Shown piece by piece: positions 1 through 64,000 of a DNA stretch of 64,000 bases. Under the pieces are notes generated by a model, which saw only the letters and a list, made by a program, of their open reading frames with translations, did no database searches and had not been told where the DNA came from. This stretch comes from Actinopolyspora halophila DSM 43834 (GTDB lineage: Bacteria; Actinomycetota; Actinomycetes; Mycobacteriales; Pseudonocardiaceae): the NCBI RefSeq assembly GCF_000371785.1, contig NZ_AQUI01000002.1, positions 4,823,352 to 4,887,351 of the forward strand, written 5' to 3'. The position numbers were made by a program, and so were the translations under genes. Numbering within the stretch: position 1 is the stretch's first letter; each line of letters opens with the position of its first letter.

Positions 1-382
1 TTATGAACTCCGCTGTGACGAACAACGGAGCCGCGTAGGTCATGTCCTTGTCTTTGCACTCCTCGATGGAGGCCTTGACCTCATCGAAACGCGGGTCGGA
101 AAAGGACAGCGACATGGAGCCCGAGAAGTCCTCGATCGGGGAGATCTCGCTCAGAACCTCTTCCAGCCCGCCGGCGGGAGCTTCCTCGCCGGCATCGACC
201 CGGCGCTGGAACCAGGCCTCGTCACCGACGAGCCATTCGAAGGATTGTACCTGCAGATCCAGTAGGTCGGGTACTTCCAGCGGCTCACGGATCTTCTCGA
301 ATGAGACCCGCCTGGGGGCCCCAGGGATCCCCCTCGTGAAGTTGGAAGCTGCAGAGACCTTGGTCGCGCGGGAGACTGCCAA
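1..382 (-). CDS. rpoB: RNA polymerase beta subunit, N-terminal part (3' end outside window)
   Basis: This is the first 127 codons of the beta subunit of RNA polymerase, which with beta' forms the catalytic core for transcription. The reverse-strand translation begins [15 protein letters not shown] and continues with family landmarks such as [39 protein letters not shown] and [19 protein letters not shown], typical of actinobacterial RpoB. The TTG start at 380-382 is chosen because GGAAGGA lies a suitable distance upstream and because it matches the usual MAVSR-type N-terminus. The rifampicin-binding region and active site lie outside the window. The gene is separated from rplJL (23.4-24.4 kb) by the mce operon and accessory genes. 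Confidence 0.97.
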
Positions 383-1067
383 GATGCGTCCTTCCGGGAC
401 TCTGAACTGGCTGCAACCGCCTTCGGACTCGGTGGTCCGAATAGCACGGCTGTCAAGGGTGCAATGGCGCCCACGTTCCAAAGCCCCAGCTCAGGGTCAC
501 CAATAGTTGGTCCTCGAGCGGGGAACGGGGAAAGCGGGCAGCGCAACGTAGTAGTCTAGCTCGCGTATAGCTCGCTGTCGAGAGGGGGCCTTCAGCATCC
601 CTCTCCGCGGTCACCGCATCGCCCGCTTGGTCTTCCGCTTCAGCGTGTTCGCGAATAAGCCTGACCGTCCCGCGCCCGTGAGTCAAGGGATCAAAGTGGC
701 TTCACCCTCGTGGTGGAGAACACGATCACCGGTAGTGACTGCCCACCACGCCGTGCGCTCCTCCGGTTACTCTACGCCTCCGGCCGGCGATCCGCTCACG
801 AAGCCCGCGAACCCGCCGTCACCGGGGCGAGGCCACCCGCTCCCACGCGGAGCGAACGTACAGTGTTGTCGAACTCCGGACGTTGCACGCGGATTTTCCA
901 CCGATACCCCGGCGAGACGACGGAAGACGCTCGTATCGTCTCCCCCTGAGCCGGTGGAGATCCGCGAACGGGGATCGAACGCGGGGCCACGATCTTACGC
1001 GACACCGGCTGCCACCCTCGAAGAGCCAGCCTCGGTTCCGCACCAGCGGTGACACGGGAGAACAAGG
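383..1067. other. 685-base intergenic region between rpoB and the divergent TPR-CHAT gene
   Basis: This spacer holds the candidate rpoB promoter and leader (383-581). Short open frames on both strands lack a convincing start signal or recognisable protein sequence. I see no RNA gene or repeat here. Confidence 0.6.
553..581 (-). promoter_or_regulatory. candidate vegetative sigma promoter of rpoB
   Basis: Read on the minus strand, TCGACA (576-581) and TAGACT (553-558) are separated by exactly 17 bases. They match the -35 (TTGACA, 5 of 6) and the -10 (TANNNT pattern) of primary-sigma promoters. Transcription would start near 546 and give a leader of about 165 nt before the rpoB TTG. No experimental support is available here. 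Confidence 0.55.
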
Positions 1068-4000
1068 ATGGACAACCAGGTGCACCAGCAGAATCAGCCG
1101 TTCCACGGGAGCGATCACTCCTCCGGACCACATCCCGAGCACTCCGCGGGCACCGGCAACAGCTGGTTCAACAACGCGGAGGAGGCAGCACCCGCACGGA
1201 CCGGGCCGTCCAGTCCTCCCGCCCCCGAAAACCGACCCGCTCCCGAAAGTCGGTCCGCTCCCGAGGAGCAGACCCCCGAGCAGCGCTACGCCGACGCACT
1301 GGCCGCGCTCAACCACATGATGGCCACCTTCGACTTCAAAGCGCTGTCCTGGGTGACCGAGGTGCTGCGTGCCACGGCGGGCGCGCTGCCGGAGACCGAC
1401 CCCTCCCGACCGAGCGTGCTCAACAACCTGGGCAGCGCCGCCCAGCTCGCCCATCTGGCCTCCGGTGACCTGGCCCATCTCGAGGACGCCGTCACCTACT
1501 ACCGCTCGGCAGCGGACTCCGCGCGCCGTGACGACCCCGACGGGGTGCTCTACCTGTGCAACCTCGCACTGGCGCGCACGGACTGCGCCAATCGCAAGGG
1601 CTCCGTCGAACAGGCCGCCGACGCCGTGCAGGCCGCCAAGCGTGCCACGGAGCGCCTGGACCGGATCCCCGCGACCGGCGGTGACACCGAGGGCAGCGGA
1701 AGGCACCGCACCACGGCGCTGGTGCGCCTGGGCAACGCGCTCAAGTCGCACGCGCGGCTGGCCTCCGACAACGACTCGGACGACGAGTCCGTCGACGTTT
1801 TCCGCGCGGCGCTGCGCAAAACGGTCGGAGGCGACGGCGGACAGCGCGGTGGGGACCCGGAACTGCTGATCAGCCTGGGCACGGCTCTGCTGCGCAGGCA
1901 CGAGCGGAACGCGGAGCCCAGCGACCTCGACGAGGGGATCAAGTACCTGAGCAACGGGGTGGAGTCCCTGCCGGACGGACAGCACCGGAGCTCCATGCTG
2001 CTGCGCTTCGCGGAGGCGCTGCGCCTGCGCTACCGCCAACGCGGTGACCTGACCGACCTGCAGTCGGCCGTCGACGAACTGTTCGGCATGCTCGACGCCC
2101 TGGACCCGGGCAACCCGCTGCTGGGCAAGCTGGTCTGGAACCTCGCTTCGGCCACCGTGGAACACCTGGACAGCAGCGGGGAGCACGGGAACCTCTACCG
2201 GGCTCTCCGGGCGATCAGCCCGAAGATGCGCGATCTCGCGGGCGACGACCCGAACCGCGCCGTGGCACTCGCGGGCTACGGGGCGCTCGCCCGCCGCCAC
2301 TATCTGCACGGCGGCAACACGGCGGCACTGGACACGGCCGTGGCCGCGGGCGAGGCGGCGACGGAGGCCGAAGCCCCGGCCCCGAAGCAGTGCGCGGTGC
2401 TGAACTCGTTGGCTTCCACGCTCATAACCAGGTTCGAGCGCGCGAACGAGCAGGAGGACCTCGACCGCGCGACCCAAACGGCACAGCAGGCGCTGAACGC
2501 CTCCGAGGTACGTACCGCCCCGCAGTACACCGCCTACGCCCAGCTGGGGGTGGTCGCGGTCCACAGGCACCGAATCAGCGGCCAGAACGAGGACCTGGAA
2601 ACGGCCATCGAGATGTTCGACCGGGCGCTGATCGCCATGCCCGATTCGGCTCCGGAACGGGTGTCGGTGTCCACACACCTCGGTCGCGCGCTGCAGACGC
2701 TCTACCGCCGCACGGGAAGGCGGAAACTCTATCGCTGGGCACGCAGGACGCTGACCGAAGCGGCGAGCCTTCCCACCGGCCCCGCCGACCAGCGGCTCAG
2801 GGCCGCCAACCTGTGCGGAAGGCTCGCGGCTCACGCGCACCGCTGGTCGGAAGCCCTCGAGTCGTTCGCGCTCGCGGTGGAACTGCTCCCGCTGGTCACC
2901 CAGGGCAAGCGGGCAGTGGCCACCCCCAGCGTGCAGCGTCGCTGGGCCCACGTGACCGCCGACGCGGCTGCGTGCGCGCTGGAGGTCGGCAAACCGGAGC
3001 GGGCCGTCGAACTGCTGGAGCACGGTCGTGCCGCGCTGTTCTCCGAGCTGCTCCCCGGGGGTGGGGAACTCGGCAGGCTGAACCACTCCCACCCGGAGCT
3101 GGCCACCGACGCCGTGCGCCTGCGCAGGCTGTTGGACCGGCCGAACGAGGAGCCCATCCTGGGCGGGCCGGACATCGTCGAGGACGTGGAACGGCGACGC
3201 TGGTTGGCCGAGACCTGGGACGACCTCCTGAACGAGATCCACGCCGAACCCGGGCACGAGCGGACCATGGCTCCCCTGCCCTTCTCCAGGCTGGCCGAGG
3301 CCACCGATCAGGGGGCGGTGGTGCTGATCAACCTGAGCAAGTACCGCTCGGACGCCATCGTCGTCTTCGGCGGACGTGCCCTGGTGGTCGGGTTGCCCTC
3401 GGCTTCACCCGAACTGGCGGAAAAGCACGCCGAGACGGTGCTGAGTGCCACTCAGCAGGGACAACGCAGCGCGGAGAACGAGAACGCCCTTTCCGAGGCC
3501 CTGGACTGGCTGTGGCGGAACGTCACCCGTCCCGTGCTCGACCGCATGGGCTACACCCGCACTCCCGCGCAGGGGGTGCGCTGGCCACGGCTCTGGTGGA
3601 GTCCGCAGGGCGCGGCCGCCTTCCTGCCGCTCCACGCGGCCACCTCGGCCGAGGGGGATTCCGCGCTGGACAGGGTCATCTCCTCCTACACCCCGGGGCT
3701 GCGCACCCTGCTGGACACCGAACAGCGGGAAGAGCTCGACAACGGCCCGGGACTGATCGTGGGACCGCCCGATCAGCACGCCCCCGAACACCCGACCAGG
3801 CTCCCGGCACGCCACTGGCCGTCGGCACCCGTGCTGTCCAGCGGGGAGCACACCGCCGAGGACGTGCTCACGACGCTGGATCAGTACCACTGGCTGCACA
3901 TCTGCGAACCCAGCACCCAGAACGCCGCGCAACCCGCGGCGAGTCTGGTGCTCGACCGGGAGGACCGCGAACGGTCCCTGGGACTGCTCGACCTGGGGCA

Positions 4001-4313
4001 GCACGACTTCGGGAACGCGCGGTTCGCCTGCCTGGCCCGCTGCCGCACCAGGGAAACTCCCTCGGCCGCCACCTTCACGCTGGCCGACGCGTTCGCCTTC
4101 ATCGGTTTCGCCCACGTGGTCGGCACCCTCTGGGCCGTTCACCGCGGGGCTTCCGAGGACGTGATCTCGGCCCTGTACACGGAGATCTCCCAGGACGGGA
4201 AGTTCAACGCCACGTGGACTCCCATGGTGCTCAACGCGCTCGTCAGACGACTGCGCCGCCGCTATCCGGACACCCCGACGCTGTGGGCGGGCTATATTCA
4301 CGCGGGTGGATGA
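1068..4313 (+). CDS. TPR-repeat protein with degenerate C-terminal CHAT (caspase-like) domain
   Basis: The protein has 1081 residues. After a Pro/Ser/Glu-rich disordered N-terminus (about 1-70) comes a long helical array of TPR-like repeats (about 75-640), for example ISLGTALLRRHERNAEPSDL. A CHAT fold follows (about 770-1075), ending in the family-typical GFAHVVGTLWAV segment. CHAT domains are caspase-like peptidases often fused to TPRs in actinobacteria. The family usually shows an HxxxHG motif and a Cys within LSAC-T. Here the Cys is kept (LARCRTRE), but the His position reads LHICEPSTQ, so the His-Gly is missing. The protein may therefore be a non-catalytic scaffold. The start has GGGAG upstream. 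The stop lies 58 bases before the ADP-ribosylglycohydrolase start, suggesting co-transcription. Target unknown. Confidence 0.85.
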   Translation: MDNQVHQQNQPFHGSDHSSGPHPEHSAGTGNSWFNNAEEAAPARTGPSSPPAPENRPAPESRSAPEEQTPEQRYADALAALNHMMATFDFKALSWVTEVLRATAGALPETDPSRPSVLNNLGSAAQLAHLASGDLAHLEDAVTYYRSAADSARRDDPDGVLYLCNLALARTDCANRKGSVEQAADAVQAAKRATERLDRIPATGGDTEGSGRHRTTALVRLGNALKSHARLASDNDSDDESVDVFRAALRKTVGGDGGQRGGDPELLISLGTALLRRHERNAEPSDLDEGIKYLSNGVESLPDGQHRSSMLLRFAEALRLRYRQRGDLTDLQSAVDELFGMLDALDPGNPLLGKLVWNLASATVEHLDSSGEHGNLYRALRAISPKMRDLAGDDPNRAVALAGYGALARRHYLHGGNTAALDTAVAAGEAATEAEAPAPKQCAVLNSLASTLITRFERANEQEDLDRATQTAQQALNASEVRTAPQYTAYAQLGVVAVHRHRISGQNEDLETAIEMFDRALIAMPDSAPERVSVSTHLGRALQTLYRRTGRRKLYRWARRTLTEAASLPTGPADQRLRAANLCGRLAAHAHRWSEALESFALAVELLPLVTQGKRAVATPSVQRRWAHVTADAAACALEVGKPERAVELLEHGRAALFSELLPGGGELGRLNHSHPELATDAVRLRRLLDRPNEEPILGGPDIVEDVERRRWLAETWDDLLNEIHAEPGHERTMAPLPFSRLAEATDQGAVVLINLSKYRSDAIVVFGGRALVVGLPSASPELAEKHAETVLSATQQGQRSAENENALSEALDWLWRNVTRPVLDRMGYTRTPAQGVRWPRLWWSPQGAAAFLPLHAATSAEGDSALDRVISSYTPGLRTLLDTEQREELDNGPGLIVGPPDQHAPEHPTRLPARHWPSAPVLSSGEHTAEDVLTTLDQYHWLHICEPSTQNAAQPAASLVLDREDRERSLGLLDLGQHDFGNARFACLARCRTRETPSAATFTLADAFAFIGFAHVVGTLWAVHRGASEDVISALYTEISQDGKFNATWTPMVLNALVRRLRRRYPDTPTLWAGYIHAGG

Positions 4314-4371
4314 CACACGACCCGCGGGACACAACGGGCACGCGGAGACAGCGGCGCACGGGAGTCGATAC

Positions 4372-5301
4372 GTGAACTCTGGAGATCGACGGGACCGAGC
4401 AGCGGGGCTGCTGCTCGGCGCGGCGCTGGGGGACGCCCTGGGGGCCCGGTTCGAGGGCATGTCCGCTGTCCGCGCCGAGCAGTTGGACGAGGCCGAGACC
4501 TCCGAGGGGGAACTGCGCTACACCGACGACACGGTGCTGACCCTCGTACTGGCCGAACACCTCGTCGAGCAGGAGTCCGGAAGCGGAATCCGCGGCCAGG
4601 ACCTGGCGCTCGGCTTCGCGCGGGCCTGGCGTGCCGAACCGGGACGGGGCTGGGGCGGCGGCATCGGCGACGTCTTCCGCGCGGTGCTGTCCGGATCGGA
4701 GTGGAGCAGCGCCGCCCGGAACTCCTTCGACGGACAGGGGTCCTACGGCAACGGGGCGGCCATGCGCGTCTCCCCCGTCGCGCTAGTGGCTTCGACCCCT
4801 CCGGAGGCAGCCACCCTGGGGCACCGCAGCGGGGAGGTTACCCACGCCCATCCGGACGGTTCGCACGCCGCCGCCGTGCAGGCGTGTGCCGTCCACCTCG
4901 CGCTGTCCACGCCTGCCGAAACCGCTCTCGACGCGGACCGGTTCCTCGACCGGGTGGCGAGCTGCTGCCCGGACTCACGCTGGATATCCCTGCTGGAGCG
5001 GACACGGGCGGTCCCGCGCTCCAGCTCCCCCGGCGAGGCGGCCGAGCGGCTCGGCAACGACGTGACGGCCCCCGGTTCGGTGCCGTTGGCCCTGCTCGCC
5101 TTTCTGCGCCAGCCGGACTCCCCCCGGGAAGCCATCCGCTTCGCCATAGCCGCGGGCGGGGACACCGACACCATCGGCAGTATGGCCGGTGCGCTGGCCG
5201 GGGCGCGTTGTGGCGCCACGGCGCTCCCTCCGGAGCCGCTGCGGCGTCTGGAGGGCGCGCCCCGCCTGCGGGAGCTGGGGTCGCTGCTCGCCGACGGATG
5301 A
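4372..5301 (+). CDS. ADP-ribosylglycohydrolase family protein (DraG/ARH type)
   Basis: A 309-residue predicted hydrolase that removes ADP-ribose from proteins or small molecules, using a di-magnesium centre. It shows the N-terminal LLGAALGDALGARFEG, the first metal motif YTDDTVLTL, and the C-terminal metal motif GGDTDTIGSMAGALAGARCG, all hallmarks of the ARH/DraG fold. The GTG at 4372 is preferred because GGGAG sits 7 bases upstream. A longer frame begins at 4306 and would overlap the preceding gene by 8 bases. Length fits the family (about 300). It probably shares a transcript with the CHAT protein. The substrate cannot be told from sequence. Confidence 0.88.
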   Translation: MNSGDRRDRAAGLLLGAALGDALGARFEGMSAVRAEQLDEAETSEGELRYTDDTVLTLVLAEHLVEQESGSGIRGQDLALGFARAWRAEPGRGWGGGIGDVFRAVLSGSEWSSAARNSFDGQGSYGNGAAMRVSPVALVASTPPEAATLGHRSGEVTHAHPDGSHAAAVQACAVHLALSTPAETALDADRFLDRVASCCPDSRWISLLERTRAVPRSSSPGEAAERLGNDVTAPGSVPLALLAFLRQPDSPREAIRFAIAAGGDTDTIGSMAGALAGARCGATALPPEPLRRLEGAPRLRELGSLLADG

Positions 5302-5317
5302 GCTCACGAGCGTCCGC

Positions 5318-5442
5318 GGTTTCTCCCGCGTCGCTCTCGCGAGCAAGGCCCGACTCGGCGTAGCCGGCTGCTCGATGTCGGGCCTCGGCGGAGCGGGGGC
5401 CCGCGGGAGGCCCCGCTCCGCCGACCCCGCGCGAACCGAGCC
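5318..5442 (+). repeat. dispersed intergenic repeat A, diverged copy 1
   Basis: This is related to the sequences at 35399-35520 and 57699-57772. Shared blocks include CGATGTCGGGCCT and GCGAACCGAGCC, and the GAGCCCGCGAGAGG block appears as a diverged GGCCCGCGGGAGG. It lies between the convergent ADP-ribosylglycohydrolase and Mce-associated genes. Confidence 0.6.
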
Positions 5443-5454
5443 GGCAGGGCTTCG

Positions 5455-6516
5455 CTACTGGACGAACTGCGACATGTTGGAGATCTTCCACTCCCCGTCG
5501 CTCTTCTCGGCCTGCACCGTCAACTGGGCGGGATACACGCCGCCGTCGTCGCTCTTGGTGCTCGTGGCTTCCTGGTTCACGAACAGCAGGACCTCGGCAC
5601 GATCCCCCTCGAGGAGGGTCACCCCCGACCTGGTGACGGTGCTCGTGAGCTTCATCTTCTGCTCGGGCGCCTGCTCACGCACCGTTTTGAACATTTTGTC
5701 GTACTGATCCACGGCCTTTCCCACCAGCAAGTTCTCTGCCGCCTCCTCGGTTTTGCCCACATTGGAGTAGTCGTAGGAGAACAGCTTTTCCACCGCGCTG
5801 CCGACCCGTCCCTTGACCTCGCTGGTGGCGGCCTCGTCGACGAGGGCCGCGTTCGCGGAGGGACCTTCGTGCCGCAGCGCGTGGGCGGCCTCGTGGAACC
5901 AGTACGCGAGCCCGCCGAAGCCGAGGGCGAGCACCAACAGCACCGCCGTCAGCGCGACCGGTTTGTCGCCGGGAGCGAACCCGGACCGGCTCTTGGAGCC
6001 CGCGCCGCGTTTCCGCGCGCGCTTTCTCCGCCCACCAGGGGATTCGGCGGGAGAAGCGGCGGTTTCCCACTGCTCGGGCGTACCGGAGTCCTGCCCCCGC
6101 GCGGATTCGTCGCGGGACTCGCCGATCTCGTCCCGCCGTTCGGAGTCCCGCTCGGAATCCCCGGAAACGGTGTTCGTCTCCTCCACGGTGTCGGCTCCCG
6201 CGGTGCCCTCCCCCGAAGCGTCGTCATCCTCCGAAGCGGAATCGGCCGCGGTCGCGGTGTCCGTCGAGTTCTCCACGGTGGACACCGCGGGCTCGACGTC
6301 GTCCACCTCCCCGGTTTCCGCGATCGTCCCCTCGGACTCCTCCCCGACGGCCGTGTTCGTGTCCTGCCGGGCGCTCTCCTCGGTGGTCGTGCCGTCCACC
6401 CGCGGGGACTCGCCCTCCGCGACGGTGTTCGTGCGGTTCCTCGTTCCGGCGACACGCGGCTTGCGCGCGGGGGAACCGCCCTGGCGGCGGCGTGGAGTAC
6501 TGCGGGAAACGCTCAC
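5455..6516 (-). CDS. Mce-associated membrane protein with long acidic N-terminal region
   Basis: A 353-residue protein. Residues about 1-160 are disordered, rich in Glu/Ser/Thr and bounded by Arg-rich stretches. One membrane helix follows (VALTAVLLVLALGFGGLAYW, about 178-197). The outer domain (about 215-353) ends in DGEWKISNMSQFV, as in Mce-associated (Mas/VirB8-like) proteins. These accompany mce operons and are thought to stabilise or assist the MCE importer. The GTG start has GGAAGGAG upstream. It is the last gene of the mce operon, 45 bases after the other Mas gene, and its 3' end faces a convergent gene across a repeat. The long acidic cytoplasmic region is unusual for the family. Confidence 0.8.
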   Translation of the reverse strand: MSVSRSTPRRRQGGSPARKPRVAGTRNRTNTVAEGESPRVDGTTTEESARQDTNTAVGEESEGTIAETGEVDDVEPAVSTVENSTDTATAADSASEDDDASGEGTAGADTVEETNTVSGDSERDSERRDEIGESRDESARGQDSGTPEQWETAASPAESPGGRRKRARKRGAGSKSRSGFAPGDKPVALTAVLLVLALGFGGLAYWFHEAAHALRHEGPSANAALVDEAATSEVKGRVGSAVEKLFSYDYSNVGKTEEAAENLLVGKAVDQYDKMFKTVREQAPEQKMKLTSTVTRSGVTLLEGDRAEVLLFVNQEATSTKSDDGGVYPAQLTVQAEKSDGEWKISNMSQFVQ

Positions 6517-6537
6517 GGCGATCTCCTTCCCGGCCTG

Positions 6538-6563
6538 TTACGCGAAGTTCTGCTATGAGTTCT
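6538..6563 (-). repeat. dispersed repeat B, copy 1 (directly after a stop codon)
   Basis: On the minus strand the sequence AGAACTCATAGCAGAACTT followed by C-GCGTA begins at the stop codon of the upstream Mce-associated gene. The same 19 bases followed by T-GCGTA occur at 35133-35157, just after the aspartate aminotransferase stop. Orientation relative to the upstream gene is the same in both. Confidence 0.75.
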
Positions 6564-7092
6564 AGATCGAGGTCGGGGTCATCCGGCTCATCTTCCACCC
6601 CTGCCCGGTTCTGGTGAGCTCCGCGCGAACCCGCCAGCGGCTGGTGGACGGTTTCCCGTCCGTGGGTTCCTCGGTGATCTTGTAGCTCGCGATCATCCGC
6701 GCCTTGCCCTCGCGGGTGTTCAGCTCGGTCAGCGCCGAGTCCAGAACCTCGGCCCGCATGACCGCCTTGTTCTTGGTTATTCGCTCGATCCGCTGGTCGC
6801 GGCTTCCCTCGAGCACGTCGCGCAGCGGGCCGGTGGTGCCGTCGAGGGCCTGGTCCATGTCCCGCTGCGCCTGCCGGTGATCGATCGAGTTGTAGTTGAT
6901 CACCGCCTGTCTGCCCGCGCTCAACACCCGATCCCGGGTAGCGGCCAGCTCCACCGAGGAGTCGTTCGCCGCGAGCGCCCAGGAGATACCGAACCCTCCG
7001 GCCGCGAGCACGCTCACGGCCAGCAGGACGGACGCCGCCCGTAGCGGCCACCTCCGCCCGGAGTGGTTCCGCTGCGGACCTGTCGTGTTCAT
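6562..7092 (-). CDS. Mce-associated membrane protein
   Basis: A 176-residue protein with a basic N-terminus, one membrane helix (about 16-36, ASVLLAVSVLAAGGFGISWA) and an outer domain ending GQGWKMSRMTP, like the neighbouring Mas protein (DGEWKISNMSQ). It is a probable accessory factor of the MCE lipid importer. The ATG at 7092 is preferred over an in-frame TTG at 7116 because GGGGA lies 5 bases before it. It follows mceF by 39 bases and belongs to the same operon. Confidence 0.82.
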   Translation of the reverse strand: MNTTGPQRNHSGRRWPLRAASVLLAVSVLAAGGFGISWALAANDSSVELAATRDRVLSAGRQAVINYNSIDHRQAQRDMDQALDGTTGPLRDVLEGSRDQRIERITKNKAVMRAEVLDSALTELNTREGKARMIASYKITEEPTDGKPSTSRWRVRAELTRTGQGWKMSRMTPTSI

Positions 7093-7131
7093 GACGATTC
7101 CCCACACCCCCGACAACTCGAACAGAAAATT

Positions 7132-8241
7132 TCAATCACCCCGACCGTCCGGAGCGTTCCGGCTTCCGCGCACCACGGTCGGACTGTCCTCGGGCACCTC
7201 ACAGCGCGCATCGCTGTTCAACGGAACCGGAGTCAGCTCGTTGCCCGCTCTTCGCTCGGTTCCCTCGTACACGCAGGGCATCGGGTCGAAGGCGTTGAGC
7301 ACCAGACCGAAGTGCGCCGAACCGTCCCCCGGGGCCACGGTGAAACCTCCCGCGGACACGGCCGGATAGGTCACGAACATCTGCTCCAGCCCGGCCGCGT
7401 TGTCCTCCAGTGCCCGCGCCGTCGGTATCCCGTTGGCCATGAGCGAGGAGAGCTTCGGGCCGGTCCGTCGCAACACACCGCTGACCTCCTCGGCGGCCGG
7501 GGTGCCGCGGTCCAGGATCGCTCGGATGTCGCCGTCGGACTTCTCGAGCTGCTCGGAGACCAGCCGGAGATCCTCGCTGAACGACCGGACGGACGAGGCC
7601 TGATCGTTCTGGGTGTCGAGCACGGTGGTGGTGTCCGCGAGCAGTTTCCTGGTCTGGGGCAGGTGCGCTTCGGCCTCCGCGGTGAACTCGTCGGTGGTGT
7701 CCAGCACCCGCTGGAGCTCGTCCCCGTTCCCCTCGAAGGCGGTACCCAGCTCGTCCACCACCGTGCGCAGCGAGTCCTCGGGCACGGACTCGACGAGTGT
7801 GTTCACATTGTTCAGCAGGTCCTCGACGGGCAGCGGGGTGGTGGTGTCCTGTTCCCGGACGACCGAACCGCCGTGCAGGTACGGCCCGCCGGAGCTCTTC
7901 GGGCGCAGGTCCACGTACTGCTCTCCGACGACCGAGCGGTTGGCCACGACGGCCCGCACGTCGGCGGGAATCCGCGGCGCGGAGGGTTCGATGTCCAGGG
8001 GGACCTCGACTCCGCCCCGGGTCAGTTCGAGTTCGCCGACCCTGCCCACCTGAACTCCCCGGTAGGTCACCTCGGCGTTGGGAAATATCCCGCCCGAGCT
8101 GGCGAGCTGGACCGTGACCACGTATCCCCTGGGGCCGAACAGCCGGTCCAGCCCCGCGTATCTGGCTCCGGCGTAGCTGACCCCCACCAGTGCCACGGCG
8201 AGGAAGGCCGCGATCTGCACACGTACTTTGCGGGTGAGCAT
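7132..8241 (-). CDS. mceF: MCE family substrate-binding protein MceF
   Basis: A 369-residue sixth MCE subunit. The N-terminal membrane anchor (about 8-28) precedes the MlaD/MCE beta-barrel (about 38-115: AEVTYRGVQVGRVGELEL, then VVGEQYVDLRP). A long helical region follows, which in this family forms a needle-like tunnel for lipids across the envelope. The C-terminal part holds GGFTVAPGDG and two cysteines (CVYEG, CEVPE) as in mycobacterial MceF proteins. The ATG overlaps the mceE stop by one base (TGATG), indicating translational coupling. Confidence 0.92.
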   Translation of the reverse strand: MLTRKVRVQIAAFLAVALVGVSYAGARYAGLDRLFGPRGYVVTVQLASSGGIFPNAEVTYRGVQVGRVGELELTRGGVEVPLDIEPSAPRIPADVRAVVANRSVVGEQYVDLRPKSSGGPYLHGGSVVREQDTTTPLPVEDLLNNVNTLVESVPEDSLRTVVDELGTAFEGNGDELQRVLDTTDEFTAEAEAHLPQTRKLLADTTTVLDTQNDQASSVRSFSEDLRLVSEQLEKSDGDIRAILDRGTPAAEEVSGVLRRTGPKLSSLMANGIPTARALEDNAAGLEQMFVTYPAVSAGGFTVAPGDGSAHFGLVLNAFDPMPCVYEGTERRAGNELTPVPLNSDARCEVPEDSPTVVRGSRNAPDGRGD

Positions 8242-9536
8242 CAGTCACCTCCGAACAGGAAGCCGAAGAGGCCTCCGTCGTCGGACGATCCGTCGCCGGA
8301 CGAGGACCCCCCTTCCGGCTGTTTGGTCGCCCCCTCACCGGAGTGATTCCCGGATCCGTCCGGTTCGACGGGAGCGGGCGGGTCCCCCCCGGAAAGCGGC
8401 AGGGGCAGGTCGGGCAGCTGCGAGCTCTCGGACTCGTTCGGCAGGTCGAGCAGGGGTTGCCTGCTGCGCCCCAGATTCTCGGTCACCCGGCTCAGGTTCA
8501 GGTCGACGTCGATGTGCAGGTTGGTGTAGTCACCCTTGATGCCTTCGACCGCCGAGTCCGTGAACGGGTAGGTGAACAGGATCTCCAACGATTTCGGCAG
8601 GTCCGAACCGGCCGCCGCGAGGTTGCGCAGCACGGGTTGCAGGTTCCGGAGGTTGTGCAGGACGTCCTGTCTGGTGCTGTTGACCACGTCGGTGGCCACA
8701 CCGGAGAGCTCGTCCAGCGACTCCAGCATCGTCACCAGCTGGTCCCGCTGGTCGTTCAGCACTTTCAGCCCGGGTTCCAGGTCGTTCAGCGCCGTGTCGA
8801 TGTTTCCGCGCTGCTCGCGCAGCGTGGCGCTGAGCTCGTTGACGCTGTCCAGGGCGGCCGTGATCTCGTCCTTGCTCCCGTCGAGCTCGGACACCAGGTG
8901 GTCCGTTCTGGACAACAGGTCGCGCACCTCGCCCTCCCTGCCGTCCAACGCCTTGTTGAGCTCTTCGGCTATGTTCTGCACCTTCCCGATCGCACCGCCG
9001 TTGAGCAGCATGGAAAGCGCCCCCAGGACCTCCTCGACCTCGGGGCCGCGTCCCGTGCGCTCCAGCGGGATCAGGTCCCCCTCGGCCAGGCGCTTCCTGT
9101 CCGCCTCCGATTCCGGGGGCTTGTACAGCTCCACGTACTTCTCACCGAGCAGGCTGGACTGCTCGATCTTGGCCAGGGCGTCGCGCGGCAGCTCCACCTC
9201 GTCGTTGACGACCATGGTCACTTCCGCCTGCCAGGACTCGTCGGTGAGCTCGACGTTCGAGACCCGGCCCACGGGCACGTCGTTGACCCGCACGCCCGCG
9301 TTCGGGACGAGGTCGGTCACGTCGTCGAACCGCGCCTTGATCGTGTAAGGCTCGTCACCCACGTCCGCCCCGCCGGGCAGCGGAAGGCTGTGCACGCCCT
9401 TGAAGCCGTCCAATCCGCACCCCGCGGTGAGCAGCAGCGTGCCGAACAGCGCCAGCAGCAGCCCCGGAATCCGGCGGCGCGCGGCGGAGCCTCCGCGATC
9501 GTGACTCGCCCGTGCGATTCCATCGGTTTCCGACAT
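8241..9536 (-). CDS. mceE: MCE family lipoprotein MceE
   Basis: A 431-residue protein with a basic N-terminus, a hydrophobic segment and a lipobox LLLTAGCGL (Cys about residue 41), so it is predicted to be a lipoprotein, as MceE (LprK type) is in mycobacteria. The MCE domain follows (VRVNDVPVGRVSNVEL, then LLGEKYVELYKP). Next come a long coiled-coil-rich helical region and a Pro/Gly/Ser/Asp-rich tail. It overlaps mceD and mceF by single bases in TGATG junctions. Its likely role is as a subunit of the hexameric lipid conduit. Confidence 0.93.
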   Translation of the reverse strand: MSETDGIARASHDRGGSAARRRIPGLLLALFGTLLLTAGCGLDGFKGVHSLPLPGGADVGDEPYTIKARFDDVTDLVPNAGVRVNDVPVGRVSNVELTDESWQAEVTMVVNDEVELPRDALAKIEQSSLLGEKYVELYKPPESEADRKRLAEGDLIPLERTGRGPEVEEVLGALSMLLNGGAIGKVQNIAEELNKALDGREGEVRDLLSRTDHLVSELDGSKDEITAALDSVNELSATLREQRGNIDTALNDLEPGLKVLNDQRDQLVTMLESLDELSGVATDVVNSTRQDVLHNLRNLQPVLRNLAAAGSDLPKSLEILFTYPFTDSAVEGIKGDYTNLHIDVDLNLSRVTENLGRSRQPLLDLPNESESSQLPDLPLPLSGGDPPAPVEPDGSGNHSGEGATKQPEGGSSSGDGSSDDGGLFGFLFGGD

Positions 9537-10777
9537 CAGCCCTGTCCTCCCGATCCGGACCCGTCCGAGCCGCCGAAGACCCTGTCGCTACTGGTCTTCA
9601 GCGGCAGCGGGAGATCGGGCCGCTCGCCACGCTGCAGCTTGGAGATCGTCTCCGCCGGGTTCGGCAGCTCGCCTCCCCCGTCCAGGAAGTTCTGCGCGGA
9701 CTCGCAACCGGAACGCAACCCCTCGGGCACGTTGGCCTGCTCCGAGGTGCCGTTCCCGCTGCCGGGGCGAACCTGCTCGAGGAGTTTGCACAGCAGCACC
9801 AGCGGGGGCTGCCGCAGCTCGTTGAGATTCGCCCTGGTGTCCAGGGTTCCCGAGGACGCGTTGTACGAGTTCTGCAGATTGCCCAGGGCCAGCGGCGCGT
9901 TGGTCAGGGTCTCGCGCAACGCCTTGTTCTGCTGGGAGACCACCTTGGCTATCGAGTCGAGCTGTTCGACGTTGCTGTGCAGCTTGTCCTTGTTGGTGCG
10001 CACGAAGGACTTCACCTTGTTCAGCGCGAGAGCCAACTCGGACAGCGCGGTGTCGAGGTCGTCCCGCTGGGAGGCGAGCAGGTCGTTGATCTCGCGCATC
10101 TGGCTGTTGAAGCGACGCACCTCGCCGTCGTTGTCGGCCAGGTTCGAGGTGACCTTCTGCAGTTTGTCCACAGTGGCGAAAAGGTCCTCGCTGCTGCCGG
10201 AGAGCGTGCTGCCCGCCTTGCCCAGATCGCGCAGCGTGCGCGAGATCAGCTCGCCGTTGCCCTCGAGGTTCTTCGCTCCGGTTTCGAGCATTTCGCTCAG
10301 CTCGCCGTCGGAGTTGGCTCCCTTCGGGCCGAGCGACTCGGACAGCTCGTTGAGGCTATTGTAGACCTCGTCGATCTCCACCGGGGTCACGGTCCGCTCG
10401 TTCGGGATGGTCGCCCCGTCCTTCAGCGTCGGCCCGCTCTCGTAAACCGGGGTCAGCTGCACGAAACGTCCGCTGACCACGCTGGGCGATACCACGGCGG
10501 CTCCCGCGTTCGCCGGGATCTTCAGCTCGCGCCGCACGCTCATCTCCACGCGGACGCGTTCCGGCTGCGGCGTGACCGTGTCGACGCTGCCCACCCGCAC
10601 TCCGAGGACCCGGACCTCACCGCCCTCGTACAGGCCGACCGCGTCGTCGAAGTAGGCGACGACGCGTCGCTGGTCCACTCCGAAGAACACCCACCAGACG
10701 GCGACGCTGACCAGCAGGACGAACACGCTGCCCAGCGCCAGACCGCGGGTGAACGGAGGTTTGCCCAATCGGCTCAT
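9536..10777 (-). CDS. mceD: MCE family protein MceD
   Basis: A 413-residue MCE subunit with one N-terminal membrane helix (about 14-33, ALGSVFVLLVSVAVWWVFFG), an MCE domain (VRVLGVRVGSVDTVTP, later VVSGRFVQLTP), and a long helical domain rich in Asn/Leu repeats. The ATG at 10777 is chosen because GGAGGG lies about 10 bases upstream and because it overlaps the mceC stop as ATGA. The in-frame ATG at 10786 directly abuts that Shine-Dalgarno. It is coupled to mceC and mceE. Confidence 0.93.
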   Translation of the reverse strand: MSRLGKPPFTRGLALGSVFVLLVSVAVWWVFFGVDQRRVVAYFDDAVGLYEGGEVRVLGVRVGSVDTVTPQPERVRVEMSVRRELKIPANAGAAVVSPSVVSGRFVQLTPVYESGPTLKDGATIPNERTVTPVEIDEVYNSLNELSESLGPKGANSDGELSEMLETGAKNLEGNGELISRTLRDLGKAGSTLSGSSEDLFATVDKLQKVTSNLADNDGEVRRFNSQMREINDLLASQRDDLDTALSELALALNKVKSFVRTNKDKLHSNVEQLDSIAKVVSQQNKALRETLTNAPLALGNLQNSYNASSGTLDTRANLNELRQPPLVLLCKLLEQVRPGSGNGTSEQANVPEGLRSGCESAQNFLDGGGELPNPAETISKLQRGERPDLPLPLKTSSDRVFGGSDGSGSGGQG

Positions 10778-11754
10778 GGCAGACATCCCTCCTGGTTGAC
10801 CGGGCCGACCGCGGGTGGGAGCAACCCGCAGAGGTAGACGTCGAACCAGCGCCCGTTTCCGAGCACGTTGGAGAACAACCTGGTGAACGGGGCCATCCGT
10901 TCGATGCTCTTGCCCAGGTTCTCCTGGTTGTCCCGCAGTAGCTTGGTGACCTGGTCCAGCTGTTCCAGCGCGGGTTGGAGCTGTTCCTCGTTGTCCTCGA
11001 CCAGTCCGGTCAACTGCCTGGACAGTTCCGTCACCCCGTCGAGCAGCGACTTGATCGCGTCCCTGCGCTGTCTCAGCTCCCGCAACAACCGGTTGCTGTC
11101 CCGCAGGAGCTTCTCGATCTCGGTGTTGCGCTCGGCCAGCGTTCCCGCGACCCTGTTGGTCTTGCCGAGCAGCTCCTTCAGTTGCTCGTCGCGTTCGGAG
11201 ATGGTGTTGGACAGCCTGGACAGACCCTGCAGCGTGCCGCGCATCTCCTCCTTCGTCCCGGAGAAGGTCTCCGACAGCGTCCGGAAGCTCTCGGCCAGCT
11301 GCTCGGTGTCGACCTCGCCGACCGTGTCGGACAGCTGCTCGAAGGTCTCGATCACGTCGTAGGGCGACATGGTGCGCTGCAGCGGGATCGGTTCCGAGCG
11401 GTTCTGCTCCTGCTCGCCGCGCGTGTCCAGGGCCAGGTACTTCTTGCCGAGCAACGTGCCGACCTTGATCGCCACGTGCGTGCGGTCGCCCACCCAGGCG
11501 TCCTCGACGTCGAAGGTGACCTTCACGTGCCCGCTCTCCAGTTCGACCCCGGTGACCGAACCGACCTGGACACCGGCTATCCGCACGGTGTCGCCCTCGG
11601 CCAGCCCGCCCGCCTCGCTGAAGTTGGCCGTGTAGGTGGTTCCCGAGACGAACGGAAGGCTCTTGTAGTTCATCGCGAGCAGGAATCCGAGGGTCAGCAC
11701 CAACAACCCCGCCACGCCGATCTTGAGTGGATCCCGCTTCTGAAAGGACTTCAT
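10774..11754 (-). CDS. mceC: MCE family protein MceC
   Basis: A 326-residue MCE subunit. The N-terminal helix (about 11-31) is followed by the MCE domain (VRIAGVQVGSVTGVELESG, then TLLGKKYLALDTRG). A coiled-coil-like region (about 125-290) comes next, then a short tail containing the conserved DVYLCGLLPP-type Cys motif shared with MceB. The start at 11754 forms an ATGA overlap with the mceB stop and has GAGG 9 bases upstream. A GTG nine bases further upstream is the alternative. Confidence 0.93.
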   Translation of the reverse strand: MKSFQKRDPLKIGVAGLLVLTLGFLLAMNYKSLPFVSGTTYTANFSEAGGLAEGDTVRIAGVQVGSVTGVELESGHVKVTFDVEDAWVGDRTHVAIKVGTLLGKKYLALDTRGEQEQNRSEPIPLQRTMSPYDVIETFEQLSDTVGEVDTEQLAESFRTLSETFSGTKEEMRGTLQGLSRLSNTISERDEQLKELLGKTNRVAGTLAERNTEIEKLLRDSNRLLRELRQRRDAIKSLLDGVTELSRQLTGLVEDNEEQLQPALEQLDQVTKLLRDNQENLGKSIERMAPFTRLFSNVLGNGRWFDVYLCGLLPPAVGPVNQEGCLP

Positions 11755-12776
11755 GGGCGACACCTCGGCTGGGTAACCGGCATCAACGGCAGCGGGACCT
11801 CGGCCTCACCGACACCGACCTTCCCGGAGACCCCGCACACGTAGAAGTTGAACCAGGAGCCGTAGCTGGCCGTTTTACTGATCGTTTCGAGCTTGCCCGG
11901 CATGTTCTGCAGGAACTCGCGCACGTCGGCCTTGTTCCGGTTGAGGTTCGCCGACACCTCGCGCAGCCCGGCGATGTCCTGCTTCAACGGTTCGCGGACG
12001 TCCTCGGCGAATCCCGCTGTGGTGTGGGTCAGCTCGTCCATGGCCGTGATGGCGCTGCCCACGGAGCCCCGGTCGGCGGACAGCCCGGACACCAGTTCCT
12101 GCAACTGGGTCACCAGCCCGGACAGCTCGCTGCGCCGCTGGTCGACGGTGCCCAGCACGCTGTTGAGGTTGGAGACCACCTCGCCGATCACCTTGTCCTT
12201 CTCGGCGATGGTCTTGGTCAGCGAAGCGGTGTGCGACAGCAGGCTCTCCACAGTCCCGGACTCGCCCTGCAGCACCTGGATGATCTCGTAGGAGAGCTTG
12301 TTGACCTCCTCCGGGGAAAGCGCCCGGAACAGGGGCTGGAAACCACCGAGCAGGGCGTTGAGGTCCAGGGGCGGACTGGTCCGCTCCAGCGGGATGGTCG
12401 CTCCGCGTTCCAGCTGGTCGTCGACGGCTCCGGTGCCCTGCTCCAGCGCCACGTAACGTTCGCCGATGAGGTTGCGCCACTTGACCGCGGCCTCGGTCGA
12501 GCTGGGCAGCCGCCGTTCGGAAACGGTGAACTCGACCTCGGCCGTGCCGTGGTCGACCAGGTCGATGTTTTCCACCTGACCGACCCTGACCCCGGATATG
12601 CGGACGTCGTCGCCCTCCTTCAGCCCCGTGACATCGGTGAACAGCGCGGAGTACGGGTCCGAGCTCCGCAGGCTCTGGTTGGCGATGGTCAGTACCAGCA
12701 CCCCGGTGGCCAGCACCGTGACGAGCACGAAGACCATGAACTTGACCAGGGGGCCCGTGACCGAGCGTCCGTTCAT
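11751..12776 (-). CDS. mceB: MCE family protein MceB
   Basis: A 341-residue MCE subunit. It has a membrane anchor (about 12-30), an MCE domain (VRISGVRVGQVENIDLVDHG, NLIGERYVALEQG), a long helical segment, and a C-terminal FNFYVCGV motif. ATGA overlaps join it to mceA before and mceC after. In the family the six MCE subunits assemble into one hetero-hexamer, so the strict coupling seen here fits equal dosage. Confidence 0.94.
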   Translation of the reverse strand: MNGRSVTGPLVKFMVFVLVTVLATGVLVLTIANQSLRSSDPYSALFTDVTGLKEGDDVRISGVRVGQVENIDLVDHGTAEVEFTVSERRLPSSTEAAVKWRNLIGERYVALEQGTGAVDDQLERGATIPLERTSPPLDLNALLGGFQPLFRALSPEEVNKLSYEIIQVLQGESGTVESLLSHTASLTKTIAEKDKVIGEVVSNLNSVLGTVDQRRSELSGLVTQLQELVSGLSADRGSVGSAITAMDELTHTTAGFAEDVREPLKQDIAGLREVSANLNRNKADVREFLQNMPGKLETISKTASYGSWFNFYVCGVSGKVGVGEAEVPLPLMPVTQPRCRP

Positions 12777-14161
12777 CGGTAGCTCACCTCAGCTCCACGC
12801 AGCAGCGGGCCGACCAGCAGGGAACTCCAGTCCGGCACTTCCTCCGGGGGAACGCCCATGCTCGGTGCGAGCACGGTGGAGATGAACTTCTGCTCGGCTT
12901 CGGAGTTCGCCAGTTCGCCGGTTTGCCCCGCGGACTGCGGGGCGGTGTCCGCAGGCGCCTCGCCGGAGGCCTTTTCGTCCTGCGAGTACTGCTCCCCGGC
13001 GGAAGGCGGGTTGACTCCTTCGTTGGACGTCCGTGCAGGCGGCGGCTTGTACGAACCGTCCTCGACCGGCCCGTCCGGCGGGTACTGCGGGAAGGGGCTC
13101 GGCGCGTTCTCGAAGTTGTAGCACCGGGGCCCGCGCTCGTCCCCGTAGGTCGGCTCGTCCCTTCCCGGCACGTACTTCCCGCGGTCGGCGGTCACCTCCA
13201 GGGTGATGTGCAGCCCCGGCTCGTCGGTTCCCTTGCCGAAGGCACGGTCGATCCTGGGGACGAACTCGGCCAGGTCGCGCAGGAAGCACCGGTATTCCGG
13301 GGCGTACTTGGCCAGCACGTCCGTGGTCGGCCGCGCGGCCGAGTTCAGCCTGATCAGGTTCTTCCGGTTTCTGTCCAGGAAACCGCGCAGGTCGTCGGAG
13401 GTGCGCGTGGTCTGCTCGGTGAGCTCTGCGAGGGCCTCGCGCTGCTCGACCAGGGTTTTCGAAGTGGTGGTCAGGTTGTTCAGCGCGTTGAGCACGTCGG
13501 GCGCGGCCTCGTCGTAGGTCTCGGCGACCCCGACCAGTTCGCGCAGGTTGCGTTTGAGGTCGGGGATGGCGGGGTTGAACCCCTTCAGGTAGCCGTTGAG
13601 CCGGGAGAGGGTTTCGCCCAGGTCGTCGCCGCGCCCCTCGAGAGCGGTGCTCAGCGCGTTGAGCGTGGACGACAGCTCCGAGGGTTTCACCGCACGCAGC
13701 ACTTCCAGCGTGTCGGAGAGCACGTTCTGCAGCTCCACGGAGGCCGCGGTGCGGTTCTGGCTGATCACGTCCCCTTCGGAGAGATGCGTTCCGGCCGGGT
13801 TCTCCGGCAACCGCAGGGAGACGTAGCGCGAGCCGAACAGCGACTTCGGCAGCAGCAGCGCGCTCACGTTGGACGGGATCTTGTCGACCTTGTCCGGGTC
13901 CAGCGCCAACCGCAGCAGCGCACCGTCGCCGTTCGCGCTGACCCGGCGCACCTCGCCGACGAGCATGCCCCGCACCTTCACGTCCGAGCGCGGGCGCAGC
14001 TGGTTGCCCGCGGAGGCCGCCCGCAACTCGACCTCGACCACCGGTTTGAAGGCCTTCTGGTAGATGGCCACGGTCAGGCTGACGAACAGCACCATGCACA
14101 TCAGCAGCGCCAGGCCCATGAAGCGCCGCTTGACCGTGCTCGCCTTCCCGCGCGCGCTCAT
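12773..14161 (-). CDS. mceA: MCE family protein MceA
   Basis: A 462-residue first MCE subunit. It has a basic N-terminus (MSARGKASTVKRRF), a membrane helix (about 14-33), an MCE domain (VKVRGMLVGEVRRVSANG, then SLFGSRYVSLRLPE), a helical domain, and an extended Pro/Ser/Glu-rich C-terminal tail. The ATG at 14161 overlaps the permease stop as ATGA. An upstream in-frame extension would run through the permease gene and is rejected. MceA subunits have been implicated in substrate recognition in mycobacteria. The substrate here is unknown. Confidence 0.93.
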   Translation of the reverse strand: MSARGKASTVKRRFMGLALLMCMVLFVSLTVAIYQKAFKPVVEVELRAASAGNQLRPRSDVKVRGMLVGEVRRVSANGDGALLRLALDPDKVDKIPSNVSALLLPKSLFGSRYVSLRLPENPAGTHLSEGDVISQNRTAASVELQNVLSDTLEVLRAVKPSELSSTLNALSTALEGRGDDLGETLSRLNGYLKGFNPAIPDLKRNLRELVGVAETYDEAAPDVLNALNNLTTTSKTLVEQREALAELTEQTTRTSDDLRGFLDRNRKNLIRLNSAARPTTDVLAKYAPEYRCFLRDLAEFVPRIDRAFGKGTDEPGLHITLEVTADRGKYVPGRDEPTYGDERGPRCYNFENAPSPFPQYPPDGPVEDGSYKPPPARTSNEGVNPPSAGEQYSQDEKASGEAPADTAPQSAGQTGELANSEAEQKFISTVLAPSMGVPPEEVPDWSSLLVGPLLRGAEVSYR

Positions 14162-14997
14162 CCGGCGATCCGCACGGTCGTCGAGGAGCCCCAGATCGCC
14201 AGGCTCAACAGCAGGTCGAGAACCGCCGTGGACACGATCGCCGTACGTACGGCGCGGCCGACGGCGATCCCGACACCGGCAGGCCCGCCGCTGGCCCGGT
14301 AGCCGAAGTAGCAGTGCGTCATGATCACCACCACGCTGAATAAGAGCACTTTTCCGAAGGACCACAGGACGTCCCCCGGAGGCAGGAACAGGTTGAAGTA
14401 CTTGTCGTAGGTGCCGGGTGGTTGTCCGTAGACGAAGATCGTGACCGCTCTGGAGGCCAGGTAGGAGCTGAGCAGCCCGAGGACGTACAGCGGGATGACG
14501 GCCACGAAACCGGCCACGACCCTGGTGCTGACCAGGTAGGGCAGGCTGGGGATCCCCATGACCTCCAGCGCGTCGACCTCGTCGGAGATCCGCATCGCGC
14601 CCAGCTGGGCGGTGAAACCGGATCCGACCGTGGCCGACAACGCGAGCCCGGCCACCAGGGGGGCGATCTCGCGGGTGTTGAAGTACGCGGACACGAAGCC
14701 GGAGAAGGCCGCCGTACCGAGCTGGTTGAGCGCGGCGTAGCCCTGCAGACCGACCACCACACCGGTGAACATGGTCAGCCCGATCATCACGCCGACCGTT
14801 CCGCCGATGACCGCGAGGGCACCGCTGCCGAAGCTCACCTCGGCGAGCAGCCGCAGCACCTCCCTGAAGTACCTCAGGACCGCCTTGGGGATCCAGACCA
14901 GCGTCCTGATGTAGAAGGACATCTGATCGCCCAGGTCGTCCAGGGTCCGCAGTGGACGACCGGCGATCCTGCGCACCCGTCGGTAAAACGTGGCCAT
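14158..14997 (-). CDS. yrbE1B: MlaE/YrbE-type ABC permease, second of pair
   Basis: A 279-residue integral membrane permease of the Mce importer. The MlaE-family core is visible: the GLQGYAALNQLGTAAFSGF segment, TREIAPLVAGLALSATVGSG, and the coupling-helix-like region AMRISDEVDALEVMGI, with hydrophobic helices to the C-terminus. It lies 4 bases after yrbE1A and overlaps mceA. The two YrbE proteins form the membrane channel energised by MceG. Confidence 0.95.
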   Translation of the reverse strand: MATFYRRVRRIAGRPLRTLDDLGDQMSFYIRTLVWIPKAVLRYFREVLRLLAEVSFGSGALAVIGGTVGVMIGLTMFTGVVVGLQGYAALNQLGTAAFSGFVSAYFNTREIAPLVAGLALSATVGSGFTAQLGAMRISDEVDALEVMGIPSLPYLVSTRVVAGFVAVIPLYVLGLLSSYLASRAVTIFVYGQPPGTYDKYFNLFLPPGDVLWSFGKVLLFSVVVIMTHCYFGYRASGGPAGVGIAVGRAVRTAIVSTAVLDLLLSLAIWGSSTTVRIAG

Positions 14998-15001
14998 TCC
15001 C

Positions 15002-15793
15002 TCACAACCTCTGTGCCGGGAAGATCTGCAGGTACAGCAGCGTGATGATGAAGTTCACCGCGAACAGCAGCAGGAAGGTGACCACCACCGACTGGTTCAC
15101 GGCCTCACCGACGCCCTTCGGTCCCGGCGGTGGGTTGAGACCGCGGTGTGCGGCGACCACCCCCGCGATGAATCCGAAGATCAACGCCTTGAACTCGCCT
15201 ATCCACACGTCGGAAAGCCGTGCCAGGGCGCCGAAACTGGCCATGTAGGCCCCCGGGGTCCCACCCTGCAGGATCACGTTGAAGAAGTAACCGCCGAGCA
15301 CCCCGACGACGCTGACCATGCCGTTGAGCAGCACCGCGACCAGCATCGCCGAGAGCACCCTCGGCACCACGAGACGCTGCACCGGGGACACGCCGAGCAC
15401 TTCCATCGCGTCGATCTCGTCGCGGATCTTGCGCGATCCGAGGTCGGCGCAGATCGCCGAGCCGCCCGCACCGGAGATGAGCAGCGCGGTGACGATGGGG
15501 CTGGCCTGCTGGATGATCGCCAGCACGCTGGCCGCGCCGGTGAAGGACTGGGCCCCGAGCTGTTCGGTCAACGAGCCCAGCTGCAACGCGATGACCGCGC
15601 CGAAGGGGATGGCCACCAGAGCGGTGGGCATGATCGTGACCCCGGCGATGAACCAGCACTGCTGGATGAACTCGCGGAACTGGAAGGGGCGCTTCGGCAG
15701 CAGGCGGACGACGTCGAGTCCGAGGGCGAACAGCCTGCCGGTCTCCCGCAGCGCGCCCGCGCCCGGAAAGTTCGTTCGGGTGGATGGGCTCAC
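15002..15793 (-). CDS. yrbE1A: MlaE/YrbE-type ABC permease, first of pair
   Basis: A 263-residue permease of the MlaE family with several membrane helices. The characteristic sequence QASPIVTALLISGAGGSAIC is followed by DLGSRKIRDEIDAMEVLGV, the loop that contacts the ATPase in this family. It is translationally coupled to mceG by an ATGA overlap. Together with yrbE1B it forms the transmembrane part of the lipid importer. Confidence 0.95.
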   Translation of the reverse strand: MSPSTRTNFPGAGALRETGRLFALGLDVVRLLPKRPFQFREFIQQCWFIAGVTIMPTALVAIPFGAVIALQLGSLTEQLGAQSFTGAASVLAIIQQASPIVTALLISGAGGSAICADLGSRKIRDEIDAMEVLGVSPVQRLVVPRVLSAMLVAVLLNGMVSVVGVLGGYFFNVILQGGTPGAYMASFGALARLSDVWIGEFKALIFGFIAGVVAAHRGLNPPPGPKGVGEAVNQSVVVTFLLLFAVNFIITLLYLQIFPAQRL

Positions 15794-17076
15794 CGCTCAC
15801 CCCGCTTACGGGAGAACCAGCGCCGCTTGCGGCCTCCCACGGTCTCCGGCTCGGAGTTTCCCGGGGAATCGCCGGTGGAGTTCTCCGGGGCCGCGCGGGG
15901 GTACGGGCTCGGACGGGGCTTCTCCGGCGTGGAGGTGGACCGCTGGTCCTCGGCCGCGGCACCCTCCTGAGGGGCGTCCGCTGTGGACTGTTCCGGCAGC
16001 GTCGCGATCCGGTCCGTCGGCAGGGTGTCGGGCCGCTGGCCCCCCGGGACGGTTTCCGTTCCGATCCCGCCCGCGGCGGAGGCACTCGGTCCGGCCAGTC
16101 CGTAACGTTCCCGCTCCCGCGGGGTGAGGCTGTTGACGACGGCCTGCCTGGCTCCGGGGTCCAGCGTGTCCAGGTTGGCGATCACCCTGTCCTGACGGCG
16201 CCACACGGCCGCCCGCTCCGGGACTCCCGGTGAGATCCCCAACTGCGGAATGATCTCCGGTACTCCCCTGTCCTCGCCGAGCTCGGCCAGCTCGGCAGCG
16301 GTCTGGCCGGAGTCCTTCTCCTCGCTCATGCCGATGGGGCCCGCTCGCCGCCCGTTGAGGAACTGTTCCACGGCGGGCTCGGTGGAGGTCAGCAGCATCT
16401 CGCGCGGGCCGAACATGGCCAGGTGCCGCCGGTAGAGCATGCCGATGTTGTCCGGGACCGTGCGCGCGGTGTTGATGTCGTGGGTGACGATCAGGAACGT
16501 CGCGTCGGTCTGGGCGTTGAGGTCGACGATCAGCTGGTTGAGGTAGGCGGTGCGCACCGGGTCGAGTCCGGAGTCCGGCTCGTCGAACAGGATGATCTCG
16601 GGGTCGAGCACCAGCGCGCGGGCCAGGCCCGCGCGTTTCTTCATACCGCCGGAGATCTCACCTGGCAGTTTGGTCTCGGAACCGACCAGGCCGACCATCT
16701 CCATCTTCTCGCCCACGATGCGCCGGACCTCGGTCTCGCCCTTGCTCGTGTGCTCGCGCAGCGGGAAGGCGATGTTGTCGTAGAGGTTCATCGAGCCGAA
16801 CAGCGCGCCGTCCTGGAACAGCACGCCGAACAGTTTGCGCACCTCGTAGAGCTTGCTCTCCGAGCAGTCGCAGATGTCCACCCCGTTTATCAGGACTTTG
16901 CCGTCTTCCGGGGAGAGCAGGCCGACGAGCGCCTTCAGGAACACCGACTTGCCGGTCCCGGAGGGACCGAGCAGCACGCTGATCTCGCCGGTGGGCAGGG
17001 TCAGCGTGACGTCGGACCAGATGTTCTGCGACCCGAAGGACTTGGACAGCCCCTCGACGGCCACTTCGACACCCAT
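15790..17076 (-). CDS. mkl: ABC transporter ATPase of the Mce importer (MceG/Mkl)
   Basis: A 428-residue ATPase. Walker A GPSGTGKS lies at 37-44. The ABC signature is GEISGGMKKR, and Walker B is ILFDEPDSGLDP, followed by a His switch in IVTHD. The C-terminal extension includes FLNGRRAGPIGMSEEKD, as in mycobacterial Mkl, then a Pro/Ser-rich tail ending in KRRWFSRKRGER. The ATG at 17076 is chosen because GGAGG precedes it and because MGVEVAVEGL aligns with the Mkl start. In mycobacteria the mkl gene is unlinked to mce operons, but here it is the first gene of one. Confidence 0.95.
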   Translation of the reverse strand: MGVEVAVEGLSKSFGSQNIWSDVTLTLPTGEISVLLGPSGTGKSVFLKALVGLLSPEDGKVLINGVDICDCSESKLYEVRKLFGVLFQDGALFGSMNLYDNIAFPLREHTSKGETEVRRIVGEKMEMVGLVGSETKLPGEISGGMKKRAGLARALVLDPEIILFDEPDSGLDPVRTAYLNQLIVDLNAQTDATFLIVTHDINTARTVPDNIGMLYRRHLAMFGPREMLLTSTEPAVEQFLNGRRAGPIGMSEEKDSGQTAAELAELGEDRGVPEIIPQLGISPGVPERAAVWRRQDRVIANLDTLDPGARQAVVNSLTPRERERYGLAGPSASAAGGIGTETVPGGQRPDTLPTDRIATLPEQSTADAPQEGAAAEDQRSTSTPEKPRPSPYPRAAPENSTGDSPGNSEPETVGGRKRRWFSRKRGER

Positions 17077-17166
17077 CCGCACCTCCACGTCGCTCATCGG
17101 CACCCGCACCGGGGCATCGCTCGGATGTCGGGCTCGGGCCCGGGTTCCGCGTCCCCGAGCCCGATC

Positions 17167-17202
17167 GTGTGACACGTTTAACCTGAGCAGAACGCGTCAC
17201 AC
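17167..17202. promoter_or_regulatory. dyad upstream of mceG, candidate operator
   Basis: GTGTGACACG (17167-17176) and CGCGTCACAC (17193-17202) form an inverted repeat (9 of 10 pairs) with a 16-base centre, about 90 bases upstream of mceG. A second, weaker dyad GGAGT...ACTCC follows at about 17216-17235. Either could bind a regulator of the mce operon. No adjacent regulator gene is present. Confidence 0.35.
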
Positions 17203-17374
17203 CCCCAACGAGACCGGAGTGACGAGGGTTACTCCCGAGTTTCGAAGTACTTTCGTGGGTGATCCAGTTTTGCCTAAAACCGGGAGTTGTCCACAGCCGC
17301 AGGAGAGACGATGAACGATTCACACCCCCTGATCCGGACACAGCTGTCCGCCCCCTTCGGGGTGGGGAGTCGCG

Positions 17375-17545
17375 GTGGCACTGCTCCACGGCTGGGTGTC
17401 CACATCCGACTGGCCGATCAACTGGGCGACCGAGTCGACTCTGGCGCTGGCCTTCGGGACGGGCTGCGGACTGGTCCTGCTCGGCCTCCGGAAGAGGCTC
17501 GCTCCGCGTCGGAGCGGGAACGCCGAGGCCCCGCACGAGCGGTAG
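17375..17545 (+). CDS. possible small membrane protein (56 residues)
   Basis: A GTG with GGGGAG just upstream opens a 56-codon frame. The product would start VALLHGWVSTSDWPINWATE, then a hydrophobic helix (STLALAFGTGCGLVLLGL) and an Arg-rich tail ending at TAG. The amphipathic layout is protein-like, but the gene is short, I recognise no homologue and overlapping frames exist. It is divergent from the mce operon. Confidence 0.3.
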   Translation: MALLHGWVSTSDWPINWATESTLALAFGTGCGLVLLGLRKRLAPRRSGNAEAPHER

Positions 17546-17587
17546 GCAAGGACATCGCCCGGCGCTTCCGCCGCCGGCCGCTCCGGC

Positions 17588-17944
17588 TCACTGCCGCTTT
17601 CCCGCCGGATAACCCCGATCAGCGTGAAAGCGTTGGAGCTGACGATGACGCGTCCACTGCGCCTGCGCGATAGAACCGAACATCACCACGTAGAGCACCG
17701 CGTTCCAGAGAACGGTCTGCCGCCACCACAGCAAGTACAGGTTCAACAGCATCGCGCACACTGCCAGCGCCCACAGGGCCAGCTGCGTTCCGCTCCTCCG
17801 CGGTTCCCGGATCGAACGGACCTCCGATCGTCTCGCGCGGCGAGCACCGCGCGGGAAAACGTTCCTGCCGACGGGAATTCCCCGAGCTGATCGCCTCGTT
17901 ACGCCGCGGGGCCCTCGGACGGTTGACGTAGTGACAAAACCCAT
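17588..17944 (-). CDS. small hypothetical membrane protein
   Basis: About 118 residues. The C-terminal half has a clear hydrophobic stretch (LALWALAVCAMLLNLYLLWW) and a second helix (WNAVLYVVMFGSIAQAQW), then a basic tail. The N-terminal half is Arg-rich and of uncertain reality. The ATG at 17944 has only a weak GGTGG upstream, and the frame stays open further upstream, so the start is unsure. No family is recognised. It is divergent from the 18119 gene. Confidence 0.5.
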   Translation of the reverse strand: MGFVTTSTVRGPRGVTRRSARGIPVGRNVFPRGARRARRSEVRSIREPRRSGTQLALWALAVCAMLLNLYLLWWRQTVLWNAVLYVVMFGSIAQAQWTRHRQLQRFHADRGYPAGKRQ

Positions 17945-18118
17945 CGCCACCGGACCGCACGAACGGATAGCATACCCTGGGCATCGGCACAACGGCACGG
18001 AGGGAAATACGCTGCTCACGCACGTTCCAGCACAGCGTCCCACTCGGCGAGGCACACCGATGGCGGCCACGCACGGTGTCTTCTCGGGCACGTTCCGCGG
18101 TACGGAGTCGTCGGAACA

Positions 18119-18532
18119 TTGAGCGATATCCACCAGAACGACGTGGCCGTGGGACTGCACCTGGTCGTCACGACGAGAACGATGGCCGATGCCTCCAGAG
18201 AGTTCGGCCCACTGCTGTCGAAACTCGAACCGAAGCGCTGCGCGTTGCATCGCTCCTCCGAACACGGGCATCACGAGTTCGACCTGCTTACCGGCACGAC
18301 GGGGTCGGTGACGCGGCGAACGCTGCACGACATGGAGACCTGGAGCGACCGCGTGCTCACCAGCCTCGGTCTGGCCTCGGACTACCACATTCTTTTCGAC
18401 CCGGACGAAGGCTGGACCGTCGAGGACTGCTCGAAAAGCCCGGAGGAAGCGGCGTTGATCCACCCCTCGTGCATCCACTACCACCTGCGCGCCACCATCG
18501 GCTTCGATCCGTGGGATGTCGATAGCCGATGA
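18119..18532 (+). CDS. hypothetical protein of a local modular family, member 1
   Basis: A 137-residue protein from a TTG start. No known family is recognised. It contains one unit of alternating strand and helix pattern: a hydrophobic strand (VGLHLVVTTR), a helix (SREFGPLLSKLE), strands, a helix (WSDRVLTSLGL), and a final strand (IHYHLRATIGF). The next two genes carry similarly arranged units. It overlaps the following gene by ATGA. No signal peptide or membrane segment is seen. Confidence 0.6.
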   Translation: MSDIHQNDVAVGLHLVVTTRTMADASREFGPLLSKLEPKRCALHRSSEHGHHEFDLLTGTTGSVTRRTLHDMETWSDRVLTSLGLASDYHILFDPDEGWTVEDCSKSPEEAALIHPSCIHYHLRATIGFDPWDVDSR

Positions 18533-19461
18533 CCGCCCATCACGAGGAACCGGAGTTCCACGGTCGCCCCTCGCCGGAAGAGGACTCGCCCGTAACGGTG
18601 ACGATCCTGATCCTCACGCTCGCCGGTGAGGACTTCGGCGCGGCGATGGACGAGTGCCGAACGCTGCTCGAAAGGCTCGCCCCCACCGACTTCGAGATCG
18701 AGGCCTCCGCGGAGACGCACGGGCGGGGTTTCCGGGTGCGGCTCGTCCGGTACGACGGTTACGACCCGAACGTCGAGGAGGGCCACGACGCCTGCCTGCG
18801 GACCGCGTCCGCGCGGCTGGCCGACCTCGGGGTCACGACCGAGGGGTCGGCACCGGCCGCTTCCCCGGACGGGGCCGTCCGCGTGGAGGCACCGTTGGCC
18901 GGGCACGAGGACGTGCTGCCCGCCTCCACCGAGGAGCACGAGCTCGCGGTGCACGAGCGCGACTGGCGGCAGGGCCCCGAGGAGCTCGAATTCGAGGAGG
19001 CGGTCTTCGAGGAGGAGTTCGAGTACTCGGCCGAGGAGCTCGACGAGATCACGGCGCGGCACACCAGGTCCTCCCGGAACGTGCGGGAGGACTGCAGAAT
19101 GCTGCTCCGGGTCGAGACCAGCGGATGTGACGGCACCCGCGCGCACGAGCACGCGAACAAGCTCGCGACCCTGCTGAGCAAGCTCTGGTGGAGCGAGGTC
19201 GGCACCGTGAAGGTCGACAAGCCGGCGCTGCTCGACGAGGGGACGGTGCGGGTCGACGTCGAGATCTGGCGGACTCACCACACCCCGGACTCGGCCACGT
19301 TCCAGCTGATGGAGTTGATCCACGGCGGGACCTGGACCAGGCCCGTCCGCATGGACGAGGAGGACTCCCCCCGGGTAACCGCCACCTGGTACAGCGCCGA
19401 CCCCGCAGCGGACGGCCCCGCCAGGATCGAGCTCTGGTGCCAGGCCACCGTGGCGCGGTGA
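18529..19461 (+). CDS. hypothetical acidic protein of a local modular family, member 2
   Basis: A 310-residue, strongly acidic protein (for example EELEFEEAVFEEEFEYSAEE in the centre). Two units flank the acidic linker. The first (about 20-125) starts VTVTILILTLAGEDFGAAMD and includes FEIEASAETHGRGFRVRLVR. The second (about 190-310) contains CRMLLRVETSG and VRVDVEIWR and ends RIELWCQATVAR. The strand-helix-strand-strand-helix order suggests repeated ferredoxin-like folds, but this is inference only. It is coupled to the preceding gene by ATGA. No known domain is recognised. Confidence 0.65.
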   Translation: MTAHHEEPEFHGRPSPEEDSPVTVTILILTLAGEDFGAAMDECRTLLERLAPTDFEIEASAETHGRGFRVRLVRYDGYDPNVEEGHDACLRTASARLADLGVTTEGSAPAASPDGAVRVEAPLAGHEDVLPASTEEHELAVHERDWRQGPEELEFEEAVFEEEFEYSAEELDEITARHTRSSRNVREDCRMLLRVETSGCDGTRAHEHANKLATLLSKLWWSEVGTVKVDKPALLDEGTVRVDVEIWRTHHTPDSATFQLMELIHGGTWTRPVRMDEEDSPRVTATWYSADPAADGPARIELWCQATVAR

Positions 19462-19504
19462 GCCTCCTGCCAATCACCCACTGATCATCCACCGGGGGCA
19501 CCCC

Positions 19505-20982
19505 GTGCGTTTCGCAGCAGAGCACCTCGTCACCGTCAGCGGTTTCGACGTGGACGCGGACGATCCGATCGACTGCCTGGAGACCGTGCTCAAGCCCGCC
19601 GAGTGGCTGGAGGCCACGGCGCTGACCGTCGAACCCAACACCGGCGAGGGCGTCAAGCACGACTACCGCGCCTCGACAACGGTGGCCACCCCGCACGAGC
19701 GGGGCGCGACGATCGCGGAGGTCCTGCACGCGGAGGGGATGCCGGTGCTGGAGATGTTCGAGGTCGCCGCGAAGCGGTATCGGGTCGAGGAGACCGACGA
19801 GGGCCGCACGGAGGCCGAGCTGATCGGCCCGGACGAGCCCTTCGACCCGTTGCTCGGGCTCAAGCTGCTGAGCCTGCGCGGTAGGAACGACGTGGTGGCC
19901 GCCGCCGACTACGCCCCGGCCGAGTTCCCCCTCGACCGGGAGGCCGTGCACGCACGCGCACGACGCCACACCCGCTTCGAGTTGCCGGGAGTCCGACCGG
20001 AGGAAGTGGTGGTCCGGGTGCAGCTGTGGCTGGCCGCCGCGGACCTGACCACCGCTGTCGAACTGGCCCGGAAACCGCTGCTCGAGTCGGGAGCGAGTCT
20101 CTTCGAGTTCCTGCCTGCGGGCGAGGATCCGGCGGACGGGTATCACGCGGCGCTGCTGTTCGTGGTTCCCGGCACCGAACAGCTCACCCCGGAGGAGAGA
20201 CCAACCACGCGGCACGTCGCGCCGCGGAGCTGTTCGGGATGTCCACCGAGACGGCACGGGTGGAGTGGTTCGGCACGGAGCCGATCGGCACGGTTCGACG
20301 GACGTCCGAGGCAGGGACTCCCTCCGCACGGGGAAGGCTGGTGGAGAGTCTGTACACCCGGATCGGCGCGGACCCGATCGGAGTGGTCGAGGACGCCGTC
20401 GTTCCCCCGGAACCCGATGAGGAATTCGAGCTGGACCTCGAGGAGCTCGACGACGAAGAGGACGGGCTGACCGAAGAGGAGCGGGCCGAGTTCCTGGAGC
20501 TGCTCTCCCAGCGGCTTGAAATCGTGGGACAGGTGTGGCTGCACTTCAGCCTGGAGACCAACCACCCGGACTCCTCCGCGGCGGAGGCGGCGTTCGTGAG
20601 TCTGCTCGAAGAGCTGGAGGCAGGCCTCTCCACCGAGGAGGTGCAGTACGAGATCCGCTCCGTGGAAGCGACGGACCGCGACACCCACGTGGCCGAAGCC
20701 GTCTGCAGGACGTTCGAGAAGGACGCGACGAAGGTTCTGGACGACCTCATGAACTCCATGCCGCACGGGGTGTGGAGCAGTGACACCCGCCCGTGGGACC
20801 TCGGTCGGAAGGAGCACATCGTACTGCGGTGGCGGCCGCCGGAAACCGCAGCGCACGATTCGCGCGGGCTCGTGGTGCACGCCAGGAAGGGCCCGCCGGA
20901 GGAGCACTACAAGCAGATCTTCCAGGACGCGGAGGATTCGGAAGCCGAGCACGAGGACGCCGCGGGCGAGTCCTCCAGCTGA
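19505..20982 (+). pseudogene. hypothetical acidic protein, member 3, interrupted by a -1 frameshift
   Basis: Two coherent reading frames join near 20190-20240. The first starts at 19505 (GTG) and is protein-like to about LLFVVPGTEQLTPEE. After that it gives Arg/Ser-rich nonsense to a stop at 20470. The second frame (-1 relative to the first) continues sensibly with NHAARRAAELFGMSTETARV through an acidic region and VWLHFSLETNHPDSSAAEAA to a stop at 20982. Joined, the protein would be about 490 residues with several units like those in the two preceding genes. Alternatives are two separate genes, the second starting at the ATG at 20239 with GGAG upstream, or a sequencing indel. Confidence 0.55.
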
Positions 20983-20992
20983 TTCCGGGAAC

Positions 20993-21358
20993 TCACAGGT
21001 CCGGAAGCGGGTCCGGAGGCTGCCCCCCGTCCCGGAAGAGTTCGGTGTCCGCGGCGTTGATCACCGCCACGTACTCGTCGTCCACGTGGTAGTGGACCCC
21101 GTGGAAGGTGAACCACGGGGTGGTGTTGGTGTCCACCGGCCCGATCCGGGCCCCGCGCGGCTTCCGGGACAGCACTCCCTTCGGGCGGTCCCGCCGCAAG
21201 GCGGTCGTGGAAAGCACCACCGTCGCCCGGTCGGAGACCACGAAAACGACGTCGGGCAGGAAGCTGCCGACGAGCTCGGCGGGGAAGACGTAGCGAATCT
21301 CCTCGTCCGGTTCCAGGAGGTCGCGAACGCGCTCGCGGAACCTCGCGGAGATCGGCAT
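20993..21358 (-). CDS. hypothetical protein, possibly PH-like
   Basis: A 121-residue protein converging on the frameshifted gene. Its layout is an N-terminal helix (SARFRERVRDLLEPDEEIRY), then strands (DVVFVVSDRATVVLST) and a possible beta-rich C-terminus (WFTFHGVHYHVDDEYVAVI). The pattern resembles bacterial PH-like proteins that begin with a LLxPGEE-type helix. That assignment is tentative. No membrane segment is seen. Confidence 0.55.
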   Translation of the reverse strand: MPISARFRERVRDLLEPDEEIRYVFPAELVGSFLPDVVFVVSDRATVVLSTTALRRDRPKGVLSRKPRGARIGPVDTNTTPWFTFHGVHYHVDDEYVAVINAADTELFRDGGQPPDPLPDL

Positions 21359-21569
21359 GTGGACATGCTAGGCAGCTCGTGTCGGTGCGGGCCACCCGTT
21401 CTCCGCGAAAAGCGCGAAGCGAACAGCATTCGCCGCATGGGGACACCGAACCGCGACAGCGACGCGACCGGACGTCCCGCGTGGAGGCATCGACGCGGAA
21501 CCGGCTGACCGCACCGGAGCCTGCGAGGCGGGCGAGGTTCTCCCCGGCCCCCTGGGAACCGCTGCCCAC

Positions 21570-22319
21570 TCAGCCCGGCGAGGTGCCGGGGTGCGCGGCG
21601 CGGGCCGCTTCGACGATCCCCTCCAGCCCCCTGGAGTGCGCCCCGCGCCAGTAGAGCCTCCCGCACGAGCGGCAGCGGGCGAACACGTCGTAGCACCTGC
21701 GGGTCCCGGACTCCAGCCGTGCCGAGACCTCCTCCTTGCTCGCCGCCTCCAACGATCCGTTGCAGGACACGCACCTGCTCCACGGGTTCAGCGGCGGGGC
21801 GAACCGGTGCAGCACCTCGTGGAGCTGGTCGTCGGGCCGGGAGGAGTAGACGAAGGCCCCTTCCGGGAGTTTCCTGCGGCGCAGCAGCCCCCGATCCCTG
21901 GTGAGCAGCACGCGCCGCTGCCGCGCGGCCTGTTCGATCAGCTCGTCGTCTGCGGCGTCGTTGCGGTAGGCGGTGTCCAGGCCGAGCAGGCGGAGTCTGC
22001 GCGCCAGGGTGCCGAGATGGACGTCCAGCACGAAGCGCCGCCGCACGTGTTCGGGCCAGTCGAGCGGCCACACCTCGAGCAGGCTTCCGGCGGTCGGCCT
22101 GTCCTCGGCGGTGACGGCAACCTCGTCGAGGGACAGCTCGCCCACCTCGGTCAACGGCACCCCCAGCGACTGGACCACGTGTCCGGCCGAGGCCGTCCCG
22201 TCGTGGGGCACCCGCAGCCGCTCCCGCCTGTTGCGCGGGGCCGCGAACAAGCGCAGCTCGGCGGCGATCCGGACGAACACGGCACCGGGAACCGCTCTTT
22301 CCGCGCTCCGCTCCGACAT
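21570..22319 (-). CDS. Mut7-C RNase-domain protein with N-terminal ubiquitin-like domain
   Basis: A 249-residue protein. Residues about 12-95 resemble the ThiS/MoaD-like ubiquitin fold that precedes many Mut7-C proteins (DEVAVTAEDRPTAGSLLEVW). Mut7-C follows: FVLDVHLGTLARRLRLLGLD, VLLTRDRGLL (PIN-like acidic residue), then a zinc ribbon with RCVSCNG and ARCRSCGRLYWRGAH. The family is predicted to be an RNase with a zinc ribbon. Biological targets are unknown. The ATG at 22319 is preferred, and an in-frame extension to 22373 lacks a ribosome site. Confidence 0.85.
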   Translation of the reverse strand: MSERSAERAVPGAVFVRIAAELRLFAAPRNRRERLRVPHDGTASAGHVVQSLGVPLTEVGELSLDEVAVTAEDRPTAGSLLEVWPLDWPEHVRRRFVLDVHLGTLARRLRLLGLDTAYRNDAADDELIEQAARQRRVLLTRDRGLLRRRKLPEGAFVYSSRPDDQLHEVLHRFAPPLNPWSRCVSCNGSLEAASKEEVSARLESGTRRCYDVFARCRSCGRLYWRGAHSRGLEGIVEAARAAHPGTSPG

Positions 22320-22437
22320 CACGACCACGGTGGTCCACCCGGCGAGCGCCTCAGCAGCCCCCCGGAGGCGCACGCGCGGGGGTCCCCGGCGAGGCTCACG
22401 CCGGGGACCCCCGCGGCATCATCCGTCCGCGCCACGC

Positions 22438-22935
22438 TCAACGACTCATCGCGGCCCTGTCCCCGCTGACCCGCTGCCGCGGCGGCTGCGGCGACCGCTG
22501 GGACTGAACCAGCTCCGCACGCTCGGTGCGCTGCTCGAAAACCGGCCTGCTTCCGTAAGTGAACCGCGCGGCCAGGCCCAGTGCCTCCAAGGGACGGTCC
22601 ACCACCCGCACACCGGTGACCAGTGAGAGACGCTTCCCGGAGAGGTGCGCGCGCAGGTCCAGCTGCGCCAGCATCTTGATCGCCTCGACTCCGAGGAACG
22701 TCACGCCGGTCAGGTCCAGCACGATCACGGGGGCCGAGGAATCCACCCGCTGCTGAACGATTTCCGTGAACCGGGGGACGGTGACCATGTCCAGGTCACC
22801 GAACACGCTGATCACGATCACACCGCGCCGCGGTCGCTCCGTACTCAACCGAAACGCGACGTTGTCGTTGCTCTCTTCGACAGCTCGCACGTGGTCCGCG
22901 ACGTAGTCGCTTCCCCGAACCGATGTTTCAGTCAT
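22438..22935 (-). CDS. STAS-domain protein (anti-sigma-factor-antagonist like)
   Basis: A 165-residue protein. The STAS fold spans about 36-140: GVIVISVFGDLDMVTVPRF, then VIVLDLTGVTFLGVEAIKML. STAS antagonists of the SpoIIAA/RsbV type bind anti-sigma kinases and are switched off by phosphorylation of a Ser in a DSSG-like motif after the FL of VTFL. Here that site reads GVEA (82-85), so the usual phospho-acceptor is absent. The start at 22935 (ATG, GGTGG upstream) is preferred over a GTG at 22944. A Gln/Arg/Pro-rich tail follows the domain. No partner kinase gene is nearby. Confidence 0.85.
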   Translation of the reverse strand: MTETSVRGSDYVADHVRAVEESNDNVAFRLSTERPRRGVIVISVFGDLDMVTVPRFTEIVQQRVDSSAPVIVLDLTGVTFLGVEAIKMLAQLDLRAHLSGKRLSLVTGVRVVDRPLEALGLAARFTYGSRPVFEQRTERAELVQSQRSPQPPRQRVSGDRAAMSR

Positions 22936-23380
22936 ATGATCCACCTTTTGGGTTCACCAAGGTGGCGCAGAGCCGACGTCTCGCTCTTGATCGGATAATC
23001 GCGCCACGACGCGTCGCATTCGGCGAATGCGACCTTTCGGGGTCTCTTTTTCCGTACAACCCGACGTCACCGACGACTGTAGTCAGCCCACACAACGCGC
23101 GCCAAGAGAAACAGCTCACAGATGAGAAAGGCTCAGCTCCGCACACACGCAGCGTCACCGGTGGCCACGTATTTGATCAATAGCAGGCACGGGACCGAAG
23201 GCGATCCTTTTCGATACGATTACTATGCGTACTTTCCGGCCTTTTCTCTCAGAATTATTTCAGGAAACGCTCAGTCGGACGGGAAGTGTTTTACACATTC
23301 AGTTCGCACAAAAACACTCGTCCCGGTGATAAAGCACCGAAAGCAGGCACACAGCGTGTAGGCGTCTGCCCGGGGACACA
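22936..23380. other. AT-richer intergenic region between STAS gene and rplL
   Basis: About 445 bases, visibly less GC-rich than its surroundings, especially 23195-23330. It should hold the STAS gene promoter. A short plus-strand frame at 23122-23361 lacks a ribosome site and protein-like sequence. No RNA gene or repeat is recognised. Confidence 0.55.
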
Positions 23381-23381
23381 T

Positions 23382-23415
23382 AAAAAGGGGCGACCACCCG
23401 GTGGGTGGCCGCCCC
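23382..23415 (-). terminator. rho-independent terminator of rplJL
   Basis: On the minus strand a 13-base stem with one mismatch (23403-23415 with 23387-23399) is followed by five T residues (23382-23386). It starts 18 bases after the rplL stop. Confidence 0.88.
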
Positions 23416-23432
23416 TCGAAGGAACCGAGAGA

Positions 23433-23819
23433 TCACTTGAGGGTGATCTTGGCACCGGACTCCTCGAGCTTGCCCTTGACCTCGTTGGCACGCTCCTTGT
23501 CGACCTTCTCGACAACCGGCTTCGGAGCGTTCTCGACCATCTCCTTGGCCTCCTTGAGGCCAAGGCCGGAGACGATCTCGCGAACAGCCTTGATGACCTT
23601 GATCTTCTCCTCGCCGGGGTCGTCGAGCATGACGTCGAACTCGTCCTGCTCTTCCTCTTCCTCGACAGCGGCACCGGCGGCCGGGGCGGCGGCCACGGCG
23701 GCCGGGGCGGCGGCGGAAACGTCGAAGGTCTCCTCGAACTGCTTCACGAACTCGGAGAGCTCGAGCAGCGTCATTTCCTTGAAGACGTCCAGCAGCTCTT
23801 CGTTGCTCATCTTGGCCAT
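23433..23819 (-). CDS. rplL: 50S ribosomal protein L7/L12
   Basis: A 128-residue stalk protein of the large ribosomal subunit that recruits translation factors. The N-terminal dimerisation domain ([20 protein letters not shown]) is followed by the Ala-rich hinge with an [11 protein letters not shown] segment. The C-terminal domain ([27 protein letters not shown] end) is fully typical. AAAGGA precedes the ATG. It lies 92 bases after rplJ in the same operon and is followed by a strong terminator. Confidence 0.98.
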
Positions 23820-23911
23820 GGTGGTGTTCCTTTCACATCAGCATCGCGCCGACGCGCGGCGCACGGGTGTTGCTCGCGGAGGAGGAGTCGAACCGCACAC
23901 GCGGTTCCGGT

Positions 23912-24427
23912 TCACTCTTCCTTCTTGGACTTCAAGTCCTCGGTCATCCGCGCGACCTGGGACGCGGGAGCGGCGAACATGACAGCGGCCTGGTTCATCT
24001 TCGCCTTCAACGCACCGGCCAGCTTGCCCAGCGTGACCTCGCGCGAGTCCAGATCCGCGATCCGCTCGACCTCGTCGGCCGAGATCGGACCGCCGTCCAT
24101 GTAGCCGCCCTTGATCTCAAGGGCCTTGTGATCCTTGGCGAAGTCACGCAGTGTCTTCGCCGCCTCCACCGGCTCACCCTTGATGAAGGTGAGCGCGGTC
24201 GGGCCCTGGATCAGGTCGTCGATGCCCTCGACACCTGCCTGCTCGGTCGCGCGCCGAACCAACGTGTTCTTCGCGACGCGATAGGTCGCGCCCTCACCGA
24301 GGTTACGACGGAGCTCCTTGAGCTGGCCCATCGTCAGCCCGCGGTACTCGGTAACGACGGTGGCGGTCGAGTTACTGAAGTTCTCCGAGAGCTCATTGAC
24401 CGCGTCAACCTTTTCGGGCCTCGCCAT
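23912..24427 (-). CDS. rplJ: 50S ribosomal protein L10
   Basis: A 171-residue base of the L7/L12 stalk. Typical sequence includes [32 protein letters not shown] and a C-terminal helix that binds L7/L12 dimers. The ATG has GAGGAGG upstream. Expression is probably autoregulated through the leader at 24428-24640, as L10 binds its own mRNA leader in many bacteria. rplA and rplK, often adjacent, lie more than 6 kb away here. Confidence 0.98.
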
Positions 24428-24640
24428 GTCGCCTCCTCTCTAGTGCCTCGCGACTGTGTGCCGGTCGCCAAGAGCCCTGAGACGACAAAACGCCCCGGCG
24501 CATTCGGCACGGGGCGTGAAAAGATTCACCGCGCGCAGCACGTGCTGCGCCAGCCTCGTCCTCCTGCGCGGGTCGCCCGTCTCTACGGGACCTTCGTTCT
24601 CCCCGGTGCACGGCGCCGATACCGGCACCCCACCGGCGGA
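24428..24640 (-). promoter_or_regulatory. L10-type ribosomal protein leader upstream of rplJ
   Basis: The 5' untranslated region of rplJ contains, on the minus strand, CCCGTAGAGACGGG, then GACCCGCGCAGGAGGACGAG, resembling the bulged stem and kink-turn portion of L10 leaders in high-GC Gram-positives. An attenuator-like hairpin (24487-24517) lies between this and the start codon. The assignment rests on position and pattern, and a covariance-model search would be decisive. Confidence 0.6.
24487..24517 (-). terminator. attenuator-like hairpin in the rplJ leader
   Basis: ACGCCCC (minus strand, 24511-24517) pairs with GGGGCGT (24490-24496), followed directly by a short T-tract. It lies about 60 bases before the rplJ ATG. 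This fits premature termination when L10 binds the upstream leader structure. Confidence 0.55.
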
Positions 24641-24777
24641 AAAGACCAGCGGTCTCTGGTGGAACCTCCCCCACGGTACGACACGACCTGCTCAGCCGGG
24701 AACCCACCCCCTGCTGGAGGAGGTCCCCGCGGCGCGGCCGGGGGCGCGCGACTTGCCCGGCACGGCATGATGTCCCC

Positions 24778-25614
24778 GTGGCCGATCATCGAGACCCCTC
24801 GGAGCACGCCGAGTCCCCGGAGCGGCAGTCCGCCTCAGCCGCGAACCCTCCCGAGATCGTCGACGCCGAAGTGGTCCCCACCCCGGAGGAGTCCCGGAGT
24901 GAGCCACCGCGCCGCGAGGAACCGCCCACCGGACCGGCCGGCTCCGACGACGAGGAGGCCTTCCGCGAGTACCAGCAGTTCCTCGAGTTCCGGCGCTTCC
25001 AGGAGTGGCAGCGCCGCTACGGCGACGCCCCTCCCCCCGCCACGACGGGCGGCTCACCCGAGGGTGCGCGGAAGCGGCCGTGGTACCGCAGGGCGCTCGG
25101 GCTGCTGCGCTTCAAGGCCGTGCGCAGGCTGCTGTACCTGCTGGTGATCGTGCTGGTGCTGATGCAGCTGTACAACAGCATGTTCGGCGGCGGGGGGCGC
25201 GACGCACCGCAGGGGGCTTCGGGAGGCGGTGGAGGTGGCGGCAGCAGTTCGGCCGTGCTGCCAGAGTCCCCGAAAGAGACGGCCGGTTCCGTATACGCCC
25301 TGCTCGCCGGCGATTCCCCCACCGATGTGTGCCTGCTGTTCACCGAAACCGGAAAAAGTGAGTTCGCCGCGGCCCACGGGGCCGAGAACTGCGCCGCCGC
25401 CGCGCGCGGAATCCACGAGGGGATCACGAACAAGGGTGCGTACAAGCGCCCGGGCATCCGTAACATCGACATACCTCGTACTAGCCCGGTGACGCTCTCT
25501 TCCTGTGATCTGTCGGTGAGCGGCGGGCCCGGACTCGGTGAGTTCACCTTGGTAGAGCAGGGCTCCGGCGGGTGGAAGATCGACAGCTACAGCCCCGCGG
25601 AGTGCGGCGGCTGA
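24778..25614 (+). CDS. hypothetical membrane-anchored protein
   Basis: A 278-residue protein. An acidic, Pro-rich cytoplasmic N-terminus (about 1-95) contains an aromatic, charged helix (EYQQFLEFRRFQEWQRRYGD). It is followed by a membrane helix (about 117-134, LLYLLVIVLVLMQLYNSMF), a Gly/Ser linker, and an outer domain (about 155-278) with four Cys (DVCLLFTETG, GAENCAAAARG, LSSCDLSVSG, SPAECGG) that could form disulphides. No named family is recognised. The GTG start has no clear ribosome site, so the message may be leaderless or start elsewhere. It is divergent from rplJ. Confidence 0.7.
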   Translation: MADHRDPSEHAESPERQSASAANPPEIVDAEVVPTPEESRSEPPRREEPPTGPAGSDDEEAFREYQQFLEFRRFQEWQRRYGDAPPPATTGGSPEGARKRPWYRRALGLLRFKAVRRLLYLLVIVLVLMQLYNSMFGGGGRDAPQGASGGGGGGGSSSAVLPESPKETAGSVYALLAGDSPTDVCLLFTETGKSEFAAAHGAENCAAAARGIHEGITNKGAYKRPGIRNIDIPRTSPVTLSSCDLSVSGGPGLGEFTLVEQGSGGWKIDSYSPAECGG

Positions 25615-25832
25615 CTCGGAGGTCGATGGCGCAGGTTACCGAACGAGAATCCGGAAAACGGTGCGGACCGAACCGCCGACGACGAATTCACTCCGGACAA
25701 GCACGTCGCACCGCCGGCACTCCCGCACGGTGATGTCCGACTCCGCCTCGTCGCGGTGTCGGCCGTTTGATGCCCGACACCAGCAGGGCTACCCGCTGTC
25801 CGGCTCATGAACGGCCCGATCCCGTAAAAGTT

Positions 25833-26675
25833 CTACCCCGTGGCCTCGTCGACTTTCCTGAAGCAGTGGGCCGTGTGCGGTCCCAGCCCGCTCAGGATCA
25901 GCACGGGGTGGAGAGCTCCTCGACGGCATCCCGCGACGAGCGCAGGAACGAACCGCTCCCGGACAGCCGTGGCGTCGGCTTCCGGAGCGCCGAGGACGAC
26001 TTTCTCCAGAGCCTCGAAGACCTTCGCCCTGGTCGATCGGTCGATCTCGTGGAAGCCGCGGACGAACTCGGAGGCCATGTTCTCGACCCGGTGCTCGAGT
26101 TCATAGCCGGGATCCTTCGCATCCCGTGCTCCCGTTGACGTGCCCAGCAGTCGATCATCGGCACTCGCCAGGAGATCGCAGGGCTCTCGGAGAAGCGTCA
26201 CGGCGGCACCCGCGGGTTGTTCTTCGGGAGACTCCCGGAAGGTCATCCAGTAGGGGACCGCTGCTGCCGTCCGCGTGTTCCACAGCTTGATGTAGTGCCG
26301 AGACTCCGCGCCGAGTTCGTTCCAGATGGTCGCCAGGTCGAAGACACCGCGGTCGTAGGCACCGACGAGGGCTTCGAGAAACCCGGTGGCCACAGCGTTG
26401 CGCTCGTTTTCGGCCCCGGAAAGGAGCACCTCGTCCAGGCGTCCGAGCAACTGCTCCCGCTGCCGGGCGCTCATCCGGTTCACCCGAGCGGCGAACGAGG
26501 AACCGAGCGCGGCCAGTCGCAGCAGCACCGGGTAGTCGTCCTCCTCTTCGGCACCGTCCTCCGAAGTACTGTCCGCTCCATCCGCGTGCCAGTCGTCCAC
26601 GGCCGCGCTGTCAGCGGCAGCCAGTTCAGGACTGATACGGGGCAGTTCAGCCCACAGACGTGAAATCGATGCCAT
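25833..26675 (-). CDS. hypothetical protein with an internally duplicated domain
   Basis: A 280-residue protein. Two similar units are visible. The first (about 70-135) is LLGRLDEVLLSGAENERNAV, FLEALVGAYDRGVFDL, LGAESRHYIKLWN. The second (about 215-275) is FEALEKVVLGAPEADATAV, FVPALVAGCRRGALHP, LGPHTAHCFRKVDE. Each has the order helix, LVxG-(C/Y)-(D/R)RG, then LGxxxxxxx. The pattern resembles small helical proteins often adjacent to secreted toxins, but the assignment is inference. The ATG at 26675 has GGGAGA upstream. No toxin gene is nearby. Confidence 0.6.
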   Translation of the reverse strand: MASISRLWAELPRISPELAAADSAAVDDWHADGADSTSEDGAEEEDDYPVLLRLAALGSSFAARVNRMSARQREQLLGRLDEVLLSGAENERNAVATGFLEALVGAYDRGVFDLATIWNELGAESRHYIKLWNTRTAAAVPYWMTFRESPEEQPAGAAVTLLREPCDLLASADDRLLGTSTGARDAKDPGYELEHRVENMASEFVRGFHEIDRSTRAKVFEALEKVVLGAPEADATAVRERFVPALVAGCRRGALHPVLILSGLGPHTAHCFRKVDEATG

Positions 26676-26792
26676 GTTTCTCCCACGGGACCGAGGCATG
26701 GCTACGTCCGGATGCACGAAAGTCCCGGCAGAACTCCGGGATCTGCTGTCGAGAGCGTTCCCGACTCGGCCGGCGCTGTTCCTCGGTTCGTG

Positions 26793-27200
26793 TTACTCGC
26801 TCGTTCTGGCGTTGTCCAAGGTTCGTTTCAGGAGTGTCTGTGCCACCGCTCCGGTCACCACCGCCACGGGAATCAGCACGACGAGGCCTCCGGACAGGGT
26901 CCGTGCCCCGCCCAGCTCGACAGTGACGAGCTGCGCCCAGATGAGCACGACCACCGCGCTCAGCACCGCGAAGTACCGCAGAAACCCTCGCGTGTAAGCA
27001 CGACGCAGCACCACGACCAGCGAGAACACGCACAGTCCCGTGCCGAGGAGCAGTGCGATCACCAGGTCGGCACTCGACGAGGACCACAACGCACCCGCCA
27101 TCAGCAGCAGCACGGAGCAGAGGTCGAAAACAGCGACGACCAACACCGTCCTGAACGCGGCCACCGACAGCGCAACACCCCGACTACGTTCCAACCGCAC
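26793..27200 (-). CDS. hypothetical four-helix membrane protein
   Basis: A 135-residue, very hydrophobic protein with about four predicted membrane helices: VLVVAVFDLCSVLLLMAGAL, LVIALLLGTGLCVFSLVVVL, YFAVLSAVVVLIWAQLV, and LVVLIPVAVVTGAVAQTLL. A charged C-terminus follows. No family is recognised. It lies 117 bases upstream of the duplicated-domain gene on the same strand, so it could be co-transcribed with it. Confidence 0.6.
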   Translation of the reverse strand: MRLERSRGVALSVAAFRTVLVVAVFDLCSVLLLMAGALWSSSSADLVIALLLGTGLCVFSLVVVLRRAYTRGFLRYFAVLSAVVVLIWAQLVTVELGGARTLSGGLVVLIPVAVVTGAVAQTLLKRTLDNARTSE

Positions 27201-27552
27201 TCCTTCGACACCACCCCGTCACGGGCGGAACCACCACACCGTCCACAGCGGACCGTAGTTCCCCGGAGTCCCATCGGGCGAAGGGTTATTCCGATCCGAT
27301 ATTCGAAATCTCCCGGCTCGTGCCCTGGCCAGTTCCCCGTGGTCCTCGAACATGACCGGATTACCACGCGCCACACGGAGTAATATTCACAATCGACACC
27401 TGATTGCCCCGTGTGAGGCGCTGGCAACCGGTCTCGGAGCCTGCTACTCCGGGCTGTCCCCGAGTTCCACATGGATCGCTACGGGATTCTCCCAAGGAGA
27501 GCCGTCCCTGTGCCAGGCCGTCGAGAGGTGGAGAGTTGATATGACATTGTAA

Positions 27553-27573
27553 CAGGGTGTCTTGATAGGCGGG
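27553..27573 (+). repeat. left terminal inverted repeat of the IS
   Basis: The left end starts CAGGGTGTCTTG and matches the reversed right end, GAGGTCGTCTCA, at 13 of 21 positions. It directly follows the TAA target copy. Confidence 0.75.
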
Positions 27574-27600
27574 TTAAGGGTGCTGGCATGATGATCATCG

Positions 27601-28406
27601 ATGGATGATCTGTCGCGTCGGTTGGTGCCGGATGAGTTGTGGGACATCGCAGCACCACTGCTTCCCGAACACGGGGTGCGTCACCAGGGCGGTGGGCGCC
27701 GCAGGGCCAGCGATCGTTCCGTATTCACGGCCATCGTGTTCGTGCTGACCAGCGGGTGTTCCTGGCGGCAACTGCCACCCTCGTTCGGGGTCAGTGTGCC
27801 CACCGCGCACCGGCGTTTTCAGGAGTGGACCCAGGCCGGGGTATGGCGGCGGCTGCACCGGGCCGTGCTCGACGAACTCGGCTCGGCCGGGGACCTCGAC
27901 TGGGAACGAGCGATCGTGGACGGCGCCAGCGTTCGCGCGAAAAAAGGGGAACCGCAACCGGACCCAACCCCGTCGACCGCGGCAAGAGCGGCTCGAAACT
28001 GCACATCCTGACCGAGGCGGGCGGGCTCCCGCTGGCCGTGGCGGTATCCGGGGCCAACACCCACGACATGAACGCGTTGAAACCCCTGGTGCACGCCATC
28101 CCGGCCGTGCGCTCACGCCGCGGCCCCCGACGGCGCAGGCCGGCCAAGCTGCATGCCGACAAAGGCTACGACTACGAACACCTGCGCACATGGCTGCGCG
28201 ACCGCAACATCGTCCCGCGGATCGCCCGTGTCGGCGTCGAGTCCCACGCCCGCCTGGGCCGGTATCGGTGGCGCGTTGAACGCACCTTTGCTTGGTTGTT
28301 CACCTACCGCCGTCTGGCCGTGCGGTGGGAACGCACAGCCAGCAACCTCGCAGGAATGCTGACCCTGGCCGCCGCGATCACCTGCTACAAACACCTCGCC
28401 AAATGA
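27601..28406 (+). CDS. IS5-family DDE transposase, two frames joined by -1 frameshift
   Basis: The first frame (27601-28011) encodes the N-terminal helix-turn-helix region (SFGVSVPTAHRRFQEW) and the first catalytic Asp (AIVDGASV). The second frame, -1 relative to it, contains GPNPVDRGKSGSKLHIL, the second Asp (LHADKGYDY) and the Glu (RYRWRVERTFAWL), then the stop at 28406. The frames overlap at a run of six A followed by four G (27940-27949), a classic slip site, so the full transposase (about 268 residues) is most likely made by programmed -1 frameshifting, as in other IS427-like elements. All DDE residues are present. Confidence 0.87.
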
Positions 28407-28415
28407 GACGACCTC
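28395..28415 (-). repeat. right terminal inverted repeat of the IS
   Basis: The right end, read inward on the minus strand, starts GAGGTCGTCTCA. It contains the transposase stop codon (28404-28406) and is followed directly by TAA. Confidence 0.75.
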
Positions 28416-28607
28416 TAAGTGTATTCGGCCCTCGCTTCTTTACCCTCTATTCTTTTCAGAGGTTCCCAGAATCCTCTGGGGAAGGTGTCCCTCAGTTTTT
28501 CCAGGACCAGATCCGGCGAGGAGTACCACTGCGTCGGAAACACTTTGGTAACAAGTGTTTCCGAATCCATGTAGTTCGGTTGGTCTATATTTATTTCGTC
28601 GTCGTCG

Positions 28608-30658
28608 TTGTTCGTCATAGCGAACCTTTCCTACAATTCATGGAACTTCATCCCACCACTGGATGACGTCTACATCCACCTGCAGTACGCCAAACAGTTC
28701 GGATCCGGACACCCACTCGAGTACAACACTGGCGATCCGATCAGCACCGGAGCGAGCAGCCTGCTCTACATGACCGTCCTGGGGTCGTCCACGCGCTCGG
28801 GATACAAGGTTCCGCACTGCTCCCGGCGACCATGGCTTTCGGCGGGCTGTGCATGGCCCTGACCGCGGTCTGCGTCTGCAAGCTCGGGCAGCGGCTCGTC
28901 AATCGCACTGTCGGTGTGTGGTCCGGCCTGCTCGTCGCCGTGAACGGCGTGCTGCTGTGGGGCGGAGTCAGCGGAATGGAGATCGGCTTCGTCGCCCTGC
29001 TGATCACGGGCACGACACTGGCCCTGGTGGTCGAAGCACCGAACAAGAGATTCTTCGTCACGCCGATCCTGGGGTTCTTCACTTCGCTCGCTCGCCCGGA
29101 AGCCTTCGTTTTCGTCTTCGCTCTGACGATCGCGATGGCCTGGATCACGCTGCGCGAGTCGCGCTTCAAGTCCGGGGAACGTGCCCGCACGATCGGACAC
29201 CTGGCCCCGCTGCTGCTCCCGCTGGTCGCTTACGGAGGCCAGTCCCTGTTCTACCTGCTGGTCACCGGAAGCACCTCCGCCAACGGCATGAAGGCGAAAT
29301 CGCTGCTCTACAAGCCGATCCTGTATCCGGCGGAGTTCCTGGACGGGACCCTGAGCAATTTTCACGAGTTCCTGCGTGTTTTCACCGGATTGAACGGTTT
29401 CGACTTCGTCTTTCCCGGCGCCCTGATCACGGGATTGCTGGGGACACTCTACCTCGGATACAGGAAAGCGGCCTGGTTCCCGGTCTCGATAGCCCTGTTC
29501 GGCGGTTTCCTGCTGGTGCTGTTGGCGATCTCCACGCTCCGCACGGCGACGGTGCACCACCTGCGCTACGCACAGCCCTTCCTCCCAGTACTGCTGCTAC
29601 TGGCCAGCATCGGGCTCTACGGACTCACCTGCCTGGTCCGGTCACGACGGAACCGCAGGCTGATGACGAGTTTCGTCTTCACCACGGCGCTGCTGTTCAC
29701 CTTGGTCGAGATGCCCGCGTGGGGAGTGCGGCTCGGTCAGCAGGCAGCTGGAATCCGTGATCAGCAGGTGTCCATCAGCGCCTGGATGGACGGGAATCTT
29801 CCGAAGGACGCGGTGGTCGCGGTCAACGACGTCGGAGCGCCCGCCTACCTCGGGGACCACCGGATAGTCGATCTCATCGGATTGACCACGAACAGGCTCA
29901 CCGTCCCGAACGCACACCGAGCCGGCGCTCTCTACGAGGCCCTCGGTGAAATGCCCGAAGACGACAGGCCGGACTACTTCGTCGTCTTCCCCGATTGGCC
30001 CGTCCACGACCTCGAGCAGGGCGGCCTGTTCGAACCGGAACCGATCGCAACCTTCCGGCTGGACTCCCCCAGGTATTCACATCTCACCCCCGGTGGAGGA
30101 AGTGCCTGCCAAGCGGCCCGGTCGTGCGACGTCGTACACGTCCACGAGGCCGACTGGAGTTCGGTGGACACCGGTGACACCCCGGTGGAGGCCGCACCCC
30201 GCGGGGACATTCGCGACCACGTCGACGTGGCGGACCTGGAAAACGAGGAAGAGCACCACTACCGGGTCGAACCGGCGCAGCACGGCTTCCAGCCCTACAC
30301 CGAGCTCAGTACCGCGGACTCCCCGAGCGGCGAGATCGTCGACAGCGGCCGGACAGTGCTCGGTGGAGAGGCCATGACGGTGGACCACCTGGAACCGGGA
30401 CGTCCCGTGGAGATCACCTCTCGTATCGCGACCAACGCGGAAGAGACCGTACCCGGGGAAACCGAGGTCTCCGTCGGCGGAGAGGCCGTCGGAACCTGGG
30501 ACCGGGAAACCACCCACGCGGGCTGGCGCGAGTCCACCTTCACGATCCCGGCCGAGTTCGTGACCGGATCGACGCTACGGATCGAGTTCGACTCACCGCC
30601 CGAGTTCCTCGGCCCGTTCCCCGAATACACCTCGTACGGGTACTGGTACAGCCAGTAA
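28608..30658 (+). pseudogene. GT-C-like membrane glycosyltransferase, frameshifted and lacking a normal start
   Basis: The N-terminal part (28608 onwards) shows the GT-C landmark PPLDDVYIHLQYAKQFGSGH and SSLLYMTVLG. At 28781-28784 a run of four G should be five for the frame to continue. The second frame resumes with VVHALGIQGSALLPATMAFG and runs 600 residues through about nine membrane helices, then a soluble C-terminal region (about 290-608 of that frame) with beta-rich segments. Upstream of 28608 there is no good start, and a TAG lies at 28572. If only the 28832 ATG were used, the catalytic Asp would be lost. It is probably inactive, unless the indel is a sequencing error. Confidence 0.7.
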
Positions 30659-30706
30659 CATCCCGCGGGTGGTGTGAGGCCGAACCTCCACCATCCATCG
30701 GACGAG

Positions 30707-30744
30707 AAAAGACCGGACCCGTCCCCGCGGGGACGGGTCCGGTC
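30707..30744. terminator. strong hairpin, terminator of rplA and possibly of the convergent glycosyltransferase
   Basis: GACCGGACCCGTCCCC (30711-30726) pairs with GGGGACGGGTCCGGTC (30729-30744), a perfect 16-base stem with a two-base centre. On the minus strand it is followed by TTTT (30707-30710), so it best serves rplA. Confidence 0.85.
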
Positions 30745-30773
30745 TCATCCGGAACTAGAGCCGAGGAAAGGGC

Positions 30774-31487
30774 TCAGACGCTCGCCTCGGTCATGTTGCG
30801 AGTCCGGTTCGCATCGACCGTGATGCCCGGGCCCATCGTGGTGGTGAAGCTGACCTTCCTGAGGTAGCGGCCCTTCGAAGTGGCCGGCTTGGAACGCAGC
30901 ACCTCGTCCAGCGCGGTGGCGTAGTTCTCCAGCAACGCCTCGTCGGAGAACGAGGCCTTGCCGATGACGAAGTGCAGGTTGGCCTGCTTGTCCACCCGGA
31001 AGCTGATCTTACCGCCCTTGATGTCCTGGACGGCCTTGGTGATGTTGGGCGTCACCGTGCCGGTCTTCGGGTTGGGCATCAGACCACGCGGGCCCAGCAC
31101 CCGGGCGATCTTGCCGACCTTGGCCATCTGGTCCGGGGTGGCCACAGCCGCGTCGAAATCGAGCCAGCCGCCCTGGATACGCTCGATCAAGTCGTCGGAA
31201 CCGACGGCGTCGGCCCCGGCGGCCTCCGCCTCGGCCGCCTTCTCACCGGAGGTGAACACGACGACGCGAGCGGTTTTGCCTGTACCGTGCGGCAGGTTCA
31301 CGGTCCCGCGGACCATCTGATCCGCCTTGCGCGGATCCACACCAAGCCGCAGGGCCACCTCGACGGTGGGGTCCATGTTGGTCTTGGCGGTCTTCTTGGC
31401 CAGCTCGACGGCGTCCTTCGGGGAGTAGACCCGGTTACGGTCGACCAGCTCCGCTACCTGCTTGTATGCCTTGCTGCGCTTTGCCAT
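30774..31487 (-). CDS. rplA: 50S ribosomal protein L1
   Basis: A 237-residue L1 of the ribosomal L1 stalk. Diagnostic sequence: [36 protein letters not shown] and the C-terminal [14 protein letters not shown]. Length is normal. It follows rplK by 122 bases and is terminated by a strong hairpin. In many bacteria L1 represses its own operon. No clear L1-binding element is assigned here. Confidence 0.98.
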
Positions 31488-31609
31488 GTCTGTTCCTGTT
31501 CAACGGATCAGTTGTGGTGTCAGGGCCGCGCCCCGGCCCTCCCACACTTGGTGGAGGAAACAGCCGCGCACGATCACGGAAAACCGCCGATCGCGCGGGG
31601 CGGAGGGAC

Positions 31610-32044
31610 TCAGTCCTGGATGCGGAGCCCCATGGAGCGGGCGGTCCCCGCGATGATCTTTTCCGCCTCGTCCATCGAGTTGGAGTTCAGGTCGACCCAC
31701 TTGGTCTGGGCGATCTCGCGGACCTGCTCGGTGGTCACCGATCCGACCTTGGTCTTGTGCGGCTCACCACTGCCCTTCTGGACACTGGCCGCCTTCATGA
31801 GCAGCTTCGCTGCCGGCGGCGTCTTGAGCTTGAAGTCGAAGGACCGGTCCTCGAACACGGAGATCTCGACCGGCACGACGTCGCCACGCTGGTTCTCAGT
31901 GGCGGCGTTGTATGCCTTGCAGAACTCCATGATGTTGACGCCGTGCTGACCCAGCGCCGGACCGACCGGCGGCGCGGGGTTGGCCTGACCAGCGGAGATC
32001 TGCAGCTTGACGATAGCTGCAAGTCGCTTCTTCTTGGGCGGCAT
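31610..32044 (-). CDS. rplK: 50S ribosomal protein L11
   Basis: A 144-residue L11, binding 23S rRNA at the GTPase-associated centre. It begins [16 protein letters not shown] and contains the Pro-rich [20 protein letters not shown] and the C-terminal [11 protein letters not shown]. The ATG at 32044 is chosen for AGGAAG upstream and the conserved N-terminus, and an in-frame extension to 32110 is rejected. It is downstream of nusG in the same operon. Confidence 0.98.
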
Positions 32045-32200
32045 TTCGTTCTTCCTGTCTTCGTTACCTGTCGTCCGTGCCGGACGCGTCACCGCGCCGA
32101 CAACGGTCACGGGCGGCTCGAGGCCCGAACCGCCCGCCGAAGATCCGCGACGCGTCCCTGCCGACCGCCGCGGCCACCGCGTTCCCCTGTCGGGAACGGG

Positions 32201-33025
32201 TTAGATCTTGGAGACCTGGTCGAAGGACAACTCGACCGGTGTCTCGCGGCCGAAGATCGAGACGAGAACCTTGAGCTTCTGCGCCTCGCCGTTGACCTCG
32301 CTGATGGTGGCGGGCAGCGTCGCGAACGGGCCGTCCATCACGGTCACCGACTCGCCCACCGAGAACTCCACCTCGACGGCCTTGCCCGACTCCTGCTTGG
32401 AAGCGGCGGCGGACTTCTTCTCCGCCGTCTGCTTCGCCTCCCGCTCGGCCTGCGGAGCGAGGAACTTCAGCACCTCTTCGATGCTGAGCGGGGAAGGCTT
32501 GGAGGTGGCCCCGACGAAACCCGTGACACCCGGCGTGTTGCGCACCGCCGACCACGAGGCGTCGTTGAGCTCCATCCGCACGAGGACATAGCTCGGAAGC
32601 ACTTTGCGCTGAACGAACTTGCGCTGACTGTTCTTTATCTCGGTGACCTCTTCGGTGGGCACCTCGACCTGGAAGATGTAGTCCTCGACGTCCAGCGTCT
32701 GCGCGCGGTGCTCGAGGTTGTTCTTCACCTTGTTCTCGTAGCCAGCGTAGGAGTGCACGACGTACCACTCACCCGGTGCGCGCTTGAGCATGGCACGCAG
32801 CTCTTCCACCGGGTCGCCCTCGGCCTCCTCCTCGCTCTCCTCGGAAGCCGACGCACTGTCCGCTGCCTCGTCGGTGACCGCGGCGCTGTCCTGATCGACC
32901 GAGGCGGACTGCTCGGGCTGCTCGAACGCCTCCGAACCCGCCGCGGGCTCCTCCGCGGACTCCTCGGTCCGGGTGTCCTGCTCTTCGGACAGGCCGGTCA
33001 AATCCTGGCCGTCGTAGGAGGTCAC
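32201..33025 (-). CDS. nusG: transcription termination/antitermination factor NusG
   Basis: A 274-residue factor. An acidic N-terminal extension (about 1-80), common in actinobacteria, precedes the NGN domain ([57 protein letters not shown]). The C-terminal KOW domain follows ([37 protein letters not shown]). NusG binds RNA polymerase and links it to Rho or the ribosome. The GTG start at 33025 has GAGAGGAAG upstream. The gene is downstream of secE, the usual arrangement. Confidence 0.97.
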
Positions 33026-33120
33026 AGTGGGTCTCGCTTCCTCTCGTGCGTTGCGTGCCCGGTGGATGGCATCCGCCACCGCACGTTCGTGCGGGCGCCT
33101 TAGCTGCCCATGATCGAGCC

Positions 33121-33510
33121 TCACTCGCCGAACAGTTGGAGCACGCCCTGCGCGAAGAGCAGATCCAGTCCGGCGATGAACGCGATCATGATGCTGACGA
33201 ACACCAGCACCACCGCAGTATAAGTCAATAGCTGCCTACGCGTCGGCCAGATGACCTTGCGAAGCTCTGCGACCACCTCACGGAGGAAGCGACCGATCTT
33301 CCGGAACGGCGAAACCCGTTCCTGCCGGCCGTCCCGGGAGGGAGTCGGCTTGCCCTTCGGAGCGGTCGAGTCCTTCGAATCGGCTCCACTCGCCTCTTTA
33401 CGAGCGCTGGAGCGCCTTGAGGCTCGGCGCCCGCGGCGCGCGGCGGCACTGTTCGGGCGAGACTCCTGCTCGCGATCGTCACCCGAATCCTGCTCGCGGT
33501 CCTCGCTCAC
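33121..33510 (-). CDS. secE: preprotein translocase subunit SecE
   Basis: A 129-residue protein. A charged, Arg/Ser-rich N-terminal region (about 1-65) is followed by the conserved SecE core [20 protein letters not shown] and a single membrane helix ([20 protein letters not shown]). SecE stabilises SecY in the Sec translocon. The GTG at 33510 has AGGAGGGGG upstream. It lies between tRNA-Trp and nusG, as in related genomes. Confidence 0.96.
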
Positions 33511-33620
33511 GCCCCCTCCTAGCTGGCGCTCGTCGGACGCGTGAGCCTGGCTGTGGAGGCCACCGAGCGGGTGCGCGGCGCTACCGTCCACATCCTGCTA
33601 GCTCACCGTCTACATCGACG

Positions 33621-33693
<73 letters not shown>

Positions 33694-33899
33694 TCGTGAC
33701 CGGATCACCGACCACTCGGCGGTACACCCTACCGACCCGACCTGCCCACCGAAAGAGCGGGGGGCCGAAGGGCCGCCGGGTATCCCGATTACGAAAGTGT
33801 ACTTCACGGGTGAAGTCGATTTCCAACCGCATCCCCAAAAGCCCGTTATCGGTGGGCACGGGTCATCGGGACCGGACGTTCGTCTGAGACGATGCCCAC

Positions 33900-35132
33900 A
33901 TGGGCGCACCCGAGACATCAACAGCCTCCACCGAAACGCGCGTCTCCGCGCGCGTCGACGCGATCGCCGAGTCGGCCACCCTGGCCGTGGACGCCAAGGC
34001 CAAGGCACTCAAGGCCGAGGGGCGTCCGGTGATCGGTTTCGGCGCGGGAGAGCCGGACTTCGCCACCCCGGAACCGATCGTGCGCGCGGCCCAGGAAGCC
34101 TGCGCCGACACGCGCAACCACCGCTACAGCCCCGCGGCAGGGCTCCCCGAGCTGCGCGAGGCGATCGCCACCAAGACCGCCAGGGACTCCGACCACGTCG
34201 TCCAGCCGAGCCAGGTGCTGGTCACCAACGGCGGGAAGCAGGCCGTTTACCAGACGTTCGCCACGCTGCTCGATCCCGGCGACGAGGTGCTGCTGCCCGC
34301 ACCGTACTGGACCACCTACCCCGAGGCGATCTCCCTGGCCGGCGGGTCCGCCGTCGAGGTCCCCACCGACGAGTCGACCGGCTACCTGGTCACCCTGGAA
34401 CAGCTCGAGGCGGCCCGCACCCCGCGGACCAAGGTGCTGCTGTTCAACTCCCCCTCCAACCCGACCGGGGCGGTGTATCCCCCCGAGCGCATCGCGGAGA
34501 TCGGCCGCTGGGCGGTCGAGCACGGCATCTGGGTGGTCACCGACGAGATCTACGAGCACCTCGTCTACGGCGACGCCAGGCACGTCTCCATGCCGGTGGT
34601 CGTTCCCGAGCTCGCCGAACGCTGCGTGGTGCTCAACGGCGTCGCCAAGACCTACGCCATGACCGGATGGCGGATCGGCTGGATGATCGGCCCGAACGAC
34701 GTGATCAAGGCGGCCACGAACCTGCAGTCACACCTGAGCTCCAACGTGGCCAACGTCTCCCAGCGGGCCGCCCTCGAAGCGGTCAGCGGTTCCCTGGACG
34801 CGGTGGCCGAGATGCGCGCCGCCTTCGACCGGCGCAGGCGCACGATCGTGGAACGCCTCTCGGCCATCCCCGGGGTCAACTGCCCCGAACCGCAGGGGGC
34901 CTTCTACGTCTACCCCTCGGTCAAGGAGCTGCTCGGCAAGGAGATCCGCGGAACCCGCCCGCGGACCAGCGCCGAGCTGGCCGAGGTCATCCTCGAGCAC
35001 GCCGAGGTGGCCGTGGTCCCGGGAGAGGCCTTCGGCACACCGGGCTACTTCCGGATGTCCTACGCCCTCGGGGACGAGGACCTCGCCGAAGGTGTCCGGC
35101 GGATGAGCGAGCTTCTCTCCGAGGCAAGGTGA
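33900..35132 (+). CDS. aspC: aspartate aminotransferase (class I/II, PLP-dependent)
   Basis: A 410-residue enzyme that interconverts aspartate and 2-oxoglutarate with oxaloacetate and glutamate. Fold-type I motifs: [14 protein letters not shown] near the N-terminus, [15 protein letters not shown], the [10 protein letters not shown] segment with the cofactor-binding Asp and Tyr, and the PLP-lysine motif [16 protein letters not shown] (Lys around 250). The C-terminal Arg lies in [10 protein letters not shown]. In mycobacteria the had/trpT/secE genes are adjacent, so this gene is an insertion between hadB and tRNA-Trp. It converges with hadB across a repeat-rich spacer. Confidence 0.93.
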
Positions 35133-35157
35133 GAACTCATAGCAGAACTTTGCGTAG
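35133..35157 (+). repeat. dispersed repeat B, copy 2
   Basis: AGAACTCATAGCAGAACTT followed by T-GCGTA begins at the last base of the aspartate aminotransferase stop codon. The other copy (6538-6563) occupies the same position after a Mce-associated gene. Confidence 0.75.
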
Positions 35158-35176
35158 CTGGTCGGGTAGCCGGCAC

Positions 35177-35264
35177 GTGAGTCGGCGCCTTGCCAGCGTT
35201 GGAGGGCACCTCGAGTAGCGGCTACGCCACGGTGCCCTGCCGCCTTGCAATGCATCCGACTCAC
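35177..35264. repeat. nested inverted repeats (88 bases)
   Basis: The outer arms are GTGAGTCGG (35177-35185) and CCGACTCAC (35256-35264). The inner arms are AGGGCACC (35203-35210) and GGTGCCCT (35231-35238). The apex is GTAGC-G-GCTAC (35215-35225). Three concentric perfect stems imply a folded RNA or a small palindromic element. It belongs to no known class that I recognise. Confidence 0.65.
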
Positions 35265-35339
35265 GCACCGGAGCTTCTCGTCCTGCCCAGGCTCCAAGCG
35301 CCCGCGTCGGAGCGAAGCCTTCTGCAAAAAGTTCTACTG

Positions 35340-35373
35340 GGGCTTCTTCGGCACGCCAGCGCCGAAGAAGCCC
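35340..35373. terminator. 13-base-pair perfect hairpin, probable bidirectional terminator
   Basis: GGGCTTCTTCGGC (35340-35352) pairs exactly with GCCGAAGAAGCCC (35361-35373) around an eight-base loop. There is no T-tract on either side. It lies between the convergent aspC and hadB genes. Confidence 0.6.
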
Positions 35374-35398
35374 TGCCTAGCAACTCGCACCGCCGCGG

Positions 35399-35520
35399 GT
35401 TCTCTCGTGGTGCTCTCGCGAGGAAGGCCCGACGTTGTGTAGGCCGCTACCCGATGTCGGGCCTGGCCGGAGCGAGAGCCCGCGAGAGGTTCCGCCACCC
35501 GCACCGCCACGCAAACCGCA
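35399..35520 (+). repeat. dispersed intergenic repeat A, copy 2
   Basis: Contains CCCGATGTCGGGCCTGGCC and the exact 20-base core AGCCCGCGAGAGGTTCCGCC at 35477-35496, shared with 57727-57746 and, inverted, 53820-53839. Its 5' part (TGCTCTCGCGAGGAAGGCCC) resembles the copy at 5318-5442. It is again between convergent genes. Confidence 0.75.
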
Positions 35521-35533
35521 CCGCCGAAAGAGC

Positions 35534-35959
35534 TCAAGAAAGGCGCACGAGGGCGTAGGCACCCCCGAGCACACCCTGCCCGGCGCACTTCGCGGTGAGG
35601 TTGAGCTTGGCCGTGCCCTCCTCCTCGTCGACGGAGGCGACCTTTCCGGACAGCTCCACCCGCGCGCCGTTCTCGTCGTCCGGCACCACGACCGGGCGAG
35701 TGAACCGGACACCGTGCTCGACGATCCGCCCCGGATCGCCCAGCCAGTCGGTGACCAGCCGAGTGGCGAGCGCCATGGTGAGCATTCCGTGGGCGATCAC
35801 GTCGGGCAGTCCCACCTCCTGCGCGAAGGCCCCGCTGTAGTGGATCGGGTTGAAGTCCCCGGAAGCTCCCGCGTAGCGCACCAGGTCACCCCTGGTGACC
35901 GAAATGCTCAGCTCCGGCAGCTGGTCACCCTTGCTCACCTGCGACAGTGTCGGCGTCAT
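35534..35959 (-). CDS. hadB: (3R)-hydroxyacyl-ACP dehydratase subunit HadB (MaoC hot-dog fold)
   Basis: A 141-residue catalytic subunit. The hydratase motif YAGASGDFNPIHYSG supplies Asp35 and His40. It works with HadA as a heterodimer that dehydrates 3-hydroxyacyl-ACP in type II fatty acid elongation. It overlaps hadA by ATGA. The hadC gene found next in mycobacteria is not present here, and the spacer after hadB contains repeats. Confidence 0.92.
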   Translation of the reverse strand: MTPTLSQVSKGDQLPELSISVTRGDLVRYAGASGDFNPIHYSGAFAQEVGLPDVIAHGMLTMALATRLVTDWLGDPGRIVEHGVRFTRPVVVPDDENGARVELSGKVASVDEEEGTAKLNLTAKCAGQGVLGGAYALVRLS

Positions 35960-36420
35960 GCCTCTTCTCCCTCCGCGGCGGTCCCCCTGGCCACCAGGGT
36001 GGACGTGGCCGTGCAGACGGGCTCGCCCTCCGCGGTGCCGATCTCGGCGCGCACCGTGAGGAAGTCGTTGCCCGCGCGGGCCTTGATGTCGTCCACGTGC
36101 ACGACGGTGACCAGCACGTCCCCGACCCGGATCGGCCGATGATGCCGGAAGGCCTGGTGCCCGTGCACCACCCGGCTGTAGTCCAGACCGAGCTGCTCGT
36201 CACCCACGACCACGTCCTGGGCGGTCATGGCCAACCGCATCGCGAACGTCGGCGGAGCGATCACGTCCGGGTAACCCGCGGATTTGGCCGATTCGGTGTC
36301 GCGGTACAGCGGCGAATCGTCCTTGACCGCGTCCGCGAACTCGCGGATCTTCTCCCTGGCGACCTCGTACGGACTGCTTGGCGGATACTCACGTCCGATG
36401 AAACCTTCGTCGAGCGGCAC
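35956..36420 (-). CDS. hadA: (3R)-hydroxyacyl-ACP dehydratase subunit HadA
   Basis: A 154-residue hot-dog fold protein (FAS1-like dehydratase N-terminal type). It opens MPLDEGFIGREYPPSSPYEV and shows KIREFADAVKDDSPLYRD, typical of HadA, which provides substrate binding but lacks the catalytic Asp/His of HadB. The GTG start and the ATGA overlap with hadB indicate an operon. It lies downstream of rpmG, separated by a terminator. Confidence 0.92.
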   Translation of the reverse strand: MPLDEGFIGREYPPSSPYEVAREKIREFADAVKDDSPLYRDTESAKSAGYPDVIAPPTFAMRLAMTAQDVVVGDEQLGLDYSRVVHGHQAFRHHRPIRVGDVLVTVVHVDDIKARAGNDFLTVRAEIGTAEGEPVCTATSTLVARGTAAEGEEA

Positions 36421-36444
36421 GCCGGGCAGACTATCGCAGTACGA

Positions 36445-36480
36445 GAAAAGACCCGCCCCGGCCGTGGCCGGAGCGGGTCT
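36445..36480 (-). terminator. rho-independent terminator of rpmG
   Basis: AGACCCGCTCCGGCC (minus strand, 36466-36480) pairs with GGCCGGGGCGGGTCT (36449-36463) with one mismatch. TTTTC follows. It lies between rpmG and hadA, so hadAB probably has its own promoter or depends on read-through. Confidence 0.8.
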
Positions 36481-36557
36481 TCTCGGGAAAGCCTCTTGTC
36501 AGTTCCACCCGGAGTGCCTCGTGGAGACATCCCGGACGGGGGCCCGCCGAACAGGTC

Positions 36558-36728
36558 TCAGCGGGTCTCCTTGTGCGCGCGGTGCGCGTTGCAACGCGGG
36601 CAGTGCTTCTTCAACGACATCCGGTCCGGGTCGTTGCGCCTGTTCTTCTTGGTGATGTAGTTGCGCTCCTTGCACTCTTCACACGCAAGAGTGATCTTGG
36701 GGCGAACATCGGTGGGCGTCTTAGCCAC
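36558..36728 (-). CDS. rpmG: 50S ribosomal protein L33 (zinc-binding type)
   Basis: A 56-residue protein with four cysteines in two CxxC pairs (C16/C19 in [11 protein letters not shown] and C43/C46 in HCPRCNAHR), so this is the zinc-binding (C+) paralogue. Such paralogues are often replaced by a Cys-free form under zinc limitation. The GTG at 36728 has AGAGAGG upstream. A longer frame through the tRNA is rejected. Confidence 0.96.
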
Positions 36729-36840
36729 GGGAGACCTCTCTTCTCGTGTCTGGAACCGGGCAATCGCGTTGTCCGGCGCGCTGTCCGGTTCACTCCACGT
36801 GGATACCGCCCCGGGCCGGGCGGCATCGCAGCCGCAGGAG

Positions 36841-36912
36841 TAGCGGTGGCCGGATTCGAACCGGCGACACAACGATTATGAGCCGTTTGCTCTGCCCCTG
36901 AGCTACACCGCC
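36841..36912 (-). tRNA. metT: tRNA-Met (CAT anticodon)
   Basis: Minus-strand cloverleaf: acceptor GGCGGTG pairs with CACCGCT (one G-T pair), the D arm has AGCTCAGGGGCAGAGC, the anticodon arm is ACGGCTCATAATCGT, and the T loop is GGTTCGAATCC. The first acceptor pair and context suggest an elongator type. No CCA is encoded. Confidence 0.93.
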
Positions 36913-37000
36913 TCGCGGACATTCCGCGCGGGTACACAGTGTACCCCTCACAAGACAGCCGCAGCACTCGGCATACCGAGTGCCGCGGCCTGCCCTGCAG

Positions 37001-37073
37001 AGCCCCAATACGGACTCGAACCGTAGACCTTCGCCTTACCATGGCGACGCTCTGCCGACTGAGCTATTGGGGC
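37001..37073 (-). tRNA. thrT: tRNA-Thr (GGT anticodon)
   Basis: Minus-strand cloverleaf: acceptor GCCCCAA pairs with TTGGGGC, the D arm has AGCTCAGTCGGCAGAGC, the anticodon arm TCGCCATGGTAAGGCGA carries GGT, and the T loop is GGTTCGAGTCC. It stands upstream of tRNA-Met and rpmG, as in mycobacteria. Confidence 0.94.
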
Positions 37074-37240
37074 GTGCCCTTGCGGAGCGACTACTACTCT
37101 ACACAACATCCACGCACCGCTTTCAACGGGGGCACCCTCCCGCGTATTCCCAGCTCATCGCCTCCGGAAAGGGGTTCGTCACCCGAGGGGGCGTCGCACC
37201 CCGGAAGTCTCCCGCCGGACCCCCGAGCGGAAAACACCAC

Positions 37241-39901
37241 TCAGTTCACCCGGAGGACCGTCTCCCCGGGCACGGCACCGCGCTCGTCCGGAGTCACCTT
37301 GCTCGTACGTGCCCACAACCACGCCTCGAACCGTTCCTCGGACAGGGGACGCGAGATCAGGTAGCCCTGCGCGGTGTCACAGTTCATCCCCACGAGCTGG
37401 TCCCGCGCGGCATCGTCCTCGACCCCCTCTGCCACCACGCTCAGCTCCAGGGAGTGCCCGAGTTCGACGATCGAGCGCACCACGGCCATATCGCTGAGAT
37501 CGGTTCCCATGCCGAGCACGAAGCTCTTGTCGATCTTGACCTCGTCTATGGGCAGCTGCCGCAGATAGGCCAGGGAGGAGTAGCCGGTGCCGAAGTCGTC
37601 CACCGCGAGCACGACCCCGAGAGCACGGAGCCTGCGCAGCACCGGCAGCGAACGGTCCGGGTCGGCCATGACGCTCGACTCGGTGAGTTCGAAGGTCAGC
37701 AGCCCGGGGGGAACCTCGTGGCGGTCGAAGGCCTCGCTCACGCGGTCGGGGAAGGTCTCGTCGGCCAGATTACGGACCGACAGATTCACCGCCACCGAGA
37801 GACGCAACCCACGGTCCAGCCAGCTCCTGATGCGGCCGAGCGCACGCTCCAGCACGAAAGAAGTGAGGGCATCCACCAGTCCGGTGGCTTCCACCACGGG
37901 AACGAACTCGTCCGGGGGCAGCCGCCCGTACTCCGGATGGGACCAGCGAACCAGCGCCTCGGACCCGACCACGTTCCTGCTCGGCAACGCGACCTTGGGC
38001 TGGTAGTGCACCTCTATCTGCCCGCACTCCAGCGCCTGCCGGAACTGGGTCACCAGCTGGAAACGCCGCAGGAAGATCTGCCCCATGCTCGGGACGTAGC
38101 CACGTACCCCGTCCTCGCCGTTGCGGGCCGCCCGGACGGCCACGTCGGCACGCTGCAGCAGCACGTCCACATCGCCTGCCGAGTCCTCCTCGGCCGGGAT
38201 CGAGGAGACGTACCCGGCCGCGGCCGTCGCCTCCACGACCAGCCTGTCCAGCGGGTAGGGCTCGGCGATGATCTCGCGCAGGGCTGTGGCGATCTCCGCC
38301 GCCTGCGCCTCCGTGTGCCCGTGCAACAGCACCGCGAACGAGTTGGCCTCCAACCGCGCGACGGGCACGTGTGAGCCGAGGTACTCGCGCATCCTCCTGC
38401 CCGCCGCGACGATCATCCGGTCACCCCAGGCGTAGCCGAGGGCCTCGCTGACCGTGGTGAGCAGTTCGAGGTCGACGCGCAACACCACGGCCGCGTCCTC
38501 GTGCAGGGCCTCGGCGGCCATCTCCCTGAAGCCGGTCCTGTTGAGCAGCCCCGTCAGCGGATCGTGGTAGGCGTCGTGTCGCAGCCTGGCCAACAACCTG
38601 CGGTTGTCCATCGCGGTGGCCAGATGGCTGGCCAAGGTGTGCAGCAGCCGGACGTCCGCCCGTCCGAAACCGCGCCAGCGACTCACCCTGTCGTGCACCT
38701 CGATACCCCCGAGCAGCTGGTTCGCCCCGCGCAGCGGGACCACCAGGGCCTCGTGGGCGCCTCTGGCGCGCAACGACCGGCGGATCTCCTCCGGGGCGTC
38801 GATCAACCGGAACGAGCGGACGTGCGTTCCGGGAAGCTGCAGCAGCGGGCACTCCCGCAGCAGTGCGGCGCCGTCGTCGGTCATCTCCCCCGGTTGCGCG
38901 GCCCCGGATACCAGGGTGCTCACCTCACCGCGCGGGTCCAGTGAGAGCCGCAGCACCACGCGGGTGGCGTTCAGCTGCTCGCGGATGCGTTCGGCCACGG
39001 GTTCCCACTCCTCGACCGAAACCTGCTCTCCGATGGCACTGACGGCCGGAGCGCCCGAATCGGACAGCGCGCGGGCCGCGTGCTGCCCGGAACGGGCCAC
39101 GCGCAGGCTCACGTCGCTGAGCGCCTCCAGGTCCCGTTGTTCCCGCAGCAGCCCGGAGTAGGCCCGGTACAGCGCGAGCACCCCGACCGCCAGCACGGTG
39201 ACCAGCGCCCACCCCCAGCGGGTGTTGGTCGCGAGTTCGTAGCCGACGAGGCCGATCGAGGTGTTGAGCAGCCCCACCACGAAGGTGCGACCGCCGAGCA
39301 GCAATCCGGCCGAGGCCCGCATCCCGTTGCCCAGCGCGTGCAGGGCCGCCACCGCGCAACCGCAGCTGATCAGCGAGGAGCTGACCGCGCCCACGCCGGC
39401 ACAGAACCACAGGGGCACGGTCGAGCCGAACAGGTCGTGGCAGCCTGCGGCCACCAGGAAGGGAACGGCGATCTCCCAGCACAGCACGCCCGCGTTGTAG
39501 GAGACGTGGGTGGCGGCCCGCTTACCGACCTGGACCGCGATCCCCGCCACGAGATTGGCGGCCAGCACCACCTCGAAGGGAGCCGTCAGCAACCCCAGCA
39601 GCAGCGGGATCTCGGTGAACGAGATCGTCCAGCCCACCCGTTTGGCGTCCACGTCTATCGTGAGCTGCTCGACCAGCAGAAAACCCGCAGCCAGCAACGG
39701 GCCGATGACCAGCAGGTCCGGGTCGTAGTGGAAGGGCAACGCCCACGCCGCGACCACGGCGACGAGAACTCCGGTCAACAGCACGGCCAGCGAGAAGCCG
39801 TTGAAGATGCGGCGTCGCCGCGGGGGCACTTCCGAGCGCACCGGAGGACGCGGGACCTCGGTGTCCACTGTCGCTCCCGAAGAGCGGTGATGCTCGATCA
39901 T
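37241..39901 (-). CDS. membrane-bound cyclic-di-GMP phosphodiesterase (GAF-GGDEF-EAL)
   Basis: An 886-residue protein. About seven hydrophobic helices (35-245) form a membrane sensor region. A GAF-like domain follows (about 290-440), then a GGDEF domain (about 455-600) whose signature reads RLEANSFAVLL instead of GGDEF, so cyclase activity is unlikely. The EAL domain (about 615-865) keeps EALVRW, a conserved Asn (VAVNLSVRNL), FELTESS, the DDFGTGYSSL loop, EVKIDKSF and AEGVED, so phosphodiesterase activity is expected. The ATG at 39901 is chosen because GGGAGGAG precedes it. Confidence 0.9.
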   Translation of the reverse strand: MIEHHRSSGATVDTEVPRPPVRSEVPPRRRRIFNGFSLAVLLTGVLVAVVAAWALPFHYDPDLLVIGPLLAAGFLLVEQLTIDVDAKRVGWTISFTEIPLLLGLLTAPFEVVLAANLVAGIAVQVGKRAATHVSYNAGVLCWEIAVPFLVAAGCHDLFGSTVPLWFCAGVGAVSSSLISCGCAVAALHALGNGMRASAGLLLGGRTFVVGLLNTSIGLVGYELATNTRWGWALVTVLAVGVLALYRAYSGLLREQRDLEALSDVSLRVARSGQHAARALSDSGAPAVSAIGEQVSVEEWEPVAERIREQLNATRVVLRLSLDPRGEVSTLVSGAAQPGEMTDDGAALLRECPLLQLPGTHVRSFRLIDAPEEIRRSLRARGAHEALVVPLRGANQLLGGIEVHDRVSRWRGFGRADVRLLHTLASHLATAMDNRRLLARLRHDAYHDPLTGLLNRTGFREMAAEALHEDAAVVLRVDLELLTTVSEALGYAWGDRMIVAAGRRMREYLGSHVPVARLEANSFAVLLHGHTEAQAAEIATALREIIAEPYPLDRLVVEATAAAGYVSSIPAEEDSAGDVDVLLQRADVAVRAARNGEDGVRGYVPSMGQIFLRRFQLVTQFRQALECGQIEVHYQPKVALPSRNVVGSEALVRWSHPEYGRLPPDEFVPVVEATGLVDALTSFVLERALGRIRSWLDRGLRLSVAVNLSVRNLADETFPDRVSEAFDRHEVPPGLLTFELTESSVMADPDRSLPVLRRLRALGVVLAVDDFGTGYSSLAYLRQLPIDEVKIDKSFVLGMGTDLSDMAVVRSIVELGHSLELSVVAEGVEDDAARDQLVGMNCDTAQGYLISRPLSEERFEAWLWARTSKVTPDERGAVPGETVLRVN

Positions 39902-40220
39902 CCACGCTCCTCCCACCAAGCGACCCGACGAGTCGCGCTACTCAGCGTCGATCGTGACGCACGACCACCCTGGTTGACCAGCTTCGGATTGGTGCCATCG
40001 TGGACGACACCCCAGAAAGATTACTAGAGGCGACCACTCGCCGTGTTCAAGCCTCGCCGCCCGGAACCGACCGCGAGAAAAGGTTTTCGCACGAATACAC
40101 CACGGGACCGAAACAGGAACGGGTAACGCAGAGCAACCACCGGCCACTGTGAACATTGACGCAACAACCCGAGAGGGCGAGCACGGTACGTGTCCCGTGA
40201 AAACTCGCCGTGATCGGCGG
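39902..40220. other. 319-base intergenic region
   Basis: Lies between the phosphodiesterase start and the hydrolase 3' end, and should hold the phosphodiesterase promoter. I see no gene, repeat or clear hairpin in it. Confidence 0.5.
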
Positions 40221-41204
40221 TCAGTGTGGAACCCGGAACTCCTCGAGGAAGTCGCGCACGGAACGGTCCAATTCGGCCAGTCCTGCCTCCTCGCTCGGCA
40301 GGTGACCGGAACGCACCAGCGAGACCGCTCTCTTCGGTGCGGCCAGCCTTTCGAAGAAGCGCTTCGAATGGATCCCCGGGGTCCAGCGGTCCTCCTCGGG
40401 ACGTGCCAGCAGCACCGGAGGTCCGGTGAACCGCTCGGGAACGACCGCGGGGCGCAGCCGCAGGTAGGAGCGGAACAGCTCCAGCGGGATCCTGCGCGCA
40501 CCACCCAACTCGTCGGATGCGAAGGCGGCGGCGAAACGCGCGTGGTTGGAGACCGCGGTGACGTCGAGCAACCACCGCAGCGGGACTTCGTGCATCGGCG
40601 GGACGAGCGGCACCCCGGCGAACACCCCGGACAGCAGCCCGGCCCCCGGATTCGCCGCCAGACCGTCACGCACCCCCGCCAGCCTCGGGTCGGCCAGCCC
40701 CGTGACGAGCAGGGCCGCGACACGACCGGGAACACGGGCGGCGACCTGATAGGCCAACCAACCGCCCGTCCCCACCCCGAACAGGACGACCGGCCTGGGG
40801 TCGCGGGCCCGCTCGGCGGCCAGCAGGTCGATCACGAAATCCACCCACTGCCGGTAGCCGACCACGAACCCGGCCGAACTCAACCCGTGTCCGGGAAGGT
40901 CCGGTGCCAGGTACTCCAGGTCCGCCAGCGCGGGCAGCCTGGAGTAGGAAGCCAGCATCCTCCCGTAACCACCGATACCGTGCAGCACCAGGAGCTTGGC
41001 GGGTGCGCCGTCCCTGCGGACGACGTCCAGGTGCACGGGCGCCCCCCGCCAGGACCACCACCGTTCCTCAGGAGCGTTGTCCGGGAGAACCCGCAGGCCT
41101 CCCGGGAAGAACTCCTGGTAGCGCGCCCAGTGCGAGCGCTGCTCGTAGCTGGGTGCGGCCTCGGGGCCGCTGACGGGAAATGTTGACCGCGAACCGGAAG
41201 ACAC
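40221..41204 (-). CDS. alpha/beta-hydrolase fold protein lacking the nucleophile serine
   Basis: A 327-residue protein from a GTG at 41204. The oxyanion region (LLVLHGIGGYGRML), APDLPGHGLSS, an acid-loop (RPEEDRWTPG) and the His (LVRSGHLPSEE) are present. The nucleophile elbow, normally GxSxG, reads GVGTG with Gly145 at the Ser position. Classical serine-hydrolase chemistry is therefore unlikely. The protein may be non-catalytic or use another mechanism. The start is uncertain: an ATG at 41234 would overlap the divergent oxidoreductase gene. Confidence 0.75.
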   Translation of the reverse strand: MSSGSRSTFPVSGPEAAPSYEQRSHWARYQEFFPGGLRVLPDNAPEERWWSWRGAPVHLDVVRRDGAPAKLLVLHGIGGYGRMLASYSRLPALADLEYLAPDLPGHGLSSAGFVVGYRQWVDFVIDLLAAERARDPRPVVLFGVGTGGWLAYQVAARVPGRVAALLVTGLADPRLAGVRDGLAANPGAGLLSGVFAGVPLVPPMHEVPLRWLLDVTAVSNHARFAAAFASDELGGARRIPLELFRSYLRLRPAVVPERFTGPPVLLARPEEDRWTPGIHSKRFFERLAAPKRAVSLVRSGHLPSEEAGLAELDRSVRDFLEEFRVPH

Positions 41205-41232
41205 ATCACGAACGTACGGAGCGAATCGCCAC

Positions 41233-41655
41233 ATGCGCATCGACCGACAGCAGGCAACGGGCCTGCTCGAACGGGCCCGGGTCGCGCGGTTGGCCACTGC
41301 GGGCCACGACGCGCGGCCCCATCTGGTTCCGGTGACCTTCGCCGTGGACCGCGGAACCGAGCGGATCGTCACCGCGGTGGATCACAAGCCCAAGACCACC
41401 ACCTCGCTGCGCAGGCTGCGCAACATCGAACAGAACCCGCAGGTCTCGGTGCTCGTCGACCACTACGAAGAGGACTGGGGAGCGCTGTGGTGGGTACGCG
41501 CCGACGGCACGGCCGATGTGACCGCCGCCGAACAACACCCGGAGCTCGTGCGGGCGCTGACCGACAAGTACGAGCAGTACGCCGACCACCCGCCGCGGGC
41601 GAGCCTGATCGTGATCGAGGTGCGGCGGATCACCGGCTGGTCGGCCGGCGAGTGA
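41233..41655 (+). CDS. PPOX-class, probably F420-dependent, oxidoreductase
   Basis: A 140-residue split-barrel flavin/deazaflavin-binding protein. Sequence features: ARVARLATAGHDARPHLVPV, a DHKPKTTTSLRRLRN segment that in this family contacts the cofactor phosphate, NPQVSVLVDHYEEDW and the C-terminal RITGWSAGE. It resembles the actinobacterial TIGR03668 type. It would reduce an unknown substrate with F420H2. It is divergent from the hydrolase, with a GGAG upstream of the ATG. Confidence 0.88.
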   Translation: MRIDRQQATGLLERARVARLATAGHDARPHLVPVTFAVDRGTERIVTAVDHKPKTTTSLRRLRNIEQNPQVSVLVDHYEEDWGALWWVRADGTADVTAAEQHPELVRALTDKYEQYADHPPRASLIVIEVRRITGWSAGE

Positions 41656-41685
41656 ACCGACCGCGAAGTCCGCCCGGACGAGAGA

Positions 41686-41732
41686 GCGCCCCGCGCTCGA
41701 CCGGCCTGGGGGTCACCGGGAGCGCGGGGCGC
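41686..41732. terminator. 13-base-pair hairpin between convergent genes
   Basis: GCGCCCCGCGCTC (41686-41698) pairs with GAGCGCGGGGCGC (41720-41732), separated by 21 bases. There is no T-tract. It lies 31 bases after the oxidoreductase stop and 60 before the 3' end of the opposite gene, so it may serve both. Confidence 0.6.
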
Positions 41733-41791
41733 GCCATCGACACTACGGACGGAGTGGAGCCACTGTCGAGTCCTTCGGAGAATGCCGACGC

Positions 41792-42055
41792 TCACTTTTC
41801 CGATTCCGGGCCGCTCCCCCGCGGACGCAACCGGATCGGTCGTTCCGCCGGATCGTCACCCACGCCCTCGCCCGCGTGCCTGTCGTCCTCCTTGGCGACG
41901 GCCACCCACTCGGCCCGCTCCAGCCGGTACTTGCCACCCGCCTCGAACAGGCCGTCCACCCCGGTCACCGCGTCTCCCCGGCTCTCGGAGCGGCGCGCCC
42001 AGGTCTCCCTGCGGGCTTGTCTGCGTCTGGCACGTTCGACACGATCGATGCTCAC
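41792..42055 (-). CDS. small conserved-looking hypothetical protein
   Basis: An 87-residue protein from a GTG start. The highly basic N-terminal helix (RVERARRRQARRETWARRSE) is followed by DGLFEAGGKYRLERAEWVAV and an acidic/basic tail. No family is recognised. Its compact size and codon bias suggest a real gene. It converges with the oxidoreductase across a hairpin. Confidence 0.55.
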   Translation of the reverse strand: MSIDRVERARRRQARRETWARRSESRGDAVTGVDGLFEAGGKYRLERAEWVAVAKEDDRHAGEGVGDDPAERPIRLRPRGSGPESEK

Positions 42056-42195
42056 CGCGCCATTCTAGGTACCGAGACGCCCCGCGGGACACGAAGCGGT
42101 GAGCCCGGTGCACCGCCCCCGGAAAACCGGTGAGAAACGTCACCACCGCCCCGCGCTCGTCCAGTCGTCCCGCGTCGGGTTCGTAGGGTTTCGGT

Positions 42196-42525
42196 GTGCA
42201 GCAGGATCCGTATCAAGTGCGGGTGTCGACCGACCGGCTGGGCCCGTTGGAACGGGCGCTGGACGTGGTCGACCGGCACGCCGAACTCAACCACCGCTAC
42301 CGCAAACTCATCCACGACTCACGGGAGATGCTCGCGGCCTCCGACGTCCGGCTGACACAGGCACGGGGCATGGCCAAGAAGCTCATGGTGCTCGTGCGTG
42401 CGGCGGGCGAGGGCTTCCGCGAGACGCTGTCACCCGAGCAACGTGCGGAGCTGGACGCCGGACTGACGCAAGCCGACGACCTCGTCTACGGCGACACCTC
42501 GGAACGCGACGCCCCGAAGCAGTGA
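42196..42525 (+). CDS. small hypothetical helical protein
   Basis: A 109-residue protein with a GTG start. Almost the whole sequence is predicted helical with coiled-coil character (RLGPLERALDVVDRHAELNH, LTQARGMAKKLMVLVRAAGE). No membrane segment or family is recognised. It is divergent from the 41792-42055 gene. Confidence 0.55.
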   Translation: MQQDPYQVRVSTDRLGPLERALDVVDRHAELNHRYRKLIHDSREMLAASDVRLTQARGMAKKLMVLVRAAGEGFRETLSPEQRAELDAGLTQADDLVYGDTSERDAPKQ

Positions 42526-42868
42526 GCACGGCCCGCGAACCCGCCCGGTGACCGGAACGCCCCTCCGGGCCGGGCACCGCGGGAACGGTCGAACGCGCGG
42601 CAGGCCCTCCGCGAGGCCGTGGTGACTCGACGCGGACGGCGCCGGAAGCTCGCCACCGGCGCCTCTCCCGCCGAGGTTTCCCCCGCGGAACGGCCCGCTC
42701 CGTCGACCGGGGCTCGGTCGCCCACGGCTCGGGGCCCCGGACACGGTGATCCGCCCGCCATTCGGAACCACCGGGTCCGGTCGCTACCCGGCCGGGGGCA
42801 CCCGCGGTGAGAGCGGCGGAAGGCTCCGCTGGAGCGAGTACCCCGACGACCGAAGCGGAAGGGCTCCG
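42526..42868. other. 343-base spacer between convergent genes
   Basis: A very GC-rich spacer between the small helical protein and cvnD. It lacks repeat A, a T-tracted terminator, or a plausible gene. Confidence 0.5.
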
Positions 42869-43474
42869 TCAGGCACTGCGGCCCGAGGCCACCCACTTGC
42901 TCATCGCGTACTCGACCAGCGAGATCAGCGCTTCCTTCGTCGATGCCTGATCCCGTGCGTCACAGCTGAGCAGGGGGACATCGGAGCCGACGGCGAGCGC
43001 CTCCCGCACCTCTTCGATGTTGTGCTGCAGCCTTCCGTCGAAGCAGTTCACCCCGATGACGTACGGAGTTCCCCGGTCCTCGAAGAAATCGATCGCGGAG
43101 AAGCAGTCCGCCAACCTGCGGGTGTCCACCAGCACGACGGCTCCGATCGCACCACGTACCAGGTCGTCCCACATGAACCAGAAACGCTGCTGGCCCGGAG
43201 TGCCGAACAGGTAGAGGATCAGGTCCTCGTCCAGCGACAACCGACCGAAGTCCATCGCCACCGTGGTGGAGTTCTTTCCCGGTGTGGCGGCCAGATCGTC
43301 GATTCCCTGGCTGGCCTCCGTCATGACCGCTTCCGTGGTGAGCGGGACGATCTCGGAAACCGAGCCGACGAAGGTCGTCTTACCCACCCCGAATCCACCC
43401 GCGACCACGATCTTGGCCGAACTTGTGGACGATTTTCCGGTCTGCTGGGGCGCCTTAAAGCCGGCGGAGTCCAC
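42869..43474 (-). CDS. cvnD: conservon ATP/GTP-binding protein CvnD
   Basis: A 201-residue small GTPase-like protein. The P-loop GGFGVGKTTF lies at 26-35, and the switch-like region includes DFGRLSLDEDLILYLFGTPG and QQRFWFMWDDL, followed by VVLVDTRRLADCF and VIGVNCFDGR. In conservons CvnD works with CvnA-C in a membrane-associated signalling complex reminiscent of eukaryotic G-protein systems. It overlaps cvnC by 20 bases. Confidence 0.94.
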   Translation of the reverse strand: MDSAGFKAPQQTGKSSTSSAKIVVAGGFGVGKTTFVGSVSEIVPLTTEAVMTEASQGIDDLAATPGKNSTTVAMDFGRLSLDEDLILYLFGTPGQQRFWFMWDDLVRGAIGAVVLVDTRRLADCFSAIDFFEDRGTPYVIGVNCFDGRLQHNIEEVREALAVGSDVPLLSCDARDQASTKEALISLVEYAMSKWVASGRSA

Positions 43475-44075
43475 TCAACACCCTTTCCATCAACATCATG
43501 TGCGGTTCACTGCCGCTGTCGGTCACGGTCTGATGGACGTCGACCAGCCCCTGTTCGGCCATGTCCGCCAACAGAACCTTGGCCACACCGAATGGCACAC
43601 CGAGCAGCGCCCCGACCTCGGCTACCGAACGGGGATGGCCGCACAGTTGCACCACTGATTGGTACTCCTGCCGCAACGGCGCCCCCGGACGGTAGTTCGC
43701 GCCGGTGGAAACCAGAGTCTCCAGTTCGAGTTCCACATTGGTCTTGGTCCTGCCCCCCGTCCACGCATACGAGCGAATGCTGGCCGCGGGCGTGTCCCCC
43801 GGGGCGACGTCCCCCGAATCCGCCCCCTCCCGAGGCGGGGCCGGGGAAGGGTCGGGAGCCGACCGTTCAGGGGGCCGCTGGGGCTCCTGTTGCGAACTGT
43901 CCGACTTCCGCTCCTCCTCCGAGCGGCGCTTCTTCCGACCGCGCTTGCTGCCGAAACTCAGCCCACTGTAGACGTCGGCGAAAGTCGCTTCGTCGAACTC
44001 CTGCCCGTCTTCCCGCCCGTACCGTCGCCCGGCTTCGTCCTCGGGACGTTCGCCATAGCCGGAATTCCTGCTCAT
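43455..44075 (-). CDS. cvnC: conservon DUF742 protein CvnC
   Basis: A 206-residue protein. A charged, Pro/Ser-rich N-terminal half precedes the DUF742 domain (about 95-206): SYAWTGGRTKTNVELELETL, a winged-helix-like section (HPRSVAEVGALLGVPFGVAK), and ERVLSGLRRL at the end. The ATG at 44075 (MSRNSGYG) is preferred, and an in-frame upstream extension overlaps cvnB. The N-terminal extension is longer than in typical DUF742 proteins. Confidence 0.92.
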   Translation of the reverse strand: MSRNSGYGERPEDEAGRRYGREDGQEFDEATFADVYSGLSFGSKRGRKKRRSEEERKSDSSQQEPQRPPERSAPDPSPAPPREGADSGDVAPGDTPAASIRSYAWTGGRTKTNVELELETLVSTGANYRPGAPLRQEYQSVVQLCGHPRSVAEVGALLGVPFGVAKVLLADMAEQGLVDVHQTVTDSGSEPHMMLMERVLSGLRRL

Positions 44076-44082
44076 GGTGGCC

Positions 44083-44523
44083 TCACACCAGTTGCTCTGA
44101 CACGGAATTACCCGCACCCTGCAAATGCGAACGCAATTCGGGCGTGAGAATCCGACCGACGCGTTCGACCAGCATCGCCATCTCGTAGGCGATCAAACCC
44201 ATATCACACTGCGGTGCCGCCAACACCGTCAAGCAGGAACCGTCACTTATGGACATCTGCAGCATCATGCCGCGGTCCATCTCGACGATGGTCTCCTTGA
44301 CCTGCCCCGCTTCGAAACAACGAGCGGCCCCCTGGGTGAGGCTTAACAGACCCGAAGCCACCGCCGCGAGCTGTTCGGCCCTGTCCTGCGGCAACTTGGC
44401 CGAAGACGTCAGCAGCAGTCCGTCCGCCGACACGACGACCGCGTGCGCGACTCCGCTGACGCGCTCGGTGAAGTCGGTGATCAACCAATTGAACTGATCT
44501 ATCTTCGCCTGCTGGGTTGACAT
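44083..44523 (-). CDS. cvnB: conservon roadblock/LC7 protein CvnB
   Basis: A 146-residue protein with the roadblock/LC7 fold: FNWLITDFTERVSGVAHAVV, VSADGLLLTSSAKLP, and the helix LAAVASGLLSLTQGAARCFE. LC7 proteins act as GTPase-regulating or scaffold subunits. It lies 7 bases before cvnC and 57 bases after cvnA. Confidence 0.94.
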   Translation of the reverse strand: MSTQQAKIDQFNWLITDFTERVSGVAHAVVVSADGLLLTSSAKLPQDRAEQLAAVASGLLSLTQGAARCFEAGQVKETIVEMDRGMMLQMSISDGSCLTVLAAPQCDMGLIAYEMAMLVERVGRILTPELRSHLQGAGNSVSEQLV

Positions 44524-44580
44524 CGCGCCTCCTTCGATAGATCCGGCAGTGAGCGAGCGGGCGTAACTCGACTCCGCCTG

Positions 44581-47500
44581 CTACTCCCCAGCGCTGTGCC
44601 TGCCCCTGCGCACACCCTGCTGGAAGCTGGACAACCGACCCCGTGTCTCGTCCGGCGCCGGTGTGTTCTGCTGCCCCGAGTCCCCCCCGTCCGAGGACGG
44701 TGCGGCGCTTCCCGGAGCCAGGTGCTGTTTGGGAACCCTCCTCGGCAGGCCGGCGGAGGTGTAATCCGCGGGCTCCGGACTCGACGCTGCCGCGGCTCCT
44801 CCTTGGGGCTGATCGGTCGAGAAGTTCCACGGAGAGGACTCGTTCACCGGCGACTCCGATCGAGTGTCTCCACCCGCCGCACCGGGCAGCGGGTGCTGCC
44901 GTCCGTCTGGCTGGTGAGCCGCTCCGCGCGGATCCGCGGACGGCTCGTCACCCGCCTGCCGAGGTTTGCCAGGCCTCCGCTGCGGCAGCCCCGTGTCCGA
45001 CAGGCCGTCCGCACGACCCCCCCGGGCCGCAGGAGCACCGAATCCGCTCCGACCGTTCTCGTCCCGTCCTTCGGCCGGGGCCTCGGACCGTCCTTCCTGG
45101 CCCTGGAGGGACGCTTCCTCCATCCAGCTCATTCCACTGCGGCCGCCGGAGGAGCTCCGCCCCGCGGCACGGCCGCCGGACGCGTCCTCCGCGGAGCTCG
45201 TGCCCGCCGTACCGTCCAACTCCGCACGCGGATTCCGACGCGGCAGCCCCGAGTTCGTATAACCGCTGGGCTCGCTGCGCGGGGCGGGGCCGACCGAACC
45301 GTCGACCTGATGGTGCTCGCTCCGCTGGTTCTGCCCCGGAGTGCTGGAGAAAGCGGCGGCGGCACCGGGGGAGGCATCAGCCCCGGAGACGTCGTCGTCA
45401 CTCGGCCACTGCCACTGCGCGGCCTCGTCCAACGAGGCACCCCCGGCCTGGTACCGCGCGTTCTCCGGGGCCGGATGGAACCACTGCGGGGAGGATTCGG
45501 CCGGGTTCGACCCGGTGCCCGCTCCCGGAGCGCCCACATCCGGCGGAATCGACTGAACGACCGTCGGGGCGCTGTCCGAGAAGCGCTGTTCCGGAGTCCC
45601 CGTGTCGGCCAGCCCGTCGAAGTGCAGGTTGCCCTCGTCCGCTGTGAGGCTCTCCTCCTCGTCGGTCTCCTGGTACTCCTGCCCCTCGGGGGGCTCGAAC
45701 AACCCCCGGACACGTCCCTCGGGCTCCAGTGCCGGTGCGGGCGCTGCCTGCTCCTCCCGCGGAGCGGGCTCCGGCGGGGTGGCGGGTTCCGAACGCGGGG
45801 CGGCTTCCGGCTCCGGAGCGGGTTCTCCGGGGCGCACGCGCTCGATCTGCTCGGTCCAGTCCTCCGTCTGCGGGGACTGGGCCTGCTGCGCGGACCGGGT
45901 GTCCCGCTCCCGCGCCGGAGCGGAGGACTGCTCCCGCAGATCGAACCCGGGTAAACCGCCCTCCAGGACTTGGCGCCTGCTGGTGCCGTTCACCTTGGGC
46001 TGCTGGGAACGCTGGTCCGTGCCGTTGCGCTTCGGCTGCTCGGCGACCTCCTCGTCGCTGGTCAGCTGTTGCTCGATGGGCGAAACCCCCGGCGGCATGC
46101 TCGGAGGCCCCTGGGACGTCCCGGTGGGGGCAGGTGTGGACTGCTGCGGAACCTGTGCGGAACCGCTGCGGTCCGGAATCACGAGGTCCGGAGGAACGTG
46201 GACGGTGGCACGTATGCCGTCCACATCGTCGCCCCCGTGCAGTCGCACGGTGATTCCGTGCCTGCCGGACAGCCGCGCGATCACCAACAGCCCCATCCGG
46301 CGGGACACGGACAGGTCCTCCTCGTCGGAGGCGGCCAGCCGCTCGTTGGACTCGACGATCTCCTGGTCACCCATTCCGATGCCGTGATCGAGCACGTCGA
46401 TGGTCAGCGAGGAGTCCTCCGACTGGCGGCTGGACACCGTCACCGAGGTTTCCGGCGAGGAGAAGTTCGCGGCGTTGTCCAGCAGCTCCGCCACCAGACG
46501 AACCAGGTCACTGCCCGCGTAGCCGACCAACCGAGCCGCGGGCGGGGACTGCACCACGACCCGGGGGTAGTGCTCGATCTCCGACACACCGGCACGAAGC
46601 ACATCGGACAGTTCCACGGGCTGGGTGAAGCGCCTGGCGATGTCGCTGCCGGACAGCACCATCAGGTTCTCGTTGTTCCGGCGCATCCTGGTCGCGAGGT
46701 GATCGAGCCGGAACAGGGTGGACAGCTGGTCCGGATCGTCCTCGTCCTGCTCGAGCTGCTCGAACAGGCGCAGCTGGCGCTCCAGCAGGCTCTGGCTGCG
46801 CCGGGAGACGTTGACGAACGAATCGCTGTACCCACGACGCAGGTTCGCCTGCTCCGAGGCCAACCGAAGGGCCTGCCTGTTGACCTCGTCGAAAGCGCGC
46901 GCCACCTGGCCGATTTCCTCGGTCGTGGCGACCGGGACCGCCTCGACCTCCGTTTCGGCTTCGTTGCCCTGCCGAATGCGCTCCACCGCGTGGGGGAGCT
47001 TCTTGTTGGCCGCGTCCAGAGCACCGCGGCGGAGCTGCCCGAGGGAACCGAGCATGTGCCTGCCGATCAAGAACATCACGGCCGCCGCGACGACCAGCGC
47101 GCTGAACAGCAGCACCGTCGTCGTCCCGGCACGGTTGCTGGCATCGTTGTACAGCGAGTAGGCGCGCTCGTTGAACTTCTGGGACAGCTCCGAACGAACC
47201 TGCCCGGTGCGCTGGATCAACTGGTCGGACAACTGGTCCCACTGCCCCAGGGTCAGCGAGGAGTGGACCTCGTCCACCCGGATGGCCCGCATCAGCTCGT
47301 CCTCGGCAGCGCTCCAGCGCTCCATCTCCGCGCTGTTCACGACCTCACGCGCCTGACGCGGCTCGGAGTTGGCCACGGACTCGAAACTGCTCACGCGCGA
47401 GTCCAGCCGTGCTCTGGCGTCGTTCAAGGCGTCGGTCAGTGCCGGGGGGAACTCGCTGCGCGGAAGCGCGGCGTCCACCAGCGCACGCTGCATGCGGATC

Positions 47501-48144
47501 TCGTCCTCGGCCCTGGAGAGCTCGTGCAGCGCGTTGATCATCGTGTACAGCCCGGAGTCGTCGATGGTGTTGATCACGGCTCTCTCCATCGACAACAACG
47601 AGCCGATGACGTTGTTGTAGCGCTGGATGGCGTCGACCGGACTCAGCGCCCCGGTGACCACGCCCTCGCGCAGCCCCCGGAGACCGCTCAGCTCCTTGCG
47701 CAGCTCGTCGAACTGGGCCGAGGTGACCGGGCTGAACTTCTGGACGTTGTCCAGCACCTGCGGGGCCTGCTTGACGTACCCGGTGACCTTCTCGTACTGC
47801 CCCCGGTACTCCTGCATGGCTCCCGGCGCGCCGCCCAGCACCTCGGCGGCCTTGGTTCTCTCCGCCTGCAGACCGGTGAGCAACGGCTGGATCTTGTCAC
47901 GCGCGGTAGCGAGACGGCTGATTTCCTCGTACCGGTTCGCTTTCGTCACCTCGTCGTGGATCTGGACGACGCCGAGTGCGACAGCGAAAACGACCGGAAC
48001 CAGGACCACCGCGGCGAGCTTGATCGGAATGCGCCAGTTGCGCCAGTCGGTCAGCGCTGCCCGGCGCGCCCCTCCGGGCCTGCCGGGCGCGGCCGAAGCA
48101 TCCTGGGCTTGCTCTCGGTTCGCCCGTCGTGCCGCCGCACTCAC
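44581..48144 (-). CDS. cvnA: conservon sensor histidine-kinase-like protein CvnA
   Basis: A 1187-residue protein. Membrane helix 1 (about 43-63) is followed by an extracytoplasmic NIT-type sensor domain (about 65-340), membrane helix 2 (about 345-368), a HAMP-like linker (TEEIGQVARAFDEVNRQALR) and a dimerisation region. The HATPase domain (about 520-660) shows VAELLDNAANFSSPE as N box and DHGIGMGDQEI as G1. The C-terminal 500 residues are disordered, Pro/Glu/Gly-rich, with several NSGLPRR-like short repeats. It is the first gene of the conservon. Confidence 0.93.
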   Translation of the reverse strand: MSAAARRANREQAQDASAAPGRPGGARRAALTDWRNWRIPIKLAAVVLVPVVFAVALGVVQIHDEVTKANRYEEISRLATARDKIQPLLTGLQAERTKAAEVLGGAPGAMQEYRGQYEKVTGYVKQAPQVLDNVQKFSPVTSAQFDELRKELSGLRGLREGVVTGALSPVDAIQRYNNVIGSLLSMERAVINTIDDSGLYTMINALHELSRAEDEIRMQRALVDAALPRSEFPPALTDALNDARARLDSRVSSFESVANSEPRQAREVVNSAEMERWSAAEDELMRAIRVDEVHSSLTLGQWDQLSDQLIQRTGQVRSELSQKFNERAYSLYNDASNRAGTTTVLLFSALVVAAAVMFLIGRHMLGSLGQLRRGALDAANKKLPHAVERIRQGNEAETEVEAVPVATTEEIGQVARAFDEVNRQALRLASEQANLRRGYSDSFVNVSRRSQSLLERQLRLFEQLEQDEDDPDQLSTLFRLDHLATRMRRNNENLMVLSGSDIARRFTQPVELSDVLRAGVSEIEHYPRVVVQSPPAARLVGYAGSDLVRLVAELLDNAANFSSPETSVTVSSRQSEDSSLTIDVLDHGIGMGDQEIVESNERLAASDEEDLSVSRRMGLLVIARLSGRHGITVRLHGGDDVDGIRATVHVPPDLVIPDRSGSAQVPQQSTPAPTGTSQGPPSMPPGVSPIEQQLTSDEEVAEQPKRNGTDQRSQQPKVNGTSRRQVLEGGLPGFDLREQSSAPARERDTRSAQQAQSPQTEDWTEQIERVRPGEPAPEPEAAPRSEPATPPEPAPREEQAAPAPALEPEGRVRGLFEPPEGQEYQETDEEESLTADEGNLHFDGLADTGTPEQRFSDSAPTVVQSIPPDVGAPGAGTGSNPAESSPQWFHPAPENARYQAGGASLDEAAQWQWPSDDDVSGADASPGAAAAFSSTPGQNQRSEHHQVDGSVGPAPRSEPSGYTNSGLPRRNPRAELDGTAGTSSAEDASGGRAAGRSSSGGRSGMSWMEEASLQGQEGRSEAPAEGRDENGRSGFGAPAARGGRADGLSDTGLPQRRPGKPRQAGDEPSADPRGAAHQPDGRQHPLPGAAGGDTRSESPVNESSPWNFSTDQPQGGAAAASSPEPADYTSAGLPRRVPKQHLAPGSAAPSSDGGDSGQQNTPAPDETRGRLSSFQQGVRRGRHSAGE

Positions 48145-48938
48145 AAAAGCCCCCGGAAGTCAAGCTGTCGTTCGTCCTGCTCTGTCACAGTGCGGGTCCC
48201 TTCCGAACGAACAAATCGTAGGAGAACGGCATCTGCCACTCGGTCGAGTGAAGGCTTATCTGCCTGCCAGCCGAGCAGATCTGAGCTCAGGGCAGATCGT
48301 TTCGGTTCGCAGCATTCTCGGCAAAGGGGATCCTTGCAATACTCTCCGTCACCAATAGTCGCCCACCGCAAGGAGTCACTTCACCGGCCTTTTCAACGGG
48401 TGACGCGCGGCTCGTGGCCACCCCGGATTGTAAAGACAGCGGCCAACATACCGATCACGGGGCGACTTTTCCAAACATCGGCAGGTGAACAGCGAAATCG
48501 ATTGCCAACAAGATCACCTCTCGGGGGGCACCGACACACCCACGTCCCCCCGTCCGGAGCCACACCGGACAGTGGGAAACCCGGACACTATAACTGATTC
48601 CGCGCCGAATGAAAACGGGGACAGTCGCGACTCCGCGCAGTAACTGTGGTACTCATCAGTAATGGCTTATGAGCTGCGGACACCGCAACCCGAGCCGCCG
48701 CGGCCCACACCGCGGCACCCCGACGTGGACCAACCCGCCCCCTACGACAGCAGGACCGTCATTCACCCTTTAGTAGGAGTGGGTCGTAGTATGTTGCGCT
48801 GACCCGGCCGGGTCCGACGGACCAAGTCGGACGCGGTGAGCCAACCGCTCACGACTTTCCTCAACGCGGTCACGCGAAGCGGCACCGAATCGGAACAATA
48901 CTAGTCAGCACAGTTCACCGACTTCGGAAGAAGGGCGC
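48145..48938. other. 794-base intergenic region between divergent cvnA and DUF485 genes
   Basis: Should contain promoters for both directions. TAGTAT at 48787-48792 could be a -10 for the plus-strand operon, but no convincing -35 accompanies it. The region is less GC-rich around 48180-48330. No gene, RNA or repeat is seen. Confidence 0.45.
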
Positions 48939-49361
48939 ATGAGCAACACGACACCACCGCCGCTACGGTCCCGGCACGGGCAGCGGAGCGACAAAACGAA
49001 CGCCTCCTTCGGAGGCATCGACAAAAGTGCGGCCCGGAACTTCGGCAGCTCCGGACCCGATTTCGCGGGAATCGCGCGTTCGGCCGAATTCGCCGAGATC
49101 CGTTCACGATCGAAGCGATTCATAATCCCGATGACGGCACTGTTCCTCGTGCTCTACCTCGGGTACGTGCTGCTCGCGGCCTACAAGCCGGACTTCATGG
49201 CAGAACCGGTGTTCGGACACATCAATGTCGGGCTGCTGCTCGGAATCAGCCAATTCGTTTCCACACTCCTGATCACCACGTTGTACGTCCGTTTCGCGAC
49301 GCGAAAGATCGACCCCGAGGTCGACGAGATCCGGAACACGGCCGCTGGAGGTCAGCAATGA
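48939..49361 (+). CDS. DUF485 membrane protein, partner of acetate symporter
   Basis: A 140-residue protein. A cytoplasmic, Ser/Arg-rich N-terminus is followed by two membrane helices (MTALFLVLYLGYVLLAAYKP and VGLLLGISQFVSTLLITTLY) and the family-typical end YVRFATRKIDPEVDEIR. DUF485 proteins precede ActP-type symporters and probably form or regulate the complex. It overlaps the symporter gene by ATGA. Confidence 0.93.
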   Translation: MSNTTPPPLRSRHGQRSDKTNASFGGIDKSAARNFGSSGPDFAGIARSAEFAEIRSRSKRFIIPMTALFLVLYLGYVLLAAYKPDFMAEPVFGHINVGLLLGISQFVSTLLITTLYVRFATRKIDPEVDEIRNTAAGGQQ

Positions 49362-50968
49362 TCACGCACGCCCAGAACGAACCGGCGGTGGGCACCGGCT
49401 CTCCGGCCGTGAACATCACGGTGTTCGCGGCTCTGATCGTGATCACCCTCTACCTCACCTACCGTGCCAGCAGCCGCAACAGCACGAGTGACTACTTCGC
49501 GGCCGGAGGGACCTTCTCCGGAGCACAGAACGGGATCGCGCTCTCGGGTGACTTCCTGTCCGCCGCGTCCTTCCTCGGCATCGCGGGCGCCATAGCCGTC
49601 CACGGCTACGACGGCTTTCTCTACTCGATCGGCTTCCTCGTGGCCTGGTTGGTGAATCTGCTGCTCATCGCCGAACGCCTGCGGAACACGGGGCGGTTCA
49701 CCATGGGCGACGTGCTCAGCTTCCGGATGCGTCAGCGCCCGGTACGCGCGGCCGCCGCCGTGTCGACCCTGTTCATCACCGTCGTGTACATGATCGCGCA
49801 GATGGCCGGAGCAGGCGACCTCGTCGCCCTGCTGCTCAACGTGCGCAGTTCATCGGGACAGGCTCTCGTGATCGCCGTGGTCGGCGTGGTGATGGTGCTC
49901 TACGTGCTGATCGGCGGAATGAAGGGCACCACCTGGGTGCAAATCCTCAAGGCCGGAATGCTGCTACTCTCCGTGGCGCTGATCACAATTTTCCTGTTCG
50001 GCAAGTTCGGCTTCAACTTCAACACTCTGCTGCAGCAGGCTTCCGACAACAATCCGCTCGGTGACCGAATTCTCGCTCCCGGCGCACAATACGGCGAAAG
50101 CGCGCTGACCAAGCTGGACTTCGTCTCCCTGTCGCTGGCCCTGGTTTTCGGCGTGGCGGGGCTGCCTCACGTGTTGATGCGTTTCTACACTGTTCCGAAC
50201 TCGCGGGAGGCGCGGCGTTCCGTGGTGTGGGCAACCTGGTTGATGTCCACGTTCTACCTGTGCACCCTGGTCATCGGTTTCGGCGCCTCGGCGATGGTCG
50301 GTGTCGAGGCCATCCGCGCCGCGCCCGGCGGGGAGAACTCGGCCGCCCCGCTGCTCGCCTACGAGATCGGTGGCACGGTGCTGCTCGGTGTGATCGCCGC
50401 GGTCGCGTTCGCGACGATCCTCGCGGTCGTCGCCGGGCTGACCCTGACCGCCTCGGCCTCGTTCGCCCACGACTTCTACGCCAACGTGATCCAACGCGGC
50501 AACGCCGACCCCGACTCCGAGGTCCGGGTCGCCCGGATCACCGCGATGGTCATCGGCGGTGTGGCCATCCTCGGCGGGATCCTGGTCAACGGGCAGAACA
50601 TCGCCTTCCTGGTCGGGCTGGCCTTCGCCATCGCCGCCTCGGCGAACCTGTCCACGCTGCTGTTCACGCTGTTCTGGAAGAGGTTCAACACCACGGGGAC
50701 CCTGTGGGGCATGTACGGCGGACTCGGCTCCTGCCTGGTGCTGATGCTGTTCTCGCCCGTCATGTCGGGCGCCGAGGACTCCATCATCCCCGCCGTGGAC
50801 TTCAGCCTCTTCCCGCTGAGCAACCCGGGGATCGTCTCCATCCCGTTCTCGTTCCTCTGCGGGATCGTCGGCACCTTCCTGCACCGGGGGAAGGCCGACC
50901 CGAAGGACTTCGCCGAGATGGAGGTCCGCTCGCTCACCGGCATCGGCTCACGCGGCGCCGGGGTCTGA
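49358..50968 (+). CDS. actP: cation/acetate symporter (SSS family)
   Basis: A 536-residue member of the sodium:solute symporter family with about 13 membrane helices. Diagnostic segments: TSDYFAAGGTFSGAQNGIAL, FLSAASFLGIAGAIAVHGYD, YMIAQMAGAGDLVALLL, VFGVAGLPHVLMRFYTVPNS. It takes up acetate or other short carboxylates with a cation. It is coupled to the DUF485 gene and followed by a good terminator. Confidence 0.93.
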   Translation: MITHAQNEPAVGTGSPAVNITVFAALIVITLYLTYRASSRNSTSDYFAAGGTFSGAQNGIALSGDFLSAASFLGIAGAIAVHGYDGFLYSIGFLVAWLVNLLLIAERLRNTGRFTMGDVLSFRMRQRPVRAAAAVSTLFITVVYMIAQMAGAGDLVALLLNVRSSSGQALVIAVVGVVMVLYVLIGGMKGTTWVQILKAGMLLLSVALITIFLFGKFGFNFNTLLQQASDNNPLGDRILAPGAQYGESALTKLDFVSLSLALVFGVAGLPHVLMRFYTVPNSREARRSVVWATWLMSTFYLCTLVIGFGASAMVGVEAIRAAPGGENSAAPLLAYEIGGTVLLGVIAAVAFATILAVVAGLTLTASASFAHDFYANVIQRGNADPDSEVRVARITAMVIGGVAILGGILVNGQNIAFLVGLAFAIAASANLSTLLFTLFWKRFNTTGTLWGMYGGLGSCLVLMLFSPVMSGAEDSIIPAVDFSLFPLSNPGIVSIPFSFLCGIVGTFLHRGKADPKDFAEMEVRSLTGIGSRGAGV

Positions 50969-50989
50969 CCGAGCTCGGACGAAGCTTGC

Positions 50990-51028
50990 GGGTGGGTACG
51001 GCGCGGTGCCGTACTCACCCCTTTCTTT
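50990..51028 (+). terminator. rho-independent terminator of the symporter operon
   Basis: GGGTGGGTACGGC (50990-51002) pairs with GCCGTACTCACCC (51008-51020) with one mismatch, followed by CTTTCTTT. It lies 22 bases after the actP stop. Confidence 0.8.
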
Positions 51029-51030
51029 CG

Positions 51031-51945
51031 TCACCCGTGGATCCGTCGCACGAACTCGATCACGGCCTCGCCCAGTTCGGCTCCCACGTCCTCCTGCAGG
51101 AAGTGCCCCGCGTTCTCGAGCGTGGTGTGGTTCTGCCCCTCGGCGCCCGGAACCTCTTTCCGCAGCACCGGGCCCATCTCACCGGTTATCGGGTCACTGT
51201 CCCCGAAAGCGGTGAGCAGCGGGATCCGACTTTCGGCGAGTGCACGCCAGGCCGCCCGGTTGGCCTCGGTGGCCGGGTCGTCCGGGGTCGTCGGCACCAG
51301 GGCGGGCATGGCACGCGGTCCCACCTTGTAGGACTCGTCGGGGAAGGGAGCGTCGTAGGCAGCCCGAACCTCCTCGGACACCGGCCGGGCACAACCGCCC
51401 TCGACCAACCGCCCGACATCGAGGTTCTCGGCCTTCTCGACCGTGCGGCGGAATCGCCACCACACCTCGGGCATGTCGCGATCCCCGGTGGGCATCCCGG
51501 TGTTGGCCGCCACGGCGCCCGAGAACCGCTCCGGGTGCTCCGCCAGCAGTCGCAACCCGATCAGCCCGCCCCAGTCCTGACCGACCAGCGTCACCCCGCG
51601 CAGGTCCAACACGTCGAACGCCAGGGAGCGGACCCACTCGACGTGTCCGGCGTAGCTGTGGTCGGCGGGCTCGCGAGGCTTGTCCGAACGCCCGAAACCG
51701 ACCAGGTCGGGAGCCACGGCACGGATCCCCGCGCCGGTGAGCACCGGGATGACCTTCCGGTACAGGAACGACCAGCTCGGTTCCCCGTGCAACAGCAGCA
51801 CGACGGGTCCCTGCCGCGGCCCCTCGTCCACGTAGGACATCCGCAGCGTCCCGCCGTCCTGGTCGGGCACCTCGGCGTAGTACGGCCGGTAGTCGAATCC
51901 GGGGACTCGCTCGAAAGCTTCCTCCGGAGTGGTCAACACGCGCAT
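51031..51945 (-). CDS. haloalkane dehalogenase (HLD-I type)
   Basis: A 304-residue alpha/beta-hydrolase that cleaves carbon-halogen bonds. The nucleophile is Asp124 in LVGQDWGGLIG with halide-binding Trp125, and the oxyanion/halide region is HGEPSWSFLYR with Glu56. The acid is likely the Asp in AFGDSDPITG, and the base is His281 in ENAGHFLQE. The positions match the DhlA subfamily closely. No regulator lies next to it. Substrate range cannot be told from sequence. Confidence 0.9.
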   Translation of the reverse strand: MRVLTTPEEAFERVPGFDYRPYYAEVPDQDGGTLRMSYVDEGPRQGPVVLLLHGEPSWSFLYRKVIPVLTGAGIRAVAPDLVGFGRSDKPREPADHSYAGHVEWVRSLAFDVLDLRGVTLVGQDWGGLIGLRLLAEHPERFSGAVAANTGMPTGDRDMPEVWWRFRRTVEKAENLDVGRLVEGGCARPVSEEVRAAYDAPFPDESYKVGPRAMPALVPTTPDDPATEANRAAWRALAESRIPLLTAFGDSDPITGEMGPVLRKEVPGAEGQNHTTLENAGHFLQEDVGAELGEAVIEFVRRIHG

Positions 51946-52123
51946 GTGCGGACGCTACAACCGCACTGGCCGCGGCGGCCACAGCGACGGCCCCGCACGG
52001 GCGCTGCGCTGAAACTCTCGAGCGCGCACGTGGCTCCGATGATCGGAAACGACAGGACACGACCGGACACACAAGAAAACCGCCCCTGTCCCGTTTTCGC
52101 GGGTCAGAGGGCGGTTCCGCCGA

Positions 52124-52207
52124 TGGTGCCGGGTAGAGGATTCGAACCTCTGAAGCTTGCGCGGCTGATTTACAGTCAGCTCCCTTTGGCCGCTCGGGCA
52201 ACCCGGC
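52124..52207 (-). tRNA. tyrT: tRNA-Tyr (GTA anticodon), CCA encoded
   Basis: Minus strand: acceptor GCCGGGT pairs with ACCCGGC, and the anticodon arm GCTGACTGTAAATCAGC carries GTA. A long variable arm follows, as in class II tRNAs, and the T loop is GGTTCGAATCC. The 3' end ACCA is encoded, unlike the other three tRNAs in this window. Confidence 0.95.
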
Positions 52208-52328
52208 TCGTGAGCCATCCGCTGTTGGCTTGTACTGAAATCATACACACCATCGGACGCGCCTTCACAACGGGGGGCGGGTAGCGTGTTCGGGCACCAC
52301 AAGCGCAACCGAAGGCGAGGAGTTGAAC

Positions 52329-52820
52329 ATGGCCGACCCGTCGTTCGACGTCGTGAGCAAGGTCGACCGCCAGGAGGTGGACAACGCGCTCAACCAGGCC
52401 GCCAAGGAACTGGCCAACCGCTTCGACTTCAGGGGCACCGGAACCAGGATCAACTGGGCCGGCGAGGAGAGCGTGACCCTCGAGTCCGAGACCGAGGAAC
52501 GCTGCAAGGCGGCCGTGGAGGTCTTCAAGGAGAAGCTCGTCAAGCGCGGAGTCTCCCTGAAGGCCCTGGACCTGGGCGAGCCGACCAGCTCGGGCCAGGT
52601 CCACAAGGTCACCGGCAACCTCAAGCAGGGCATCGCCCAGGAGACGGCCAAGAAGATCTCCAAGAAGATCAGGGACGAGGCACCCAAGGGCGTGCAGGCC
52701 CAGATCCAGGGGGACCAGCTGCGCGTGTCCGGCAAGAAGAAGGACGACCTGCAGGAAGTCATCTCGCTGCTGAAGAACAGCGACTTCGACGTGGCCCTCC
52801 AGTTCGAGAACTATCGTTGA
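52329..52820 (+). CDS. yajQ: YajQ family nucleotide-binding protein
   Basis: A 163-residue protein of the UPF0234/YajQ family: [35 protein letters not shown], then [20 protein letters not shown] and [18 protein letters not shown]. Members bind RNA or, in some bacteria, cyclic-di-GMP. The ATG at 52329 has GAGGAG 6 bases upstream, and the in-frame ATG at 52323 is less well spaced. It may report the c-di-GMP level set by the EAL protein at 37.2 kb, which is speculation. Confidence 0.93.
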
Positions 52821-52892
52821 CACCTCGACCGCCCGCTCACCGTCCCCCACCGCGGGGGCGAGGGGCGCCGGTGACCCGACGGAAGGAGCCGC

Positions 52893-53783
52893 TTGAAGGG
52901 GATCGTGCTCGCAGGAGGCAGCGGAACACGTCTGCACCCGGTCACGCAGGTGGTTTCCAAGCAGCTGCTGCCCGTCTACGACAAGCCGATGGTGTACTAC
53001 CCGCTGTCGGTGCTGATGCTCGCGGGCATCAGGGACATCCTGCTGATCTCCACACCGGCCGACCTGCCGCTGTTCCGCAGGCTGTTCGGCGACGGAAGCC
53101 ACCTAGGGCTCAGCATCGACTACACCGTCCAGCCCGAGCCCAACGGGTTGGCCGAGGCCTTCGTGATCGGGGCCGACTTCATCGGTGACGACTCGGTGGC
53201 CCTCGTCCTGGGGGACAACATCTTCTACGGCCAGGGCTTCTCGAAGCTGCTGCAGCGCAGCGCCCGCGAGCTGGACGGATGCACCCTGTTCGGTTACTCG
53301 GTGCGCGACCCCCAGCGCTACGGGGTCGGCGAGACCGACTCCTCCGGACGACTGACCTCCCTGGAGGAGAAACCCAGCCAGCCGCGCTCCGACAAGGCGA
53401 TCACCGGGCTGTACTTCTACGACAACGAGGTCGTGGACATCGCGCGCTCGCTGAGCCCCTCCGAACGGGGCGAGCTGGAGATCACCGACATCAACTCGGA
53501 GTACCTGAAGCGGGACAGGGCCAGACTGACCGAGCTGGGGCGTGGCTACGCCTGGCTGGACACCGGAACGCACGAGTCGCTGCTGGAAGCGGGACAGTTC
53601 GTGCAGGTCCTGGAGAACCGGCAGGGCGTGCGCATCGCTTGCCTGGAGGAAATCGCCCTGCGAATGGGCTACATCTCCGCGGAAGCCTGCCACGCGCTCG
53701 GATCCGGACTGGCCAAGTCCGGCTACGGTCAGTACATCATGGAAGTGGCCCGCAGCGTCGCCGATCCCCCCACGACGGACTGA
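52893..53783 (+). CDS. rmlA: glucose-1-phosphate thymidylyltransferase
   Basis: A 296-residue nucleotidyltransferase that makes dTDP-glucose, the first step of dTDP-rhamnose and other deoxysugars. It shows [16 protein letters not shown], the [18 protein letters not shown] segment, [12 protein letters not shown] and [18 protein letters not shown]. The TTG start at 52893 has GGAAGGAG upstream. No other rml genes are nearby. Confidence 0.94.
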
Positions 53784-53804
53784 GCGGGTCGACGGCTCGG
53801 TTGG

Positions 53805-53862
53805 CTCGCCGGCGCGGACGGCGGAACCTCTCGCGGGCTCGTGAGCGGGTGCCCCGACGTCG
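53805..53862 (-). repeat. dispersed intergenic repeat A, inverted partial copy
   Basis: Contains the 20-base core AGCCCGCGAGAGGTTCCGCC on the minus strand (53820-53839), preceded on that strand by GACGTCGGGG like the GATGTCGGGC of the other copies. It lies between the convergent rmlA and htpX genes. Confidence 0.72.
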
Positions 53863-53912
53863 AGCAGCGGCGCTCACCGGCCCCGCGAGGCACCCCGCAT
53901 CGGCGCACAGGC

Positions 53913-54785
53913 TCAGTGCGAGGGCAGCCTGCGGCCGGCCATCCCTTCCAGGCGCTGCACCCGGTCCGAGATCGGCGGATGGGTGGAGAACAACCGCGCC
54001 ATGCGCTCCCCCGGGCGGAACGGGTTGGCGATCATCAGGTGGGACTCGCTGACCAGCCCCGGCTCGGCCGCGAGCGGTGCCTGCTTGGTCCCGTGCTCCA
54101 GCTTGCGCAGCGCCGAGGCCAGGCCGAGCGGGTCCCCGGTGAGCTCCGCGCCCGAGGAGTCGGCCTCGTACTCCCGGGAACGGCTCACCGCCATCTGGAT
54201 CACGGCGGCCGCTATCGGACCGAGCAGGGACACGAGCAACATCATGGCCAGACTCGGCCGATCCTCGTCGTCGCCCCCGAAGTGCGCGAAGAGCATGCCG
54301 AAGTTGGCCAGGAAGGTCACCGCGCTGGCCAGGGCCCCGGCCACGCTGGAGATCAGGATGTCGCGGTTGTACACGTGCGAGAGCTCGTGACCGAGCACGG
54401 CACGCAGCTCGCGCTCGTCCAGCAGTTCCAGGATGCCCGCCGTCGCGCACACGGCCGCGTTGCGCGGGTTGCGTCCGGTGGCGAACGCGTTGGGCGCCTT
54501 CGTCGGGCTGATGTACAAAGTGGGCATGGGCTGCTTGGCGGCCGTGGCCAGCTCCCGGACGATGCGGTACATCCCCGGCTGCTCCGCCTCCGAGACCGGG
54601 CGGGCCCGCATGGAACGCAGCGCGAGGTTGGCCGAGTTGAAATAGGCGTAACCGTTCACGCCGAGGGCGATCAACAACGCCACGACCATCCCGGTTCGAC
54701 CGAACAGCGCTCCGATCAGCACGATGAGCGCGCTCATGCCTCCCAGCAAGAGCGCCGTCTTGACTCCGTTCCACTGGCTGTGCAC
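53913..54785 (-). CDS. htpX: membrane zinc metalloprotease HtpX
   Basis: A 290-residue protease that degrades damaged membrane proteins. Two N-terminal helices (about 10-50) precede the zinc motif HELSH at 133-137, then two more hydrophobic segments and the third-ligand motif [15 protein letters not shown]. It ends in [16 protein letters not shown]. The GTG at 54785 has GGGAG upstream, and an upstream extension is rejected. The nearby YajQ and polyprenyl synthase genes recall the htpX neighbourhood of mycobacteria. Confidence 0.95.
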
Positions 54786-55228
54786 TGTGCTCCCGCCTTC
54801 GTCCGGACTCCGAACCGTTCGGTGAGTACCCGCACCGGAACCGGGGAGCGTGGCCGCGAACCACACCCGACACGGGTCGGTGGGGACCGTCCACGGCCCC
54901 CGACTCCGCAGACACGTCCGAAAGTGGTGTCTGGTTCCGGGCACCTCGCGAAGAACTCACCTGGTCAACGTCGTACGCCTTCCCCTAGTTCCGCACTCCC
55001 CCACGACGAACACGTCACATGTGACCACCGAAGATCATGAACACGGCCACCACCGATCACCTTCGTCTTCCCGGCAAACTAAACTACTGATCAGTTAGAG
55101 GTTCGTCTCGTAATGACCCCGTAGAACCGCACGGACTTCTCCGACGACCGTGCTCACGATTGACGAACGGGCTCCTGTGTACTGCCGCCGAACACCGGAC
55201 GGTGACCGGCGGCGGAGAGGATTTTCGG
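54786..55228. other. 443-base intergenic region between divergent htpX and YceI genes
   Basis: Contains the palindrome near 55086 and presumably both promoters. No further gene is supported. Confidence 0.5.
55080..55102. promoter_or_regulatory. palindrome, candidate TetR-type operator
   Basis: CTACTGATCAGTTAG contains the perfect palindrome ACTGATCAGT (55086-55095) inside a near-symmetric AACT...AGTT frame. Such short AT-rich dyads are common TetR/MarR sites. It lies about 130 bases before the YceI gene. No adjacent regulator is present. Confidence 0.3.
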
Positions 55229-56122
55229 ATGGTCTTGTCCAAACTGCGTCAACGTGGTTTCACCCGCGCCAGGAAACCCGGCAGGGAGGGTGCGAGCAAC
55301 GCGCTGCCCCCGACGCCTCTCGACGGCGGGACATTGAGTTGCCAGGTGCACGACGAGGCTGATCGTCCACTCCCCGAAGCGACCGTCACCGTGGTCAACC
55401 GACTCAACCAGCAGGCCGCCGTCGGCACCACCGACGGATACGGCTTCTTCCTCGCCACGGTTCCCCCGGGCCAGCACAAAGTCTCCATCACCGCGGGCGG
55501 CTACCAGCGGTTGGGCACGCGGGTGGAGATCCGCACCAACCGGCACACCTCCATCGGTGCCGTGCGGCTGGCGCGCGACCCCGAGAGCGCCGCCCTGCCC
55601 GAACCGGGTGTGTGGACCTTCGACCCGGACCACACCGAGATACGGTTCATCGCACAGCACATCGGCATGTCGAAGGTGCACGGGGCCTTTCGCGACCTCG
55701 AGGGACGCATCATGGTGCGTGAGCCCTTCGAGGAGTCGAAGGTCGAGGTCGCCATAGACGCCTCGAGCATCGACACCGGAGTGCGCATGCGCGACGAGCA
55801 CCTGCGCTCGGCGGACTTCCTGGACGTAGCCAATCATCCGAAGCTGTACTTCCGCAGCGACAGGATCACCCAGCTACGCGGTGACAAGTGGCAGATCAGC
55901 GGCAACCTCACGCTGCGCGGGAACTCCAGCCCGGTCCAGCTGGATACCACCTATCTCGGTACCAGGAGCTGGAACGGCACCCGCACGGCCTGCTACTGCA
56001 CCACCGAACTGCGGCGGGAGGACTTCGCGGTCAACTGGCAGCAGCTGTTGAACAAGGGGATCGGCGTGGTCGGCCCCACCGTTCAGGTGAAGCTGGACAT
56101 CCAGGCCGTGCTGGAGGAGTGA
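55229..56122 (+). CDS. YceI family protein with N-terminal carboxypeptidase-regulatory-like domain
   Basis: A 297-residue protein. A basic N-terminus is followed by a beta-sandwich domain (about 35-110: LSCQVHDEADRPLPEATVTV, TTDGYGFFLATVPPGQHKVS). The YceI lipocalin-like domain (about 124-297) has WTFDPDHTEIRFIAQHIGMS, VEVAIDASSIDTGVRMRDEH and FLDVANHPKLYFRSDRI. YceI proteins bind isoprenoid-like lipids. The ATG at 55229 has GAGAGG upstream, with a TTG at 55160 as the alternative. No signal peptide is visible. Confidence 0.88.
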   Translation: MVLSKLRQRGFTRARKPGREGASNALPPTPLDGGTLSCQVHDEADRPLPEATVTVVNRLNQQAAVGTTDGYGFFLATVPPGQHKVSITAGGYQRLGTRVEIRTNRHTSIGAVRLARDPESAALPEPGVWTFDPDHTEIRFIAQHIGMSKVHGAFRDLEGRIMVREPFEESKVEVAIDASSIDTGVRMRDEHLRSADFLDVANHPKLYFRSDRITQLRGDKWQISGNLTLRGNSSPVQLDTTYLGTRSWNGTRTACYCTTELRREDFAVNWQQLLNKGIGVVGPTVQVKLDIQAVLEE

Positions 56123-56265
56123 GCGGCGCGCCCGCGTCGTCGCCCCCGGGGCAGCGCCCCGGGTCGGCACGTCGCGGGGCGGCGAAGCCGCACCACGCGT
56201 CACCGCCCGCTCTCTCGGTGCCACCGGCACGGTGCTCGTCTCGGGACGCCCGCACGGCCCCGAGT

Positions 56266-57138
56266 TCACTCACCGTGCAATTCCATTGTGCAGCACTTGG
56301 GACCACCGCCGGATTTGCGCAGTTCCGAGACGTCGGTCAGCACCGGCTCGTAGCCCCGTCGTTCCAAGCTGCGCGCCAGCCCGGTCGCCTCGCTGGGCAG
56401 CACCACGTGCTCGCCGTCGGACACCCCGTTCAACCCGAGGCACTCGGCATCGGCGGCATCGGCGACGACGGCGTCGGGGAAAAGCCTGCGCAACACCCGC
56501 TGGGACCCCGCGGAGAAGGCCTCCGGATAGTAGGCCACCTGGGGACGCGGGCCCTTGCGCAGCACGAACAGCGCCGTGTCCAGGTGGTAGTAGCGGGGAT
56601 CGGTCAGTCCGAGCGAGACCACCGGCACACCGAGCACCTCCTGCGCCTCGGAGTGAGCCCCCGGGTCCGTCCGGAAACCGCTGCCCGCGAGCAGCAGCTG
56701 GCCCGTCCAGGCGAAGTCCCCCTCGGCCTCGTTGATGCTGGAGGGCATAACCAGGTCGCGGTACCCCTCGGTGGAGAACCAGCGACGGAAGTGCTCCGCC
56801 TCGGGAGCTCGCTCATCGGAGCGGAAACGGGCCCCGAGCACCTTCCCCTCGATGACGGTGGCCGAGTTCGCGGAGAACACCATGTCCGGCAGACCGGGCT
56901 GGGGCGGAACGGTCTCGACCGTGTGCCCCAGGCTCAGGTAGATGTCCTTCAGCGCACGCCACTGGGTCATCGCCAGCTCGGTGTCCACGGGCGTGTTCGG
57001 ATCCATCCAGGGGTTTATGGAGTACTCCACCGTGAAGTGCTCGGGTGGGCACATCACGTAATGGCGCCGCGTGGCGACATTGGCGTCGTCCTCGGGGCGG
57101 GGGACGGTGTTGGGCGCAACGGCAGTGGGCACCGACAT
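56266..57138 (-). CDS. ddaH: N-dimethylarginine dimethylaminohydrolase-like protein
   Basis: A 290-residue member of the amidinotransferase/DDAH superfamily, which hydrolyses methylated or free arginine side chains. Conserved elements: PDMVFSANSATVIEGKVLGA, RYYHLDTALFVL (catalytic His), and GGGPKCCTMELHG with the catalytic Cys near 282. The ATG at 57138 is used, and a TTG at 57147 with a better-spaced GAGG is possible. It is divergent from an Lrp-type gene that probably regulates it, the arrangement seen for ddaH in mycobacteria. Confidence 0.9.
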   Translation of the reverse strand: MSVPTAVAPNTVPRPEDDANVATRRHYVMCPPEHFTVEYSINPWMDPNTPVDTELAMTQWRALKDIYLSLGHTVETVPPQPGLPDMVFSANSATVIEGKVLGARFRSDERAPEAEHFRRWFSTEGYRDLVMPSSINEAEGDFAWTGQLLLAGSGFRTDPGAHSEAQEVLGVPVVSLGLTDPRYYHLDTALFVLRKGPRPQVAYYPEAFSAGSQRVLRRLFPDAVVADAADAECLGLNGVSDGEHVVLPSEATGLARSLERRGYEPVLTDVSELRKSGGGPKCCTMELHGE

Positions 57139-57204
57139 GATTCGCAATCTAATCCTCGCCAGTAGCGGTATTCAATGCGTCTTCATTGCGGTGAGTACGG
57201 CAGA

Positions 57205-57654
57205 ATGTTGCACATGGACCCCCTGGATCAGCGAATCGTTTCGCAACTCGTCACGGATGCCCGAGCCAGTTACGCCGAGATCGGCAACGAGGTCGGCCTC
57301 TCCGCCCCAGCCGTGAAAAGACGGGTGGACAAGCTGCTCGACACCGGCATCCTGCAGGGGTTCACGGCCGTGGTGGACCCGGAGGCCCTCGGCTGGGGAA
57401 CCGAGGCCTTCGTGGAGGTGCACTGCCACGGGAACGTGCCTACCGAGAGGCTGCTGGCCGGTCTGGAGCCGCTGCCCGAAGTCGTCCGCGCCTACACCGT
57501 CTCGGGCGAGGCGGACGCGATCGTGCACCTGCGCGCCGCCGACATCCACCACCTGGAGACCGCGTTGGAGCGGTTACGCGCCGTGGAGTTCATCAACAGG
57601 ACCGTCTCCACCGTGGTGCTGTCCCGCCTGCTCGACCGTCCGCCGCAGGCCTGA
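57205..57654 (+). CDS. Lrp/AsnC family transcriptional regulator
   Basis: A 149-residue regulator. The N-terminal winged helix-turn-helix (DPLDQRIVSQLVTDARASYA, VGLSAPAVKRRVDKLLDTGI) is followed by an RAM/ligand-binding domain (about 60-145: EAFVEVHCHGNVPTERLLAG, VVRAYTVSGEADAIVHLRAA). The start could be ATG 57205 or 57214. It is divergent from ddaH and probably senses an amino acid related to arginine. Confidence 0.9.
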   Translation: MLHMDPLDQRIVSQLVTDARASYAEIGNEVGLSAPAVKRRVDKLLDTGILQGFTAVVDPEALGWGTEAFVEVHCHGNVPTERLLAGLEPLPEVVRAYTVSGEADAIVHLRAADIHHLETALERLRAVEFINRTVSTVVLSRLLDRPPQA

Positions 57655-57667
57655 TACCCCCGAAAGC

Positions 57668-57697
57668 GGTGGGACGTCTCACGCGAGACGTCCCACC
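57668..57697. terminator. 13-base-pair perfect hairpin after the Lrp gene
   Basis: GGTGGGACGTCTC (57668-57680) pairs exactly with GAGACGTCCCACC (57685-57697) around ACGC. It stands between the convergent Lrp and Sunset-domain genes, directly before repeat A. There is no T-tract. Confidence 0.65.
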
Positions 57698-57698
57698 A

Positions 57699-57772
57699 CC
57701 CGATGTCGGGCCTGGCCTTCAGCGAGAGCCCGCGAGAGGTTCCGCCACCCACACCGCTCAGCGAACCGAGCC
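57699..57772 (+). repeat. dispersed intergenic repeat A, copy 3
   Basis: Starts with the dyad CCCGATGTCGGG, then CCTGGCC, the exact 20-base core at 57727-57746, and ACCGCTCAGCGAACCGAGCC. It immediately follows the hairpin and ends 3 bases before the stop codon of the opposite gene. Confidence 0.78.
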
Positions 57773-57774
57773 GC

Positions 57775-59211
57775 TCACTCCGATTGGGAGTCCCAGGGTT
57801 CGAACCCCGCCTGCTCGGCATCGGCGGCGTTGCGAAACCAGACCTCGGCGACCACGTGGTCGAAGTACGGCGAGTCGGGGGTGTGGTACTGGCGCGATCC
57901 GAACTGGCCCTTGACCGTGTAGCTCTCGTCCGGCCGTTCCTGGTCGGGAAGTTGCTCGTCCGGGTACCACTCCTGGGGGCTGTCACCGGCAGCGGTCGAG
58001 TTCTCCTCGCCCACCTGTTCGGGAGTCGAACGTCCTCCCAACGTCGGGGAGACGGCGGCGTCCTCCGACGGGTCGAGCACTCTGCCCATCATCACCGGGC
58101 GAGCGTTGGGCGGGGTCCCCGGCCTGTTGGTGTTTCCCGGAACCCGCCTGGGCAGTTCCTCCTCCGCACCGGATTCCTCCGCCGAGCCGACCGCGCCTTC
58201 CTCCGCTGCCCCGCTCGGCTCCGCAGCGCCGTGACCGGGGTCCTCCCCGGCAGCGGGATTCCGCGGCGGAAGCTCGACCCCTTCCCGGTCCGGTTCGATC
58301 CCGGGAGTGGCGAGCGGTTCGAACAACGAACGGAGCCTGCCGGTCAGCTCGCCCTCGGACTCCTCAGGTTCGGACACCGCGAGTGTCTCCGTCGAGTCGT
58401 TGTCCGCAGGTCCCGTCTCCGGAGCGGATTCGGTCCACCGCGGGGTCGCGTCGACTCCGGGGGATTCGTGCTGCGGCTGTTCGACGCTGTCGGTGTCGTA
58501 CATGTCGAAATCCGACGCGGCGAACCACGTGTTCTCCCGGTGCGCCCCCGAGAGCTCGGCTCCCGGGGCCAACTCGGCCGGTGCCGTGGGCGGATCGGAA
58601 CGTTCCTCCGTGTTCACGGAGCTCCAGGAAAGCTCGGGGGTGGTCTCGCGGCCCCGTTCCAGCCGCAGCTCCGCGTCCTCGACGGGGGCTCCGCTCGCCA
58701 CTTCCGGGGTCTCCTGAACGGGCTGCCACTCCGTGGCCGTGGGCTCGTGCTCCTGCTCTACGTGCACCGGTTCGGCACCGGCGTGTTCCGCGGAGAAGGC
58801 CTGGCCACCGAAGTCCCCGGCGGCGACCTCCATCCAGCGTCCACGCCCACCGTCCGGGGACGGCGTGCTCGGCTGCTCGAAGGACGTCTCCTCCGCCGAG
58901 TTCCCTTCCACCTTCCTCTCCGCCGGGCCGGACACGCGGAACGGCCGGTCCCCGGTGGGTCCCGCAACGGCCGCCTCGTCCTCGGAATCCGTGTCCAGCA
59001 GGTCCCACACGGCCGTGTCGGATTCCTCCCCGGAGAAGGCGTCCTCCGCCCTTCCAGCCGGCCCCGTGTCCCGCTCGGCCGCTCGTTGCCGCTCGCGCAG
59101 CTCGGTCAACTGGCGATGGGCGGGGCGGACGAACAGCAGCCAGGTCAGTCCCACACCGCACAGAAAGCCGGCGAAGCTCCACAACCAGACCTGGGTAAAC
59201 AGCCACGTCAC
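57775..59211 (-). CDS. membrane-anchored acidic protein with C-terminal Sunset domain
   Basis: A 478-residue protein. An N-terminal membrane helix (WLWSFAGFLCGVGLTWLLFV, about 9-28) is followed by a basic/helical segment and a 370-residue acidic, Pro/Glu/Ser-rich disordered region that includes LTGRLRSLFEPLATPG. The C-terminus (about 428-478) matches the Sunset-domain pattern: VKGQFGSRQYHTPDSPYFDH, then AEVWFRNAADAEQAGFEPW. Sunset domains may bind ligands at the cell surface. The function is unknown. The GTG start is assumed. Confidence 0.78.
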   Translation of the reverse strand: MTWLFTQVWLWSFAGFLCGVGLTWLLFVRPAHRQLTELRERQRAAERDTGPAGRAEDAFSGEESDTAVWDLLDTDSEDEAAVAGPTGDRPFRVSGPAERKVEGNSAEETSFEQPSTPSPDGGRGRWMEVAAGDFGGQAFSAEHAGAEPVHVEQEHEPTATEWQPVQETPEVASGAPVEDAELRLERGRETTPELSWSSVNTEERSDPPTAPAELAPGAELSGAHRENTWFAASDFDMYDTDSVEQPQHESPGVDATPRWTESAPETGPADNDSTETLAVSEPEESEGELTGRLRSLFEPLATPGIEPDREGVELPPRNPAAGEDPGHGAAEPSGAAEEGAVGSAEESGAEEELPRRVPGNTNRPGTPPNARPVMMGRVLDPSEDAAVSPTLGGRSTPEQVGEENSTAAGDSPQEWYPDEQLPDQERPDESYTVKGQFGSRQYHTPDSPYFDHVVAEVWFRNAADAEQAGFEPWDSQSE

Positions 59212-59301
59212 CGCTGCGGTCCTTTCTCTCGCGACGCTGCCGGGACACGAGTATGACCGCGGTGCCCCCCTTCGCGGTAGCCGGAGGTGCGCAGCGTCAA
59301 C

Positions 59302-60339
59302 TCACCGGGTACGAGCCACCACGTAGTCGACCAGCGCGTAGAGCGCGTCACGCGGCGGGGAGTCCGGTAACCGGGCGAGTTCCTCGTTGGCCCGTGCGGC
59401 GTAGTCGTCCAGGGTCTCGCGAGCTCGTTTCAAGCCGGTCGAGTCGCGCAGCCTGCGCAGCGCCTCCTGCACGTCCTCGTCCGTTTCGAGGGATCCCGAG
59501 AGCAGCTCGCGCAGCCGGGGATCGGCGTCGGGCTCGGTGAGCTCGCACAGCATCGGAAGCGTGCGGACGCCCTCTCTGAGGTCCGTGCCCGGGGTCTTGC
59601 CCGACTCGTCGGGCGGGGAGGCGATGTCGATGATGTCGTCGGATATCTGGAACGCCGTGCCCACGATCTTGCCGACGTTCTCCAGCACTCCGACCCGCTC
59701 CGGATCGAGCCCCGAGAACATGGCCCCGAAGCGCCCGCAGGTGGCGATCAGCGATCCGGTCTTCTCGTAGATCACCTCCAGGTAGTGGTCCACGAGACCG
59801 TCCTCCGACTCGGCTCCCACGGTCTCCCGCATCTGACCGGTCACCAACGACTCGAAGGTCCGCGCCAGCGACCGCACCGCGTCCCCCCCGAGGTCCGCCG
59901 CGATCCGGGAGGCCTGCGCGAAGAGGAAATCGCCGGTGAGGATGGCCACCGAGTTGTCCCACCGCGCGTTGGCGCTGGTCGCGCCGCGCCGCATGGTCGC
60001 CTCGTCCATCACGTCGTCGTGGTAGAGCGTGGCCAGGTGGACCATCTCGAGCACGGCCGCCGCCTTGACGACGCCCTCCCGATCCGATTCGCCGAACTCC
60101 GCCGCCAGCAACGTGAACAGCGGGCGGAACCTCTTGCCTCCCGCGTCCACGAGATGCAGCGAGGCGCGGGTCGCGAAGTCCAGGTCGCTGTCCACCGCCT
60201 CGTGCAGCAGTCGCTCGACCCGAGCCATCCCTCCGCGCACCGACTCGGCGAGCGCCGAATCAGCAATGTCGAAACCGCCGACGGCGGTGGCCGCTTCCCA
60301 CGGCACACCGCTCGTCGGATCACCAACTGGGCTGGTCAC
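59302..60339 (-). CDS. grcC1: polyprenyl diphosphate synthase
   Basis: A 345-residue trans-isoprenyl transferase. The first Asp-rich motif DDVMD lies at 108-112 and the second, DDIID, at 234-238, with the GGKRFRPLFTLL and DFLFAQASRIAADLGG segments. Such enzymes make the long side chain of menaquinone. It is 47 bases downstream of nuoN on the same strand, a sensible pairing with the quinone-reducing complex I. Chain length cannot be set from sequence alone. Confidence 0.93.
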   Translation of the reverse strand: MTSPVGDPTSGVPWEAATAVGGFDIADSALAESVRGGMARVERLLHEAVDSDLDFATRASLHLVDAGGKRFRPLFTLLAAEFGESDREGVVKAAAVLEMVHLATLYHDDVMDEATMRRGATSANARWDNSVAILTGDFLFAQASRIAADLGGDAVRSLARTFESLVTGQMRETVGAESEDGLVDHYLEVIYEKTGSLIATCGRFGAMFSGLDPERVGVLENVGKIVGTAFQISDDIIDIASPPDESGKTPGTDLREGVRTLPMLCELTEPDADPRLRELLSGSLETDEDVQEALRRLRDSTGLKRARETLDDYAARANEELARLPDSPPRDALYALVDYVVARTR

Positions 60340-60386
60340 GTCACCGTCGCCTTCGTCTCCCCCGGAAATGCCCTGCGAGGGACACC

Positions 60387-62030
60387 CTACGACACGAAGC
60401 CACCGACACTCGCCCAGTCCAGCGCCAGCATCGGAGCCACTCCGAGCAGCAGGGTCATCACCACGCCCAGCGTGACAGCCGCCGTGGTGAACGCCCCGGG
60501 CACGCTGACGGTCGGCCCGTTCGGGTCCGGGTCGTTGAAGAACATCAACACGATGACCCGGATGTAGAGGTAGGCGGCCAGCGCGCTGGCCAGCAGGGCG
60601 ATCACCACCAGCGGGGCCATGCCGGCGGAGAACGCCGCCGAGAAGACGGCGAACTTACCCATGAAACCGCTGGTCGCGGGGATACCGGCCAGGGCGAGCA
60701 GCAGGAAGGTGAACACCCCGGCCACCAGCGGCGAGCGCTTGGCCAGACCGGCCCAGTCGGAAAGGTTGGTGGCCTCGCCCTCGGAGGTGCGCACCAGGCT
60801 GACGACGCCGAAGACCGCCAGTGTGGTGAAGCCGTAGGCGAGCAGGTAGAACAGCGTCGCCGCCAAGCCCCGGTCCGTCAGGGTGATCGAACCGACCATG
60901 AGAAATCCCGCATGAGCTATCGACGAATAGGCGATCATGCGCTTGATGTCCTGCTGGGTCAGCCCGAGCACCACACCGATGACCATGGAGAGCACGGCCA
61001 CGGTCCACAGCACCCAGTGCCACTCCCAGCTGGAGGCCTCGAAGGCCACGTGCAGCAGTCGCAGCAGCCCGCCGAACGCGGCGACCTTGGTGCAGGCCGC
61101 CATGAAACCGGTGACCGAGGTCGGCGCACCGTGGTAGACGTCAGGGGTCCACAGGTGGAACGGCCCGACCGACCCCTTGAACAGCAGCCCCATCACCACC
61201 AGGCCGAGACCGGCGAACAGCAGGGTGTCCGAGCGCAGGCTTCCCGCCGTGGCTGCGGCTATCTCGGACAGTTGCACCGAGCCCGCGTAGCCGTAGAGCA
61301 GCGCCAGCCCGTAGAGGAAGAAGGCCGAGGCGAAGGCTCCGAGCAGGAAGTACTTGACCGCCGCCTCCTGGGACAGCAGCCTGCGCCTCCTGGCCAGTCC
61401 GCAGAGCAGGTACAGCGGCAGGCTCAGCACCTCCAGCGCCACGAACATCGTGAGCAGGTCGTTGGCGGCGCAGAACACCATCATCCCGCCGAGCGAGAAC
61501 AGCGTCAGCGGGAAGACCTCGGTCCGCATGTCCACCGCTCCGGATGTGCGCTCCATCACGGCGGCCGAGGCGGCACCCGGCGCGTCCACCGGGGCGCCCC
61601 TGGGGGACCGTCCCCCGGGCGCGCTGTTCGTCTCGGCGACGAACGCGCCTCCCGGCTCGATCGACCGGTCCGCGATCAGCAGGATCGCCCCGAAGGACAG
61701 GGCCAGCAGGGTTCCCCACAGGAACAGGGTGGCCGGTCCCACCGCGAGGGTCCCGGCCAGGGTCGTCGCCCCGGTGTTGATCTCCTGCGCGTGCATCCCG
61801 AGGAAGAGCCCGGCCAGGAGCACGGCGAGCAGACTGATCCCCACCTGAACGGGCCACCGCCGACCGGCGGGGACGAAGGCCTCGACCAACACCCCGACGC
61901 AGGCCGCCGCCAGCACGATCATCAGCGGCGCCACCGCCGCGTACTGGATCGACGGCATCTCGGTGGACTGCTGGGCCAGCACTCCCGAATGCGGGGGCAG
62001 AGCGGCTCCCGCTTGCGCTACCACTCCCAC
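60387..62030 (-). CDS. nuoN: NADH-quinone oxidoreductase subunit N
   Basis: A 547-residue proton-pumping, antiporter-like subunit of complex I. About 14 membrane helices; conserved FKGSVGPFHLWTPDVYHGAP with Lys/His, and QDIKRMIAYSSIAHAGFLM. A non-conserved insert (about 145-172, Ala/Gly/Arg-rich) lies between early helices. The GTG start has GGGAGG upstream and follows the nuoM stop by 2 bases. Confidence 0.96.
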   Translation of the reverse strand: MGVVAQAGAALPPHSGVLAQQSTEMPSIQYAAVAPLMIVLAAACVGVLVEAFVPAGRRWPVQVGISLLAVLLAGLFLGMHAQEINTGATTLAGTLAVGPATLFLWGTLLALSFGAILLIADRSIEPGGAFVAETNSAPGGRSPRGAPVDAPGAASAAVMERTSGAVDMRTEVFPLTLFSLGGMMVFCAANDLLTMFVALEVLSLPLYLLCGLARRRRLLSQEAAVKYFLLGAFASAFFLYGLALLYGYAGSVQLSEIAAATAGSLRSDTLLFAGLGLVVMGLLFKGSVGPFHLWTPDVYHGAPTSVTGFMAACTKVAAFGGLLRLLHVAFEASSWEWHWVLWTVAVLSMVIGVVLGLTQQDIKRMIAYSSIAHAGFLMVGSITLTDRGLAATLFYLLAYGFTTLAVFGVVSLVRTSEGEATNLSDWAGLAKRSPLVAGVFTFLLLALAGIPATSGFMGKFAVFSAAFSAGMAPLVVIALLASALAAYLYIRVIVLMFFNDPDPNGPTVSVPGAFTTAAVTLGVVMTLLLGVAPMLALDWASVGGFVS

Positions 62031-62032
62031 TG

Positions 62033-63631
62033 TCAGTTACCTCCCTGAGAGGTCACGGGGTCGGTAACGCCGACCTCGCTCATCGTTGCTTCCACCGACG
62101 GTGTGATCACGTCCAACACCGGCGCGGGATAGACGCCGAGCACCACGATCAGCACCACCAGGGGTGTCAACAGGCCGATCTCCCTGCCGTTGAGATCGCG
62201 CAGGGTTCCGCGGGCGGTCGCACCTCCGGAGTCGTCCCGCGGGAGGGTTTCCGGATCGGTCGCGGCTCCGGGGCCGCCGACCGCGTCGAGCACCGCCGTT
62301 CCCGAAGGCGGCCCCTGCATGACGCGCTGGTACAGGCGCAGCACGTAGACGGCGGCCAGCACCAGCCCGAGCGTGGCCAGGATCGTGAAGACGGGCCTGG
62401 TGGGGAACGAGCCGATCAGCACGAGGAACTCGCTGACGAAGGAGTTGGTCCCCGGCAGCGAGAGGGTGCTCAGTCCAGCGATCAGCAGCATCCCCCCGAG
62501 CAGCGGGGTCGCCCCGGCCATCCCCCCGTAGTCGGCGATCCGCGTGGAACCGCCGCGCGCGATGATCATTCCGACCACCAGCACCAGCATTCCCGTGGCG
62601 ATGCTGTGGTTGACCATGTACGAGGCCGCGCCCACCTGGGCCTGCGAGGTGAACGCGAAGATCCCCAGCGCTATGAACCCGAAGTGCGCGATCGAGACGT
62701 AGGCGATCAGGCGCTTCAGGTCGGTCTGGCCGAAGGCCTGCAGCGAGCCGTAGAGCACACCGATCACGCCCAGCGTGAGCACCAGCGGGGCGAGCAGCTG
62801 GGACGCGTCCGGAGCCAGCGGCAGGCTGTAGCGCAGGAAGCCGAAGGTGCCGACCTTGTCGAGCACCCCGACCACGATGACGGCCACCCCGATCGGGGCC
62901 TGCTCGGCCGCGTCGGGGAGCCAGGTGTGCAGCGGAACCAGCGGGGCCTTGATCGCGAAGGCGGCGAAGAAACCGAGGAAGATCCACACCTGCACCTCGG
63001 TCGGGGCGTCGGCGAGGACCGTCTTCAGCGTCGCCCAGTCGAAGGTTCCGACCCCGGTGGTCTCGGCCGCGTAGGCGTAGGCGCCGATCGCGGAGGCCAG
63101 CATGATCAGGCCACCGAGGAACGAGTACAGGAAGAACTTCATCGCGGCGTACTGTCGACGCTCGCCACCGTACCCCCCGATGAGGAAGTACATCGGGATC
63201 AGCATGATCTCGAACAGCACGTAGAACACGAACACGTCGGTGGCCGCGAACACCGCGACGGTCAGGGCCTGTTCGAGCAGCAGCAGCGCGAAGAATCCTC
63301 CCCGCGTGCGCCCGGCGGGAAGTCGCTCGCCCCAGCTGAAGGCGAGCACGAGCGGCACGAGCAGCGCGATCACCGCGACCATCACCAGGGCGATGCCGTC
63401 GAGCCCGAACGACAGGCTCACCCCGTAGTGCGGGATCCATTCCACCGAACCGGCGAGTTGCATCCGCGCGCCGCCCGGGTCGTAGACCACCCACGCCGCG
63501 GCGGCGAGCACGAGTTCGAGCAGTGCGCAGACCAGCGCGGCCGATTTCGCCGCGCGCTCGTTGCCGCGCAGCAGCGCGACGACCACCGCGCCGAGCAGCG
63601 GCAACAGGATCAGCGCGAGGAGCAGGTTCAT
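62033..63631 (-). CDS. nuoM: NADH-quinone oxidoreductase subunit M
   Basis: A 532-residue antiporter-like subunit of complex I. It shows IKAPLVPLHTWLPDAAEQAP and TDLKRLIAYVSIAHFGFIAL, the Lys and His residues of the proton channel, and about 14 membrane helices. A charged cytoplasmic insert (TDPETLPRDDSGGATARGTL) lies before the last helix. The ATG at 63631 has GAGGGGA upstream, and an extension upstream is rejected. Confidence 0.96.
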   Translation of the reverse strand: MNLLLALILLPLLGAVVVALLRGNERAAKSAALVCALLELVLAAAAWVVYDPGGARMQLAGSVEWIPHYGVSLSFGLDGIALVMVAVIALLVPLVLAFSWGERLPAGRTRGGFFALLLLEQALTVAVFAATDVFVFYVLFEIMLIPMYFLIGGYGGERRQYAAMKFFLYSFLGGLIMLASAIGAYAYAAETTGVGTFDWATLKTVLADAPTEVQVWIFLGFFAAFAIKAPLVPLHTWLPDAAEQAPIGVAVIVVGVLDKVGTFGFLRYSLPLAPDASQLLAPLVLTLGVIGVLYGSLQAFGQTDLKRLIAYVSIAHFGFIALGIFAFTSQAQVGAASYMVNHSIATGMLVLVVGMIIARGGSTRIADYGGMAGATPLLGGMLLIAGLSTLSLPGTNSFVSEFLVLIGSFPTRPVFTILATLGLVLAAVYVLRLYQRVMQGPPSGTAVLDAVGGPGAATDPETLPRDDSGGATARGTLRDLNGREIGLLTPLVVLIVVLGVYPAPVLDVITPSVEATMSEVGVTDPVTSQGGN

Positions 63632-63683
63632 CGCGTCCCCTCTTCTCCGGCTATTTCGCGAGAATTCGACCGGCGGATCACCG

Positions 63684-64000
63684 TCATGGGGTCCCCACCG
63701 AGAGCAGGGCGGCGACCAGCAGGACACCGCCGACCAACATGGACATCGCGTAGGACCGGACGAAGCCCGTCTGCCACCGGCGCAGTACCTGCGAAGCGGC
63801 GCCGAACGTCGAGGCGACCCCGTTGACCGCGCCGTCGACCCCGGCACGGTCGAACCGGGCAAGACCGTCGGCCAGCCCCACGGTCGGGCGCACGGCCACG
63901 ACGCGGTTCAGGGCGTTGCCGTACAGGTCGGCGCGGGCCGCGCGGACCAGCGGCGACACCCGCTGCGGGCTGGTCCCGGAAACGGGGCCGCGTCCGACCA
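63684..64000 (-). CDS. nuoL: NADH-quinone oxidoreductase subunit L, C-terminal part
   Basis: The last 104 codons of nuoL; the gene runs out of the window. It contains LVRAARADLYGNALNRVVAV, VDGAVNGVASTFGAASQVLR and a final membrane helix (AMSMLVGGVLLVAALLSV), matching NuoL C-termini, where the lateral helix ends. It lies 52 bases before nuoM in the usual L-M-N order. Confidence 0.92.
   Translation of the reverse strand, partial: VGRGPVSGTSPQRVSPLVRAARADLYGNALNRVVAVRPTVGLADGLARFDRAGVDGAVNGVASTFGAASQVLRRWQTGFVRSYAMSMLVGGVLLVAALLSVGTP

What the first reader, a model, noticed from the sequence alone, without database searches (positions are those of the whole stretch)
53805..57772. A dispersed repeat found only in spacers between convergent genes
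Four sites (5318-5442, 35399-35520, 53805-53862 inverted, 57699-57772) share blocks such as GATGTCGGGCCT and, at three of them, an identical 20-base core. All four lie between tail-to-tail gene pairs: ADP-ribosylglycohydrolase/Mas, aspC/hadB, rmlA/htpX, Lrp/Sunset. Two adjoin perfect 13-bp hairpins. This suggests a bidirectional terminator or a REP-like mobile module that survives only downstream of genes.
Basis: seen in the sequence. Interest (0 to 1): 0.7.

Follow-up and report, generated by a model that had tools for sequence, protein, structure and literature searches.

The report
Mobile hairpin parked at gene ends
In the salt-loving bacterium Actinopolyspora and some relatives, a long DNA hairpin is repeated well over a hundred times, mostly about 37 letters after the end of a gene and pointing the same way, and related species often carry it at different genes.

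Summary
The genome belongs to the Actinopolyspora group (Pseudonocardiaceae). The repeat is a ~105-bp hairpin with 141 genome matches (a capped count). Its pairing is kept through compensatory changes (24 of 39 pairs across nine genera), and no Rfam family matched. It is not confined to convergent spacers: of 58 classifiable own copies 23 are convergent, 32 tandem, 3 divergent. The better rule is position: in 46 of 58 (7.5 expected) one defined end lies 15-60 bp behind the stop codon of a gene facing it, most often 37 bp, in fixed orientation. 21 of 27 copies from eight other genera obey the same rule. Presence differs between relatives: in one 100-kb block 7 gene ends are shared with relative G008, 6 are own-only, 2 G008-only. 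One congener has two places in all. Hairpins at the same gene end are often different variants or a second type. It stands where ordinary terminator-like stems stand. Best reading: a REP/ERIC-like dispersed hairpin that occupies gene 3' ends in the terminator's place. Termination is inferred and the mover unknown; Y1 (RAYT-family) transposases were not found in two copy-rich genomes. A new variant of a known kind.

The parts
5314..5419 (+). Hairpin copy, type A. Its model 3' end is 38 bp from the stop of the facing gene 5455-6399 (-).
   Evidence: R2 cmsearch 79.6 bits; stop distance
35167..35273 (-). Hairpin copy, type B: like apical loop, different stem. 34 bp behind the aspC-like stop (35132, +).
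   Evidence: R2 41.2 bits; sequence; type B described
35340..35373 (.). Perfect 13-bp short hairpin between the type B and type A copies.
35393..35498 (+). Hairpin copy, type A, near consensus. 36 bp from the hadB-like stop (gene 35534-35959, -).
   Evidence: R2 125.0 bits; MFE -80.5 kcal/mol, z -5.7 for 35390-35525; stop distance
53818..53900 (-). Degenerate type A copy, 37 bp behind the rmlA-like stop (53783, +).
   Evidence: R2 23.3 bits, E 0.044; nhmmer 22.7 bits; 20-mer
57668..57697 (.). Perfect 13-bp terminator-like hairpin behind the Lrp-like stop (57654).
   Evidence: nearly the same in relative G008
57695..57747 (+). Half copy (model positions 54-105), 27 bp from the stop of gene 57775-59211 (-). 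The orthologous gene in G008 has the full hairpin.
   Evidence: nhmmer 34.4 bits

Best explanation
This is a dispersed, non-coding hairpin element of Pseudonocardiaceae, about 105 bp plus part-conserved flanks, that lives in the 3' untranslated region of genes. Shown: it is a conserved hairpin kept by compensatory change, most copies sit at a set distance and in a set orientation behind a stop codon, it is present at some orthologous gene ends and absent at others, and different hairpin variants are found at the same gene end in related species. Inferred: it arrives by insertion or by recombination between copies, is tolerated mainly just behind genes, and there takes over the place and probably the task of the ordinary terminator or mRNA 3'-end hairpin. 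In convergent spacers it would serve transcripts from both sides. What spreads it is not identified.
For: Copy number: 141 R2 matches at E<=0.1 at distinct places in the own genome (150 candidates scored, a cap); 115 exact loop motifs against 0 for the reversed pattern. Structure: 13 of 42 pairs with two-sided change within the genome; 24 of 39 over nine genera, 167 cells against 48 in shuffles. Position: 133 of 173 copies lie 23-51 bp from a facing stop; 46 of 58 own and 64 of 85 from congeners fall within 15-60 bp, against 7.5 and 12.5 expected; 21 of 27 in eight other genera. Turnover: own against G008, 7 both, 6 own-only, 2 G008-only, 57 neither; 11 of 33 orthologous pairs have hairpins no more alike than random pairs; at own gene 309899 the own genome has type A and G008 type B behind the same first 15 nt. 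Terminator place: stems of 9 bp or more occur in the first 90 nt at 53 of 241 gene ends without the element (median start 30 nt after the stop) and at 2 of 59 with it; 7 of 61 own copies have such a stem within 150 nt after the hairpin.
Against: There are no transcript data and no U-run. The low count of ordinary stems at occupied ends partly follows from the element filling that space, and the contrast comes from some species only: own 8 of 36 against 0 of 20 and G008 15 of 48 against 0 of 13, but G003 3 of 50 against 0 of 10 and G004 6 of 47 against 2 of 16; G006 gives 21 of 60 with no occupied end. Without G006 it is 32 of 181 against 2 of 59, p = 0.005. 40 of 173 copies are not next to a facing stop. 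Hairpins at orthologous gene ends are on average more alike than random pairs (0.886 against 0.846, p = 5e-4), so part of them is inherited in place. The fold is stronger on the strand opposite the gene's mRNA (56 of 58 copies), which a simple mRNA-terminator reading does not predict. Some gene ends counted as empty hold weak or broken copies, and no target duplication or exact boundary could be read.
Confidence: 0.55

Rival explanations
1. The hairpin is the working part of the strand opposite the gene: it stops or caps antisense transcription that would run into the gene's 3' end, so it is a guard rather than the gene's own terminator.
For: The model strand (antisense to the adjacent gene) folds about 11 kcal/mol better on average, in 56 of 58 own copies and in 28 of 29 model-selected copies (27 of other genera, 2 of G006). 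In the variable outer stem G.U pairs lie on that strand, 43 against 3 A.C over the distinct copies of A2; 20 of 21 informative copies of other genera lean that way, 6 are even. Sequence-selected Actinopolyspora copies show a weaker lean: 43 against 23 over 49 distinct arm pairs, 320 against 181 over 154 copies in a cruder count that also took in model-selected copies of other genera.
Against: The cross-genus copies were found with a model of that strand, which favours G.U there. Part of the energy gap comes from a few fixed positions. Further copies gave 2 against 0 (G022, 4 copies) and 0 against 0 (G125, 9 copies). No antisense transcripts are known here.
Confidence: 0.15
2. A REP/BIME-type element moved by a RAYT (Y1 transposase).
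For: High copy number, palindromic, extragenic, mosaic of variant blocks. Y1 transposases are present in 8 of 10 genus members.
Against: PF01797 finds nothing in G008 and G009, which hold 123 and 125 R2 matches. The unit is about 105 bp, not 20-40 bp.
Confidence: 0.08
3. Copies are spread mainly by homologous exchange (gene conversion) between gene ends that already carry one, not by insertion.
For: Variant blocks are mixed among copies. 11 of 33 orthologous pairs carry unlike hairpins, and types A and B swap at one site.
Against: Many orthologous gene ends show no copy, which exchange alone does not create. Flanking direct repeats that would help exchange were not general.
Confidence: 0.3
4. 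A DNA-level chromosome feature (for example a nucleoid or topoisomerase site) rather than an RNA feature.
For: Only 11 of 141 own matches lie in 1.25-3.75 Mb, the terminus half, against 67 expected. REPs and BIMEs are reported as protein-binding sites (PMC2817692, start of abstract in the listing).
Against: Orientation and set distance to a stop codon tie it to a gene end. The listed G125 matches, a partial list, run over the whole chromosome. Conserved genes may simply cluster near the origin; not tested.
Confidence: 0.1

Closest known systems
REP / BIME (repetitive extragenic palindromes, bacterial interspersed mosaic elements)
   Same: More than 100 copies, palindromic, outside genes, near gene 3' ends, variant blocks combined as a mosaic.
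   Different: About 105-bp rod-like hairpin with conserved internal loops, one main orientation and one preferred distance to a stop codon, no Y1 transposase found in two copy-rich genomes.
ERIC / IRU and other bacterial MITE-like repeats (RUP, NEMIS)
   Same: Size (ERIC is 127 bp), long stem-loop, multiple intergenic copies, mobile-looking, no own enzyme (ERIC as described in PMC2759123, passages seen).
   Different: Enterobacterial or other hosts; no sequence relation tested. Those repeats are reported inside genes too, whereas here 0 of 61 own copies lay in a called gene. A fixed orientation behind a stop was not mentioned in the passages I saw.
Intrinsic transcription terminators
   Same: A strong hairpin in the same place behind the stop codon as ordinary terminator-like stems in the same genomes.
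   Different: No U-run, shared sequence over many unrelated genes, very long stem, fold stronger on the opposite strand.

Membership tests
REP/BIME | Palindromic unit of 20-40 bp | tested here: not met
   Hairpin model has 106 positions; size definition from PMC3733652 (abstract start)
REP/BIME | High copy number and extragenic | tested here: met
   141 matches; 0 of 61 own copies in a called gene
REP/BIME | Mosaic of alternative blocks | tested here: met
   Alternative outer and inner stems combined among 58 copies; types A and B
REP/BIME | RAYT (Y1 transposase) partner in the genome | tested here: not met
   PF01797: 8 of 10 genomes, none in G008 and G009 despite 123 and 125 matches
REP/BIME | Terminal GTAG or CGTC tag | tested here: inconclusive
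   GTAG occurs in the apical stem GTAG-NNNN-CTAC; no terminal tag was seen in the consensus, but none was tested for
ERIC/MITE-like repeat | About 100-170 bp imperfect palindrome in many intergenic places | tested here: met
ERIC/MITE-like repeat | Target-site duplication and precise empty sites | tested here: inconclusive
   Occupied/empty alignments, output cut in part, gave no clean boundary
ERIC/MITE-like repeat | Sequence homology to ERIC | not tested
   No ERIC sequence was compared
Intrinsic terminator | GC-rich hairpin followed by a U-run | tested here: not met
   5 T in 8 nt within 20 nt: 0 of 149 copies on the model strand, 1 of 149 on the gene strand; shuffled 0 and 1
Intrinsic terminator | Transcripts end at it | not testable with these tools
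   No transcript data held
Any Rfam family | Match to a curated covariance model | tested here: not met
   Window at gathering thresholds: four tRNAs only. Ten loci with copies at E<=1: one tRNA and one sub-threshold sul1 at L211:114-163, away from the copy

The most novel reading that the evidence does not exclude
Gene 3' ends in this family serve as docking places for exchangeable hairpin cassettes. The cassette works as RNA of the strand opposite the gene, as a guard against antisense or read-through transcription, and is gained, lost and swapped between gene ends without an own enzyme.
Probability: 0.12. Interest if true: 0.85.

Novelty: new variant of a known kind. Interest (0 to 1): 0.6.

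Why it matters
From general knowledge, dispersed hairpin repeats are best studied in proteobacteria, where a RAYT is the suspected mover. Here position and orientation relative to the stop codon are tight in samples from nine genera, and one species with two places left offers a natural control. That makes two old questions testable: whether such repeats are parasites hiding where they do no harm, or working 3'-end parts, and what moves them.

Tried and rejected
Convergent-only rule: rejected, 32 of 58 own copies are in tandem spacers. RAYT/Y1 partner: rejected by absence in G008 and G009. Flanking direct repeats around the hairpin, suspected from single sites: not general; leader against trailer alignment scores 7.0, shuffled 6.9, p = 0.76, 54 copies. 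First consensus structure from RNAalifold (R1): poor, I think because alternative stems are aligned in different registers; replaced by a named structure. Strand bias of copies by chromosome half (seen): I put it down to gene strand, since orientation follows the gene; not tested separately. Rfam and literature: no match or description found. Paper searches answered were made, over an open-licence library only, so a description elsewhere is not excluded; two searches returned no paper and several others mostly unrelated ones. Empty-site boundaries: inconclusive.
Full report
WHAT IS THERE. The best copy, 35390-35525, is a rod-like hairpin: RNA fold -80.5 kcal/mol against a shuffled mean of -57.4, z -5.7; the 5.3-kb copy is weaker, z -2.1. 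In the own genome (5.35 Mb; window = C2:4823352-4887351) blastn with that copy gave 42 matches with 40 of 291 candidates scored. The motif GAWGTCGGGCCT occurs 42 times against 5 for its reversed control. The genus is Actinopolyspora, judged from a scan of named genomes that leaves out the own record or its nearest: A. righensis, alba, biskrensis, xinjiangensis, mzabensis and mortivallis carry it. The scan also returned 20 stretches of unrelated organisms; none held a profile match.

STRUCTURE. Most of the 58 copies fold into the same rod; a few, such as chimaeras, do not. Within the genome 13 of 42 pairs show changes on both sides, 54 cells against 13 in shuffles, 91.3% of cells paired. Over 32 copies, 27 of them from nine genomes of eight other genera, two of G006 and three of the own genome, 24 of 39 pairs do, 167 cells against 48, 95.4% paired; sliding the partner by one to three columns drops this to 41-49%. 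The outer stem changes sequence freely while pairing stays; the ends (GCGG-GUU-CUC and GAG-GUU-CCGC in the model strand) and, in most, the GTAG-NNNN-CTAC top are kept. Copies combine alternative stems. Rfam gave no match to the element.

POSITION, THE MAIN RESULT. With a codon-based gene caller of my own none of 61 own copies of 60 bits or more lies in a called gene; 23 are convergent, 32 tandem, 3 divergent, 3 at stretch ends. Spacers of 100 bp or more in the window and 19 control stretches are 37 convergent, 99 tandem, 52 divergent; the distributions differ (p = 1.7e-4), mainly through lack of divergent spacers, while convergent against tandem alone gives p = 0.06. The tight rule is another. 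Of 177 copies of 30 bits or more with a complete model end, 173 had a called gene on that side; in 133 of these the model's 3' end lies 23-51 bp from the stop codon of a gene facing it, mode 37 bp; 40 do not fit. Placing each copy at random in its own spacer with random strand predicts 7.5 of 58 (own) and 12.5 of 85 (congeners) within 15-60 bp; observed are 46 and 64, z = 16.0 and 16.7. In tandem spacers 26 of 32 own and 28 of 36 congener copies turn this end to the upstream stop. Two non-fitting copies are interleaved with a tandem pair of tRNA-Met genes, one of them about 80 bp behind a tRNA 3' end. In eight other genera 21 of 27 copies, the best three per genome, obey the rule. Convergent spacers hold two gene ends, and both may carry a hairpin, as in the aspC/hadB spacer.

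A SECOND TYPE. Some weaker R2 hits, about 40-55 bits, are a type B hairpin with a like apical loop but other stems (CGTGAGTCGG...CCGACTCACG), at like distances from stops. Others of that score are the reverse strand of a strong copy.

RANGE AND TURNOVER. R2 matches lie in 10 of 10 genus members; nine have 121-141 (cap 150; not checked for double-strand counting outside the own genome), G006 has 3, which are two places, one counted on both strands. G006's contig has the length of the A. mortivallis DSM 44261 scaffold. The exact loop motif is found 115 times in the own genome, 29 to 115 times in the other eight copy-rich genomes and 2 times in G006, with 0 reversed controls in all ten. In the family 53 of 200 genomes and 13 of 46 genera match at E<=1e-4. 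In the order 16 of 249 match, all 16 of the same family; the answer does not say how many of the 249 lie outside it. Both used stricter filters. In one syntenic 100-kb block the own genome against G008 has 7 shared occupied gene ends, 6 own-only, 2 G008-only, 57 empty in both; against G003 2, 11, 3, 50; G004 2, 11, 5, 48; G006 0, 12, 0, 45; G022 0, 9, 2, 32; G125 2, 6, 2, 34. 'Empty' means no R2 match at E<=0.01 assigned to that stop; some such ends hold broken copies. Hairpins at shared gene ends are often unlike: 11 of 33 orthologous pairs (coding ends 72-97% identical) are at or below 0.84, the random mean being 0.846, though as a whole orthologous pairs are more alike (mean 0.886, p = 5e-4) (one search is an earlier form with six self-pairs). 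At own gene 309899 the own genome has type A and G008 type B behind the same first 15 nt. At the window's own sites G008 has a full hairpin where the own genome keeps half (57.7 kb) and none seen where the own genome has a decayed one (53.8 kb), and G006 has type B at hadB where the own genome has type A.

FUNCTION. Gene ends without the element (spacer of 90 bp or more, five genomes) show a stem of 9 bp or more in the first 90 nt in 53 of 241 cases (shuffled 10 of 300), median start 30 nt after the stop; gene ends with it in 2 of 59 (Fisher p 3e-4; without G006 32 of 181 against 2 of 59, p = 0.005). The contrast is carried by the own genome and G008; G003 and G004 show little. 7 of 61 own and 15 of 90 congener copies have such a stem in the 150 nt after the hairpin (shuffled 2 and 2). 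So the hairpin stands in the terminator's place, and in most copies no other strong short stem was found nearby. That it ends transcription is an inference; no U-run follows (0 and 1 of 149). The puzzle is the strand. The strand opposite the gene folds better in 56 of 58 copies, and in the outer stem G.U pairs lie on that strand, 43 against 3, 20 of 21 informative copies in other genera. That sample was chosen with a model of that strand, which biases it; in copies chosen by sequence alone the lean is 43 against 23 over 49 arm pairs, and thirteen further copies of two genera gave 2 against 0. I leave this open.

MOVER. The Y1 transposase family was not found in G008 and G009, both rich in copies, though it is in 8 of 10 genus members, so a RAYT of that family is not required. 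No clean insertion boundary could be read, and flanking direct repeats are not general.

CHROMOSOME. 11 of 141 own matches lie in 1.25-3.75 Mb (67 expected, p = 9e-25). GC skew of the sampled blocks changes sign near 2.6-2.8 Mb, so I take this for the terminus half. Whether this only mirrors the position of long-resident genes was not tested.

COMPARISON. It works most like REP/BIME and ERIC-type repeats. E. coli REPs can lower translation when within 15 nt of a stop codon, and about 11% of those found by one tool (446 of 4,072) lie so close (PMC12306157, passages); here the preferred distance is about 37 nt. Seen were passages of PMC3733652, PMC12306157 and PMC2759123 and otherwise search listings. 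No description of this repeat was found in the searches named under Tried and rejected.

Noticed in passing
L082 3036-3110 and 3482-3556 (tRNA-Met, -), copies 3297-3402 and 3752-3857 (+): Two tRNA-Met genes alternate with two equal-scoring full hairpin copies 455 bp apart, as if a tRNA-plus-hairpin unit had been duplicated.
   Followed up: partly
   Followed up: partly
own genome C2:1.25-3.75 Mb: Strong depletion of the element in the terminus half of the chromosome (11 of 141).
   Followed up: partly
G004 stretches L261-L265 and several congener loci (e.g. L172, L179, L192): Short repeated palindromes such as CGATTTCGCGAGAAATCG stand in 3' spacers, in places in several copies; they look like a separate REP-like family.
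   Followed up: no
window 22375-22415 and 30710-30745: Long perfect hairpins (16-17 bp stems) 22 bp behind one stop codon and 28 and 51 bp behind two others, apparently ordinary terminators, in the place the repeat takes elsewhere.
   Followed up: no
L075 about 10880-10960 (behind own gene 309899): A second unit where the hairpin seems to be deleted between its two ends (TTGGCGGAACC-A-GCGGCGGTGCC).
   Followed up: no
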